Positions 1 to 64,000 of a stretch of DNA of 64,000 nt are shown piece by piece. Numbering within the stretch: position 1 is the stretch's first letter; each line of letters begins with the position of its first letter. The DNA is from Fragilaria crotonensis (lineage: Eukaryota; Bacillariophyta; Fragilariophyceae; Fragilariales; Fragilariaceae): the NCBI GenBank assembly GCA_022925895.1, contig JAKSYS010000242.1:1-64000 (forward strand). The letters are read 5' to 3'. Below the pieces are notes generated by a model that searched no databases, was not told where the DNA came from, and was given only the letters and a program-made list of their open reading frames with translations. Both the position numbers and the translations under genes were made by a program.

Positions 1-815
1 CTTCCAATTGTTGGTGTAGAGTTGTGAATTTCTTTAGCTACTCTGAGAGCATAAGGCCAGAGATGTGCATCAATAGCCTTAGGCCACCTGTGCTGAGCAT
101 GAATCAACATAGTTCTTGCTTGGTCTTGCAAAGTCCTGATCCTTCTTTCTGCCACAGCATTCTGAAAATGAGCATTGACTCCACAGAAAGTGATTGTCTG
201 ACCTGCTTCCTTGACAGCTGCCATGAACTTGTTCTCTGCAAACCTGCCATTGTCAGCTTGATAACTCTTGACTTGGACCTTATTGGAAGCATACCTCTCA
301 AAGGCCAGCTTTGCTTCAAGAGTTTCATCTGCATTGGTTGACTTCTGAAGGTGGATGTAGGACAAACCACTGAAGTGATCCACAAAGATTGTTGCCACCT
401 TGTACCTTTTCTTGGTGAGCCAACCCTTGATTTGGGCAATGAGCCCTGGAGTACTGGACTCCAACTGATCGATGCTGATGCACTGTCCCGGCTCTGAGGC
501 TGTTCGAAGTTTTCCACCTTGTTGACCACCCTTTGGCTTGGTTCTCCATGGTCTTCTGGTGGCCTTTCCATATAAGCAGCTGGTGCAGGTTGGAACTTGG
601 CACTTGGCCAACTTCTTCGGGAGCAAACCGCGCTTGGCCATGCTTTGCATTTTGGCAGCCGACATGTGATTCAACTTGTGATGCCAGCGAAGGAACTCTG
701 CAGCAGGGTTCTCATGAGCAGTGTCCTCTTCGTCGTCAATGACGACTGGCAAGTCAGTGCGGTCAGTAGCATCAAGGTCAAATGAGACTGGTGTATTTGA
801 GGATGACTCCAATCC
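1..815 (-). CDS. copia integrase, partial at window edge
   Basis: A single minus-strand frame stays open from about 815 to base 1. It begins with a GAG-pre-integrase zinc-binding motif: HHKLNHMS, then KCQVPTCTSCLYG about 30 residues later. The catalytic core follows with the first Asp in ISIDQLES (near 470), the second in QADNGRFAE (near 255) and the Glu in AVAERRIRTLQDQ (near 155). This is the D,D-35-E layout of Ty1/copia integrases. The spacing and flanking residues (VDHFSGLSYIHLQ) support the call strongly. No start codon is expected because the region is part of a polyprotein. The protein would insert element cDNA into the host chromosome. The C-terminal part lies outside the window. Confidence 0.85.
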
Positions 816-1025
816 ACCCCTTGGGATGAGGTATCTGGTGCTTCTGGTTGATGAAGAGGTTCCTGACAGTCTTCATTTTCATCATCAGGGATGAGATGGG
901 TTTCCATGTTAATGATTGGGTCATCCTCATCCAGTCCCACCTCACACATGTTGCAGAAGGTGTTGAAAGCCTTGTAGCTTGGAGCAGTATACATGGTTGC
1001 AATGTTGCCACTCCCTGGTTCAACC

Positions 1026-1523
1026 TCACTGTTTTGGTGTGCTGTCTTTGGGCCCAGTGTAGTTGAATGCTGTCATGGTATGTTGCACACCATGTGCCTC
1101 TTGGCAAAGGCTTGAAGTCTTGGGCAGTCTGGGCCCAATGCTGTGGAACAACAGCTTTGAAGGTGAATCCTTGACATAGAGCCCATGTGGAATGACAATG
1201 TCATGAGGAACTCCTGTATCATCTTCAATTGACCACTTGATAGTCCCTGAGTAGATCTCAGTAAGTGTTCCACCCAACCCCTTCAACTTTTTGTTGACCC
1301 TCTTGAGAGGAGTGATGAAGTCTTTCTTGTCATTGGAAATGCAATAGGATGCACAGTTGTCAATCCTAAAGGCCTTGGAATCAGTATCAAAGCTTGCTGC
1401 TTCATCTTGGTGGGCTTGCCTTGCCTTCATTGCAATGACTGCTGTCAGGCAGTTGAGTTGAGTGGAATTCCTTTTGTATCTTGGCCCTTTGCCCTTCATC
1501 CAAGGTCTTGGTCTTGGTTGCAT
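1026..1523 (-). pseudogene. copia aspartic protease segment
   Basis: This open stretch contains FRIDNCASYCIS, which sits where copia polyproteins carry the protease active site. The usual D-[ST]-G triplet is read here as D-N-C-A-S, a variant I associate with diatom CoDi elements. The flanking text (KLKGLGGTLTEIYSGTIKW) fits the beta-strands of a retropepsin. The frame stops at 1026. The neighbouring frame continues the polyprotein with a stretch holding NIATMYTAPSYKAF, so at least one frameshift separates protease from integrase. The protein would cut the gag-pol polyprotein. Confidence 0.6.
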
Positions 1524-1761
1524 GCTGAAACTCCATCATGCATCCATGACTTGACATATTCAGACACTGTGACTGGGTGTACCTTCCAATTTCTCACCTT
1601 TCCTGAGGCCTTGCTTGAATTTGGATTGGTAACCCACACCTGAACAGATTGGACAATGGCCTCCAAGCCATGGCTGAAGAGGTAGCACACGTCTGCGCAC
1701 CATCTCTGCCACCACTTGAAAATCAAAGCCCAATGAACACGCAGTCCATTGGGCGTCCCCA

Positions 1762-2980
1762 TCATTCATCATCATCGGAGATGGCTGCGAGCGCTTTGGC
1801 CAGTTTCATGCTAGGCTGCTTGGAGTCTTGACCCTTGTTGCCTTGATCCTTCTTGGGACCACCTTTGAAACCAATACCCTTACAGTCAGAAGGCTTGTGT
1901 CTGGTCCACCTGTTGTGATTGGGGCACCAATGGTAGTCCTTGCCTTCAACAGTCTTGGACTGCTTCTCTCCTTCCTTGGGATGAACATGTACCCATGCTG
2001 GAAGATCCTCAACTCTGAACTTGCCTTTACCCTTGTCTTTCTTGTTTCCCTGCTTGTTGTCCTTCTTTCCTCCTCCACTGGACTTGCCACTTGCTGGATT
2101 AGGTTTCTTCTGATTGGACATGAGGTTTTGACTTGGGATTGCAAGGCAATGATAGTTTCCTCCTCTGTAGTCTTGAGGCACCACTGCTCTGACTCTTTCC
2201 TGGTTTTGAACTTGTTGAGAGCCCAGTCCATGAGCTGTTGATACTCAACTTGGCCACCTTCTTCATAGAAGTCTTCCTTCTTCTTGATGTAGTCCACAAA
2301 CTCAGCATCCTTGCAGGCCTTGTAACCTTTGAACAGATTCACCAGGAGATCTTGGGTTTGTTCACCCTGGCAGAGAGCTTGCTGACCAATCCAAGGACAT
2401 AGTCATTAAAGAGTTCAATGTCAGAATCGATATCGCGCATGGCATGATCAAGACTGGAGAGCTTGGTCGGACACTAGTGATGGTGGCTCTGGTATCCACA
2501 TGTGAGACCATGATAATGACCTTGAGGAGGACTGGACCTGATCCTTTACCTCCAAAGATGAAGGATGAACATTGCCTCTGGTCCTGACCTGCTTTTGAGC
2601 AGCATCAGTCAAAGAGTTCATGAGACAATGGTACATCATGAAGGAATCTTGAGCTTCCTGGCATCCTCATGCATGTAGGTGAGGGCATGGGCTCTGACCT
2701 CCTCATAGGAGATCTCTCCATAAGACTCAATGAGATCCTTGGAATTAGCCACATTGCCTTGAATGGGAATGCTAAGAATGTTGAGCCAATCAAAGACTAT
2801 GGATCTATCCCTGGTTTGATCAAGGAAGAGCTGAAGATTGTCTGACTTGCAGTCAAACTTGATGGACAAAGCCTCAGTACCAGACTTGAAGAGCTTGGCA
2901 GCAGCCTGCTCAGAGTAGTTGAGGACATCAGGATTAGCAAAGGCTGGAGCCAATGCAAAATGAGGGGCTGGAGCAGCCAT
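1762..2980 (-). pseudogene. copia gag (nucleocapsid) remnant
   Basis: The gag region starts at the ATG at 2980, which follows an untranslated leader. The first piece (2636-2980) has the helical gag look, with a run ending in MHEDARKLKIPS followed by a stop. Coding sense resumes in another frame at about 2342 (MNLFKGYKACKDAEFVDYI) and shifts once more near 2150. The last piece carries a Lys/Gly-rich basic stretch and a zinc-knuckle-like pattern, HWCPNHNRWTRHKPSDC, which resembles the Cys/His motif of diatom CoDi gag proteins. It ends in an acidic tail (ISDDDE) at 1762. It would bind element RNA in the virus-like particle. The frame breaks make a functional product unlikely. Confidence 0.7.
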
Positions 2981-3149
2981 GGTTGACCTTGAAGCTCAAA
3001 TGAAGTACTTGACTTGAAATGATCCTGATTGATCAAGGAAAGCAGCACTGGGCTTGCAGGTGAGCTTGAAAGGTCAAAGAATAAAGCACTTGGCTTGTAC
3101 TTAGCGCAGAGGAAGCGTAAAGTTTTATTCGCAGTGTTTGAGACTGCAA

Positions 3150-3508
3150 ACAAGGGCTAACGGCGAATTAGTTATCGCAGGGCGTTTGTACTCTTTGGTA
3201 GAAATTTGTTTTACTAATTGTGAGATGTATAAAACATGCAGAAAATGAAATTGGAATGACTGAATGAGAGCTCTGAAGCTGCACTTTCCTTGTTCTCTCT
3301 GTTCTCTGGTTGTTCCTTGATTGTTCTTTGTTAGTTCTTCAGAATCCCATGGTAGAATGGTTGGTTGAAAGATACTGAATCCCAGATGAATATAATGAAA
3401 TATAAAGCATGTAAAATGTAGATTTGATGATGCACCAGTTTGTGTTCTCTTGTGATGTCGGCTGGCGATTGTGCTTCCATTTATGTGTCCGCGGAACATC
3501 CGACAATG
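3150..3508 (-). repeat. possible 5' LTR of the copia element
   Basis: Upstream of gag on the minus strand lies about 500 bases without coding sense. A minus-strand TGTCGGATGTTCCG at 3508 is a plausible LTR start, and an AATAAA-like signal occurs at about 3122-3128. The second LTR is outside the window, so neither end can be confirmed. The limits given are a guess. Confidence 0.25.
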
Positions 3509-3636
3509 ACCGAAGAACAATGACGCAAACACTTACGAGAAGCGAACGCGAAGCGTGACTCAATCGTCGCGAAAGAGAACCGAACCGTGACTCACAGAAA
3601 CTTTGGTTGACGAACGGACGGAAGGAGAGGTAGAGT

Positions 3637-5198
3637 ATGATCCACGACGGTAGACGCCAATACTGTATCTTTTCTTTTACTGATGATGAGGGCCTTTTGA
3701 GCCCGTGTCAACAAGCATATGAAGACTCTGGCAACGATAAGAAAGTACTGTTTTTGATGTGTATCGGTCTCAATCACAATGATGCACCTCTGTTCTCGTT
3801 TGAAATGTTGCCATGGTCAAAACTCCCAAAGACGTCACTGGTGCGTCCCAAGAACACGGACTTCGGAGTCGAAATTGAACGTCGTGCAAAACTATATAAC
3901 ATACTTCCTACCCCACGTCCACGCAACTGGAGCAGGAAGTCAACCATGGAGTGGCTCCAAGTCAATCAATTCGCGATCCTCGTGATGTTGAGTTCTAACA
4001 AACGAAGTGAGACTTCGTAACGTATTGAAAGAGCTCAGCTAACGCAGCAACAAGGGACTGCAGCCGAATCAAATTCAGGCAGTGCAAGTGGGCGGAGCTG
4101 GCGGGACCAGTTCCATATCTGCGAGTGATAATGTGTCTCACACAGGACAACGTGAAATGCCTGTTTCTTACCTCGAGCAAACATTCGAACACGACGAGAG
4201 ATAGATGGACCTAATAGCGATAGTAGGTAAGAAGAGGAAGATTGTTTGCTGGTGCTTGTTCTTTCAAGTCAATACGAAATAACTGACGACTCACTTCTTC
4301 TTCTTTGTCTCTTCTTCTTTACAGACCAATGACTGTTTTCGAAACCATTGCTGACTTATGGAACAGTCCTGATTTCAATCCTGTTGCCCCCGCATCTGAT
4401 TGTCATGTTGACTTTCATACTGCCATCAACTGTTCCTACGAACAAGTGGCAGCACTTACGCCCGCAACGCCGCAACGCATTGAGGACATTTTCACTTCAA
4501 TGCGCTCAGACCTGTTGCGGATCATCACAAGGTGGGAACAGAGTGGACAAGGAGAAGGTGGAATTGACAATTATGATGGTGGTGATGAGGAACAAGAACA
4601 AGAGGCGCAGAATGTGGAAAACTCTCCAGCTGCTGCCAACGATGACGATGACCACACTTGTTCGTCCACTGATGGAAGAAACATCGGATCTCTCAGTGGA
4701 CGACGAGCTCGTGCTTTACAAACACGAGCCGCATTTCTCAATGGTCGACCATCGTATGTTCTATACTTCTGGGAGGTGGCTGATAGCCATCAACTGCTCC
4801 AGTCGTCACTGCAGCGCCTAAGCAATGGCGCAGCCGCATCAGATGCATCCTTTGCTGCAAGCACGAGCAGTGTCGGTAGCGGTCATCGTCGCAAACGCCG
4901 CAAAGATGATTCTCCTCCTGACTATGATGAGTCAGTGCTACGTCCTCTCGTGCAGTCGATTCAGGATTTGGCGGAGTGTCAACGCCAGCTGGTAATTGAT
5001 CGCTCCGAGGACCGACGTCATGAGCGAGACTTGCAGAACCAAAAGCAGGAGTCTACAGAACAAGGGCTATGCCAAGAACGTATATTCCGTCGGAAAGCCG
5101 AGCTGTCTGATTTGGCGAGGAAATACAGGAAGCTGCACATTCGATTCGAATTCGCAACTGCGAGTGGTAGAAATTGTAGGAATCTTTTGTACCCCTGA
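3637..5198 (+). pseudogene. diatom repeat-family gene, two exons, broken in exon 1
   Basis: Exon 1 begins at the ATG at 3637. It contains LPTPRPRNWSRKSTMEWLQVN, then the frame breaks near 3965 and stops interrupt what follows. Family-like text reappears in other frames, for example LRVIMCLTQDNVK near 4115-4155. A GT-AG intron (4227-4324, GTAAGA to TTTACAG) joins AG to A to give Arg and then PMTVFETIADLWN. Exon 2 (4325-5198) is open and matches a protein family common in diatom genomes, with LTPATPQRIEDIFTSMRSDL and WEQSGQGEGG, an acidic linker, a basic RRKRRKDD patch and a C-terminal helix FRRKAELSDLARKYRKLH. The function of the family is unknown to me. Family resemblance stops at about 5138, exactly where the antisense transposase also loses its own family resemblance. 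Confidence 0.6.
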
Positions 5199-5996
5199 AA
5201 CTGCAGGATATGGCGTTGCCATGTATGGTGTGTTTAAGTATGCATTGTCACCGAATATGCATAATCCTGGAGCCAAAATGCCCGCTTCCAATTTCTGGAA
5301 GAGGGTCATTCCTTCGAAAGCAAGACAATCAGACGTAGATCCTGGGTAGACAATCGATAAGTCCAGAAAGCGTCCCCTGACATCACAAACAGCTTGGCAG
5401 TTCAGCCCGAACTTTTTCTTTCGTCCACAACGGAACTTTCCAGGGCTGCATCCAGCCTCATTACAATCTTTGTCAGACGGTTTATGAATCCAAATAAGGA
5501 TTCCATCAATAGCTCCTGCACAGCACTGAAAACTGGCACCTGAAACTTTGTGAAAACCATCAGCTATGCAACGTTGCACGTTGTGGTCATCGGGGTATTT
5601 GATCGCAAATCTGGGGTGCTTGTTTATGGCATCCACCACATACCAACAGCTGTTCATTGTGTCAGTGTGACCAATACCATACGTGGTCATAATGTCATAC
5701 AACGAGCCACCAGCAAACCAACGAATTGTGCAGGCAAGCCTGACATCTGGCGAGATTGGTCCATTTGGGATAAATCTTGTGTTACCTTTCTTGCCAGATG
5801 CTGTAATGATGTAAGGACGGAGGACATTGGCAAGACGTTTGAAAGTATTAAGCGTCATTCGATATGCCCTCCGGAAGTACCGTTGTCCAAGTTCGTTAAA
5901 GACGTCCTTGACCGACCTTCGGGTACGCTTTCTAAATGATAGACGTCCCGTGACAGATCCTCGATTTGTCCGCTGTCGTCGCCTTCTTCTTCCCAT
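5067..5996 (-). pseudogene. PIF/Harbinger transposase, C-terminally truncated
   Basis: The frame from the ATG at 5996 encodes a DDE_Tnp_4-type transposase. A basic N-terminus (MGRRRRRQRTNRG) precedes a helical domain with RLACTIRWFAGGSLYDI. The core has the first Asp in CAGAIDGILIWI and the second in IFGDNAYLNTPYMATPY. A one-base frame break near 5190 hides the third acidic residue: the adjacent frame reads FYHSQLRIRIECA, where Harbinger proteins carry the catalytic Glu. After ECA the expected FG...RWG text is missing. The enzyme would cut and paste a Harbinger element, but this copy is truncated and frameshifted, so it is probably inactive. It is convergent with, and overlaps, the repeat-family gene. 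Confidence 0.75.
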
Positions 5997-6246
5997 CCTA
6001 CACGGCGACTTACTGCGGAACCAACTACAACAGCTGCGACATTTGCAACAAGGTTTGCAACCGACGACGAATGCTCATGTTGGGCAAGTAATGATCGTCC
6101 TTTCTTTCTAGTCATGATGGTTGTAATTTGTAATGCTGTAATGATACAATGACAAGACATACACACCATTACTACACAAGTAGCATGACGTATGGTTTTC
6201 GGCGCGAAAAATTCGCGCGTATGCCACTTTAATTCGACGGGGTTTC

Positions 6247-6385
6247 TTGGGAGTTCAACAAAACTTGGGAGTTCGAAACGTCGGTGCAAGAATTTTGCAT
6301 GGACGTAGGTTCATTTTCACGAAAATCGAAACTGGTTATGTGTACTTGGAAACTTGGAAACTTCGATGTAAAAAACTTTGCATGG
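6247..6385. repeat. short direct repeats, intergenic
   Basis: CTTGGGAGTTC occurs twice at about 6247-6275. A TTTTGCATGGAC / CTTTGCATGGAC pair follows at about 6293 and 6375, and ACTTGGAAACTTGGAAACTT is a local tandem duplication. No coding sense was seen between 6000 and 6860. The perfect palindrome-like GCGCGAAAAATTCGCGC at about 6201-6217 lies just before. Confidence 0.4.
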
Positions 6386-6866
6386 ACAGGCCTCAGGAGC
6401 GGAGAGCTTGGAGCTTGGAACTCGGAACGGGCCATTTTAGCCAAAGTCAGACAGAGAATTTCATTGTTGCTGGTGCCAGATTCCTTATTCCAATGCATGC
6501 GATTATTAGGAAATTGCTATGATACCCCGGTAGTCGTACCGCTGGATTCTCCATACGAATGTGCTGAAAATGGGCAATACTGCAATACTCGGAGTACTCT
6601 AGACTCTAGAGTAGTAGTTGTACTGTACTCATATTCAAACTTTCCCTCGGTCAACCAACAAACCGATTCCTTTGATTCTAATTCATAGATGTCATACAGT
6701 ATATACATAGTACATACAGTACAAGTACCTGGTATGACTACAAAACCGAGTACTTGCATGATGGATGATTAATAGGTGGGATTCATAGTCATGAATATGT
6801 CATACTCCAGTACAGAATACGGTTGCCCTTGATGAGCTCTGGACTCTGGACATCGGACTATCCTTA

Positions 6867-6926
6867 GGCCGATCCTTATAGTACGACAAAACAGAAACAA
6901 AACTCCACTTTTGTTTCTGTTTTGTT
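6867..6926 (+). repeat. left terminal inverted repeat with subterminal hairpin
   Basis: The TIR runs from GGCCGATCC to about 6906 and pairs imperfectly with 10890-10929. It overlaps a perfect hairpin: AAAACAGAAACAAAA at 6888-6902 and its reverse complement at 6909-6923, with a six-base loop. Confidence 0.75.
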
Positions 6927-7275
6927 AAACGGTCGTCCCTTATAGTCAACAAAACTCCGACATTTATTTGTTTAGTTCTGTGGAGCCCCAAAAAATAACC
7001 TATCTCCGACAGATCTGGTTTTCCGTTCTGTCGTGATTTCACGACAACAAAACAGTAACAATAACGTTTCGGATGCCAGATTCCCTCAATGCAATCAAGC
7101 CCCAACCATTCATTGGAAGATTGCCTTTGGCAGTATCTTGTATCTTTTTGATCGTAAAGTTCTTTTTGTAGAACGAACTTCTAGTTGTTCTGCTTGAGAA
7201 ATTCTTTTTCTTGAGACTCCACAAAAAGTGGAGGTATCTCGTTATTTATCACCTTGAATTGCTGCTTCTCACATC

Positions 7276-8977
7276 ATGACTTCTCCTTTCACCACTTATA
7301 CTAGTTTTGATGACATGTTGTTGTCAAATACAGGGCAGGGTCAGGAGGAAAGCGACGACAATAGCACCACCAGTGATGACGATGCCACGAACAAGAGCTC
7401 TGTTGATTTTGTTGACCGTATGGTCGAGGCAATTATGACCACTTGTGTTATACCATCAACCAAGAACAAGAAACCGGCTTCCGTCCCCATCAACAGGCGG
7501 CGCATCATCAATAGACGCAGAAGACACAAGCCAATACTGAGACGAAAGTATGGCTCTGGAGCAATGATATGGACCAACCCAGTCGATGGTACCACTTGTC
7601 GACTCACTCCGTACATGTCGCAGTGGCATAACTACTACATCAAGAACCCACCTCTTGATGATGATCGCTTTCTCCGCAAGTTTCGCAGACGATTCCGAGT
7701 GCCCCATTCCTACTTTGTTGAGCTAGCTGCAGAGCTCGAAGAAACAGAAGATTTCCAAACTTGGAAGCAGGGCTCCACCAACTGTTATGGAGTACCAGCG
7801 ACGCCGATTCCGCTCCTTCTTCTAGCAGTACTCCGCTACTTGGGGCGAGCGTGGACTCTGGATGATCTGTCCGAGAATACATGCACAAGTCAAGAGAGCG
7901 TGCGAAGGTTCCTTCACAAATTCCTTGAGTTCGGCAGCACCACATTGTTCCAGAGATATGTTTTGACTCCGTCGTGTGCTGATGAAGCTGAGCAGCACAT
8001 GGCCGAATACTCTGATGCAGGATTTCCAGGTGCGGTTGGGTCTACTGACGCCACCCATGTCATCCTTGAACGCATTCCAAACAAGCATAGACAATCGCAT
8101 CTCGGTTTCAAGTCAACACACACGGCAAGGGCCTACAATATCACAGTGAACCACCGTCGTCAAATTTTGGCAACGACTACTGGGCACCCTGCCCGATGGA
8201 ATGATAAGACCTTAGCCATCTTCGATCCTTTCATGCAAGGATTGCATGAAGGTAAGATACTAGATGACCTTGAATTTGATCTCTATGAATACAATGACTC
8301 TGGTGACATTGTTATGCAGCGGTATCGTGGCGGGTGGTTATTAGTTGACAACGGATATCTTGCTCGCCCAACAACTGTTCCCCCCATCAAGACAACCACT
8401 AGTCGAAAGGAGATTCGTTTTCCGCTTGGCTTGAAGCCCTGAGAAAGATGTCGAATGCACTTTTGGCATTCTAAAGGGACGTTGGCGTATTCTGAAGACC
8501 GGAATACGCATTCATGGCACCGACGGTCCTGACAAAGTATTCTTTACTTGTTGTGCCTTGCACAACAAGCTGCTTCATACTATTGATGGATTGCATACAC
8601 AATGGGAAGATGGTGTCCGTAGTGTATGGGAAAATGAATACGACAACGATGATGGTGATAATGACATCGAGTTGGAGGACGAAGATGAGGATGATGACAT
8701 TCCAGATGCAATTGTTCGTCTTCGGAATCCTGTGTCAGAGCGAAACTTCGGGATTGGTGAACTCCCCAGCGGCAGCAACCAGCAGGAACGACATGAACAT
8801 CGGGCCCCAGCAATGAATACTACAATGCCAATCATACCGGCATCCAATAACAACATCATCGTTGTTCGGAAGCTTGCTCTTGACGACTTCCGTAGTCGGT
8901 TGGTTGAGCACTTTTCCATTGCGGTGGCAAGAAATGAGGTAAAGTGGCCACGGCGTTTTGGCAACAACAATAGCTAG
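7276..8977 (+). pseudogene. Harbinger transposase with two frame breaks
   Basis: The first frame (7276-8442) starts at the ATG at 7276, with an acidic N-terminus and an Arg-rich patch (RRRIINRRRRHKPILRRK). It contains LLLLAVLRYLGRAWTLDDLSE, a helix-turn-helix-like segment of this family. The first catalytic Asp is in VGSTDATHVIL and the second in WLLVDNGYLARP. The frame then runs into a stop at 8442. Two single-base shifts, one after EIRF near 8425 and one in LRK near 8450, would restore AWLEALRK and then DVECTFGILKGRWRILK with the catalytic Glu. The last frame continues to 8977 with a long Asp/Glu tract. Both breaks sit at short T or A runs, so sequencing error is possible. The enzyme excises and inserts the element together with its accessory protein. 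Confidence 0.8.
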
Positions 8978-9053
8978 TATCAGTATTAAACGTGTGTAGC
9001 TAATCGACAACGTCGTCAGTCCTCGTATGTAGTAATAGAGGCTAGGCGAGCTA

Positions 9054-10352
9054 CTACAACAATAAAGATTCTATGTCATCCTCACCATCATCTCCATCAG
9101 GTGCTCGATATGGTGGCATCGGTGACACTCGTGTGTCAGTCGTCAGATGCTGCGGTTGCTTATCAAGAACACTGGTAATGGTGGCATCGATTAACAAGTC
9201 CACATTGTCTACATTTGAAGCGTCCGCCACCTCGCCATCAATGATCTGTTCTTCGGCAAATGCAAGGTCATCAATGGCATTACCCAATTCTTGATTGAGC
9301 TTTCGAAGCTCAATGATATAGTACAATGGTCTGTTGGGATCGTCAACAGCTGCAGCACTAATCAGGAACTTCTGTTCCTGAATCATTGTTTGTTTCCCGG
9401 TCACCTTCTTGAGGTGCATTGCCACAATACGATCATTGAGCTTTGACTTTGTCTTTCCCTTGTGTGCAAGCCTTGACTGGGCGATTCCGGCAGCCTGAAG
9501 GCGTTCGCCAAGAGATGCAACTGATGCTGTTCGTTGACTGTCATCAGGCATTGAACTGATGGTGGTCCGTGTAAGTCTGGAAGAGGAGTTGTCGTCACCA
9601 TCATCATCACCATTGTCTTCTGACAAACGATGGCGCTTGCGATTGGCGTCCTGTAGTTCTTGTCTGGCTCTCCTTCGTCCAGCTAGCTTCTTTTCTGCGG
9701 TGCTGTTGAAAACTGGAGTGGACGTCATTAGGAGATCGGATCGATGGCACAGCATGTCGAAGTCTTCAACAATCGGACCCATCAAGGTGAAGACAATGTA
9801 TCCCGGAAATGTGAACGCTTTTGCGGCTTCTAGTACCTTCAGTGCCTCGTTGTGATCATGATTGTTCAAATTTGCACTTACGCCCGCAGTTGTGGAACCC
9901 ATTGTGGTATCAACAATAGGAGGAGCAGCAATGTCGGCATCAGTAGTACTACTAGTAGTATTTCTACTACTAGCATTTGCAGAAATGTTGTCACATTGCT
10001 TTGAAGGATTCATAACAAAGTACATTCTCTCTCGAACAAATTGTAGGTAATCGTCGTGGGTCATGCCCGATGGTAGATTTCCTGTTTTGATGTAATCCTT
10101 GTACGGACTGTCGGGTGCCATCACACAGGCCAATGCTTTCTTACCATTCTTGACTACTTCTTGTGCTCTCGTGAACAGAGTTCGGGGCTTTATGTGATCA
10201 TCAGGGTTTGAAGCAGTAGTATGCAGTTTACTCTGCAGGAGTAGCGGAAGTGAAATGCCATTGGTGCCACCGACTGGAATCGTGATGTGTCCCCCAAGGC
10301 AATGGAGGGACGGTTTCATTACCAATGTGCTCCTGGCGGAAGTGGTATTCAA
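9054..10352 (-). CDS. Harbinger accessory protein (putative)
   Basis: This 432-codon frame lies 77 bases from the transposase end and faces it. I do not recognise a named domain. The N-terminal third (KPRTLFTRAQEVVKNGKKAL, LPSGMTHDDYLQFVRERM) is followed by Asn/Ser/Thr-rich linkers, a basic RRRARQELQDANRKRHRL patch that could enter the nucleus or bind DNA, and a helical C-terminus ending in an acidic tail. Harbinger elements usually encode a Myb/SANT-like partner that brings the transposase to the nucleus and element ends. By position this protein could fill that role, but no Trp-rich Myb repeat is visible. The true start may lie further upstream across an intron, because another open stretch ends at 10384. 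Confidence 0.6.
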   Translation of the reverse strand: MNTTSARSTLVMKPSLHCLGGHITIPVGGTNGISLPLLLQSKLHTTASNPDDHIKPRTLFTRAQEVVKNGKKALACVMAPDSPYKDYIKTGNLPSGMTHDDYLQFVRERMYFVMNPSKQCDNISANASSRNTTSSTTDADIAAPPIVDTTMGSTTAGVSANLNNHDHNEALKVLEAAKAFTFPGYIVFTLMGPIVEDFDMLCHRSDLLMTSTPVFNSTAEKKLAGRRRARQELQDANRKRHRLSEDNGDDDGDDNSSSRLTRTTISSMPDDSQRTASVASLGERLQAAGIAQSRLAHKGKTKSKLNDRIVAMHLKKVTGKQTMIQEQKFLISAAAVDDPNRPLYYIIELRKLNQELGNAIDDLAFAEEQIIDGEVADASNVDNVDLLIDATITSVLDKQPQHLTTDTRVSPMPPYRAPDGDDGEDDIESLLL

Positions 10353-10383
10353 TAGTAGTGGTGGGGGGTTAGTAGTACGATGA

Positions 10384-10788
10384 TCATGACGAAGAGGAGT
10401 TAAATATTCGAAGGATGTTCCACTCTGATGGTAAAGACCGCCGAAGATCCCATTCCTCCAACCAGCTGTTCAGCAAGTCCGATTGAATCACTGTTGCTTG
10501 TGTTGCCAAAGTATTGTTCTGCAATACTTGCCTCAACATGGACTTTGTAACCGAACCACCACTGTGATGGCACTGCTGGTATGCAACAAAGGCCGCAAAG
10601 CCTTGCAGCTCTTTGTGCACAAAGGCACCGCCAACGAATGCTTGCTGTTTGCTGGTCATTTTGAGAACTTCTTGAGAACAGATTGTGAGAACAATGTACG
10701 CGCACAAATGTGTACGTCTACTATGCGTAGGAATCTCGTACGTTTTTGACTGGTCGCGAACACTTGAACAAAGATCTCTATCATTCAT
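10384..10788 (-). CDS. possible 5' exon of the Harbinger accessory gene
   Basis: This minus-strand frame lies directly upstream of the accessory frame. The likely start is the inner ATG of MTSKQQAFVGGAFVHKELQG at about 10659. It contains a compact helical segment with LLNSWLEEWDLRRSLPSEW. An intron from about 10439 (GTCTTT) to an AG just inside 10335 would link it to the downstream frame, but I cannot choose the splice sites with confidence. It could also be a separate small gene. Confidence 0.35.
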   Translation of the reverse strand: MNDRDLCSSVRDQSKTYEIPTHSRRTHLCAYIVLTICSQEVLKMTSKQQAFVGGAFVHKELQGFAAFVAYQQCHHSGGSVTKSMLRQVLQNNTLATQATVIQSDLLNSWLEEWDLRRSLPSEWNILRIFNSSSS

Positions 10789-10861
10789 AATTCTTCATTA
10801 CGGAATACAATGATTTTTTTGTTTCTGTCGTCAACTGTGGGGACGTAAAATCACAGATCCG

Positions 10862-10929
10862 ACAAAACAACAACAGAACTGAAGTCCGACCAGTTTTGTT
10901 TTTGTTTTGTTGTACTGTAAGAACGGCCC
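10862..10929 (-). repeat. right terminal inverted repeat of the Harbinger element
   Basis: Read on the minus strand from 10929 it matches the left end, starting GGGCCGTTCTTACAG. The flanking TTA at 10930-10932 copies the TTA at 6864-6866. The inner part again forms an imperfect A/T-rich hairpin. Confidence 0.75.
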
Positions 10930-11752
10930 TTAGAACTTTATGGGAGCTGTAGAAACACGTCAAAAGAACTCTGAGTAAGCATTATAAGTTATTAGTTATC
11001 ACATGCGATGGATGTCCAATGTACAAGAGTTGAGCATACAATACATATCACACATACATCGGTTGTCGCTCAACTACAACCGCAATGGAGTCATTTGCAA
11101 CAAATGACATAGTTGCGGGCACTGAAAACTATGCTCGCATGCTCCAGCAGTCGGACGAAAACATGAACGAAAGGGTCATTTCAAAAGTAGCAGCATAAAT
11201 AAAAATTTTCCATTCCGGGGACATCCTGAACTGCCATCTGCCTTAAGAACGTGGTATACGTAGAAGCTAAACATGTAAACCGGGATTTTCTGGATGCCCC
11301 GGATGATCATCAGCGCAGGAGGACGACGCTGCTAGATAAACTTAAGAATACATCAGACATTTTTTGTCGCATTCGTGTCCTAAACAGCTTCAACACCACA
11401 TGTCGATGCATCATGAATGATGCGACGAGGTCTTTCACCCTCGAAAGGCACAAGTTCCATCTCGATTTGTCGTCCTCATGTCTTACATCGTACATCAAGA
11501 ACCAAGAAGACAGTGCAATGGGTGTCCCCCCGAAAAGAATGACCAACGAAATGTCGTTCCCGAACTTAACCAGCAAAATCGTAACGCATTCCCTTTTTGG
11601 CCACTCCGACTCAATTCGAATCGCTTGGCCATCTTGGTACATCAACTAACTGCTCTACCTCGGCTGATGAAATGTACTGACTTGCAGGGTGACATTTGTA
11701 GCAAAATACTGGTTAAAATAAACTTGTTTGTGTTTGTTTGCTATACTGTACT

Positions 11753-12541
11753 TTAAAGCAAAACCACAGGAGCAATTAGACCAGATGATAAATGTCTCAC
11801 CGGCACAGGAGAAAGTGTTCTTGCTTTCTTCATCGATGGAAGTTCGTCATCCGCCGACTGTAGCTCTATTCTTTTGCGACTTAATAGAGGAAACTTCACC
11901 AGTGGGGTTGAAGGGACGAGGTGAGCCATTGCGGGGTTGTAAGCTTTGTAGAAATCTTGGTAGCCTGTGCAAAGAGCGATTTCTTTCGCCCAAGCAGTGC
12001 ATTTGGACGCGACAATTGCGAGTCGCTCTGGTGACTTGAACCGTTGTTGAGCCTTTATTATGGCACGCATAGCTAGGAACTTGTTCTTTTGTCTCTCAGT
12101 TGAGATTCGGTGTTCAAAGCCTCGTGCGCATTCGCTTCTTAGTCCCAATTCAAGATCAACACTGGCGTCGAGAATAGGATTATCGAAGATAGCATCGCAT
12201 TCGCGAATACTTTTGCAAAGCTCGCGGGCGTGGGTCTTAAAGTCAGCCAGGTCAGATAGTTGATACCAAAGCTCACAGCGATGCCTATCCGTCATTTCGG
12301 ACGAAGGGGTAACAATTGAGACAACTTCTGCCATCAAGAACGTCACTCGTTTAATTCTTCGACGTGATTCATTCACCGAGGAGGAAGAGATCTGGGCTGG
12401 TACATTCATCGCGGCAACGATTCCGCAATTGACTCGGTAGGTAGTATCATTCACGCAGCACATGTTGTTCGCTTTAAGTCTACCAGTGAAAGGTATTTGC
12501 GGTGTGATTTTGTGACACACGAGCCAGTCGCACTGTTGCAT
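11753..12541 (-). CDS. diatom-specific conserved protein, function unknown
   Basis: The 262-codon frame has a layout I know from a large diatom family of unknown function: a core opening with RRIKRVTFLMAEVVSI, then EMTDRHRCELWYQLSDLADF, a helical region with ARELCKSIRE, a conserved CARGFEHRISTERQ block, and a C-terminal helix with SPERLAIVASKCTAWAKEIAL. Length fits the family (about 220-300 residues). There is no signal peptide or membrane segment, so a soluble protein is expected. The ATG at 12541 gives extra N-terminal sequence; the family core starts near residue 60. No frame breaks are visible. The immediate neighbourhood is intergenic and offers no clue to its role. Confidence 0.65.
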   Translation of the reverse strand: MQQCDWLVCHKITPQIPFTGRLKANNMCCVNDTTYRVNCGIVAAMNVPAQISSSSVNESRRRIKRVTFLMAEVVSIVTPSSEMTDRHRCELWYQLSDLADFKTHARELCKSIRECDAIFDNPILDASVDLELGLRSECARGFEHRISTERQKNKFLAMRAIIKAQQRFKSPERLAIVASKCTAWAKEIALCTGYQDFYKAYNPAMAHLVPSTPLVKFPLLSRKRIELQSADDELPSMKKARTLSPVPVRHLSSGLIAPVVLL

Positions 12542-12544
12542 TCT

Positions 12545-14004
12545 ACGGAGTTTTAATACTGGTGTGAGCGGTCACCCTCTTAATCGTATGTATGATATAC
12601 TCGGAGTACTGGAGAACTAGTACTACGTACTCCGTACGAGGTACACAATTCTCGTTTCTCTACGACGACTATCATTGATGATCATAGTACATGCTCCTAC
12701 GGTTTCTCGAAGTGGTACTCTCGTACCACTATTCCTTTGTGACGTTTGTGATGTATCACCTGTATGTAAAAAAGACTTATGTCCATCGTGTTGAAGTTTT
12801 AGTCACCCTCAGTGCCGCCACGCACATCAAAGAGCGCGAACAAACTCCGTGAAGCGAAAACAATTGACGATTCAAAAAAGGTTCTCATAAATCATTCGGT
12901 TGAATCCCAGAAAACTCCGATTGATCATATTTTATCTCGAAATAGAGCTCATCATAATTCCTCTTAAAGACTGAGAATTCGCAGAACATTCCATGAAATG
13001 AGAAATGACTATAGACGTAAATGAAAAAGTCTAATTCAGAATGACCGCATTACTTGTTCGGATTTTCTGATGTCCCTCAAAATGACCAATATTTGTCATG
13101 AGTCCGAAAGCCTTTAATGTCGATAGTCACTAAAATGTTAGTGGAGACTTCGATACTCCGATTACACCATTCTTGGGCAATTGCTCGGCTGGCGTACACA
13201 GTTCGTTCGTATAAATGTGGAATGTGGATGGTATGATAAATTAAGAGGATGGAGTACATGCGATGGGGAAGGTTTAGTCGAACTCTCATGAGCCAAGTGA
13301 ACGAAACGCTATGTCTAGTCAACAGAGTACACTATGTACGATAGGGAAGGATTCTCGATACAAAAATTTGACCGTTTGGGAAGTCATCCTCGGAACTGCC
13401 ACGTTTTTCCGTCATTGCTGTGTGGCAACGACATGAAAACGGGATAGGGGTTTCTTCGCAATCTCGCTGGAGTATGAACATTCGAATAGTGAACCGATCC
13501 GCGCGGTTCCATGCAGTGTTGAGGGTGGCTGGTGTCTTCATTCGAAGATCAACAACGATTGCGCTTGTCCTCTTATTCGTATGCCATACTCGAGTATGAT
13601 ACAAGATCTAATAACCAGGCGAACGACCATTCCAGAACCTCCTGAAAACGGGATAAGAGTTCGTTCTGTTCGTATTCTCATTGAAGGCCACATGAGTATC
13701 ACAACTTAAACCTATCAACGCATCGATCCGGGGCCATACGGTTGATGGTTGTGCGTGTCTCGATTCTCTAATCCTGAACTGCACCGACACGACTTCGAAC
13801 GATGCAACCAAGTTGAAAAATGGTAACCATACTAATGTGCACCCGAGTCCTTGGAGCATCAGTTTGGTACCTTCTAAAATGGCATTGTGGTTCGCAACGA
13901 TGTGATGGTCCATTGTGGTACAGTCCAGCTTATGTTCAATACAGCTACTTATGACATGCATTTTACGCTCAACACGTTAACAACGAAACCCAGGCGTTCG
14001 GCAC
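12545..14004. other. intergenic stretch without supported genes
   Basis: Only short frames without recognisable motifs or sensible composition occur here. A small GTAC-rich patch lies at about 12595-12730. I see no RNA gene or mobile element. Confidence 0.5.
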
Positions 14005-15057
14005 TCAAACGTTCGAACCGGCAGAAGCTGCGGAAGGTGACTTGGACTTCTGATCGGAAGATTTCGAGCCTCGTGTTCCTTTGCTGAACCATCCCGTTCG
14101 GGCGGATTCCTTTGTGGCACGAGATTCTCCGTCTTCGCTGCGCTGAAACACGGACGAACCGTCTTCCGTAGCCGATGAAACGCGGCGTCCACAGATGAGT
14201 GCCAAGATAACTCTGAGAACGACAGCCGACAAAATCACAATCATGGACATGAGGGCACCAGTCTTGATAGATGTAATGTTCGTCTCGCTAAAGGTGGAGA
14301 CAATCAACTCCTTTGGGGCTCCAAGTTCCCTGTAGATACCAAACTGTGAAGATGTTGAGTGAGACGCAGATTAGAGCGGTGTTGCTAGGTAGCATTGTCG
14401 ACTTACACTTGCCCACGCAAGGACAACAGGAATCACATACTCCGGTCGCGTCGGAAAACCGAGGCTGAAGAATGAAACCACGACCAGGAACGCCAGAGTA
14501 CCAATGGCGACGTAGTATTGTGCATCTGCGTCGACATTGTATTTCACCAAGACAACCGAAAGATTCACCATTGCCGCCGCCAGAATCCAACCGCAATGAA
14601 TGGCAAATGGAAACTTCAAGAGCCAGTAGTCACGGATGGACGTTTTTTCAAGTATGGAGAGTTTGTACTGATCATTGACAATAGTCAGGAGAAAATAAAG
14701 TATAGCAAGCATGAAAATGAGCGAGAGCCAAATAACTTCGAATGAAAAAGCGAGCGTCCAGGCAATTTGACTGACGCATACATTGACATAGTCATATCCG
14801 ATGGCCTTCGCAACCATGGGAGTCGCTCGAAAGGTAGGAAGAAGTTGCACCACAACGAAAATGAATTGGGTTATGAAGATAATGCCCCAAATCGAGAATG
14901 TCAACCCAATCGGTGTCACCAAGGTCTGATACTTTTGAGATAGTTCAGTGTTGGTATTTGTCCCAAACCATCCGAATGATCCTATGCCGAACGTAACTGC
15001 CGTATTAGCAGCGTACGCGATGACGTTCATATAGTTCAGGCAGGAAAGGCGCATCAT
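14005..15057 (-). CDS. TspO/MBR-related polytopic membrane protein, two exons
   Basis: Exon 1 is 15057-14407 and exon 2 is 14343-14005. A 63-base intron (GTAAGT to TTCACAG) joins them in frame to give 329 residues. The N-terminal part contains LVTPIGLTFSIWGIIFITQF, which matches the P-x-G-x-[AT]-F-x-I-W-G signature of the TspO/tryptophan-rich sensory protein superfamily. About six hydrophobic segments are visible, including CVSQIAWTLAFSFEVIWLSL, HCGWILAAAMVNLSVVLVKY and a last one in exon 2 (MSMIVILSAVVLRVILALIC). A basic, Ser-rich soluble tail of about 75 residues follows. Relatives are thought to bind porphyrins or other hydrophobic ligands in membranes. The exact substrate and compartment cannot be read from the sequence. 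The gene is intact and stands alone between GTAC-rich intergenic regions. Confidence 0.75.
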
Positions 15058-15180
15058 GGTTCGTCTTCTTGCTTGAAAGCAGTTCTCTGTTTCAGTTTAT
15101 CGCGAGAGCGGAAGGGATAGTCGATCTCGTTGTCAAGTTTCTTGTGAAAGAGGTGCGCTGACTCATATAGCTTGTCATTC

Positions 15181-16010
15181 CCACATGTTTGCCTTACCCA
15201 TTCGTACCAATGCATTCGTACTTTGTACAAGTACTTGGAACTCAAGGGTACTTGTACCAGATCCCTTGTAAAGTGCTACTGTACTTGGAAAACGTACGTC
15301 ATGTAAGGGCTATCATTCGACTCTACGTACCTGGTACGACTGCAACAACTACTAGTACTGGCTAATACAAGTACTAGAGTACGAGCTAGTACGTAGTACC
15401 AGGTAGAGTACACATACTGTACATGAATACATGTTTCATACTCCAGTACAATTCTTGGAAGTGTTCGAATATGAAGCCGTTGCTACAAGCTATGTACAAA
15501 CTGTACTTGCGCTATGGCTGCCGTACTCCTTGTTACAAGTACTAGTAGCACCTAGTAGTAGTGGAGTACTGACAAGTCCTCGTTGCCGCTGTGCCGTCTG
15601 GTTGGACGTTGGACTGTGCGCTCTGTTACAAAACGGAATGGAAAGGTCCGGTAAACTGCCGTCCCAACCGACGTGAAGATTGCTAAATATTCTACATACG
15701 ATATGAATATACACTCTTGCTCCTTGGAGGCTCGCCGATACGTTATACGTTGGGAATCCTTGGGAACCTGTATGCGACGGTAGAGCCACCGTACCGGGTA
15801 CTCTGTTTTCTGTACTACCGGTACGTGCAGTAGGATGAAATACATCCATGATTATGGATACGTTCGTGGACCCCGGGAATGTTTGCCTTGTACCCGGAGT
15901 ACTACAAGTACCGGTAGTACGTGTATTCATAGTACATCATACTGTAGAGTACCTGGAACAAGTAGTATCGTACTTCTAAATGTGGTACGAGTACCCGATC
16001 ACACCGTACT
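15181..16010. repeat. GTAC-rich intergenic island
   Basis: I count 18 GTAC tetranucleotides in 15181-15480, where about one is expected by chance in 300 bases. They sit in overlapping palindromes such as ACTAGT, AGTACT and GGTACC. No coding sense accompanies them. Confidence 0.8.
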
Positions 16011-16056
16011 GACCTCATCGCCCAAAAAGGACCGCCAATCCGATCCGTAAACAAGA

Positions 16057-16524
16057 ATGGAGACATTAGATTCAGCAGCCATTCTCAACTGCATTGCTTT
16101 GTTCCGTTCCCAGAATATCTGTGTGTGTGTCTTTGATATGGATTTGACTGCAGTGGCAGCCCACAGTCGAGGATGTCTCCTTCACTCAGATCTGGATGCG
16201 TATCTCCGACAAGCGACACCTGATTTTTTGGTGCTGGTTCCAGACAACACATTCAGATGAAGCCAAATATGGAGGTCATGTGCAACCTGTAACTCACATT
16301 CTGGGCGCAGAGCTTGTTCGTGCCCTATTGGAATATCATGTTGCAACGCTGACTGCCAGTGCCTTCGGCGTTGTCGTTGCATACAATCCCCGCCTCCGTA
16401 AGACGGTGAACCCGAATGACTTGATCAAGCATTATCAAATGAGACAAATCCTATGACATTTTGATAATGTGTTGCCGCATCAACTAGTCTTTTATGATGG
16501 TATTGAAGAAACCTTGCGTGTTTG
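16057..16524 (+). pseudogene. HAD-like hydrolase family remnant
   Basis: The start at 16057 leads into VCVFDMDLTAVAAHSRGCL, a HAD-type motif I (DxDxT/V) in the form found in a diatom/oomycete family. The text TPDFLVLVP is then followed by a frame change near 16245. The next frame has THSDEAKYGG, THILGAELVRALLE and FGVVVAYNPRLR, and ends with KHYQMRQIL and a stop at 16454. The same frame continues past that stop with HFDNVLPHQLVFYDG, which fits the end of the family. The motif II region between the two halves appears deleted. The copy has a frameshift, a deletion and an in-frame stop, so it is a pseudogene. Confidence 0.6.
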
Positions 16525-16676
16525 AGACTGTTGTGACTAGCTACTGTAATGTGCAAGCCATTCAATAAGACAATAGAATGGGTTTTCAATGCAACGATAG
16601 TACTATACTAGACAAAATGGAGTGAACAAGAAGTTCCATCATTGATCCCAAATCCTAATTATAGATAGCGACAAAT

Positions 16677-17700
16677 CTATGTCCATCGATCACACCACCA
16701 GCTTCCGGTGCAACAGTCACACGGATTTGCTGGTGGATTTCCTTGTGGGAGGAAATCCGCATGCTTCAGATACTCTAAGTATTCCTCACCCACAATCATG
16801 CATATTGCTTGAGGAATATTACCTTCTAGCTGGTTCATGTGAAACCAATCAATGCTCAACTTGGTTAGTAGGGCAGCTCCTGCTGTGATGGGATGAAGCT
16901 TGTCAATGCATGCTTGGCAACACGCCAGTCTGTCAATCGAACCAACTGGCCGAGGTATTGATTGTGCCTGTTAAGTCAATGCCCAACATTTCCAATGGAA
17001 TCAGATGAAGCATGCTGTATAGCTCCTCCGGAATAGAATCTGTGAGTCCATTCTCAAACAGTTGCTACGATAGTAGACATGACAAGTTTGCAAAGTTTAT
17101 TGCTCGTCCCAGGTAAGAGTTTCTTCCTTCAGACATCTTGTTGCGGAATTGGTTATGGTTAGTGTCGTGCTTGTGACCACTTGAGAGTTGCATGGTCGAC
17201 TGAACCACCAATGCCACTATGATGAAATGCACACCACCAAACATCATGACAGGGCAACAAGTAGTAACAAAGACGCACCAGAGTCTCCTTATGATGCTTG
17301 ACATGATCATAGAATCTTGGTCACTCCCCTTGTAGATGAAATCATGAGGTTGATAGCTTCAAATTCTTTCTCATTGTGATTGCCACATTTAGGGCCATGG
17401 TTTTGTCATCAGGAATGTAGCAATTTACAGAACCACTGTGCAAGACATTTGGTGGAACAGATTCGCCTCTCAATGGAAGCTTTAGAGGCGGAGAAGCAAG
17501 GATCTGCTGAGGACGGATACTTGAGGTTGTCATCATCATTCGCGTTGTTGTCTTCTCCAATGTTTGGAAACACACTTGGAGGAAAAACTATGAGAATTCC
17601 TCACCTGACAAACAAGATTGAGATGGCGACCGACTCTTCGTTAGTCTGGACCCTTCACCTCCGTTGAAGCAGAACCCTACTAGGCGCAGCAATGTTGATA
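16677..17700 (-). pseudogene. LRR membrane-receptor remnant
   Basis: Read on the minus strand, scattered frames give the same order as the intact LRR gene at 20.6 kb. First comes a cytosolic piece with MALNVAITM (compare AVAVAI in the intact gene). Then comes a hydrophobic stretch near 17190-17300, LRR text with ENGLTDSIPEELYSMLHLIP near 17010-17060, and finally LSIDWFHMNQLEGNIPQAIC with NPCDCCTGSWWC at 16690-16730. The last block matches the CDCCTxCC end of diatom LRR receptors. Many stops and missing repeats show that it is a dead copy. It sits in the orientation opposite to the intact gene. Confidence 0.55.
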
Positions 17701-17709
17701 AGAAAATCC

Positions 17710-20560
17710 TCTTTGAGCTCCTTTTTCATATTCCTTGCTCCCTTCCTTCTTCAGACCAGCAGTTACATGCAGCATCCCGTCACTTTAAGTCCAAAACTAT
17801 GCACCACGCTCACGGGCATTGGGATGATATGCTTTTGCAGAATTGGGGGAGCTTGGATGAACAACGTCCATCAAACTATGGAGTGGTGATCAAACTGAAT
17901 CTGGTATAGTACAGGCTTCTTTAAAAATGGGGAAATTACAGTTAAGCCCTCTTAAAAGATTTTTCAAAGTAGTACTGGGAGTGCAATGATGCTCTTTGTA
18001 TACCTTCCAATTTTCATGTTAGTTGTCCCATCCAGTAGACAACAAAATGGCCATGATACGTAACATTGCTGTCCATTTTTTGTCACCGTTTCATTTCCAA
18101 TGTGTTCACATCTGAGTTGAATCATTCAGGATGTTTCATTGATAAACCGTCTATGCTGGACTGTGGTCATAAGTATTTGCAGGTGAGGTCTGTCTCATTA
18201 ATGGCGCTTCATTCAAGACGTCCTCATGATTGGAAAGAGCTCCAGCACAGACTGCCTCCTCATACACAGTTGAGATGGTTCATTATTTGCAGGATAACAA
18301 GCAACGGTGATTAAAAAATCAACACTAATGGATCACCCAATGATTGTGAAGAAGACTTGACTGTGAAGGAAAGTTAATGAGGAACAAGCAACTTCATTAG
18401 GATGCCGGTGATGCTGATGATACTGAAGAGGTATCCAACAACGAAAATGATGACAAATCTTTGGACAACTGTGGCAAGGCCGCTGACCTGATTTTGGTCT
18501 TTCAAAACACTGACAACAACCTGATTCAATATGGCTATACTGGAGACACCACTTAGAACAGAGTTTTTTCAGTCAGTCAATTGTCATCTCAAGAAGGTAC
18601 TTTGACAAGAAGTAGAATTCCTGCACACTTTGATGAAAATGGTGGCATTGTTGATGTGGAATGCCATGTCAAGAAAACTGGAGAAGACAATGACACTCAT
18701 GATGTAGATGACGTGAAGTAACTAGTACTCCATATCTTGTACTGGCTGCACATTTTGCTTGTTTCACTAGTACTATCTTCTTTGCTGTACTCCGGCAGTG
18801 CAGCAGCGTCTTTGGTTATGACCTCTGCAGCCACAATTTGAACAAAGAATCGGCAAATCCTCTACAGCCAGGAATTTGCTGTGTCTTCTTATTGTTTTGA
18901 TCCAAGTCCAACCAGACTGCTGTGTTGCAACCAGCAGTGGCTTTGCAACACCATCATATTGATACCATCCAAACTAACTGGGAAGACATTTCTCTTGAAA
19001 GTATTATTGATATTCCCAAGAAACATGTCATTCTTGTCAAACAAATTCATGATTACATAATTCAAGTCCACTACCTTCCACTTTCTGTTCATGTCATGGG
19101 AATGTTGGCAAGGAAACATTCATCTTGCCATGCCTTGCAGCCAGGAACACCATCGCAATATGGGAAATTGCTTTTGTTCCTGTTAACTACTATGGCAACA
19201 CCTGTTTCCTTAATGTTGTTGCAAACATAACAGATGGGAACAGCAATTTCACCATCTTCTGTTTTTAGAGAATTTTCGTGTCATGAGCGACGGGCGACGG
19301 CCAAAGGCCCGCCTACACATGGTAGTATTGCTTGTCCTGTCTGCCACAGAGCTCAAATATATTGGTACTGCGAGTGTGTTACTCGGTGTGTAGTGTATAG
19401 TGTGTCGTATACTGCATTTTAGATCACCGCACAGGTAGTAAGTAGGACTGTAGTACCAGGAGGTAGAACCAGTATTTTTTTCCCCAAATCCTGCTTCTGG
19501 AAGCAGTCGTGCTTCTTGGACTACATTGTTTTGTATGTGTGACACATGAACGTGTTTTTCACCGGTCCGCTGAAATCCATTTTGTCGAGACATGCCTTGC
19601 GCCCTTTGTGTTCCACGACCCAATGGCTGCCTTACTTGGGTGCCAGTTGAGGGAGTACGCACCACCAGGTACTGTAGTGTTGGTACTTGATCATTCTGAA
19701 ATGACGGAATGGCGTCGAACGCGTATGATGTACGTGCGACCTTCGACCTTCTACTGTATGTCATATGAATATCATACAGACGTCGAGAGTCTTCCCAAAT
19801 CCCAAATCTACGGAAGTACTGAGACGGTTACGCAGTTCTACAGTACTTGTTTTTGGCTACTTCCATAATTGGAGAGGGGTATTGTGTGGTCTATTCATAC
19901 ATGCAACATGCGACCCAGCGAGTATACCAGTCGTACACATCTTGCTTCGATTTTTGTATGAAAATCATTCGGCAACGAAGGGAAAAATCTGGTTTTCAAT
20001 TTTTCGATGAGACGACTGCTGCATTAACAGTTACTACTACTGCAACTACTGGGTACCGTAGGGCATACTGGCGAGTATGATAGGGCGTAGGGCGTAGCGG
20101 TGTCTCGGTGCAGAACTGGCAGTAATGTACTAGCCGCGGACTACTGTATGCCTACAGTACCAGGTTGTACCTCGCAGTCGTACATAGTATCATATGGAAC
20201 TCTGAGCTCGTCATAATACACATGTAAGCTGAGAAAGAAATGGGAGTACATGTGTATTTATATATACATGTGTTGTTTATACATGGAAATTGCGTGGGTC
20301 AACCTGGACAGTTTTCCTCCTCAGTCCACACGTATACATAGTGAACCAGGTATGCATACTTGCGGTATGAATACTTGCATCCCCCCCCCGGACACCCGGA
20401 GCCCGGAGTACAATTTTTGGAGCGCAGTGCACATATGAACCCACTTTCTGATTTGCTCTCTTTGCTCGATCAGGCGAAAGGTCAAGTTGGAACCGAGTTG
20501 TAAACGAACGATCTGCAAGCTGCACATTAACAGCGATAAACTCTTGCCTAGCTCCTTCAC
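17710..20560. other. gene-poor stretch
   Basis: No supported gene was found. A plus-strand patch at about 18390-18720 has protein-like composition (DENGGIVDVECHVKKTGED) but contains a stop and no recognisable family. A minus-strand patch near 19060-19260 reads CYVCNNIKETGVAIVV with scattered Cys and stops. Both may be remnants of old genes. A GTAC-rich patch lies at 20130-20440, and C9 occurs at about 20383-20391. Confidence 0.4.
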
Positions 20561-20569
20561 GTTATTCTC

Positions 20570-23500
20570 ATGTCGTCATCCGGTAGGTGCTTACAGTTGC
20601 ATATTGGTGGTGGTGTTTGTTGCTCTATTTCCTCCTTCGTACATCACCATGTGCTGGCCGTTGCGTTGATCGTAGAAACATGGAAGCATTCCACGGAGCG
20701 ATAACTTTGTTGTTTCAATCTTTTCGTCTCATCCTAGTTCAAAATCCCCTTTAAAATTGGTTATTCATGAACAGGGAAAGGAGGAAAAGGAGGTGGACGC
20801 TTCACTTCAAGGGCAACAGTTCCAGGAGCTGTTTCGGTCCCAGCCAATGAGGAACCAGAAGTGGCTGCAGCACAACCAACAACACCACCACCATCAACAA
20901 CGCCATCATCAATAAATTCATCACCATCAGCGGTTCCAGAACCTGGCACTGACGTGCCACGAATCCCGTCGCGCCCTGGCAAACAGCGAACTGTCGCTCC
21001 AGCGACTCAACCTGGCGCTGTTAGTATGAATTCTGTATCCAACTCAGCAGTGTCAGACAGTAGTAACGCCGGTGCGGACGCGGATGGAATACACAGCATC
21101 AGTGCCATCGAGCCGGAACCCCTTATGACAACCAGACCAGCTGTAACGTCCAGTCCTAACGCCGATTCCCCAGTGTCGTCGCAAACAGCTGCCAAGGGCC
21201 GTCGTACGACTGCGCCGGCGACTGCGCCAGGTGCTGTCCACTCCGCAGCGGAGGAACCAGGTAGGGACAGCGACCAGCCTCGGTCGTCCTCCGAAATTGT
21301 GGTGCCACAATCCGGGAAGAGTCGTCGCAGTTCCGCACAGGCGGCTTCGGTTCCGGGAGCTACTTCTGTAGGAGGTAATTCATCACAAACGACGCGTCGC
21401 CTTGCCTCCCCCGATGGGTCCGAAGGCGCCGCACTCCCCGCGGTTCCGCGTGCTCGTGATACCGAACTATTGTCGACAACCGCAGCGACAGGCATACTTG
21501 ATACCACTAGTGCTGACGACCAGGAACCACCTCTGTCTCCAGGAGCTGCTAGCACCCATGGCGTCGACGCAGCCAGAGTGTACGTCACACCCGAACATCC
21601 GGGAAGCTATTCCACGACAAGCCTTATCTCACAAGACTCGTCGGCCTCATCCAGGGATCCTCGACTCCACCGCGTTCCATCCAGTGGTGATACTCAGGCT
21701 TTGGTCTCAAACTTGACGGCCTCGCAGGATTTGGCAGCCAAGGATCGTCGCACACGCCGTGCCGAGCCAAGTGTTCCGGGAGCTCATCATGTGGCTGGCG
21801 CGCAGGACACTTCAGATGCAGTGGCCTTGTCCAAGGATCCTCGCGCTCGTCACGAAGCACAGCGAACAGGCGGGGATTCCGCGAAGAGCCGCATGCCGCC
21901 GCGTGCCGAAGTGGTGACTGCAGGAGAACAAGAACCGACTTCGGTGATCAGTGCTGAAGATCCTGAACAACCGTATCACTCCATTACTTCCGTGGGAGCT
22001 GGAGACGTGGGAAACGGAAACCGATATGAAGCCGATGCCAAGGTTGCCGAATCGAGTGGTGTCTCGATCCCTGAACATTCCCGCGACGTTTTTGTTGTGG
22101 ACCGAACACCTGCTGTCACCTCCAACGACATCAAGGATCCTTATGACGACCCCCACAAGAGCCCGCTAGACGAGGAGCAGCCTTCGCGTGGTCCCATGGC
22201 CAGAAATGCGGCTGCTGTCGCGGCAGCTCTAACGACTGAATCTCGCGGAATCGGCGTTGCACCGGACGTGACGTATGGAACTACTCGGGGTGGCTCAAAT
22301 GACGACAACCTTGCAGTCGCAGTAGCCATTGAAGATGGTGAAAACGAACGCTTTCTTCCAGCAGCAATCGAGTATGACCCTGATTCCAAGCCACCTTTGA
22401 TGAAGAATCGTCGTTTTCGTCTTTACATCATCTCGGGCATTCTTCTCTTTGTCATTGTCATCGTCACGGTCATCCTCGGAGTGGTTGTATTCAAAAAACA
22501 ACCTGGGTATGGGGCGTCAGACGCTCCATCGTTAGCTCCTACGTCCACCATGGATGCGAAATATTACCAACAGTTTGCCCAAGTCCTTGGATACAATGAA
22601 TGGAATTTCACAAGTGATTCCCCCCAAGGTGCTGCAGCCCAGTGGATCATCGAAGAAGACCCTCGAAATTTGGGCGTTGACGATGAGACGCTGACCCAGC
22701 GTTACCTGTTAGCAGTCTTTTTTTACACCACAACGCAAAACGGAGCCCTTTCGTGGCGCTCTTGCAACCCTGATCCTTCCGACAGCACTATCACCGAGTG
22801 CGATTTCCAACAGTATACCGCCCTGGATAATGAAGAGGTGACATACGAACCAAAGCTCTCCTCCCGTTGGATGAGTGGAGTGGACGAGTGCACATGGGCC
22901 GGAGTTCTTTGCAACGATCTCAAGGTCCTTATCGCCATCGAGCTTAGTAAGTGCCTTGCATGTCGAATTGTACGATCTCCTTAACTGGAAAAACATTGTT
23001 CGCTTACACATTGCTGCTTTGTTATCGACTCAGTGGGCCAAAACATTACCGGAACCATCCCTACGGAACTCGCTGCCTTCCCCTTGGTCCAGTCACTGTC
23101 CCTTGCGTTCAATGAGTTTACTGGAACACTTCCGATTACCTTTGCATTGCCCGACAGTGCTCGACAGTTGCTCAATCTTGAAGTTCACGGAAATTACCTC
23201 ACTGGCACCATCCCTTCGGAGTACTTCCAAGCCACCGGTCTTCAGAATTGGAACATCGGCCAAAATCTGTTTACCGGAACTTTGAGCACGGAAATCGGTC
23301 GTTTGACTAACCTGAAAGGTTTTCATACATTTGATAATATGCTCACCGGAACGTTCCCCACCGAAATCGGTCGTTTGGAGTACCTTTCGTTCACCCGTCA
23401 TCAGGAAAATCGGTACACTGGAACAATTCCATCTGAACTTGGCGAGCTGATTTTAATGCAAGAGCTTTGGATGTATTCCAATCAGTTCACGGGCACGATC

Positions 23501-23947
23501 CCAACAGAACTCGGGAAAGCACCAAGCATGGTGGACCTCGAATTGAATTGGAATAAGCTGACTGGAACTATTCCGACGGAGTTCTACCAATGGACTTCCC
23601 TCTCCCGTCTTGATCTTTTCCAGAATTATTTGAATGGAACCATTGCAACTGAGATCGGGTTACTGACAAATATGGCGGAGCTTCGACTCTCTCGAAATGA
23701 GTTTACGGGTACAATCCCCTTGGAAATTGTAAATCTCACCCAGATGGAATTGGCTTGGTTCCACAGCAACCTGTTCGTTGGCTCTGTTCCCTCGGGTTTG
23801 TGCCAGTACGTTCCCAAGCCCTTGATGGTTTTGCAAAGCGACTGCTTTCCTGAGGGAAGCTCACCAAACCCTTGTGACTGTTGTACGTCCTGTTGTAATC
23901 GAGACACGGAAATTTGCCTCATCATCGACGACAATACCGCTCCCTGA
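20570..23947 (+). CDS. LRR single-pass membrane protein (receptor-like), three exons
   Basis: Exons are 20570-20582, 20775-22946 and 23034-23947. The introns (192 and 87 bases) have GT-AG ends and keep the frame, giving 1032 residues. Exon 1 codes only for MSSS plus one base. A Ser/Thr/Pro-rich cytosolic region of about 550 residues carries several copies of a basic motif of the form RR..APAT.PGA. One membrane segment (about residues 554-578, IISGILLFVIVIVTVILGVV) follows the basic NRRFR, which suggests the C-terminus lies outside. The outer part has a cap with WRSC and DECTWAGVLC, then about eleven plant-type LRRs (L..N.LTGTIPTE...), and ends with NPCDCCTSCC. No kinase domain is present. It probably binds a ligand or partner at the surface, which is unproven. 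It is convergent with the kinase gene 167 bases away. Confidence 0.85.
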
Positions 23948-24114
23948 GCGCACTGTCCCATCTGTGGGGGCAAGACATACTACTCATACTGCTTAAAAAA
24001 ATTGCGTGAATTAGTGTGTGTATTCCGGTGAAGTACGGGGCATGCTCTGCATACGTCCTTATTCTATATATCTATCACTATCATCAAAACAAACAACAAG
24101 TGCAGGAGACAGCC

Positions 24115-25552
24115 TCATTTTGAACTGCTGCGTCGATCCGAACTTCCGGTCACGTTGGAAGAAAGTAGCGACGTAGTTTTTGACGATGTAGACTTCCAGT
24201 CATCCATGTTTTCCGACTCGTCTACTGAGCCCTTCCTCTTCGTCATTACCCGCCAAACCCCTTTCAGCTTGGAAGACCTCGCTGGTTTATTGACCTGTGG
24301 TTCGGTCTTTGACGGTGACGGGAGTAATTCAGGTGGTGGAGGTGGCGGTGGCAAAAACTCAGCAAGCCATGAATGCGCCAGACACTCTTCAGCAGTCATC
24401 CGTACTTCAGGATCGGTATGCAGAAGATTGGCGACAAACCGCTTTGCATTCTTAGAAACGCCCTGCCACTCCATGGGATGAAAGCTGTATTCGTTCTTGC
24501 ATATTTTCAGGTACAATGCATGCCTTTCGGTATCTTCATAGGGATGCACTCCCGTCAGCACGTAGAACATTAGAACACCAAAGCTCCACATGTCTGCCTG
24601 CGTATCATATGGAATTTGAGCAATAACTTCGGGAGCCATAAACATTGCTGTGCCGCAGCGTTCCGTGAGATTCAAAGGGTCCCCATCAGCATCCTGCAAC
24701 ACTCGCGCCGCCATTCCAAAATCTATGATAACAACTGTTGACATGTCTTGCGCATCCTTCAGAACAAGATTCTCAGGTTTAAGATTTCGATGGCAGATCT
24801 TTCTTTCGTGAAGATGGACCAGACCGTCCAAAAGGGACTTAGCCAACAACTTCCCTTCCATCTCATTCAACTTTTGCTTCTGCACGAGCGTCGTCAGAAG
24901 ATCACCACCCTCAGCAAAATCTAAGACAATGTAAAATCGTGTATCTTCGTCGAAAAACTCAACCAGCCCCGAAATGCTAGAAGGACCATCGCGGATTTGG
25001 CTGAGCATCGACACTTCCTGGTAGACCAAGTCCTCATCTTTTGGGGACAAATTTCGCTTGTTAATAATCTTTGCAGCAAAGCGTAATCCCGACGTTTTGT
25101 GAATGCACTCCCACACGTTCGATAACCTCCCCTTGTTGACCTTCAGCAATAGTGTTAGTTATGTACTCCAGTATAAACATTGTCGAAAGGGCCTTCCCAC
25201 CGCTGGTACGTACCTGTCGCGTCAAAACATACACCTGCTCGAAGAGCACCTTTGGTTCTTCGATAACGGATGCGTCGTCGTTGCGATCGTCGTCGACCAG
25301 TGAACGCAACTGATGCAGAGGGGTGGTATGTGCGGGGTATTCAGAGCGTTGCCGAGCTCGAAAGGGGGTGCTCCGCCTCGGTGTCTGATATGCTTCCTCC
25401 TCGTCGGCGTTGAAGGGCATGGCAGAGAAACTGGGATTGACAAGATCCTTCAGAGAAAAACAACCTGGAGGGGCATATGTCATGCTACAGCATCCATACG
25501 AATCCGCCTCAGTCAGGTCATGCACGACCGGATACAGAGTGTTGTAATTCAT
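24115..25552 (-). CDS. CAMK-like protein kinase with HRN in the catalytic loop, two exons
   Basis: Exon 1 is 25552-25214 and exon 2 is 25140-24115. A 73-base GTACGT...AAG intron keeps the frame, giving 454 residues. Residues 1 to about 105 are a leader without a known domain. The kinase domain spans about 108-370. The nucleotide loop reads NKGRLSNV with the first Gly replaced. Lys137 is present (FAAKII), as are DFG at 253-255 and MAPEV. The catalytic loop reads CHRNLKPENL, so the catalytic Asp is Asn232 (codon AAT). The C-lobe (DMWSFGVLMFYVLTGVHPYED) is CAMK-like. A run of seven Pro and a basic, Ser-rich tail follow. The enzyme class would phosphorylate Ser/Thr, but the HRN change predicts weak or no catalysis, so it may act as a pseudokinase scaffold. 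Confidence 0.85.
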
Positions 25553-25574
25553 GTCGAGGTGTTAATTTTCTGAA

Positions 25575-26920
25575 GTAGTCCACTGTTGTTGGAGTGCTGG
25601 CGCACAATTTCCTTCTGCTCCTTCAACCTGTAAGGAAACAAGGAAAGGAGGTGTATGATCTGTGGATATCAAGTCTTCAAACTAATATCTTTGCTGTTGC
25701 AAGCGCTTCTCCTTGAACCTCTTCAGTCGTCCGAGTTCGCGAGGTGTGCAAGAGAGGAGGATTCGAAAATGTGGTTGTGGTTTCTGGTATAGGGATGTTA
25801 TCTCCGATCCATCAGTTGGATCTCAACCGACAAATAAATATGTATGACGATGAATACATGTGTAAAATTTTAGTTACTATGTAATTTAGAAACATTTAGG
25901 GCATAACCGTCAATATCGCCCAAACACAACCATGGAAAGTTCCTTGGTTGGCTACTCGGAGTACCTTGGAACTTAGAACCACACGGTTTGGCTCGTGCTT
26001 CGTCATAAGAGAGAACTCATGTACTCCTATTCGTAGTATCATATGATCAGGGCTCAGAAGGTCTATGACTATGTCATATGATATGCATACACGTCATACG
26101 AGAGATCTTATACATACAGGATACAGGATACAGGATACTGTACAAGTAATAGTACGGAGTGCAATGAGACAGCACACACGTCAGAAGTCAAACAGGAGGA
26201 CGGCGATCACCTCTTGGTGACTGAAGATGGAGGCGAATTGACCCGAAATGGGATCGCGATTCGAAATACCTCGCAACACCAGTTATCTTCCATGGTATGA
26301 TTCCGAAGTCTATGGGCAGCATAGCATTTTCGTTGCTACCACGGTGCAGTTGCTGCTTCGCATATTTCTGTCGGCTTTACTAGTCGTTGGCGACGACAAG
26401 GTCCAATCTGCGTTACTCGAAGTAGAATGGATTTGCTCAGCCGTAAGCGTCGTGAAGGTCGCTTCTCGTATCCTAGTTTCTGGATGCAGTCGCGGGCGCA
26501 TGTGATCGGTGCGCGTTGGGACGACCGACTCGCATTGACAAGGTCCGAGGGAACACCGTCAGCGTCGCCAATAAAGGGAGGTTCCAAGCAGTTGGCTGAC
26601 ACAGTGCGATCCTCCAATGCATGAGTCACTCCAGTTTGCAGACGGAGGTGAAGGCTGTTGTGGCTTGTGGCATCATTCTCTACTACTCTACTACTCCACT
26701 AGAAAACCAATTAAACCAATACAGCGTACAGGGTACAGGCTACTGTAGAGAATAGAACGTCTACAGCAGTAATCAGTACAAGTATCTGGAGTACCTGGCA
26801 CCGGTGGTACTGTAAATTGTAAATTCAGACGGTTTTCTGGTGGAAATGCGTATTATGCGAGTCCATGTTATGTTTTCAATTTTCAAGATGATACTAACAA
26901 GACAGACTGACATTGATCTC
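25575..26920. other. intergenic stretch with GTAC patches and a short tandem repeat
   Basis: No supported gene was found. ACAGGAT is repeated three times in tandem at about 26115-26137. GTAC-rich patches lie at 26030-26160 and 26690-26830. A 5' exon of the JmjC gene should lie here but could not be placed. Confidence 0.5.
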
Positions 26921-26924
26921 GTAG

Positions 26925-28086
26925 TTGTCTCGTTTTGAGTGATGCTCTATGGGAGCACTTTGGAAAAGTTGGCATGTTTGAAAGTGGTAAAGATAAGCGC
27001 TGTTATGGAAACACAATTGAATACTCCATCAATCGGGCCAAGCACAATTTGTGCCCAACCAGAAACCCGTCAGATTGGACAGGGGCGGATGCTCATGAAC
27101 AGATGAGTTCTCTTGGAAGTTTCACCGACACGTCGGTCACTCTAGGATCTGGTAAAGTATTCCATGATAACACATCGCGGTTCCCGTCCTCAGCGTTTGA
27201 CAAGGACTTGGACGGCGACACGCTTCCGAATGTTCCTGTAGTACTGACTGGATGTTGCGACGATTGGAAAGCGTTTTCCTCCCCCGGATGTTCCTGGAAC
27301 CTCGATGATCTGGCTTCTAGATACTCCCCGCTTGTCTCGTTGGATGGCGGACCTTCCTTTGCCAGGATGTCAATTTGTAGTGCGAAAGTATCTCTGTCAG
27401 AGTACAAACGATACTGTGCCAACAATGCGGACGCCGACAGTGCACCACTCTACGTCTTTGATCCAGATTTTCTTTCACCCGATTCAACATTTTGCAATGG
27501 CGATTCCGTGCAGGACGAGTTTACGATACCGCCCTGTTTCTCTCACGATGAAATGGCGTGCTGCAACGGTTCGAGGTTCCGACCACTGCCTCCAGCTTGG
27601 CTGCTCGTGGGGGCTGCTCGCAGTGGTACACCTATCCATAATCATCCCATGACAGTTGCTTGGAATGCCCTGCTCTCTGGATGCAAGTTATGGTGCTGTC
27701 TTCCACCAACAGTACCGGAAAGTAGGTTACTACTGAACAACAATACGACCGACCGGCATTTCGATTCTGGCGAGGGCGAAGATGACGATGGTCACGATGA
27801 TGAATTTTTTGATTTGTCCGCACTTCAGTGGTTTGAACAGTGCGATCCTCTGTCTGAGAATACCTTTATTATTGTCCAACATCCAGGCGAAGTGGTGTTC
27901 GTCCCTGTCGGTTGGTTCCATGTGGTCTTGAACGTCACAACGTCCACTGCCATATCCATGAGTTTAACACTCAGAAAGGATCTTCCCGACATCCTCTCCA
28001 TGCTAGCCGAAACTGATACCGAGTTTGCTGTGTTTTGGAAGAAACGGCGAGAAGAACAACCAGTACAATCACAATCAAAACCGTAA
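26925..28086 (+). CDS. JmjC/cupin_8-type protein, 5' exon missing
   Basis: The frame opens after an intron-like acceptor (CTCGTAG at 26924) with CLVLSDALWEHF. This looks like the end of an F-box, so the true start lies in an unplaced upstream exon. The body resembles JMJD6-type oxygenases. It has LLVGAARSGTPIHNHP and WNALLSGCKLWCCLPP, where human JMJD6 has RSGTGIHID and a Lys that holds 2-oxoglutarate. It then has PGEVVFVPVGWFHVVLN with the distal His. The Lys in GCKLW and the distal His are kept. The second metal ligand is His rather than Asp or Glu (IHNH; codon CAT). If active it would oxidise protein side chains or RNA-linked targets in the nucleus or cytosol; this is inferred from the family. 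No frame breaks are visible. Confidence 0.75.
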
Positions 28087-28089
28087 CCG

Positions 28090-28970
28090 GGCGGTGGGCA
28101 TGGCAACAAAATGTCAAATGCCAACCGGGAAGTATTCCTTCTGGCGGCGGCATTGTTACCCGCCAAGCCGCTGCGCCGGGAAAACGCAACTTTTCAGCTA
28201 AGACATGTTAAATCGTTTGAAATATAGTCCTACTAGGGTTTCATTCTATGCACATTGGAGAGCCACGCTTACTATTGGAACAATCTTGGCGGTTAGCGTC
28301 GAGATCTCTACTAGAAGCAGCGAAGCCACCAATTGACGCTGTGCGTCGGTAACATCAACGCGGAGCTAGCAACCACTAGTCATTTCCTACTTGAAATAGA
28401 CAGTAAGGTCAGAGTGGCGGATAGCACGTTTGTGAGCTTCGCCGTATTGGAGGACTACCGGAAGTAGTCACATCTATCAACAGCATTTTCCACTCAACTT
28501 AATCCGTTGGTACTGTAATATCATGAAATGACGGACTGGTACGTACAAGCGGTTCTACTAGTACCGTATTGACAGGGAATTCGGAGTTTGGACGACACCC
28601 CCCTACGGGATACGGGAGCACTTGCCTACTCCGAGAACTCTGGAGCTCTGGAGCCTGGAGTAGATCTTTAGATCCCCAGGGTTTGTCAGATGGCACGTAC
28701 GGTTTTCCAGTGCACTGTCAGATGGTTGTCAGATGAATTCTGATAAAACCTTGGGATCACGTTGATCCTCCTTCATGTAGCAACTCTGTAGATGTTGTAC
28801 TAGACAATGCATTGGGATCTTTGACCTCTCCCGGTCTGTCAGATTTTTTTATGACAACCCTGACACCTGGCAGACTAACTTAGTATCGTATTGCTCAAAC
28901 ATCGAAATCACAATAATTAAGTCACACATCTCCTTTGCAAGCTGAGTAGGGGAACCTTTGATTCAGAATC
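28090..28970. other. intergenic stretch with TGTCAGAT copies
   Basis: No supported gene was found. TGTCAGAT or close forms occur at about 28685, 28717, 28727 and 28839. A GGTTGTCAGAT...TCTGA..AAAACC arrangement near 28725 recurs at about 32352, on the far side of the Crypton-like element. Confidence 0.4.
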
Positions 28971-28973
28971 ACC

Positions 28974-29963
28974 ATGAATGTAAACAGAGAAGCAGCAGAG
29001 GCAACAGCAAACAACGACAGGCATCCCGAAACAATCAAATCGTACCAAGGGATAATCAAACGGATGAAAGATTTTGCACAACAAAACGAGAACTGGGGTG
29101 AGGGTATATTTGATGATCCACCACTCCCAGATGAGTTTATCAAGGAATTCATGGGCATGCAGTCCCAACAGAAGGATGATGGTTCAGTCAGAACTGCGTC
29201 AACACTCAGAAAAAATGTGTCGGCACTGAAATGGTGGTACAGCACACAAGAGCCAGTGGTCAGGGTGTCTGCTGACCTCGATACTTTTCTTGCACGGTTC
29301 AATAAGGGGCACAAGAGAAAGATTGCTAACCTCAAGGCAGATGGAACAATGGACCAGCATGAAGGGAAAGTTGGTTACTCATTCACTGCCTTTGTATTTC
29401 TTGCAAAACTTTTTTTCGAGGATTTTGGAACTGCGACAAATTATGCACACCTTTTCTTTGTCCTTACATGGAATCTCATTGCAAGGGCGATCACAGTAGC
29501 AAACATGAAGTACGATTTCATTCACATGGATAATGACATGATTGTGGTCCTTCCGCCACGAAGCAAAACTGACCAAGCAGGAGAACGGGTTGAAGGAAAG
29601 CATATTGCAGCAAATCCTTTCAATCCTGTTATTTGTCCAGTTTTATCACTTGCGAGACATGTGTTTAGTGATGGCAGCCGAACAAGGTACAGCAGTGTTT
29701 TCACTCGAGATGCATATGACCGATTTGGAGAAGTATTTTTTGATACTGTGCGATCTGAGAGGGCACAAGAATACCTTCAGGTGAGCGGAAACAAGCTTGG
29801 AAAGCACTCTGGGCGCAAGGCTGGAGCAACGTATTGTGCATCATTTCCCGGAGGCCCAGATCGCGATGCAATTTGTCAACGTGCAGATTGGTCACTGGGT
29901 GGAGTCCGTGATCGGTATATTACAGCTGTTAACAATGGAAATGACCAATTTGTGGCTCGGTAA
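28974..29963 (+). CDS. Crypton tyrosine recombinase
   Basis: The 329-residue protein has an N-terminal SAM-like core-binding domain (HPETIKSYQGIIKRMKDFAQ, STLRKNVSALKWWYS). The catalytic domain has the first Arg in LIARAITVANMKYD, a Lys in RSKTDQAGE, H-x-x-R in GKHSGRKAGATY, a Trp in QRADWSLGG and the nucleophile Tyr in VRDRYITA. All key residues appear present, so the enzyme could be active. It would cut and join DNA through a 3'-phosphotyrosine intermediate. The ATG at 28974 is preceded by non-coding sequence and gives a full-length N-domain. The stop TAA at 29961-29963 shares its last base with the ATG of the next frame. Confidence 0.85.
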   Translation: MNVNREAAEATANNDRHPETIKSYQGIIKRMKDFAQQNENWGEGIFDDPPLPDEFIKEFMGMQSQQKDDGSVRTASTLRKNVSALKWWYSTQEPVVRVSADLDTFLARFNKGHKRKIANLKADGTMDQHEGKVGYSFTAFVFLAKLFFEDFGTATNYAHLFFVLTWNLIARAITVANMKYDFIHMDNDMIVVLPPRSKTDQAGERVEGKHIAANPFNPVICPVLSLARHVFSDGSRTRYSSVFTRDAYDRFGEVFFDTVRSERAQEYLQVSGNKLGKHSGRKAGATYCASFPGGPDRDAICQRADWSLGGVRDRYITAVNNGNDQFVAR

Positions 29964-30922
29964 TGTCAGGGCTTGACTTTCAATCAGCATCATTTGCCAC
30001 CCTTCCACCGCATTTCAGCCTGGATGATGTTGCTGAGATTTCGGTCATCTTGAATTCTGTAATAGACGTTGGTGCCTATCCCGAGCAATTTCAGGGATGC
30101 CTGCCATGTCTTCTAGCCACACTGGCATATCATTATGACTACCTTGATCAGACACTTGGTCAGCATGATCGCTTACGCTCATCTAGGTTGTGGACATCCG
30201 GACACCTGCCAAACTTGCAAATGAAAGTATTACTCGGGAACGGACACTGTAAAGCAACAGGAATGACGGCAACAGGTGTACCACCGCATATTGTTCAAGT
30301 TGTTGCAACAGAGCAGATAAAGGAGACATTGATTCAACAAGTACAAGAAATCCGTGGTGATATTGCTGAAGTACCCGAGAAAATGTGCGCGCAGTTGCTG
30401 CAGCAATTTGAAGTCAACGGTGCATTACCCATGACATTTGCCAATGTTCAGTCTATGCTAACGACAATGCAAGAGCAGCTTTTAAAGCAACTCAGAGAGG
30501 CAGGAAAGGGATCGGAGGAACGGTCAAATGCCTCTGAAGCTCCAACTCGGAGAGTTGTGAAGTGGCTCACTTGGTATCATCCCGATCGTGGTAAATTCTT
30601 CAAGGTGCCCCCAGACTTTGCATTCCCGCAGACATTGACAGTAAAGCCGTGCTGGGATCTATTCTTGCATGGCAATGAACTCCTGAGGATAAGGCCATAT
30701 CGACTGTTGGACAATGAGGACATGAGAACACATGCAGACCGATGCCGGTTGTCTAACATGAAGGTAGTTTGCAAATTCATAATTCAGCATGTCCACGGAA
30801 GTGATGCTGATGAGAACAATGGAAGGACTGCTGATGTGCTCGATTCACAACCCGAGATAACTGACAATTTGTTTGCTGGTGCCTGGCCACTGGCCGTAGG
30901 AAAGCTTACAAAAAAAGAATGA
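29963..30922 (+). CDS. Crypton second ORF with GCR1_C-like domain
   Basis: The 319-residue protein starts at an ATG overlapping the recombinase stop by one base. The middle is helical and probably a coiled coil (EQIKETLIQQVQEIRGDIAE, MLTTMQEQLLKQLREAGKG). The C-terminal part reads WYHPDRGKFFKVPPDF, then TLTVKPCWDLFLHGN, IRPYRLL and RLSNMKVVCKFI. This follows the GCR1_C pattern seen at the end of Crypton recombinases (W.....R.VP..F.FP......W..W..G......P...L). It probably binds DNA at element ends. It is in the -1 frame relative to the recombinase. Production by stop-restart, by frameshifting, or from its own transcript are all possible. No slippery heptamer was seen in the short overlap. Confidence 0.7.
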   Translation: MSGLDFQSASFATLPPHFSLDDVAEISVILNSVIDVGAYPEQFQGCLPCLLATLAYHYDYLDQTLGQHDRLRSSRLWTSGHLPNLQMKVLLGNGHCKATGMTATGVPPHIVQVVATEQIKETLIQQVQEIRGDIAEVPEKMCAQLLQQFEVNGALPMTFANVQSMLTTMQEQLLKQLREAGKGSEERSNASEAPTRRVVKWLTWYHPDRGKFFKVPPDFAFPQTLTVKPCWDLFLHGNELLRIRPYRLLDNEDMRTHADRCRLSNMKVVCKFIIQHVHGSDADENNGRTADVLDSQPEITDNLFAGAWPLAVGKLTKKE

Positions 30923-30924
30923 CC

Positions 30925-31680
30925 GTCGAGAGAAGATTAGGGGGGATTTGGTGATGACTACAGTGTACAACCTCATACGAAAGTATCGACGATCCGGGCA
31001 AGAGTGATTTTCAGGGCAAGATTTGCATTTAATTTTCAGGGCAAGAGTTGTATTAAATACTGATTCAAGTTATATCGTTGCTATACATAATGATGGTTGT
31101 CTCCGGCCTTCTTGAATGTTTGGACAAGATTTGATTGAATCCAGTCTTCATTTATCCATTGAGCACCAGAATCTGGTTACAAATCCAATAAAGAACTCTT
31201 GGGAAAGTATGGCACATTATTGACTGGGCGCTCCCGCGAGCAGTTTGAAATAAAAATTTGGATTTTTGATGCCCTTCACTGATATCTTATCTCTCCGGTC
31301 ACCATGCTCCTGGATAAAAGATAGATTAGACGAGAACGTACATGAATGCAAAGGCAAGTGAATGTCATGCGTGCAAATCATCCTCGCACCTTGACAAGAA
31401 TATTATTGAGAATTGACTTTTTGCAGGAAAGTTGCTTCACGCACCAATCAGACACAACATCCTCCAAGCCTGATTGTTGCTACCGCATACAAATCACCTT
31501 ACAAGAAGCAACCGGACATAGTTCAGGGACAAAGTGATGCCTTTGCTTCTTTTCAATGAGGAACAAAGTGCTGTTTTGTTTGTTGTCATTTGCAATGAGT
31601 AAAGTGTTGTGCTATAATCATAGTACTGCATGATGCGGGTCCGAGTCAAATGCATCATGATGAATGGTGCTTGAGTGCAA
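30925..31680. other. intergenic stretch after the Crypton-like element
   Basis: No supported gene was found. TTTTCAGGGCAAGA occurs twice at about 31011-31047 as a short direct repeat, which may belong to the element's 3' region. Confidence 0.4.
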
Positions 31681-31683
31681 ATT

Positions 31684-32170
31684 ATTTGATTGGCCAAATC
31701 GATTGAATGCTTAAGTATTCCAGTCACTAAGTAATTTCCAATGTCAATCTAAATAAAATTTCACTTATCTAAGTAGGGGGCATACTTAAGTATTCCAGTC
31801 ACTAAGTATTTTCCAATGTCAATCTAAATAAAATTTCACGCATCTAAGTAAAGGGCAGTAGATTTGGTTTGATTTAACTCCTTTGAGTTTCAGAAAATTA
31901 TTTGATTGGCCAAATCAATTGGTAACTTAAGGAGCCCCATCTTTAAGTATTTGCAGTTGCAACTGTAAGTAAAATCAATGTACTGCCTTTCGGTTTCAGA
32001 AAAACATTTGATTGGTTAAATTAGTTGCTTACTTAAGGATTCCTCACTTGTAAGTATTGGCCTTTGCTCATGTAATTAAAATAGCTGACTTGTGTTTGAT
32101 TTGCAAACTCATTCTAAGTAAAACTGATGTACTGCGTTTTAGTTTCAGGAAAATATTTGATTGGCCAAAA
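31684..32170. repeat. degenerate tandem array with ATTTGATTGGCCAAAT
   Basis: ATTTGATTGGCCAAAT or a close form occurs at 31684, 31900, 32006 and 32155. Three copies are preceded by GTTTCAG(A/G)AAA. Within the first unit, a 75-base segment starting TTAAGTATTCCAGTCACTAA at 31711 is repeated at 31786 with few changes. The array is AT-rich and has no coding sense. It may be a decayed satellite or the tail of a transposon. Confidence 0.75.
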
Positions 32171-32199
32171 TAATTGCGAGCTGACGCAACGCACTCTAC

Positions 32200-32960
32200 A
32201 CTCTACACTAAATAATGCCGGTACTGTACAAGGACATACATAGGATGTACATGTACCGGCACTGGGAGCTGGGACTACTTCCAGTGCCGCTCGAATACAG
32301 TACTGTGTACTGTGCATTCCTCTACTGGAGCGGACGTATTGGAGCTTTCGACGGTTGTCAGATAGCATCTGACAAAACCCGTGGGTTATAAGATCTTACT
32401 AGGTCTACTGGTACTCGTACTACTGCATGACTTAGGATGTGGGATGTGGTGCAAGATTCCTGCATTAATGTAAATGGTACCAGGTACGTTGTCGTCGTTC
32501 CTGCATAAATGTAAATCGTATTCGTCGGTCCCACGCCCCCATTTCCCAGGGCGTACAGTGTAGCCAAGGTACCAGGTACTTCGAGCCTTGTGGACCTGGA
32601 GTTGAACTCCTGTTGATTCTGTGTTCAGTTCCTATCATGGTCCTGTATCATAGACATCATGAATCAAGATGGTATCGTCATCACATGTCTCATGACAGGT
32701 TGGCTGCCATAAGACTATTCCCGAGAAATCTTTTGCATGATGGCTAAAAAATCCTTCACCTGTCCAACAGCCTGCACCACTGTTGACAACAGGCGACTCA
32801 CAGACAGCTCCAAGTACTACGGTACGCTACATTCCCACGGCCAATACAGTAACAGATTTCACTGCTACGTACTCCGGAGTCCGGAGTATACCTCATAACT
32901 CACATGATTCGCAGTGCTATGGTCTAGTACTCGAGTACTGTTGTATTCCGGAGTTCGGAC
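32200..32960. repeat. GTAC-rich intergenic island
   Basis: Many GTAC-centred palindromes (GGTACC, AGTACT) and CTCCGGAG words fill this stretch. No coding sense was seen. Confidence 0.65.
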
Positions 32961-33006
32961 TGTGAAGTCCACAGTAGTGGCAGCTTCTGATCGTCGACGC
33001 TTACGA

Positions 33007-33038
33007 GTACCACCTAAAAACTGCTTAGAACCAATAAT
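33007..33038 (+). repeat. left inverted repeat of the 19.7-kb complex
   Basis: It matches 52699-52730 perfectly in reverse complement over 32 bases. The inner end, CTTAGAACCAATAAT, also pairs with 33207-33222, so this copy might alternatively bound a 216-base MITE-like unit. Confidence 0.75.
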
Positions 33039-33947
33039 TTAACGCATGTTACGACTCAAATTATGTGTTTCAATAACCTTCCCACTCCATTTCCGTTCTG
33101 TTAAGCATTCTTCTCCTCATAATTCTATATGCTACAATTGAATCATTCTTGTACTGGCGTAGATATTCATTGAGGTATCGAACAATTGCATCGCCTCATT
33201 TTGTGATTATTGGTTCTAAGTGATACATAAAAATTAATCCATGCATGAAAATCAATTTATATGTGCGCGCGTAATTTTTTTCACACGTTCTCCGAAAATC
33301 ATGCTAATTCTTGTTCTACTGTTACGCTGCGATCAACGTGAGTCTTGTACCAACCTGGGACTTGAAAGTTTCATGCAACCTGGGACTCCTTGCCGTTGTG
33401 TGGCAAAACAACACGAGTTGCTCCACACAAAAACACAATTCTTGTTCGCTTCGCTCTTTCATTCAAGACAACAACGAGTACACTGCTTTGTTGCTCACTT
33501 CGTCTGCTGCAACAGCAGTTCCTAAAGAATTGTTCCTACATCATTTGAAACTACAATTGGCTGAGGAGGATTCATCCCTCATCAGAAGGTTGGGGCTTTT
33601 ACAGTTGGACATAAATGGTACAATTTTGTAGTTTTCAATGGTACATTTCCTACAAAACTTCACATGTCTACAGTACATGCTGTAAAAAATTGTATCATTT
33701 TGAATTTGAATGAATCTTTTTTGTTTGGCGCGTCACAAGTGCTACACATGACAAACTAACATCGCGTTTCCGTTACACTTTTCTTCCCTCCCACCGGCAG
33801 TGATTTCCCGCCCCCACAGATGTTACGACTATGTATAAAATACACTCCAATGATAACAATCCACAGTCGTTATTTAAAAAGAATGCACACTACCTACATA
33901 ACGATCTCACCGCTCACTCCATTGCCTTACTCACAAGATCAGCATCG

Positions 33948-34272
33948 ATGAATCCACCAGGCCGCAGGAACACTGACACACATTTGTCTGCTGATGGCAA
34001 GAAGCGAAAACACTCTAATCACTCTTGCACCACACTGAAGGAACGCTGTCCCTCCTGTGGTCGAGAGGTCAGGTTGGTCAAATGTCACGACACCTTTCCA
34101 CCAATCAGCAATGCGTTGAGGACTACCCCAGGGATGGTGTCCCTGAATGCACCAACACCATTGTTCGTGCAAGTGTTCCAGCAAGAACTGCAATTGAGGG
34201 ACAATGCCTCCCGGACTCAAACAGGCACACCACCTCTCACTCCATCACAAACAGATTTGTGGAACCAGTTGA
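33948..34272 (+). pseudogene. N-terminal zinc-finger segment of the Plavaka-like gene
   Basis: The ATG at 33948 opens MNPPGRRNTDTHLS, followed by CPSCGREVRLVKCHDTF, a zinc-finger-like Cys pattern such as Plavaka proteins have at their N-terminus. The frame runs to 34304 but does not connect to the main transposase frame, which is closed by a stop at 34270-34272. A frameshift or an unrecognised intron must separate them. Confidence 0.45.
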
Positions 34273-37272
34273 CTCTGTCACACCATTCTTTCCCGTACCG
34301 ATGATGATTTTCCAATTGAATCATACAATGATGAGGATGTTCCACCAAGTGAATATCATGATCGCACCATATCTGAAATCCAGCCCAGCACCACAACACA
34401 AGCAGAACAAGTCCACTTCACCACCACCCTAGCAGACGATACCATCCCCTCTCAACAGGATGGGACCACTGACTGTCACTCTACAGGCCAGGCTGACGAC
34501 TCCTTGCTTGCCGCATACGAAGGAGCCATCACCAGTATGAATGATGGGGGCTTGTCACTATCACTTTTTTCTCGTGAAGAACAGGTCCAAATTGACCTCC
34601 TGCAGACATTAAACAGACTTGGTGCTCCAATGAAGGCTTATGAGGAGGTGATGAGATGGGCTACGAGGTCAGTCCAGCAAGGACACAACTTTTGCGATGC
34701 ACAGTTGACATCACGCAAGACATTAGTTTCGAAACTCAGTGCGCGTCTCAGTCGAGTTGCCCTTGAGCCCATACGTGCAGACCTGTATCTTCCATATTCA
34801 AATGTTACAATAAGCATCGTTTACTTCAACGCTTCAGCTGTGTTCACTGACCTACTTTCCTGTCCCCAGTTGAACCGTGATGAGAATTACATCTTCCATG
34901 GTGACTTCAACCCTGATCACAGTCCCTTTGCCATCCCCTCTCGAAATGTTATCGGAGACATCAATACTGGTCGCTCCTATCACTACACTCACAGAAAGCT
35001 CTGTCAAAATCCCAACGACATGCTCCTTCCATGCGTCCTTGCAATAGACAAGACAACATGTGACATAAGCGGTTCGGGTCGCTTACCCATGGAACCCATT
35101 ACAATTCAGTACGGTCTCATGAAGCATGACGTCAGAAAGAAACCATTTGCAATGCGTGTTCTGGGATATATCAATTGTTCAACAACACATTCCCGTTCCA
35201 ACAGCAATCCAAATAGGGCGACCCCTCTACCAAGGTCTCAAGAAGTTTCCGATGCAGCCTTGAGACTAAATGAGTACCACATGCAGGTCAAGTTTATCCT
35301 GGAACGATCAGGATTTCTTGCTTTGCAAGAACATGGTTTCAAATGGAACCTCAAGTATCATGGCAAGAGTTTCCAAACTGTCTTGCATCCCTACGTTCCC
35401 TTCATCATCGGCGACACAGAAGGGCATGACACCCTGTGTGGTCACTACAGGTCGCGTACATCTGGTGTTTCACAGTTGTGTAGGGTGTGTGAATGTCCCA
35501 CAGAAAAATCTGGCTGGTCCAAAGGCCGCTACTTCACAAGGCGAACACCAGCAGCTGTCAATGATCTGGTTCACCGTGGGAACCTTGAGGGTCTGAAACT
35601 TAAGTCTCAGCACTACCTCTCGAATGCTTTTGACACAGTACGGTTTGGACAACATGACAAACGAGGTATATTTGGCGCCTGTCCAGGAGAGATTCTTCAC
35701 CTTGTCTTGATAGGGTGGTTCAAGTATGTCGTGGAATCCTTCTTTGCTCAAGCGGGGAAGAATAGCATTGCCGTTCAGAAGTATGTTACCCTCTGTCATG
35801 ACATAGGCCTTCAACTCGACAGACAGAGTGATCGCAATGTCCCTCGAACATCGTTCAGAGATTTCTCCACTGCATCTAATATCCCTGGCAACGAATACGC
35901 TGGCTGCCTGTTCATCATGCTCATATCCATGCACACGTCGCGATATACAGAGATCTTTGCCAGATCTCGTTTAGCAAAATGTCAGAAGGCTGCCGACAAA
36001 CACCTAGGTAACCCTAACTTCATGGAAGACTGGAAGGACCTTCTCACAAGCTTACTGGAATGGCTTGCTTGGTTGAAACAACCTCAGATAACTCGTGTGT
36101 CAGCACAACGATCAGTTTTTGCCACCGCACATCTGATGCGCCTTGTAAAGTTTGTGGCTCCACGATTCAAAGGCATGTCAAATAACACAATCAAGATGCA
36201 TTTGGTGCTTCACATCCACGAAGACATCATTAACTTCGGTGTCCCAGAGGTGATGAATTCTGCCTACGCCGAGTCATCCCATCGTCCGATAGCAAAGTTC
36301 ACCGTCAGGAACACTCAGAAGCGCCACAAATCATTCACATTCCAGGCAGCAAATCGTTATGTCGAGAACTTGTCCATTGATCAAGGAAGCCAGGTTGTTT
36401 CAGATGACAGAAAGAAGAATACATTAACCGCAACAGGAGTGGCAAGAGCGTGGACTGGTAAGGAGTTCACCATAACATTGGACGACAATAAGGTTCCAAT
36501 TTGTGAATGGAGATTGGACAAGAAGAAAAAGTCACAAGTTCCAAGTGTCCGTCCAATCCCTGAAGATCACGTGCTATCGATGATAGCAAACCACTGTCAT
36601 CCCCATGTCTTCCCACCAGTCATCCACTGTCAAACCGAATTTATCACTGACGAGGGTCAAATTTATAGAGCACATCCTTCCTACCAAGATGCTCCATGGT
36701 ATGACCATGTTCTCCTTGACTGGTCAGAGTGTGACGATCCACTTCCAGCCCGCATTTGCACTTTCATCAATCTGTTTAACATCAAGGCAAACGCATCTAT
36801 CTGTTTCCCGGAGTCTGGACAGGAGACAGTCCCATGCCCCCCCGGGCTGTACGCTGTGGTGGAATCATACGATCCAATCCCACCATTCACCAGTGATGCA
36901 GACGACGAAAGCTTTGATGCCGAAGATGATACCCCTCCCGATCTCTTCCAACACTACACCAAGACTCTCCTGTCAGACAACATCTCACCCAAGCTATACC
37001 TTGTCAATGTCAAGGCTATCGTTGGCCCAACAGTGGTTGTCAGGGATGTTGTGGGACATCCCTCGGATGTGTCGGTTTCAGATAGGCGGTCCCAAGACAC
37101 CTATATATTCATGGCAGTGCGTCGTAAGGAATGGGCATCTCGCTGGGAACATAAGGTAGACCTTGCGTATCAGGAGAAGAATGAGGATGGTGCGGAGTCA
37201 ACTGAGGATGAGGATGACAGTGCGACCATCAAGGACAGACGGATGTACAAGAGGATGCATGGCACAGCATAG
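34273..37272 (+). CDS. Plavaka-like (CACTA-related) DDE transposase
   Basis: The frame is open for about 1000 codons from 34273 to the TAG at 37270-37272. No ATG at its head is convincing, and it probably continues from an upstream exon. It opens with an acidic linker (TDDDFPIESYNDEDVP). The core has LPCVLAIDKTTCDISG, EPITIQYGLMKHDVRKKP and ALRLNEYHMQ, then FIIGDTEGHDTLCGHY followed by CRVCECP, SQHYLSNAFDTVRFG and GEILHLVLIGW. These blocks match a transposase family of algae, oomycetes and fungi related to Plavaka and CACTA transposases. IDKT and GDTEGHD are the probable first two acidic sites. The C-terminal third contains a conserved domain of unknown role and an acidic end. The open frame suggests recent activity. 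Confidence 0.75.
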   Translation, partial: LCHTILSRTDDDFPIESYNDEDVPPSEYHDRTISEIQPSTTTQAEQVHFTTTLADDTIPSQQDGTTDCHSTGQADDSLLAAYEGAITSMNDGGLSLSLFSREEQVQIDLLQTLNRLGAPMKAYEEVMRWATRSVQQGHNFCDAQLTSRKTLVSKLSARLSRVALEPIRADLYLPYSNVTISIVYFNASAVFTDLLSCPQLNRDENYIFHGDFNPDHSPFAIPSRNVIGDINTGRSYHYTHRKLCQNPNDMLLPCVLAIDKTTCDISGSGRLPMEPITIQYGLMKHDVRKKPFAMRVLGYINCSTTHSRSNSNPNRATPLPRSQEVSDAALRLNEYHMQVKFILERSGFLALQEHGFKWNLKYHGKSFQTVLHPYVPFIIGDTEGHDTLCGHYRSRTSGVSQLCRVCECPTEKSGWSKGRYFTRRTPAAVNDLVHRGNLEGLKLKSQHYLSNAFDTVRFGQHDKRGIFGACPGEILHLVLIGWFKYVVESFFAQAGKNSIAVQKYVTLCHDIGLQLDRQSDRNVPRTSFRDFSTASNIPGNEYAGCLFIMLISMHTSRYTEIFARSRLAKCQKAADKHLGNPNFMEDWKDLLTSLLEWLAWLKQPQITRVSAQRSVFATAHLMRLVKFVAPRFKGMSNNTIKMHLVLHIHEDIINFGVPEVMNSAYAESSHRPIAKFTVRNTQKRHKSFTFQAANRYVENLSIDQGSQVVSDDRKKNTLTATGVARAWTGKEFTITLDDNKVPICEWRLDKKKKSQVPSVRPIPEDHVLSMIANHCHPHVFPPVIHCQTEFITDEGQIYRAHPSYQDAPWYDHVLLDWSECDDPLPARICTFINLFNIKANASICFPESGQETVPCPPGLYAVVESYDPIPPFTSDADDESFDAEDDTPPDLFQHYTKTLLSDNISPKLYLVNVKAIVGPTVVVRDVVGHPSDVSVSDRRSQDTYIFMAVRRKEWASRWEHKVDLAYQEKNEDGAESTEDEDDSATIKDRRMYKRMHGTA

Positions 37273-37293
37273 CGTAACACAATTCTACACCCA

Positions 37294-38098
37294 TTAGTGA
37301 AAAACAGATGAATCAGATGTCCAACGGCTTTCAGAACTGTCACCACCATCGGATTCATATCCCTCCAACCCTGTCGTTTCCGGTTGTGGAACCTTCGCAC
37401 GGATTACATAAGGTATCGCTTTTCGTATCCCTCCCATGGCACCAGGCTGCTTTGCTCTGACAACCTCCAACTCCACTTCAGGTCTCAAGAACTTTTTTAA
37501 CAAAGTCCTCAATAGCTCAGCAAAATCCGGATCATCGAAGACATAAGCATAACTGCAAGAAAGCAGCATTGCAGGTTGTAACGTCAAGTGATCAAAACTG
37601 ACCGCCTGTATCATCGTGAGCGTTTCCAACACTCCCACATCGCCCGTGCTGTGATTAACATAGCCACTCCCCACATCATGAAGAGTCTCGTACTCCAAGT
37701 GTACATCGATTGATGCACCCGCGTTTGAAGGCACTCTCGCCATGAGCTGGCGTCGGTCATCATCTGTCCAGTATGGCAGCGCTTCTCCATGACGCGTTGA
37801 TGCCCTTGCAACGTAGTAATGTTGGGTTTCACGAAAATGCATGAAACCCAACAACCACTGTCTCGTATGCACCAACAACATGACCCATCATCACCTGAAA
37901 GTATAGCTGTAAGTGCTCGCAAGGAACCACCAACCGTTTCCAGGTTTTCAGCACCTGTAGCGTCACCTGCCATGGGTAAAGCAGATCTTCCTTCTTTCCC
38001 TTCCTTCCTCCAACGACCATCCTGAAGCCCTTCACCCACCCAAGGACATGCTCATAATCTTGCTTCGGTCTCCCGTGCAACCCTCCCACCGTTACCAA
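37294..38098 (-). pseudogene. C-terminal segment of the oxygenase-like gene or a separate gene
   Basis: Sense continues in a different frame from about 38060 (KQDYEHVLGWVKGFRMVVGG, LYPWQVTLQVLKTWKRLVVP). After another break near 37890 it runs from 37881 to the stop at 37294. This last part reads FMHFRETQHYYVARAST, GYVNHSTGDVGVLETLTM and SFDHLTLQPAMLLSCSYAYV, with an acidic Ser-rich end. No family is recognised. It ends 21 bases from the convergent Plavaka-like gene. Confidence 0.4.
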
Positions 38099-40155
38099 AT
38101 TTGCTCATAACGTTCTGCTTGGGCACTTTATCTTGAGGCAGACTCGGCGCTTTTCCATTGCACATTCCCAGTGGATGCGCATGTCTGACATCATACTCCA
38201 GCACCTCTGGCATCCAACTTGGGTTTCGTAAACTCCACATCATGTTGCACGTAGCACTCGCTCCAAATCCAGGCTGCACATCACATAGTCTTGTGGTGTC
38301 CTCCGAATACCCAACACCCCGGGGAGCATCAGCATTTGTCACGGACGTTGTGTCTGGCAAACGACGGCGAGGACTAGCCAACATCCGGTCTTCATGCGAA
38401 CGATCTTGACCAGCGTCCTCATTGGAGCGCTTTTTACCGTGATCCTCAACGTCCATGCTCCTCTGGCGCTCCTCATCGTCAAGCGTCACGATTATGTCTC
38501 GATTGACAGGCCACCGTATCTCCGTTTCCGAAACCAACCGATCATGCCATTTCCGATGAGGAGGTGGTCCACCTGGCATTTTCCTGGGTGTATTCTTTCT
38601 CATGCCATGAGAGTATTGTCCTTGACCCGCGTCAACTTTCCCAGAATCCTGTGTCACATCACGTGGCTTTTGTGAAACCACATGATCGTTGCGGCCATCG
38701 TGGAATCCGTCGCGTTCTCTCACATGGGTCTGTTCCACCATCTGATGTTCTTCCAAGCCCATCAAGTGGCTAGGGGAACTTCCATAATCAGAATGGTAGT
38801 ATACGGAGTCCACCCTGCTGATACGAAGATGGACAGACGTAGGAGGATGTTTCACTTCATCAGCACATCCCGAAGCCGGGTTGACGACCAATTCACCACA
38901 ACTCCTGGTGAGAAGACCAGTACTGCTGCTGTCTTCCGCCAGCTCATCACAACGTGCAGCATGTGGAACAGGAGGCTGCTCTTCACAAACTGCTGCAGGT
39001 GCAACAGTTTGTGAAAGCTTCGCCTGCAAGGGAGTTGCCTCATCAGCCACCGACGTCTCAACAGCGACATCATCAGCACCAACCAAATCCACCGGATTGG
39101 TGATGTCACCGTCATCGAATGGCTCTACTTCAATTCCAAGGTCGACACTACCCTCATCCGAGCAGTCACTGGCGAGGCTGTTGTCCTCCCATGATTCCGC
39201 GTCATCATCAGGCGCAACACTGACGGATGTTTCATCAACGTCCATCTCCACGTCAACCACAGCGCCACCAACACCCACCACTCCCGTCGAAGGACATTCC
39301 TTGGCTTGAGCCGCATGCACCACATCATGCGTTGAGGTGCCGCCTCCAGATGTCAACAAGTTCGCCTTCGCATCATCACTTGCGATTGCCAACGCACGTT
39401 CAGCCTCTGTCAGAAGCTTGTTCAGGTCACGAACAGACCTATCCGCAACACTGACTGCCCTCTTCGCTTCCTCTAAGGATGCAACAGCCACATCAAGCTC
39501 CCCGCGCAACGTGAGCACCCTCTTGGAAAGTTCACCAACTTCCAACTTTGCAGAACATTGGTACGATGCAGCTGCCTTGCGCGTCCCATACCGAACAATA
39601 GCAGTCTTTGCAGCAAAGAATGTTCCATACACATGTTTTCCCTCAGCACGCCTCATCATTGAAGTGCAGTGCCTGATGAGCCTGCCATCCCAGCTGATCA
39701 TGACACCATGTTTAAGACGTATAGCCATTCCGTTGTACGTTGGACCCTTCCCATCTCGTTTTCCGTACACATTCGGGAGAACAAAGTACCAGTCGTCAGT
39801 ACTTCCAGGATCATCCTCGGTCCAGATGCTAAAACCCTGAGAGGCATCATTAACATCATAGTGTGACGCATTGGAAAGGTCGACACTGACATCCATGGTG
39901 TTCGTAATGTTAGCAAAACATCCATCTCCAGCCATCCCATGCCTGGGAATGACCCCACCATCCACTTCCAGATCCTGCATTGTCCTTAACACAGCTGGAA
40001 TCGAAACAGCTGCAAGATTTGCGGATGCCACCACAGCATCCCTCAGTAACGACTGGGCACTCTCCTCAGAGGACGTCACATAGCGGGTTCTGTGCACACC
40101 ATCAAGGCATATCCTAGTACCAATTGGGTGCATGGAACCCAGGTCACCTTTACCG
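38052..40155 (-). pseudogene. putative 2-oxoglutarate/Fe(II) oxygenase-like domain protein, frameshifted
   Basis: The family sense begins near 40155 with GKGDLGSMHPIGTRIC. It continues through LLRDAVVASANLAAVSIPAVLR into SNASHYDVNDASQGFSIW, WYFVLPNV, AIRLKHGVMISWDGR and LIRHCTS. The HxD (HYD, His codon at 39861-39863), the distal His in IRHC about 64 residues later, and the beta-strands between them fit the double-stranded beta-helix of 2-oxoglutarate oxygenases. Fungal Kyakuja-Dileera-Zisupton transposons are known to carry TET/JBP oxygenases, so a DNA-base oxidising role is worth testing. The assignment is my inference. A coiled-coil (VGELSKRVLTLRGELDVAV) and a long acidic region follow. 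The piece ends at 38052. Frame breaks at both ends suggest decay. Confidence 0.45.
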
Positions 40156-41654
40156 GCCGGCTCTCGCCGAGTTTTGGTTACGTGATCGAACCGTCTGTGC
40201 ATGTTTCCTGATGTCACCAAGCATCTTATCAGCAGCCGGGCCGAGTGTCGGTAGGTATCGAATCTGTATGACACTGTCCCGCGATACAGACATCTTCCCG
40301 GTTTGCGAACCCGGGTGGTTGACTTGCACCGAAACACACACATCAACGTCACCATCGGAGGGATCGATCACAAGACTCTCGCGTATGCTGATGACCCGGT
40401 GCAGAAATCCAGAGACGTAGTGTCGACAGCCACGTTTCGCCGAAGGGGACGCCTCCAAACCAGCGTTGTATGCCCTGCGAAGATAACGCCCCTCGACCAT
40501 GGCGTAATCCTGACCCTCCACATGGTCAGGAGCAAGACGAGGCCCCTCCTCATCAGGACATTGCCGAGCATACATGACCTTCTTCATTGCCTTAGGGAAT
40601 GGAAGGAGTCTCGACGTAATTCCCATCGCATCAGAATCCAGAAGGAAATTTGAGGAACCACGAGAAATTCTCCACTTCCATATTTTGTCCACGTTGCCAT
40701 CCCACAAACGGCTAACGTAGCCACCTTTAGCGAAACGATTGATCCTAGATCCATTACGTACAATCCGAAGCCAATTCATGTCCATCGGAATGTGAGTGTT
40801 CGGAACGCCGACCGACTCGTGTCTTTTCTCACGATGACAATAGTAAACACCAGCCTCTGGCAGAACAACCACAAGACATCGATATCGCTTGTCATACTTC
40901 GCATCGAGGAATTCCGGCATCACCCTTAGCTTCACAGGGGTGTCCACCACCTCCTTACCCGTCCTACGCCTAGGAATCCTCACCGTACGTGCGATAACGG
41001 CATCCATCATCACAATCTCCAGGTAGTCAGGTCGCGTGACGACGGAATGGATATCAACTCCATCATTCATGTGATCGCGCATTGCAAGTGACACATTCGT
41101 CAAGCCATACATTTCCAGGAAAGTGCGGTGAATGACCTGAACATTCGTGTTCAACAATTGAGCACTACCAGGAATCCCAAACACAGGGTCGTCAGGGACA
41201 GGCTTCCCTTCATCGCCGACAACACCGTCTTCCAAGTTTGATGGAATCTGTTGATGTCGGTGCGAGGCAAACACTTTGCGATGACATTAGCAAACTGAGT
41301 CTTCGAAGGATGCCACGCTTTGCGAGACATCGGATCACCACCAGGAGCCTTCCCTTCCAAGTCACCAAAGACACGTGGATTGGAAGAGCCCGCGATGAGA
41401 TTACGAGCAGTCTCACCCGGAAGGGTCCTACCACCAAAGAGAACGAGTGGCTGTTCCTTGAAAGGAACCGATCCACCGGTTCCAACCTTCCCATGCTTGG
41501 AGCTCCGATCTACGTCGTACTCGAGGGGCTTCATGTGCGCAGCACCACCGGCCTTCCTTTTCCTTACTATGTTGGAGGAACTTTCATTATTCACAATAAC
41601 AGATGGATTATGGCGCAAAGGAGAAGAACCGTCCTTCCGTTGACTCCCCGACAT
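40150..41654 (-). pseudogene. N-terminal half of a transposon-borne gene with oxygenase-like domain
   Basis: The likely start is the inner ATG at 41654 (MSGSQRKDGSSPLRHN), in a basic, disordered leader. Near 41250 the sense passes to another frame (SNLEDGVVGDEGKPVPDDP) that runs to 40150. It contains IHRTFLEMYGLTNVSLAMRD, LEIVMMDAVIARTVRIPRRR and a long beta-rich section (RCLVVVLPEAGVYYCHREKR). I do not recognise a named domain. A second frame change near 40155 leads into the oxygenase-like part. It lies antiparallel to the Plavaka-like transposase. Confidence 0.5.
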
Positions 41655-41989
41655 GATCTCGTCACCAAAAAGCCTGACGCAGCACAGTATGAACAGCACA
41701 CTGATGGTGATGTTGTTCAGGGACAGAACAACCTTAAAACCCGGGAAGAGAATCCGATGGAACTTGAGGTGACCACTATATGGTGAGTCGATCAACAAGT
41801 GACCCTTCAGAAATCCGTCGCCAGAGTTGAAACCAAAGGATACTCCAGATGATCACGACAAGCACCACTTTATGGTGAGTGCTGCCTGTCAAATTACTCA
41901 AGGATGAGCAAGAAGACCGTGAAAATGGGAACGTATCCAACCACAGCTACTACACTTTCGCTTTGTGGTGGTTGCTGCCGCCAAAAAAA

Positions 41990-42610
41990 AGTCACTCCAA
42001 ATGGGAGAACGTTCAAATGTATAAAATTAAAGTATAAAATTCTCCAACAGAGTGGGATGGCTTCCCGTCACGATGCAACGGTTCCGAATTGCTGCCTGAA
42101 ACTTGGCAATCCTGATGGGACAGCAAGCCGCAGGCTCCTCAGTAACCCGCACTTGTAGAATGGAAACGCAGAACTCCACAAGTTGCAACTCCAAATGGGA
42201 GAGCAAGCTTGACGTTCAAAACGTAAGAATTCCTAAATGGAGAACGGAGTGTGCAACCTGATTATCAGTGTGGTCGCAGACGGGGAGCGCAACGCCAGGA
42301 GCCACGTCAAACTGTGTTTTCAACCTTTGTGTTGATGCCGCCTTGATGCGACAAGACAACGCCGATCGGCGTGGACGCAAACGGATCAAAGCACAACTGT
42401 AGTCACTTGCGACGCGTGGCTGCGAACCGTTCCAAACGCAACCGCAGTCACTTCCAACGCGTGATAGAAAATCCTGTCAATCAGGTGTTCACGTCCGAAA
42501 AGACCGACGTCGACACACTCAATTCGCAATCTCGCAACTCCTAATGGGAGAGCTTCAACTGCTTGCCAGTAACCGATCAAACAAAGTCAACTCCTTGATG
42601 GGAGGACAGT
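41990..42610. repeat. scattered CTCC...TGGGAG subterminal-type repeats
   Basis: CTCC(A/T)AATGGGAGA or close forms occur near 41996, 42190, 42232, 42539 and 42592. Each is a small imperfect inverted repeat. CACTA-type elements carry short repeats near their ends that bind their own proteins, so this could be the right subterminal region of the Plavaka-like element. No matching array was found on the left. Confidence 0.5.
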
Positions 42611-42614
42611 GATG

Positions 42615-43480
42615 ATCAAAGAAACCAACTTTTGTGCTGTGATTCGCAGCGCAAAAGCAAGAAAACCAAGAGAGGGAAACAAGATTAGCACAAGCACTTA
42701 TTTTTGCACGCGTGTACTATGCCAAAATAAGTAGCATAAGGATGTGTTGTAGCAAGAATCAGATGTGGGACTTCGATTTTTTTCCTTAAGTAAAAGGAGA
42801 TAGCAATGTGAATATTAAGTGATTAACTATGTGTGACTTTATTTTGTGCATACTACATACAGTCGTGCACAAGCTCTGACGGCGTGACGTACTTAAAGTA
42901 ACAGGTCTTGCACATGATGTTTGTTGATAATTCATCAACAACAAAGACTTAAGTATAATTAATAAAGCAAAAAATATAACATGTGAATCAGAAAATAGCA
43001 ATAGAAGAGACTAGTAACACGGTGTTCAACATTGAGTGACATGTATACTCCATCTACCAGTTACATGTGTTATTGCAAAACAATGATAGTGACACATATG
43101 TATGGGAAATAGGACATGTAGAACGTGCGTACTGACAATAGCGATTCCTCGTACGCATAGTATCAGATGTACTAGTTTTAGAAAGTAGGAATATTTGCTT
43201 CCGTTGGAGTACACGTAGTAGTAGGTAGCAGTAATAAGCGTACTGTCATTGGTTCAAGCTATATGTGCTGTACGTAGCAAATGTGTACTACTGTGGTACA
43301 GGATAACTACATACGGAATGCGGAGTTGAGTTATTGGTACAGCTGGTTTTTCGTTGAAGCGTCCGAACGTAGGTTGTGTACAATTCGTACCATGCACGCA
43401 TATTATTTCCATATCCTTTATCAAGTTTTAGTAGCAGCTGTCTCCTGCGACCATAAAAATCCATCTCTGTCGACATGATG
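42615..43480. other. AT-rich intergenic stretch
   Basis: No supported gene was found. The stretch is AT-rich with a few GTAC words near 43130-43400. Confidence 0.4.
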
Positions 43481-46478
43481 ATCACACCTCGTCCTCCTCG
43501 TTTCTTGTCTTTGCTTCTTTGAGTGCACTGTTGACGAAGCCACGATCGAAGTCCAATGCACACCTGTGAGACTTGAACAATTTCATCAGGCGTTGGATTT
43601 CGGAGTACAGAAGTCCTTGATCTTCTGTTATACTTGTGGCGATGAAGTTGTGGGTACGACCTTGCTGCCTCATTCTCTGCTGACTCTCAAAAGATGATGG
43701 TAAGTACAAATATATGCGCGTGCTCTCGAAGCAAACTTTCCCATCCTTTCTTTGGTCAACTCCTTGATTGAACACGTTGAATCTCTCACAAGTTGTTTGA
43801 AATTCTCTCGTCCCCTCTTTTGAGATACAGGAACCCGTCGGTAGAAAGCCTTTGCGTGACCCCAGCAAAATTCAATGCCTTCCCTGCTAATTCGGCATGG
43901 AACTTTGGTGTTAGAAGTACCGTGATGCCCAGCTGAGATCCAAGGTACTGAAGTGCCGTTTCCTCATCCTTGAAATCAGCACACTCTGCGATGAGATGGC
44001 GTAGGGAATACCGTAAGTCAATCTTCCTGAAATTGTGTCTTTCTTTCCGTCGACAGTGTATTTATCTAACTCACTTGGATCAATCAGTCCTCTTTCCCAC
44101 AGAACTTGTAGCATGCCTTTAGATTTTCCTTCCCATCCAGATAGGATTTTGTCGACTTCTTTGTGAGTTTCGATTGAATTGTTTCTTGCCAATTCCTGAA
44201 GTTCGGCTTTAGTGTACCCGCGTTTTTGTTGGAGCGTCACACCCTTTTCGTTGAGCTCTTCAAGAAGGGTCTTCTTTGTTTTTTCAATTGGCTTGCTTCT
44301 TTTCCCATTATTCGATCATGACGTTGTAAGTCACGTTGCTCTGGTGTCAAATACCATGGGCCACAGTCGTCAGTATTGAATACCATTGACTGTGTGTCTC
44401 CGATGCCCAGGGTTGGTGAGTGTGTGCCCAGATAACCCTCTTGTGACATTATGACTGTGTCTCTCATCTGCTGTTTTGATCCTCCAAAGTTCTTTTGCAT
44501 GTTGATCGCACTGAGTGCACCATCACGTTTGCGAGCGTGTCCCTGAGAATGATCGAACAAAAATACAAAATCGAAGCTTGGATATAGGATTCGTAGGCAA
44601 TCAACCACATCCTCAAGCTGAAGACTCATGTGGTATGAATTCCAATAACCCTGATTATTGATTCCGATGAACAAGTATTTTACGAAGGGGGATTCCAACA
44701 AAATCGGCTTCCTCGTTGTTCCCAAGATTTCCATCGCAGCTGTTGTATCGAGGTAATTTCCACCGCCGAGAGCTGCTGTTTGCCTTGCCATATTCACTCT
44801 TTGTAACTCATCCTCTGTCATCTGCCTGCCAAAGCCGAATTCGCGTGACACGAACGCAGAAAGCATATACCCATCGCCCTCCGACTTGGGCAGAAGTGGC
44901 ACTTGTCCTTTTGGCCCAACCCATTGTTTGGAGGACAGTAGATACTGCGCGAAGACAGACTCATCTTGACCAATAATCATCAAGGGCCTGACTGATGATG
45001 ACACTCGTATGCTTGTTTTGCTTCAACATCTCGCGCTGCCTCTTCTCCCTTTTGATTCTTGATATGCAATTCTTCCAATAGTCAACGTGAAACTCAACCC
45101 GAGTCTCATCAGATATAATATCATAGTAATGATGTCCGAAATCTGTGTCTAAGGTCTTGATCGTAGCAGCTTCACTGAGTGGAAGCTGAATCCAACGCCG
45201 ACAACGTGGCTCAAGCACGGTAAGGTAGTTCTTGCAGAATGCATTTCGATGTGCGACAACATCTTCACGTTCATGGCCATCGACGTAGAAGCTCTTCCTT
45301 CTCGTATCATACTTGAATCCGAGTAATCGCATCCAGCGCCATGCTGTTGTGAAGCTCATGTTTTTAAGTCTATGTGCGCGAAGGAATAGCGCAATATCAT
45401 CCTCATCTTGATCGACATCGACAGGATTGCTAGTAGGATTAATGGCTGTAGTACTTGTACTCAATGTTGACGTTTCTGCAGTATCTTCGTCTACTACCGA
45501 TTCACGTTTCCACAACGCAGCCAGCCTTGGGATTACAGACGAATGAACGAATTGATAGACTGCTTCAATTGAAAGATGTGACAAGTTCTCGACGCCAAAT
45601 GCAACAATCTGCTCCTTTGCGCATGGAAACACTTCGAGAACTCGAGGAAGAGGTCGTTTCCCACACTGAACAGACAAGTTTGGGTTTGGGAAGCATTCAA
45701 AATTACGGAACACAATGTTCCAATTTGCGATGGTTTTATAGAAGGTTGCTTGCGTCATACCAACAGTGTTCAATACCTTACAAGATTCAGTGCAACAGTC
45801 TTGCCACGTCCATTCATTCATTTTGCAAGAGCCAATCGGTACGCATAACAAAGAAACGTCGCCCTTTGCCTGACAGCGCATATCTCAGCTTTGGTACACA
45901 CGTTGTCGATATCTCTACCTTGCACAACATTCCTCCAATTATTTTCTTCCTCATGAACGCTTTGAAGCAGTACAATCCTTCTCTGAAGTGCTTCCATTGG
46001 AGTTTCAGAATCGAAATCAGTATCATTCCCATCCTCGCAATTCGTTGTCCCATGTTTCTTTGGTGGTTTGAACACTCGGTATGCCTCTGGGCTACATGGC
46101 CAGTAACTTGAGCTAGAAGCATCAGCAGCAATCATTACAGCGGCCGCACCAGTATCTCCTATCCTTGCTCGTTTGCTCGGTGATTGCTCAACAATGTCTC
46201 CGATCCTTCCTCCCGTTGTAGCCTCCGTGTTGACAGGTGTAGTTATCATTGTGTCGAGCGGGTCTTGATCTTGTGCTTGGAATGACTAGCACATTTGCGG
46301 CTGCTTCCATTACTTTTTCGTTCCATGCACTGTTAAGTGGACATGGGTACCGTATCTGCCTTGATTTCTCTGTGAAGTAGTAATAGAATGTGTTCTTGTA
46401 TGTGACTCTGAACACTCCTGTTGTGTTTGATCCATCAAATCGGTGCATCAATTCTCCGAAAGAAGCCGACTTGGACAT
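43480..46478 (-). pseudogene. DDE transposase of a family common in fungi, multiply frameshifted
   Basis: Minus-strand sense starts upstream with MSKSASFGELMHRFDG (46478) and continues through MEALQRRIVLLQSVHEEENN. The main frame (45881-44961) has an N-terminal domain, then MSFTTAWRWMRLLGFKYD and FYVDGHEREDVVAHRNAF, a signature I know from repeated fungal transposases. The next frame (45004-44237) has the first acidic site in IIGQDESVF, then LPKSEGDGYMLSAF and the second Asp in FVFLFDHSQGHA. A further frame has PKFHAELA, and a one-base shift then gives GIEFCWGHAKAFYRR with the catalytic Glu near 43865. The order D, D, E is complete but spread over at least four frames, so the gene is dead or badly sequenced. 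Confidence 0.65.
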
Positions 46479-46484
46479 CCCTGT

Positions 46485-47495
46485 ATTGAACCTTCTTACA
46501 TCAATGACGCCAAGGGACGCATTGACATCAAATCTCCTAAAGCTTCAGCCCAAGTTGATGCAGGAAGCCAGCAATTTGACAATCTCGGACCATACGTGAT
46601 GTCTGTTCGAAGTAGCATGACGGCATCAGTCAAAATAGCATATTTACCTTTGTCAACCATTGTATCTATAGATTTATCACCAACAGTAGGTTCACTGAGT
46701 TACATAGGAAGGTGACTGCAGGAGGTAAATCTATAGATTAGAATGGAAATGTTGCAAACGACGGCTTGAAAATCTCATTGTGGAAGCCTTGCTTCCAACA
46801 CGACAAAGTCCCGCCCTCGTGACGTCATATTGGCAGTGAAATCGGTCTAGCGTAGAATTAATACTGGGACGTGCGCCCGGATTTTAGAACAGAAAACCAG
46901 CTGTACCTGGTACTGTAGAGTACGTCAAGCACTAATAGTACTACCTAGGTAGTATGTGTTTCGATGTTGTTCTGCGACAAACACCAGTACAAAAGACCAA
47001 AAACGATAACAGCTTTGGTACAGCGTACCATTAATTTTTGCTGTTGTGAACCAGCAAAGTATGCGCAGCATTGTTCAAGCGACGTCATAGTTCATAGCAC
47101 TATATTACTGGCGCAGTTTCAAAATTAAAAAATGCGTCATGCAGTAATGAACAAATTAAAACATACAGTGTATGTTCAAAACAGTGACATATACTGTACA
47201 AGCAGTATATGCAGCGTGTAGTTAGATGTTTTGGATTCAAACATGTAGATGTATACTACATGTTTGAAATAATAGTTAATTTAAATAAAATGTGGTACAT
47301 CTCACTGCTAAGTATTTGAATACTTGAAATAAATGACTACAACATGAATAAATATGAAACACAGCTACGTACATTGTCACGTAGGGTATACGTAGTCAAA
47401 GCTTGAACGACTCCGATAGCAATAAAATGCAAAGAAGCTTAACATAAAAAATTCACAACACAAAAGGCACTTAAAACGCATCTTAAACACCATTT
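46485..47495. other. intergenic stretch, AT-rich
   Basis: No supported gene was found. ATCTATAGATTTA at 46667-46680 and TAAATCTATAGATTA at 46726-46740 form an inverted pair. A GTAC patch lies near 46900-46950. Confidence 0.4.
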
Positions 47496-47501
47496 TGAAC
47501 A

Positions 47502-47819
47502 ATGGCAACAGCAAAGGGTAAGAAAGCAAGGGCAAAGAAAAGGGGAACTCCAATAGTAAGAGGTGTGCTTGTAGCAAACAATGCAAACACAGGAAGCCCT
47601 GGTAACAACAGGAGGGTTAGTGGCCATAGAAATGGTGAAGTTGAGTCACCATCAGTACTGGAACGACTTGGACAAAGTAATTCTCAGGAGGCAAACGATG
47701 GGGCGGTTTGGAAAATGCACGCGGTTCTCCATACAGAGATGCCATTGACCACTCCGTCGTCCACTCCTCCTACGGGAGTGGACGCCCTTCCAATGGAGGG
47801 GTTACCAACGCAGCCGTGA
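47502..47819 (+). pseudogene. basic N-terminal segment of an accessory protein
   Basis: The ATG at 47502 opens MATAKGKKARAKKRGTPIVR, a strongly basic start that could serve as a nuclear signal, followed by low-complexity sequence. The frame stops at 47819. Protein-like sense continues in other frames through 47843-48020 to the next piece, so it may be the first part of the gene at 48083. Confidence 0.35.
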
Positions 47820-48082
47820 GTATTACAGCAACAACGTAGTCTTATGGCAGGACCACAGATAGGTGACAGATCGGGAAATGGTGGACGCATTTCTACGTTC
47901 AGAGATGCTGCAACAACAACCAATCTGATGGAATCGCTCAGACAACAAGTCCAAGTAAGGAGGAAACGCCCTAACAACGACAACTACTGGAAACGGCGGA
48001 CCACTACGAAGGGTTATTGGTGATCAAGCTTCCCAGAATCGTGATTTTCCATCGGCAACTACTGATGGGTTGATGGAGGAGG

Positions 48083-49041
48083 TTGATGAGAATACCCCCC
48101 ATTCATGCTGCGCTTGGTAGGGATGAAGATGACGATCTGATGGACAACACAGAAACACAACTGTCTGGGAAATCTCTGTCATACAGGAAGGCCAGACATT
48201 GTCAACAAACACATGTAACGCATCGTATACAGAACTTGGTAAAGAAAGTCATCTTCAGAAAACTCAAGTTTGTGACCAACGATGCTCTGTTCTGGAAGGC
48301 GATGAAGGTTGTCATTGACGCTGAGGATCCTGTGGAGCAAAGTCGGTTTGTGAAGATATACAAAACATGTGTCCTTCAGAGTCTGAACACAAAGAGGAGT
48401 GAACAGGCGGGTGCAAAGATTGCTAGGGAGCTCCTTATTGCAAAGAATCATCCTATTGGGAGTCGAGAGCCCCCACTCAGTGGAGACGCTTTGCAAGTTG
48501 AGAAGGTCAAACTGATCACGAGAGAGGCATTCCACTGGTTTATTGGAGAATTTCTTGAGTGCGTCTCTGGTAGGAGGGTATGGGAAGGAAAAAGTTTACC
48601 CACAAGGTGTCGGATCCAATGGAAAGGGGAAGTGCAGAGAAAGTTGTGACTGTGTCAGATGAAGCGTTTGCCATTCTTGTTTATGAAAACTACATTGATA
48701 AGTGGTTGCGGAAATACACCTGTGAGCGACAAGGGGTACAGGGTGAAAACACAAGTGAGATTGAGAAGAGAATTAAAGGAAGATACACTGCAGGAACAAC
48801 AACACGAGCAGCAAACATAATGTATGGGGGGTGGAGTGATGAGGGCCTCATCCGGTTCAATCAGTTGTGCAGATTGGTGGCAATCGACCGACAGAATGAA
48901 AATGCAGCGCAGATGGAGGAACAGGTTCTTCAGAGGCTGAGAGAACAGAGGTATGGAATTGGTGGAATTAATGATGGCACGGAACAACCTGATGAATCAA
49001 TGCTGCGATGGGAGCCTGTGGAGGCATTTTGTGAATTGTAG
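48083..49041 (+). pseudogene. diatom transposon-associated protein, one frame break
   Basis: The first frame (48083 to about 48585) has VTHRIQNLVKKVIFRKLKFV and RFVKIYKTCVLQSLNTKRSE, leading to ECVSGRRVWGRKKFTHKV across a frame change at an A run near 48590. The second frame has TVSDEAFAILVYENYIDKWL, the weakly Trp-rich MYGGWSDEGLIRFNQLCRLV and a helical tail ending at 49041. This layout (nuclear, helical, GGWSDEG motif) matches a diatom family often found beside transposases. Function is unknown; it may be a DNA-binding partner of a transposase. The lesion is in a short homopolymer and could be a sequencing error. Confidence 0.5.
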
Positions 49042-49168
49042 AATAGGAGAAACTTCAATGCAAATCTGTCACCGTATAAATATGAATAGTCACTGTTATG
49101 TTGTTACACGTAATAATTTTAAGTCAGATGGTAAACTGCAATATTACGTGTGAGTAAAAAATGGCGAA

Positions 49169-49355
49169 TTCGAATATAAATGTTACAGAGCTGCACTGGA
49201 CTCAAAATTTTTTGTTTCTTTGGGTCGGCAAATGGTACACTTTGGTGCAGAGAAACAAAAAATTGTGAATTGTAAAAAACATACTACAGTGCTCAGACAA
49301 AATTATTGAAGTGTACAAAATAGTTACAGGCGTGTACTGGACTCAAAGAAAAAAT
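49169..49355. repeat. paired direct and inverted repeats at a transposon edge
   Basis: GTTACAG followed by ACTGGACTCAAA occurs at 49169-49196 and again at 49323-49348. Between them AAAATTTTTTGTTTCT at about 49205-49220 pairs with AGAAACAAAAAATT at about 49251-49265. This may be the edge of the pogo-like element or of the accessory gene's element. Confidence 0.5.
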
Positions 49356-49424
49356 GTACAGTGTAAAATTTATTTTACAGTGTAACATCTGCAGCCTTCT
49401 GATGCTGTCGCGAAGGTCTGTTGA

Positions 49425-52130
49425 TTACTGCATGTCCTCTTCGAGTTCCGTATGCACCAAGGGATCAGCCACTGCTGGCGGTTGTGGCATGTAATGAAGT
49501 GTCGGAATTGCAGGCTCCGTTGGGTCATCTCTTCCGATGGTGGCGTGTAATCGCTCAAGGAGCGCTGCTTTTGTTGTCGGAACAGGTAAGTCGCCGGCAT
49601 TCTTGTACCATGTGACCATTAGTTTCAGTTCACTAACGCTCATTTCCGCAGGAATCTTGTTCTGTGCTTTTAAAGTATCAACCTTGCTCTTGAGAGATTG
49701 AAACTCACGCAACTTCTTCTCTTGACGATGCGAAAGGACAGCTGCCTGCTGCTGCTCTCTCTCTTCCAAGTTATCGAGAACATCCGGACCTGTCATCCAT
49801 CGCTGTGCTGCGACATGAAGTCCGGAAGAATACTTCTTCTTCTTCTCACTGATGATTTGTTTTGCCGTTTCAACCCTCTTGCGCCGGTTTTCTTCTAAAT
49901 TAACACCATTCCTGGCATCGTCACGAGCTCGGGTCTCAAGTATTTCATCGATCAGGGATCCCGCTAGCCCTTTGGATAAGTTGAGTAATTCCACAACATG
50001 CAAACCTTCTGCGGGTATCATGACATCTTCCCTGCCATCATCATCACCATCGCTACCACCAGCACCACCAGAAACCAGTCCTGCTCCCGGAGCAGGGCCT
50101 GCTGCATACCGAGTTGCCGCAATTTCAGGGTGAAGAAGACAATTGTAGTTGAGTGGATTCCATCCTCGATCTGCGATGGCTGATTTGTTGTGTACAACAC
50201 GTGCGAAGGAATCAGCCCATGCCTGATTAACAATGTAAGTAATGTCCTCTTTGTTGATTCCGAATTGAATGCCTGCTAACTCTTTTCTTCTCAGTAATTC
50301 TCGTTTGTACCTTGTAAGCGCCATTTTAAAACAGCCATTCTGTTCACTTGAGTCGCCAACTTGCCAGTAACTCGTGCCATACGGCACGCCCACACATGCA
50401 TTCCATTTTGTACCGATGCCGTCTTTGTCGTTTACATACCTCAAGAATGGCAATTCGAAACGGCTGCCGTGTCCGTCAAGAATTAGAAAGGGATGAATGC
50501 CATCGGATCGATCGAAAACGCCAATGTTATCAATGGCGCGAAGCATTTCCACTAGCAACTCTGATGTAATGCTGCCACTTCGGAGCAGCAACAGAAAGTG
50601 GGAACTGTCTTTCCATTGAAGTGACACACTGGTCCTTGTGGGTGTCGTTTGTTGATTCCGCCTGTGTTTGCTCTTCTGTCATTCTTGTCGCCAACCCAAG
50701 GAGCCGATGCATTTAATCCGGACCCAGCTCGTGCATTTCCTTGGCAGAGAATATAATCGCACACATGACAGGTTCGCCTGTTGCAGCGGTGAATCCTAGA
50801 ACTGTAAAATGTGAGTCTTTGGTCGCTGCCTTTATTTGAGGTCGAGAATCTGCTTGACACAAGAATTTCTCACCACCGACATGCCCATCCTTTGTTGTAC
50901 AGGTATTGGAACCGACCTCATCTACAAAGGAGTTTGTCAGGTCGTTGAATTAGGTATTGCGTTGGCAGTCAAATGCTTCTTCGGCATGTTCACAATTTCT
51001 CCTTGTCTGTCAAGCTTTACCTTCGTATCACATTTCGATGCAATGCCATGCTCAACCATCGCTTCGTAGATGTGGGCATACATCTCCGAGAAATTTTCGT
51101 AAGTGCACCATTCAGCTCGTTTAGCCTCAAATTTCACCGAGCGTTTGCTTCGGATGATATGCTGATGCCTTTTCATGAATCTGTTCCAGTATCCAGTTCC
51201 TAACAGCATTTTTGTCTCGACGTCCTCTGCAGTTGCTGGTTGCTCTTCTCCTGGTTGTCGTTCGCAAGAAGCAGTGTGGAAGGTGGAAGCGGTGCCGCTG
51301 AGCGTCGACGACGACGACGACGACAAGGAGGAGGACGACTCTTGCATTGCGATTGACTTCTGCTTCTTCCGGTGCTTCTCCCGCTTCTCCATGATGGCTT
51401 TTGCTATCACTGTCCCTTCTATCATGGAATTGGCAAGATGAAGACCCATCGTCGCGTTGATTGGACAGCGCATTTGAGCAAGCTGGAGAATAACTGCAAT
51501 CAAGTAAGGTTCAACTGCAGCCATCGGAGATGTCGTTCCTTGCGAGACAACTGGGTTAATGTGGTTTCTCTTGCATCGACTGCGAATTGTGGATGGATTG
51601 ATTGTAGAGTTCTCGACGTTGTAAAATGCCTTTGCTTTCTCTATAATAGTAGCTAAAGTGCCGTGCATTAGTCGAGCTGTTGATCCATCTTGTTTTCTCT
51701 TTTTCTTTAGCTCCTCTTGGTACTGCTTTGTTGCAGCAAGCGTTGCAAGTCGTTTGCGTTCCTTCAAGTCTCGTTTGCTCTGCACTGCTACCTTTTGGAC
51801 GCCCACCAAGATTATCCTCACTACCAGATGAAGTGGTGCCAGGCATTGTGTCACTATTGCCACCTGTGTCTAGCGTCAATGCTGAAAGGGTTGAAGTGGA
51901 TTGGCCACCGCCATCGTTGGCAGGAGAAGCGGCGACATCCATGTCATCTGGTGGTCTCGCAGCTTCGTCTCTCTTCATCTTCTCCTTGTTTAGCTTCTTT
52001 ATGTGATTTCTCAACATATCTTTTGTCAGCCAAGGAAGGGTTGGCTTCATGCTGTTTACAATGTCCGTCATTGCCTTGTACTTGAGGACACCACCGTTGT
52101 TGGCTTTTCGACTTCAATCTTCCGAGCAAC
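49425..52130 (-). pseudogene. Jerky/pogo-like DDE transposase, frameshifted
   Basis: Minus-strand sense begins near 52071 (MKPTLPWLTKDMLRNHIKKL) and includes a GRPKG AT-hook-like motif. It then passes to another frame (51863-50937) with HGTLATIIEKAKAFYNVENS, a helix-turn-helix region and GTGYWNRFMKRHQHIIRSKR. Near 50930 it shifts again to NSFVDEVGSNTCTTKDGHVG, the first Asp region, and HFTVLGFTAATGEPVMCAII. After another break, 50627-49425 holds the second Asp in PFLILDGHGSRFELPFLRYV and the third site in SYWQVGDSSEQNGCFKMAL. The C-terminal half is helical, with a long coiled coil. The family is common in diatoms. At least three frame breaks make this copy inactive. Confidence 0.7.
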
Positions 52131-52698
52131 AATGTTAAGTGCCATGTCACACGTATAGCGATCGAGGTTAGCCGGCCTCTTCTTGTATGTTGAAGGTCTT
52201 CTTTTCTTGCTTAATGGTGAAGGTCTCCTTAAGAACCTTCACCATCTTGCCTAGTACCTGGTGCTGTCGGATTTGTTCTTGTCATTAGGAAGGTGCTAGC
52301 AAATGGCATCAAAATGTGAACTCAACAGCAGTACGAGTATGGAGGTATCTCGAGATCTCCTGAGAAACACGAGAAATTATTATGGCGCGGTATCATGTGG
52401 CAAGCGTTTCTAGAAAAATCGCAAGCATTGCAAACAATCCAGAAGTGAATTTCAGTATTATATGGGAGGCCTACCTCGATGTGTGAAAATCTTGAGCTGC
52501 ATTTTGAGTCGAGCACCCAAAATACAGTGCAAAATACTGAGTTACTCTCCACTGAACCTCACATTCCGACAAGTACATGAACACTGGAGAATGAATGCAG
52601 GAACAAGGTCTCCATACATATTTTATTGAGAAAAAGCAATTTGAGTAACTTTTGTGTAGGGGGAATGGAAATTACCGCGGTTATTGGTTCAAAGTGAT

Positions 52699-52730
52699 AT
52701 TATTGGTTCTAAGCAGTTTTTAGGTGGTAC
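52699..52730 (-). repeat. right inverted repeat of the 19.7-kb complex
   Basis: It is the perfect reverse complement of 33007-33038. A second, imperfect copy of its inner part (TTATTGGTTCAAAGTGATA) lies directly inside at 52681-52699. Confidence 0.75.
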
Positions 52731-52734
52731 CAGC

Positions 52735-53465
52735 TACTAGCGGTAGTACCGGTAGTCATCACATCGAGATTTGAACCGGTAAATGACGGTTGAAAGTAAA
52801 GATCGTCTAGGTTGGGGTGGTTAATTAGACGTTATTATGGAGCATTATCGACGAGCTTTTTCCCTCCAAGGGGTCATAGTCGTAGTCGTCGCATAATTAG
52901 TAATTAGTCCGGCAGACACCGCCAACTGCGACAAACCTGGTACAGAGTTACAGTACGAGTAAAATTCTGGATAGTGTCTTGCTTGTTGCATACCCATGGA
53001 GATGGCGAATCATTTTGGGCAATACTGGAGGTTTCCATTACTACCGCGACTTGGTCACCGAGACTGGATTTCACGACCAGCGGCATTCGACATTAAGCGC
53101 AACATATATGTAGATTGTCGTATTCCAGCGAGAGATTTAGACATCAAGGGCGATCCCGAGTCCTCCTTTAATTTTATGCCTTTGCTTAAGTGGACTGCTA
53201 ACCAGTACCAGGAACCCGGTACTGGGTACTGCACATAGTAGTCGCAGGTCGCAGGTTTACGACTAATCTTGTTCTTTGTCGAGATTGCAGGTGATGGTTT
53301 AATGTGTATGCTTAACTTTGTGCGCTGAGTTCATTCATCTTCGATCGGAAACGTTGCAGACTGCGAAAAGAAGAGACCTCCACAGCAAGACGTGCTATCG
53401 ATTGAATTAATTTGAAACCAATCGATCCACTGAGCCTTTTATCACGCCACTGTTAGCATTAAGCA
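52735..53465. other. intergenic stretch with GTAC words
   Basis: No supported gene was found. GTAC palindromes cluster at about 52725-52755 and 53200-53235. It is the presumed promoter region of the LRR gene that starts at 53468. Confidence 0.4.
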
Positions 53466-53467
53466 AC

Positions 53468-56101
53468 ATGACGAGTGATCTCAGTAAAGGTTCGTTGCCG
53501 GAATCCCGTTTTCTTTGCGTTCTCATCACTCACTGTTATGTCATCCAACCGTCTCACTAATTTCCATTCGAACCCCACGACAGACCTTATTCCAAGCTTT
53601 GAAGCTTGTCCTGTACAGACTAGTCGAAGACGCCCAACTCTCGAATTCGCAACGCCGCTTGTCGACGGTCATGGGGACCTCCAGACGGATAAAAAGAAGA
53701 AGAAAAAGAAAAAGACTTCTAAAACTGATGGCTCGGCGTCTCGAGTAAAGTCATCAAAAAGACGAGATTTCAGTGCCAGTGGTGTGGAAGCAGTCGGGAA
53801 GATGAAGAACTTCAACACGGCGCTGGCGTTCCAGGATGGTCCGATGGGGGAGAGTGGTTTCACGGATGTCACGGAAGCCACCCAAAAGTGGGAGAACTCG
53901 GGAATGAACAGGAAGCGTCGGCCCGACGCTCCGGCGACAGTGCCAGGTATTCAATACGTATCTCGTGAGGATCATCAGCAAGCTGAGGCTCATCTAAGGG
54001 CGAAGGACCCACGTTTAAAGCATCGTGTATCGATCGAGAGGTCGAAAGTTTCTTCGTCCGTGATGAGCAACAAAGCCGCGGAAGAGGCTTCACGCTCGAG
54101 GTGTGAATCTCCAGGTACTCTGTACGACCGCAAGATGGCAGCCCACGAAGAAGAGTTGACTAGGAAAGCCTCCCTGGATCCGGATGCTTTGATCCGGGAT
54201 CAGCGTCAGGGTCGGGAGGGGTTCGGCAATGATGGACGTGATGGTGGTAAAGCACCATCATCGTGGGAAAAGACCAAGTACAAGTCGGAAGGCAAAGACG
54301 ATGACGCCGGGCCTCAAGATTTTGAAAAATTTGTTGATGACTATGACGCGCGTCAAAGTGGCGTGAGCAGTCAGACGCATGCCACAACGCAAGTTATCGA
54401 GTCACATGGTAGAGTTGGGGCGCCTGATGTGGAGTACGGAGTAATGAATGGTGGCTACAGCAAAGAAGACGAATTCACGGACGAAGATGTTGCCATTGCC
54501 ATTGCTGTGGACGATTCCTATTACGAGAACCAAGACCATTACCACCACGCAATTGAATACAGCCCGGATGCGAAGCCGCCAATCATAAAGAACCGTCGCT
54601 TCCAATTTTATATCCTGACGGCGATGGTGATGATACTTATCTGCGCTTCAATCTTGATTGCTGTTCCTATAGTTGTAGCGAACCGATCTACAACAAGCTC
54701 ATTGACCGACTCTCCCACGCAGGCCCCAAGTACCGCGGCCGAGGGAATGTATCGCGAGCAATTCATTGCTGTCGTCGGGCCGCAAGTGGACGTGGATGGG
54801 TCACCACATGATCGCGCTGCGAATTGGATCATGTTTGAAGATCCACAGCGTCTCACACCCCTCAGCGACAATCTCATCCAAAGGTACCTTTTGGCATTGT
54901 TCTATTTCATGACGTCAGACAATGAAGAGAATCCGTGGAGGTCTTGTGGGCGTCCACAAGGCACCCTGGATACTTGCGAGTTTGAGAAATTCACTATACT
55001 CCCGAACGACACGATCACCTTCGTACCAGAAATGGCTACGCCGTGGCTCAGTGACCAGCACGAGTGTGAATGGGTTGGAATCACTTGCGACGTTGGCGAT
55101 GCAGGTTCCATCGTTGTGGCGCTTGATGTCTGTAAGTATTCTGTTTCCGGGAACGAATTATGATGCGTCCATGATGCTTCGTTTCTTACAAGATGATTCT
55201 CGTTCGCAACCCCAGGGGGGCAAAATCTCAAAGGATCAATTCCAACTGAGCTGAGTCAGATCACTTTCCTACAGTCAATCTCACTCGGATATAACAATTT
55301 CACGGGACCCCCGTCGAGATCGCCGAAATGCGTTACTTAGTTAACCTTGAACTCATTGGTAACCAACTGACTGGAAGCATTCCACCAGAATATTGGAGAG
55401 CAATTAATCTGCAGGGATTGAACCTTGTCGAAAACGCCCTCTCAGGAATGATAAGCACAGAGGTTGGGCTCTTGACGAACTTGAAGGGACTCACTTGAGT
55501 TCTAATAGCCTTGAGGACCTTTACCAACGCAAATTGGAAGCCTGCAGTTCCTCTCATAAGGACGGACAAGAACCAACTTACTGGAGCCATCCCCACCGAA
55601 TTTGGAAACCTAAGTCACCTGCAGGAGCTCTGGTTGCATGAAAACTTGATGTCAGGGACGATCCCTACCGAATTCGGACTCATGCCTGCAGTGTCGGAGA
55701 TTCGAATTGGCAGCAACCGGTTCTACGGAACGATTCCGAACGAATTGTGGGACAACAAGACGCAGCTGCAAGAGCTGATCTTAACGACATGCTGCTGAGC
55801 GGATCATTAAGTACCAGGATTGGTGAACTTTCGTCCCTGGTGGCACTCCGTGTTCGCAGGAATCATTTGACGGGTACGGTTCCTACAGATTGCGCAGCTC
55901 GGCAACCTTCGTTTGGCATGGTTGCATCTGAATCAATTCTCTGAGTCCATACCGTATCAGATTTGCTCTCGCGTTGGCCCGGGACGCCTTCAGTTCCTGA
56001 ATGCTGATTGTGGTCCAACTGGTGCTCCAGCACAAGAGTGTGAGTGCTGTACGGGATGTTGCGATCGCAACACTGAACTTTGTCAGTTGACAGATGACTA
56101 G
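53468..56101 (+). pseudogene. LRR membrane-receptor gene: N-terminal half open, LRR half broken
   Basis: Exon 1 (53468-53489, MTSDLSK plus one base), a 94-base intron, exon 2 (53584-55131), an 84-base intron and exon 3 from 55216 all fit in frame. Exon 2 codes for a basic cytosolic region with an eight-Lys run, RKRRPDAPATVPG (the motif shared with the gene at 20.6 kb), a membrane segment near 54603-54680 and a cap with WRSC and HECEWVGITC. Exon 3 begins GQNLKGSIPTEL but breaks near 55307, stops at 55497 and shifts again near 55510, 55780 and 55895. LRR text and the end ECECCTGCC (56030-56060) survive in separate frames up to 56101. A truncated membrane protein could still be made. Confidence 0.75.
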
Positions 56102-56399
56102 CTCATAATTGAGTATATATGCATACCGGCGTTGTTCAACCCTCTTCAAGCGCCCGCATAAGCCGATGGTAGTACTTGGTAGGATTAAAGCCGTGGTATC
56201 CGTTCAAGCGAAATGTACTTGTTTCTGACTAGTGCACCATTCGCTTCAACCTAATTATTGGATTGTACTTGCTTGTGTTTGTTGTACGTGAGCGATCGAA
56301 TGGTTAGATAGGAATGCCTTGCTGAGTAAAGCCGGCAAGCCATGTGCGATACGACCTTAGGCAGGGTAAGGGGTATGGTCACAGGTAAACTAAAATGCT

Positions 56400-56888
56400 C
56401 TACCATCCACACTGTTCGTAGACACATCGGTCATTAAAGTCAGTTGGCCCATCCAGAAATGTGTCATTGGGGTAAAACACAAGGACATCGGTGTCGAGTA
56501 CAATTGTTTTAGCATTTTCACCATGCTGATGTCTGTGGATCAAAAGGGGTACATAATAAAGTATATTGGCGGGCAAATGAGATATTCTGATCATTATGCC
56601 TGCCTTGCCATATCCCCTGCTCCTCAAAATTCTTGAACAAAATTCAAACATGACATAATGAGAGACCAATTGTCCTAAGAAGCTTCGATTAGCCCAGATA
56701 AATGACGGATAATGCATCAAGCATCTAATGATGCATTTTCTTGTTGGAGTTTCCGTCAAAACGTTGACAGAGGTTCTCAGAAGCTGGAGCCCATCACGCA
56801 AATTTGCCCCGCAAGACCTTAATTTCGGACAAAGAAACAGATCTAACTCTACACACAGCCTGTCATCACCAACGTTACCTTCGTACAC
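56400..56888 (-). CDS. possible glycosyltransferase-like fragment
   Basis: The 162-codon frame ends with KTIVLDTDVLVFYPNDTFLD and FNDRCVYEQCGW. The DTD within a hydrophobic strand recalls the DxD metal-binding motif of nucleotide-sugar glycosyltransferases. The middle part reads SHYVMFEFCSRILRSRGYGK. No complete domain can be built, and the upstream part has no family resemblance. It could be a terminal exon or a remnant. Confidence 0.25.
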   Translation of the reverse strand: MYEGNVGDDRLCVELDLFLCPKLRSCGANLRDGLQLLRTSVNVLTETPTRKCIIRCLMHYPSFIWANRSFLGQLVSHYVMFEFCSRILRSRGYGKAGIMIRISHLPANILYYVPLLIHRHQHGENAKTIVLDTDVLVFYPNDTFLDGPTDFNDRCVYEQCGW

Positions 56889-56899
56889 TTAACGCACCA

Positions 56900-59050
56900 A
56901 TCAACGATTGGGTGAGCAGCTCAAATTGATGCTCAGAGCCAGTGCAAAACTCAAAAGTCCAAACACAACTACACTACCCGAGGTTGGTTTTCCGCAAAGT
57001 CACTTGTTCCCGTACTTATAGTACAAACACTCAGAGGACTCCTGGTTAAATAGTTCTAGTCAAGAAAGCCTTGCATGGAAATAGCAAGGATGTGCTGGAG
57101 TACTGGTTTGCCACCATTGCTAAAGAAAAGCTGCTGCTGAGCATTCAGGTGGACATTCTGATGCCAGTATTTGAAAACACATTGAGCACTATCATCATTC
57201 GTCCTCCTGGTGGGAATGCAAAGCAAATGATGTTTGGTTTAATGTCAGAATTTTCTGTATTCAAGGTCAGAGGAGCACCACTAAACCTGAACAGAGGGAG
57301 TATTCATCTGAGGAATTACTGTACGAGCAGAAGGAGGTTCTGGCTTTGCTGACCCACCAAAAGTAGGGGCTTTGGCTACTGCTCGTTGATGAGGAGGTTG
57401 GTTCAAATACATTGCAGACAAAAGACAGGTGCGGTGAGAAGCTTAATTCCAAAGCGTGGCAAAAACCACACACACTTCACTGTTGCTTATTATCGGGTTT
57501 ACTGGCTGCTGCATTGTGCCTAGTAGTAACAATAACGCTTCAATTGTGAGGGACCTTAAGGGATTCTGCAACTTGATGCCGAATACTTGTTAACTAAGGC
57601 ATTGTTCTTAAGAAGCTTGTTTTGGTTAAACAAGGGGTACTAGAATCAGTGGCTCAAATCCATTTTTCTGGTATGCATAACAGGTAGTGACAGAGGTGCA
57701 TTTTTGGATGTCCCCTGTATTGTGGATTCAGAGAAACAACTGATAAAAGGAGGCAACAAAAGCTCTTGGATGTTTGGTCAGAAAGTGACTATTGATAATC
57801 GAGTGGGTGGATGGTAGTCTAAACTCTAAACCTTCACCTTGACAATCTCAAGTGTTTAGTTTATCGGTAATGGTCAACGGTCAGGGCACTTCATGTGATA
57901 GAAATGCAGTCATGTCAGTCTTGCGGTGAAATCAAACCAATCGGTATGAGACTCGGGGTTTCCGTCAAGAGGAGAAAGGGGTTATAGTGACAGCAACATT
58001 GCTGAACATATATAGTATCATTGTCACCTAATGCATCGATAACATGCTGGAGTCACCGTTTTACTATACGGTATACGGTACGGTAAGGTCGAGATTCTCA
58101 AGTACTACGTATGCGCTTTACTAGTCACATAACTTCAATCAGTGTCCTTCGTCTGGGACACTGGGACTGGGACATCCGGAATCCGGATTGTATGTTTGTC
58201 GGTTCTACGATGGCACAACTAGAGGTTCATTTCCGGTCTTTCGTACAAACATGCCACTTCGTCGTCATTAACGGCTGATGTCCAAGTTACAGAGTACTGT
58301 AGTATGATTGTTACCAGGTAGTGTTCCTGCAATGAGTCATCAGTCATCAGGTAATGCATTATGTCAGCAGTCAGCAAGGTAGATGTACGATGTATGCATA
58401 TGCTGTATTCTGTACTCGGTATGCTGTATCTGCTGCTGTAGAATACGATGAACGTTGATATGCATATCATACGAGAGGCGAGAAGTACATGTACTTGTAC
58501 ACCTCCGAGTTCTTATAAGTTAATGTAGTACTCCGGGTACTACTACAGTAGTCATCAACAGAGTACTGCCTACTACTCACAACCACTCTACTCTATAGTA
58601 CGAGTTTTATACCTGGTACATGTGGTACTGGTACTACCTTCTCTGCTGAAATACTACTCTTACTTCGTACGGCATATCTGTATGCATATGCACTCTACCA
58701 GGTGGTAGGTTGTAGTACTACCTGGTACGTAGTATGCTCTATATGCATACCTGTATCAAATGGGGATACGCACTATCAGCATATGTTCGGTTTTTTATTA
58801 TGCCCGGACTACGCCGACGACATAAATCATCAACAATCAATCGTACTACCACTTCAAGTGTTCAAGAGTTCAGCAAGTACCTGGCTGTACGTTTCCTACA
58901 ACTCCATCGTACGACCACACCTGTAGAATTCTACAGAGACATTTGACGACATTTACTCCCTTGTAAAGTCCTCTGGAATGCAGAATACGTCCAAACAAAA
59001 ATCATAAAATCAGAAACCAACAGCAACACAGCTGTTAAGCTGTACCAGGT
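56900..59050. other. intergenic stretch, GTAC island at 58470-58960
   Basis: No supported gene was found. I count 10 GTAC in about 220 bases from 58520. Plus-strand frames near 57071-57352 have no recognisable content. Confidence 0.5.
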
Positions 59051-59053
59051 ACC

Positions 59054-62000
59054 ATGCCCAACACGACGAACAAGTCGTCAAAGATCTGTAACGTTCTCGG
59101 CGGGCTAGATGTTACGAGATTCGTTTCTTCCAATACTCGACAGGTGTTCAAAGGGGCTATAGAAGATGTTGAATTGATTCGAGAATATGTCAGCCTAGCA
59201 GCAGGGAATCAAGGCATAGTGGGAGGCTTTTCAGACTTGAAAGCATTGAATAATTCGTTAGACTGGAAAGGCCGAGGGTTGTCTGAAGGAACCACCACAG
59301 TCGATGCCGGTTTGGGCTATGTGGACGATCGAAGTGACCGCTTGATGGATCGATATGTTGGTCTACGTGAGCAACCTTTCGTTGGTGACAAGCAAAACGA
59401 TCTGATGCTCATTGACACCTTGTCGAACCTTTTCCCCTGGCTTGTTGATCGCCGATCAGTTGAGAAGAAGTGGTTCAAACCACATCAGAATGGTCGTAGT
59501 GAGGGACCTACCAAGGAGCCTTTCGTGTTTGAAACGCTCTATGCAGCGGCGTGGATAGGTACCTACGGAAATGCTTGGGTGTACTATCCCCCCTTGTCAG
59601 TGTTTGGGAAAGGACATCCGGCTGGACTTGGGGATGCCCTCGGCAATGATGCTGAGAGTCACGCGTGGCCCTTTGTGGACCCGAATTTGCCGGAGAACAA
59701 TCCAACTCGACGGACCTTCCTTGCGGATCCATATCCTGATGTGGCCAGGCAAGGACTATCTCTCATCACGGCGATGGCACCGATATACCTCACCGGAACC
59801 TATGGAAACTACACATACAACGACACTTATTTTGCATCTACTGGTGTCGATATTGCAGTTGATTCCACATCGTCGTTGTTGGACACCCTGCTTGACACAA
59901 TGACGAATTCAAGTTTCGCCGTGCTCGTGGACATGACTTTTAAAACCATTGTGATTTCGCAGACAGTTGTGGAACGAATCTATCCCTCTCGCACGGGTTT
60001 TGAGGATACGCGAGTTGCCTACGATCTGACAGATGGTTCGATTGTTGAAGATAGACGAAACCAGACCTACATGGTGTCCGACACTATTCATCAAGGTCTA
60101 AGCGAGCTCGAGAATGCGGACTGGAAGCAACTTCTCCGCGAAATCAAGCTTGCAAGCCCCGGAGAGCGCGGCGTTTCTTCGATGAATTTGACCCTGACTG
60201 GAGAGGAGGAGCCACGTGAGTTTTACGTGATGTACGAGCGGTGGGCCGATGTGGCTGATTGGGTCATGTTGGCCTTTGCACCAATCTACGATGTGGAACA
60301 TGCAATCGATGTTAGTGTCTACGATAGCATGTCCGGCCAGGATGATACGTCCGTCGATTTGCAGGGTGAATGGGGTCTCGATTTGTACGGCGAAGCGACC
60401 ATGGTTAACAAGGGTCCTCTCGATGTCACGGTTATGATCAAGTCCACACCTGAATGGTTTGCGCTTGCACCGTCCGATTTGGAAGCGTTCAAGCTAGACT
60501 CTGGAAATTCCATTGCACTTCACTTCAACGTGGACACTTCCGTGCTAGAAATTGGAGTGTCATCCTTCCTTCTAACTTTTACTATTGCCGATGATGGTTA
60601 CCCAGACTGTTTCTACAATCACGACATCAGCCTCCCTGTGACAGTCACGGTCCATGCAAAAGATTGCGCCGCTCTGACCGGCGACTCTATGAGTGTGGCC
60701 GATGCAAATGGTGGCTGCATTTGCGGGCCTTCCTCGGTCGCGGTTGGTGGATCTTGTGCTCGCTATTCTGTTTTGCTTCCATCGATTCTGGTCCCACTGA
60801 TCGTTTTGGGCTTGTTTTCGTTCACCTTTATGTGAGGCACAAGCGCAAGCAGGCAGATTATGTATGGTTGATCAAGACATCGGACTTGACATTCGACGAA
60901 CCTCCCGAAATCCTTGGCCGAGGCACGTTCGGTCTCGTCGTTCGGGCAGAATATCGTGGCACTCAGGTCGCCGTGAAACGAGTGATTCCCCCCGTTTCCA
61001 ACATAAAGGATGCAGGATCAACGGACAGCGTCGTTCTGGAAAAAGATTCCTCGGAAAACGAAGCGGAGGATCGTCTTACTTCCCTTACGACATCGACTGC
61101 GAACAAGCCAAAGCGAAGGAAGTCGAACGACTACTTTGACTTCAACAGACCAGATGCTCAGGATAGTAGAACCGCGTCCGGTCTTGTGAACGCTCACCTC
61201 CTCAGCAGCACTGGGAGTGTCACTCACGCTCCGAACAGTGCTGTGTCGACAGGAGCCAATGCCTTCGATGCTTTGAAATTAGCTCCAACCTCCTCTGCTC
61301 GTGTATCAGCTAAACAGTACGCAAAGCTCAAGGCAGATTTCATTCATGAGATGCGATTACTTTCCAAGCTTAGACATCCATGTATTACGACTGTGATGGG
61401 TGCTGTCATCGAGTCTGGACAAGAGCCGCTTCTCGTCATGGAGCTAATGGATCATGGGTCGTTGTTCGATTTACTTCACAACGATACCATGATTGTGGAG
61501 GGCGATATCGTACTTCCAATTTTAAGAGATGTAGCACAAGGTCTACGTTTCTTGCATGCTGCTACTCCTCAAGTGGTGCATGGCGATCTCAAGGCCCAAA
61601 ACATCCTTGTTGACAGCAAATTTCGAGCGAAAGTGGCCGACTTTGGCCTGTCGCAAAAGAAGGGCGTTGGAGCAGCGGGAACTCCTTTCTGGATGGCGCC
61701 TGAGCTCCTTAGTGGAAAGTCGATGAACTCCGCAGCGTCGGATGTTTACTCTTTCGGAATCATCCTTTATGAAGTGTATTCTCGCAAGATACCGTACGAA
61801 GGTGAGGATTTTACCGAGACAATCAAGCAGATCTGCGACCCAGCGATAAACAAACGACCACCCGTTCCCACGTCCATGCCAAAGGAGGTTGAGTCTTTGA
61901 TGGCAGGATGCACGAGCGCAGATCCTGTGCAGCGCCCAACCTTTCATGACATTGACGACAAGCTCAGGACATTTACTGTCGGCAGCGTCGAGCCAGGCCA

Positions 62001-62700
62001 GGTGCGACTTTCGATGCAGACAAAAAAGACTTGGGATACCACGTTGACTGCTTCGGAGAACCTCCTGCTGGAAATCTTCCCCAAGCATGTGGCGGAGGCG
62101 CTGAGTAAAGGCCAGAAAGTTGAGCCTCAACATTTCGATTGCGTTACCATCTTTTTCTCTGACATTGTGGGGTTCACAACCATCTCTTCTGAGCTCTCTC
62201 CATTAATGGTCTCAGATATGCTCGATCGTCTCTACACCAAGTTCGACAAGCTTTCTAGAAAGCACGATGTGTTCAAGGTGGAGACTATCGGCGATGCATG
62301 GATGGGAGTGACAAACGTGGCGGCACCACAGCCGGATCACACCAAACGTATTGCTGCCTTCGCTATGGACGCCATCAAAGCTGCCGCCATCACGATGATC
62401 GACCAGGAAGACGGGAGCAAGGGATTTGTCAAGATTCGGGTGGGGTTCCACTCAGGGCCTGTCATCGCGAATGTCGTCGGGTCGAGGAACCCAAAGTACA
62501 CAATTGGCGATACTGTCAATACGTCGTCGAGGATGGAGAGTAATTCTCGTGCTGGTTGCATCTTGTGTTCGAAGGCATCGGCGAAATTATTGGAGGAACA
62601 AGCGCCAGAGTTTTTGCTTGTCCTCGTGGTCATATCGAAGTGAAAGGAAGGGTTGATGGACATTTTGGGTTACACAAGGCCTGAAGCAGATGGTGTTTTA
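59054..62700 (+). pseudogene. receptor kinase-guanylate cyclase with two frame breaks
   Basis: The first frame (59054-60835) is a diatom-type extracellular domain with LGGLDVTRFVSSNTRQVF, sensor-like (Cache-like) text and Cys pairs (CAALTG, GGCICG). It ends in a membrane segment near 60770-60830. A one-base break near 60805 moves sense to the next frame: HKRKQADYVWLIK, then a kinase domain (GRGTFGLV, VAVKRV, HGDLKAQNIL, DFGL, MAPEL) with an insert of about 110 residues after the ATP-binding Lys. A class III cyclase follows, with metal sites in FFSDIVGFTT and GDAWMG. KVETIGD indicates GTP as substrate. A second break near 62610 hides the end, EVKGRV. The protein would turn an outside signal into cGMP. 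An N-terminal anchor exon was not found. Confidence 0.8.
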
Positions 62701-62704
62701 GCAG

Positions 62705-63070
62705 AGGGTGCCTTGGAGGGTAGGCCTACGCGACAGAAGTCCTCGCAGCGATCCAGGCTGTCAGACTGTGTTAACATCAGCAACTTCCTGAATAGCTCTT
62801 AGGGTAAAAATTGTATTTTAACCAAGTGTTCATTTTTCCTTTAACTTCAAGAATTCGATTCGGAACATCTTGTGGATTGTGGACCAAGCAAGTGACACCT
62901 TCGCTGCAATTCTCCTGGTTTCAGGGAGGAGGAAGTGTACCTTTCGGCCAGGCTGTTAAAATCCATCCCGATTGCTCTCAAGATGTGTTTCACCTGCTAC
63001 GATAACAATGAGTGTTCAACAAAGGCATGCTGATGAAATGATGAGATATTCTATTAGTAGTAATCATAAT
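62705..63070. other. 3' flank of the receptor cyclase
   Basis: No supported gene was found between the cyclase end and the kinase remnant. Confidence 0.4.
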
Positions 63071-63074
63071 TGTC

Positions 63075-63982
63075 AACCACGCGCATGCGGGATGAAATCA
63101 AAGAGAGCGTCTCCACCATCTTTGAGGCGTCGGTCGGACTTCGGCTTGAATGCATTTCAAGGCAATTCGATGAGTTGAGACAAAATATTGAACGTCCAAC
63201 TCTCGCGCACATAAGGGTCCAAATCATCTTCGATATAGTGTCCATTGGTTGTATATCTTTCTGTATAATCGCCAAAGCGACGATCATCACTGCAATCATT
63301 CTGCAGGGATCCAGTGAGCAATTCTATCATGAGTACCAAAGGCATGGACGTCATTAGCACCGGCGAAACGCATGACTTTCGGGTTCAAATTGTTGTCCAT
63401 CCCGATGGTATTGACGAAATAGCAAACTTTTGAAGGGCCAAGACTTCGCCACGTTCAACATAATGGAAATACGACGCTGAGCATTTAGCTGAACACGGCC
63501 CTTGGCAGTCTTGAGAAAGTCGGCCAACGTTCCTTGAAAAGTCTTCCAAGACTAAACAGTCTTCCGAATACCCGTAGACACGTTGAAGATTTGGGTGACG
63601 CGTGTGACTATCGACCGACGGGGAGCTGGGCGCCACGACGAAATGACGGTCCAAGACTGAATCAGGCTCTCATGATACCTCCCTTAGTATTGGCATCAAT
63701 GCATCCTTTGATGTATTCGAGAGGAATCTCGACGGGTTCTTGGTTCTGGAGCATTGCTCGAAGCAATATGTCACGACCAGAATCTTGGGTTTGAGGGATG
63801 GCTGCCCCTTCCACATTGACACTACCAGTAGGTGTGCTGCTATCTGCATGAAGCAAAATCTTGGCCAAGGACATGGTGTGAGTTGAAGGTGAACGCTTTG
63901 TGTCGACCATCATATTGATCGAAAATACCCGAGTACCCGTGAATTGTGAATGTGAATTGTGCTGTGCACGACACAGCAGCAC
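63075..63982 (-). pseudogene. protein kinase remnant (tyrosine-kinase-like type)
   Basis: On the minus strand, pieces of a kinase appear in order but in different frames. The leader has ILLRAMLQNQEPVEIPLEYI. The N-lobe has HTRHPNLQRVYGYSEDCLVL near 63560-63610. The alpha-E region has TLADFLKTAKGRVQLNAQRR and ISIMLNVAK near 63450-63540. DFG- and APE-like areas are degraded (NLNPKVMRFAG, IAHWIPAE). A C-lobe piece reads YVRESWTFNILSQL, and RSPTDASKMVETL near 63110 fits the last helix. No intact catalytic loop can be read. This is a dead copy, convergent with the receptor cyclase. Confidence 0.5.
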
Positions 63983-64000
63983 AACGTTTTTTTTTCGATG

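Follow-up and report, generated by a model that had tools for sequence, protein, structure and literature searches.

TET-bearing Plavaka elements have been described in fungi, namely as the TET+ PlavakaB of the Agaricales (Kojima 2025, PMC12730594). In that description the hallmark of PlavakaB consists of the termini 5'-CATCA..TGATG-3' and of target duplications of 2 or 3 bp, and Plavaka is placed in the CMCT group, without similarity to the KDZ (Kyakuja/Dileera/Zisupton) transposases. Within the algae, CMD1 of Chlamydomonas is a TET relative that uses vitamin C (PMC7854593). Among the stramenopile algae, 5mC is described as a transposon mark in the diatom P. tricornutum, where it is limited to transposons (PMC12344493). 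The listings of our literature search contained no TET-bearing Plavaka element from diatoms.

The window studied here, i.e. the whole stretch of 64,000 nucleotides of Fragilaria crotonensis that was analysed, contains what is, judged by its sequence features, a three-gene, cut-and-paste Plavaka-type DNA transposon that has been amplified in a diatom. Its gene content comprises a transposase (+), an oxygenase-like gene (-) and a third gene (+). We consider it moderately probable that the second gene encodes an Fe(II) oxygenase, most likely TET/JBP-like, with which the transposon would oxidise its own methylated bases against silencing. If this is right, the capture of DNA-oxidising enzymes by Plavaka is not confined to fungi and has also occurred in a stramenopile alga, and the idea that transposons counter silencing by editing DNA marks becomes testable in diatoms.

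The element and its copies

The features of the element outside the oxygenase-like gene are:

33578..33579, no strand: left target site duplication, 2 bp, CT
33580..49404, + (transposase orientation): whole Plavaka-type transposon copy, ends set by the copies C134 and C340
33580..33589, +: left terminal inverted repeat CATCAGAAGG, left end common to other copies
34273..37272, +: transposase ORF, open frame of 999 aa, Plavaka family
35041-35058, 35404-35430 and 36262-36282, +: candidate catalytic D, D and E of the transposase (our choice of acidic residues)
35476-35496, +: CxxC of the transposase (motif reading after PMC12730594)
36196-36222, +: HxxxH of the transposase (motif reading after PMC12730594)
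43340..46903, no strand: nested younger transposon, 3.6 kb, ends CAGCTGGTTTT..., TA on both sides
47499..49041, +: third gene, conserved (open frames 47499-47819, 48074-48649 and 48574-49041)
49395..49404, -: right terminal inverted repeat (CCTTCTGATG on +), from copy comparison
49405..49406, no strand: right target site duplication, 2 bp, CT

The ends follow from the copies C134 and C340, which are 98-99.6% identical to the window copy and have differing flanks; the element measures ~12.26 kb once the nested insertion, absent from both these copies, is subtracted. An earlier reading made from the sequence only had placed the locus at 38052-41654, and this segment is indeed part of the element, the full extent of which is 33580-49404, with the third gene at its right end. 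In the four copies that were read at both ends (window, C134, C340 and C529) the termini are CATCA...TGATG and the 2-bp duplications match (CT, GA, CA and CA, respectively; 4/4), in agreement with the PlavakaB hallmark; at three further loci (L039, L040 and L041) the right end was not found by the pattern used. Termini are similar among divergent families, some of which begin with CATCG or CCTCA. In an alignment of 12,306 columns, the substitutions private to each of three copies number 6, 5 and 21, and the flanks shared by three loci (C466, C183 and C265) imply that copy counts take in segmental or allelic duplicates. For CpG, the observed/expected ratio is 0.78 and 0.65 in the two parts of the element, compared with 0.81 and 0.91 in the flanks and 0.87 in the nested insertion; the depletion is weak and gives no conclusive sign that the element was methylated in the past.

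The long plus-strand ORF belongs to the Plavaka family. The set of Plavaka motifs (D, D and E, with C(2)C and H(3-4)H between the second D and the E) is present: LCRVCEC and HLVLH of the window transposase sit between IIGDTEGHD and YAESSH and recur in the family alignment. A comparison of nine aligned transposases with all Pfam (hmmscan, E 0.1) found Plavaka but not KDZ, with a PF18759 match in four of the nine (E up to 0.1; best 1.1e-7). PF18759 also scores above the cut-off at many loci of this family (e.g. C456, C8, C341, C251, C529, C109, C1 and C30); the window transposase itself gave no PF18759 match in the Pfam search. The HYD...RHC arrangement beside a Plavaka-like transposase that had been noticed earlier is real (39660-39863; transposase at 34273-37272), and the link to KDZ transposons drawn at the same time needs correction, the partner being a Plavaka, i.e. 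a CMCT member according to Kojima 2025 (PMC12730594). What the element shares with the KDZ transposons that carry TET/JBP genes is the pairing of a transposon with an oxygenase.

Genome-wide association of the three genes

The 62-Mb genome holds at least 67 match rows for the transposase, merged to 44 loci (best 46 of 559 candidates scored), at least 152 matches for the oxygenase-like domain, and at least 129 rows, merged to 113 loci, for the third gene (query 48074-48646); with at least 152 and 67 matches, domain and transposase are no chance occurrences. The searches score best candidates only and the locus counts are therefore lower bounds. An oxygenase-like gene lies within 12 kb of the transposase at 36 of the 44 loci, each time downstream and convergent (36/36), and two of the remaining eight transposase loci (C39 and C869) also adjoin one. 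This one-sided convergent linkage rules out a host gene that lies beside the transposon by chance, and the homologues are thus linked to transposases, as the earlier reading presupposed. Counted in reverse, over the 150 listed of the 152 oxygenase-like matches, a listed transposase is found within 12 kb at 36 loci or more and the third gene at 62 or more, in 59 of these 62 in its usual place. Of the 113 third-gene loci, at least 62 lie no more than 12 kb from an oxygenase-like gene, 57 of them in the usual arrangement. The transposase and the oxygenase-like gene also co-diverge (Spearman 0.65 for 198 pairs from 21 loci; 0 of 2000 permutations as high).

Layout and catalytic signature of the oxygenase-like gene

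The oxygenase-like gene is composed of the following parts, all on the minus strand:

37294..38051: C-terminal tail, in other frames in the window copy, by eye matching the end of the L015 frame of 1099 aa
38052..40367: ORF of 771 aa, same frame as the conserved domain
39600..40154: conserved oxygenase-like domain
39606-39635: last strand HVYGTFFAAK
39660-39692: distal-His motif WDGRLIRHCTS
39846-39863: HxD motif
40153..41286: conserved N-terminal part, in a frame that differs from the domain frame in the window copy
41151..41852: open frame that by eye extends the N-terminus (no Pfam match at the cut-off)

In the window copy the gene is interrupted, and its two nearest copies have frame breaks as well; in C134 and C340 the N-terminal part and the domain share one frame at their junction, yet the frame is broken elsewhere in the gene. 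Long uninterrupted frames are present in other copies, e.g. of 1099 aa (C160) and 1291 aa (C829), and 12 of the 150 domain matches listed have a stop inside the match.

The HxD and the distal His, and with them all three iron ligands, are retained in 23/23 segments (from 25 loci, with L028 and L029 dropped for a split match; L005 coincides with L016 and L008 with L017, which leaves 21 distinct places), as had been anticipated for the homologues. H98, D100 and H162 are invariant in all 12 aligned domains, and a His directly follows WDGRxIR in 92 of 93 instances of the exact motif (copies changed elsewhere in the motif being left out), against 0 for the reversed-pattern control. The dN/dS of 0.062, from one independent comparison, indicates that purifying selection acts on the domain. 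It is the motifs that point to an Fe(II) oxygenase as the identity of the convergent gene.

The order HxD...H is also that of human TET2, Naegleria NgTET1 and phage gp2, and the position H+5 provides a second likeness: it is an invariant Asp (D103) in 12/12 domains and Asn or Asp in the sequences of these three proteins. Asp350 of CMD1, Asn1387 of TET2 and Asp234 of NgTET1 are described as the H+5 residues that contact 5mC, at N4 of the base (PMC7854593). By eye, a 'VLP' strand is seen as in TET2 and the last strand ends in FFAAK, compared with YFAHK and FYQHK in TET/JBP. Unlike the TET/JBP proteins, the diatom protein has long additional N- and C-terminal parts, and the aligned members show no counterpart of the Arg that binds the 2OG C5-carboxylate (TET2 R1896, NgTET1 R289; the strand alignment is uncertain here) or of the base-contacting His of TET2 (H1904). 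The place of the Arg is taken by H174 (Asn in L031) by eye and by G177 in the hhalign register. The co-substrate is uncertain, given that the site with which TETs bind 2-oxoglutarate shows no Arg; of the 2OG/Fe(II) oxygenase proposed earlier, the HxD...H motifs stand and the usual 2OG Arg seems to be missing.

A comparable situation is described for CMD1, which is likewise algal, has Asp at H+5 and lacks an Arg that could bind the 2OG C5-carboxylate, its Arg410 aligning with the TET Arg but pointing away (PMC7854593); unlike the diatom gene, it is not presented as part of a transposon in the sections of that paper on which we draw. The apparent absence of the Arg also prompts one to ask whether the co-substrate or the product is unusual. 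A distinctly unlikely answer is that the element brings along an enzyme set of its own for modifying DNA: a TET-derived enzyme, having given up 2-oxoglutarate (cf. CMD1, which uses vitamin C), would write a modified base on the transposon, and the co-oriented third gene would act as its partner (reader or second modifying step); if true, this would mean an undescribed DNA base in a diatom, made by and for a transposon. The missing Arg after the distal His, and the long N- and C-terminal parts, would also fit a protein that kept the fold and is no oxygenase, i.e. an accessory factor that assists the transposase by binding DNA or by regulation, whether as a pseudoenzyme or as a TnpA-like partner. 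We hold this to be quite improbable, given that all 23 segments keep the three iron ligands, that 92 of the 93 exact motifs are followed by the distal His, and that CMD1 is a TET relative able to work without 2OG (PMC7854593).

Relation to TET/JBP and other oxygenases

Compared with the fungal TET+ PlavakaB (PMC12730594), the diatom element has the Plavaka transposase, the termini, the 2-bp duplications and an internal gene of the HxD/E...H oxygenase type in common. It differs in its host, in the 2OG Arg that was not found, in its third conserved gene and in the number of domain matches (at least 150 in one genome), and its HxD (23/23 segments) sets it apart from the PE-type enzymes of fungal Plavaka, which have HxE (PMC12730594).

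Profile searches did not recover the family directly: Pfam Tet_JBP did not match anywhere in the genome at a threshold as lax as E=1, no Pfam family of 2OG oxygenases was listed for the gene, and Pfam and PHROGs scans of the domain gave nothing credible. Searches of solved structures, for which both the single domain and profiles served as queries, returned matches unrelated to oxygenases and no TET or other 2OG oxygenase, and no relatives were confirmed in viral contigs and prokaryote genomes. The single-sequence AlphaFold model (mean pLDDT 29) is not usable for the fold. Profile-profile alignment, the check suggested with the earlier reading, gave a mixed result: hhalign registers the distal His on that of TET2 with a score reached by none of 200 and none of 146 column-shuffled decoys. 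The other alignments did not stand out in this way, with 21/200 decoys as good for NgTET1 (alignment off the active site), 25/146 for phage TET/JBP (the phage motif falling on H149, not H162) and 27/146 for the AlkB core (score 16.4). The profiles used 16 of 19 phage sequences and 77 of 80 AlkB loci. Among the controls, phage-NgTET1 reached 88%, phage-TET2 31% and TET2-NgTET1 only 4% probability, the last of which means that the test is of limited sensitivity. Membership in TET/JBP, as proposed earlier, is thus plausible from the motifs, the profile support being weak and mixed.

The lack of a credible database match, the low pLDDT and the active site being out of register in the phage and NgTET1 alignments would suit a transposon protein unrelated to oxygenases, whose conserved His and Asp recall these enzymes by coincidence. 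The order, spacing and invariance of HxD...H argue against such a coincidence, as does the placement by hhalign of one and the same His on TET2 and on AlkB, and we regard it as very improbable. A further alternative is that the Fe(II) oxygenase belongs to another branch: it could be AlkB-like, or have RNA or proteins (e.g. histones) as its substrate, and would then help the element through the repair of alkylated DNA or through changes in chromatin rather than through the oxidation of 5mC. Such an enzyme would accord with the absence of Tet_JBP matches from the genome, with the pairing by hhalign of the distal-His strand with LEHGDVVVWGG..RL..H of E. coli AlkB, and with the whole-domain scores (AlkB 23.6, TET2 21.9, both without decoy comparison). 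It appears unlikely, however, in view of the AlkB core alignment, which is no better than decoys, of H+5, which is Glu in AlkB and Asn/Asp in TETs as against Asp in the diatom domain, and of the oxygenases reported from fungal Plavaka, which are TET/JBP (PMC12730594).

Possible role in the host

The TET/JBP-like reading, which we prefer, makes the diatom element probably an anti-silencing transposon. The product of the convergent gene would be an oxygenase that depends on Fe(II), belongs to the double-stranded beta-helix enzymes and oxidises methylated bases on the element's own DNA; the oxidation would weaken the 5mC-based silencing by the host and may thereby allow the transposase to be expressed. 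A putative source of the target mark is given by the C5-methyltransferases, which account for 13 match rows in the genome. The genome also contains silicon-transporter genes, which support the diatom host that the sequence-only reading had assumed.

A mobile element with an oxygenase-like gene

The borders of the Plavaka-type element were set by aligning the window with near-identical copies on two other contigs of the same assembly, C134 and C340.

Features of the element in the window
33580: left end of the element, CATCAGAAGG; sharp border against C134 and C340
39600-40154, minus strand: conserved domain of the oxygenase-like gene
43340-46903: nested younger insertion with TA at both flanks and inverted ends; without counterpart in the C134 and C340 copies
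47499-49041, plus strand: third gene, a conserved family
49404: right end of the element, CCTTCTGATG; sharp border against C134 and C340

The flanking DNA is unlike among the three copies, and the 2 bp adjoining both ends are duplicated (CT, GA and CA in the window, C134 and C340 copies, respectively). A more distant copy, on contig C529, has like ends with CA at either side, which brings the 2-bp duplication to 4/4 copies with both ends read; the right end was not found in three more loci with the search pattern used. The termini of families with diverged proteins start with CATCA, CATCG or CCTCA. The near-identical copies carry 6, 5 and 21 private substitutions (12,306 aligned columns), so the family has moved recently; judged from these alignments, the element is shown to be mobile and recently active. 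Among the same copies gap columns outnumber substitutions (109 vs 32), and part of their frameshifts may therefore be assembly errors. The nested transposon of 3.6 kb (ends CAGCTGGTTTT) appears Tc1/mariner-like, judged from its TA duplication; the single ORF scanned in it (44961-45884) had no Pfam match at cut-off.

Conserved gene order

The plus-strand ORF beside the oxygenase-like ORF has at least 67 match rows in the genome. Matches to PF18759 (Pfam Plavaka) above cut-off were found at family loci including those on contigs C456, C8, C341, C251, C529, C109, C1 and C30, and 4/9 aligned transposase members matched it at E ≤ 0.1 (best 1.1e-7); the window copy gave no PF18759 match in the same scan (E up to 0.1). 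The scored transposase matches (best 46 of 559 candidates) were merged into 44 loci. The oxygenase-like gene lies within 12 kb of 36 of these, downstream and convergent in 36/36, which bears out the linkage to transposases that the sequence-only reading had proposed, and the third gene likewise lies within 12 kb of 36/44, downstream and on the same strand in 36/36. With a more distant query, C39 and C869, both among the eight loci left over, were also seen to have the oxygenase-like gene beside them. Conversely, a listed transposase occurs within 12 kb of at least 36 of the 150 oxygenase-like loci (given the best 46 of 559 transposase candidates scored), and the third gene within 12 kb of 62/150, among the matches listed. 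Transposase and oxygenase-like gene co-diverge (Spearman 0.65; 0/2000 permutations as high) over 21 loci, a set that contains a few duplicated loci.

For 53/80 Plavaka rows, none of the listed oxygenase-like genes falls inside a 12-kb distance, so Plavaka copies that lack the gene seem to exist too. A second set of Plavaka matches (e.g. C872:110523 and C140:31359) extends over more of the C-terminal portion of that model (about 72-318); at such loci no oxygenase-like gene was found nearby among the matches listed. On contig C160 (extracted locus L015, 4697-9773) two differing Plavaka-like transposase stretches adjoin, possibly one element nested in another.

Across the genome, the third-gene family accounts for at least 129 match rows. 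Its product consists of a disordered-looking N-terminus plus one domain without assigned function, and the four long copies scanned had no Pfam match at cut-off.

Nature of the oxygenase-like protein

The minus-strand ORF is real: its domain recurs at least 152 times in the genome, with an internal stop in 12 of the 150 listed matches. Long-frame copies encode one single protein (e.g. 1291 aa on contig C829), in which a conserved N-terminal part is followed by the domain and a variable tail; frame breaks interrupt the gene in the window copy as well as in the two copies closest to it. H98, D100, D103, W155-R158, R161 and H162 (domain numbering) are invariant in 12/12 aligned members, and HxD plus the distal His, on which the proposed assignment leaned, are retained in 23/23 segments. 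Of the 93 genome-wide occurrences of the pattern WDGRxIR, 92 have His as the next residue (reversed control: 0). The dN/dS was 0.062 for the window family vs the C160 copy, the single independent comparison, others being outside the usable range. Across these alignments the iron-ligand signature is shown to be retained over large divergence.

The proposed TET/JBP membership is plausible from the motifs, and its profile support is weak and mixed. The domain shares with TET/JBP the order of HxD and then H, and five residues past the first His it has an invariant Asp, at the position from which Asp350 of CMD1, Asn1387 of TET2 and Asp234 of NgTET1 are described as contacting the base (PMC7854593); by eye, it also has the VLP strand of TET2. 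Aligned with TET2 by hhalign, the distal-His strands paired, His on His, with a score of 22.2, above the best shuffled profiles (20.6 with 200 decoys, 20.8 with 146). On the other side, a search of the genome with Pfam Tet_JBP gave no match, and the hhalign comparisons with NgTET1 (21/200 decoys as good) and phage TET/JBP (25/146) were no better than decoys, with the active site out of register; sensitivity controls gave 88% for phage TET/JBP-NgTET1, 31% (weak) for phage TET/JBP-TET2 and 4% for TET2-NgTET1. The 2OG-binding Arg seems to have no counterpart, its position being His174 by eye and Gly177 in the hhalign register, and the position of TET2 H1904 reads Ala by eye. As for AlkB, its distal His falls on that of the domain in the core alignment and its whole-domain score is 23.6 vs 21.9 for TET2 (both without decoys), but the core alignment was no better than decoys (27/146 as good). 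The single-sequence AlphaFold model was too poor for fold reading.

Possible role and earlier reports

The putative oxygenase would act on modified bases of the element itself. C5-methyltransferase genes are present in the host genome (13 match rows), and 5mC of the diatom P. tricornutum is described as confined to transposons (PMC12344493). The KDZ-TET pairing is taken from Kojima 2025 (PMC12730594). Section 26 of that paper puts forward the idea that the fungal enzymes counteract silencing, by its own account without experimental validation; the word "diatom" is absent from it. A non-exhaustive search of the open-access literature found neither a Plavaka nor a transposon-borne TET-like gene reported in a diatom; a non-fungal Plavaka has already been reported from Amoebidium (PMC11244446).

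Host and flanking sequence

In the right flank (49425-52113), minus-strand ORFs resemble, by eye, a pogo-type transposase; two of them were scanned, neither with a Pfam match at cut-off. The assembly containing the window contig (C161) measures 62.1 Mb. The silicon-transporter family is matched 19 times in it, with E values down to 4e-193, which makes a diatom the most likely host, diatoms alone having been considered among silicifying algae. One open frame of 1456 aa in this genome (C97:29749-33762, G000) carries three silicon-transporter domain matches.
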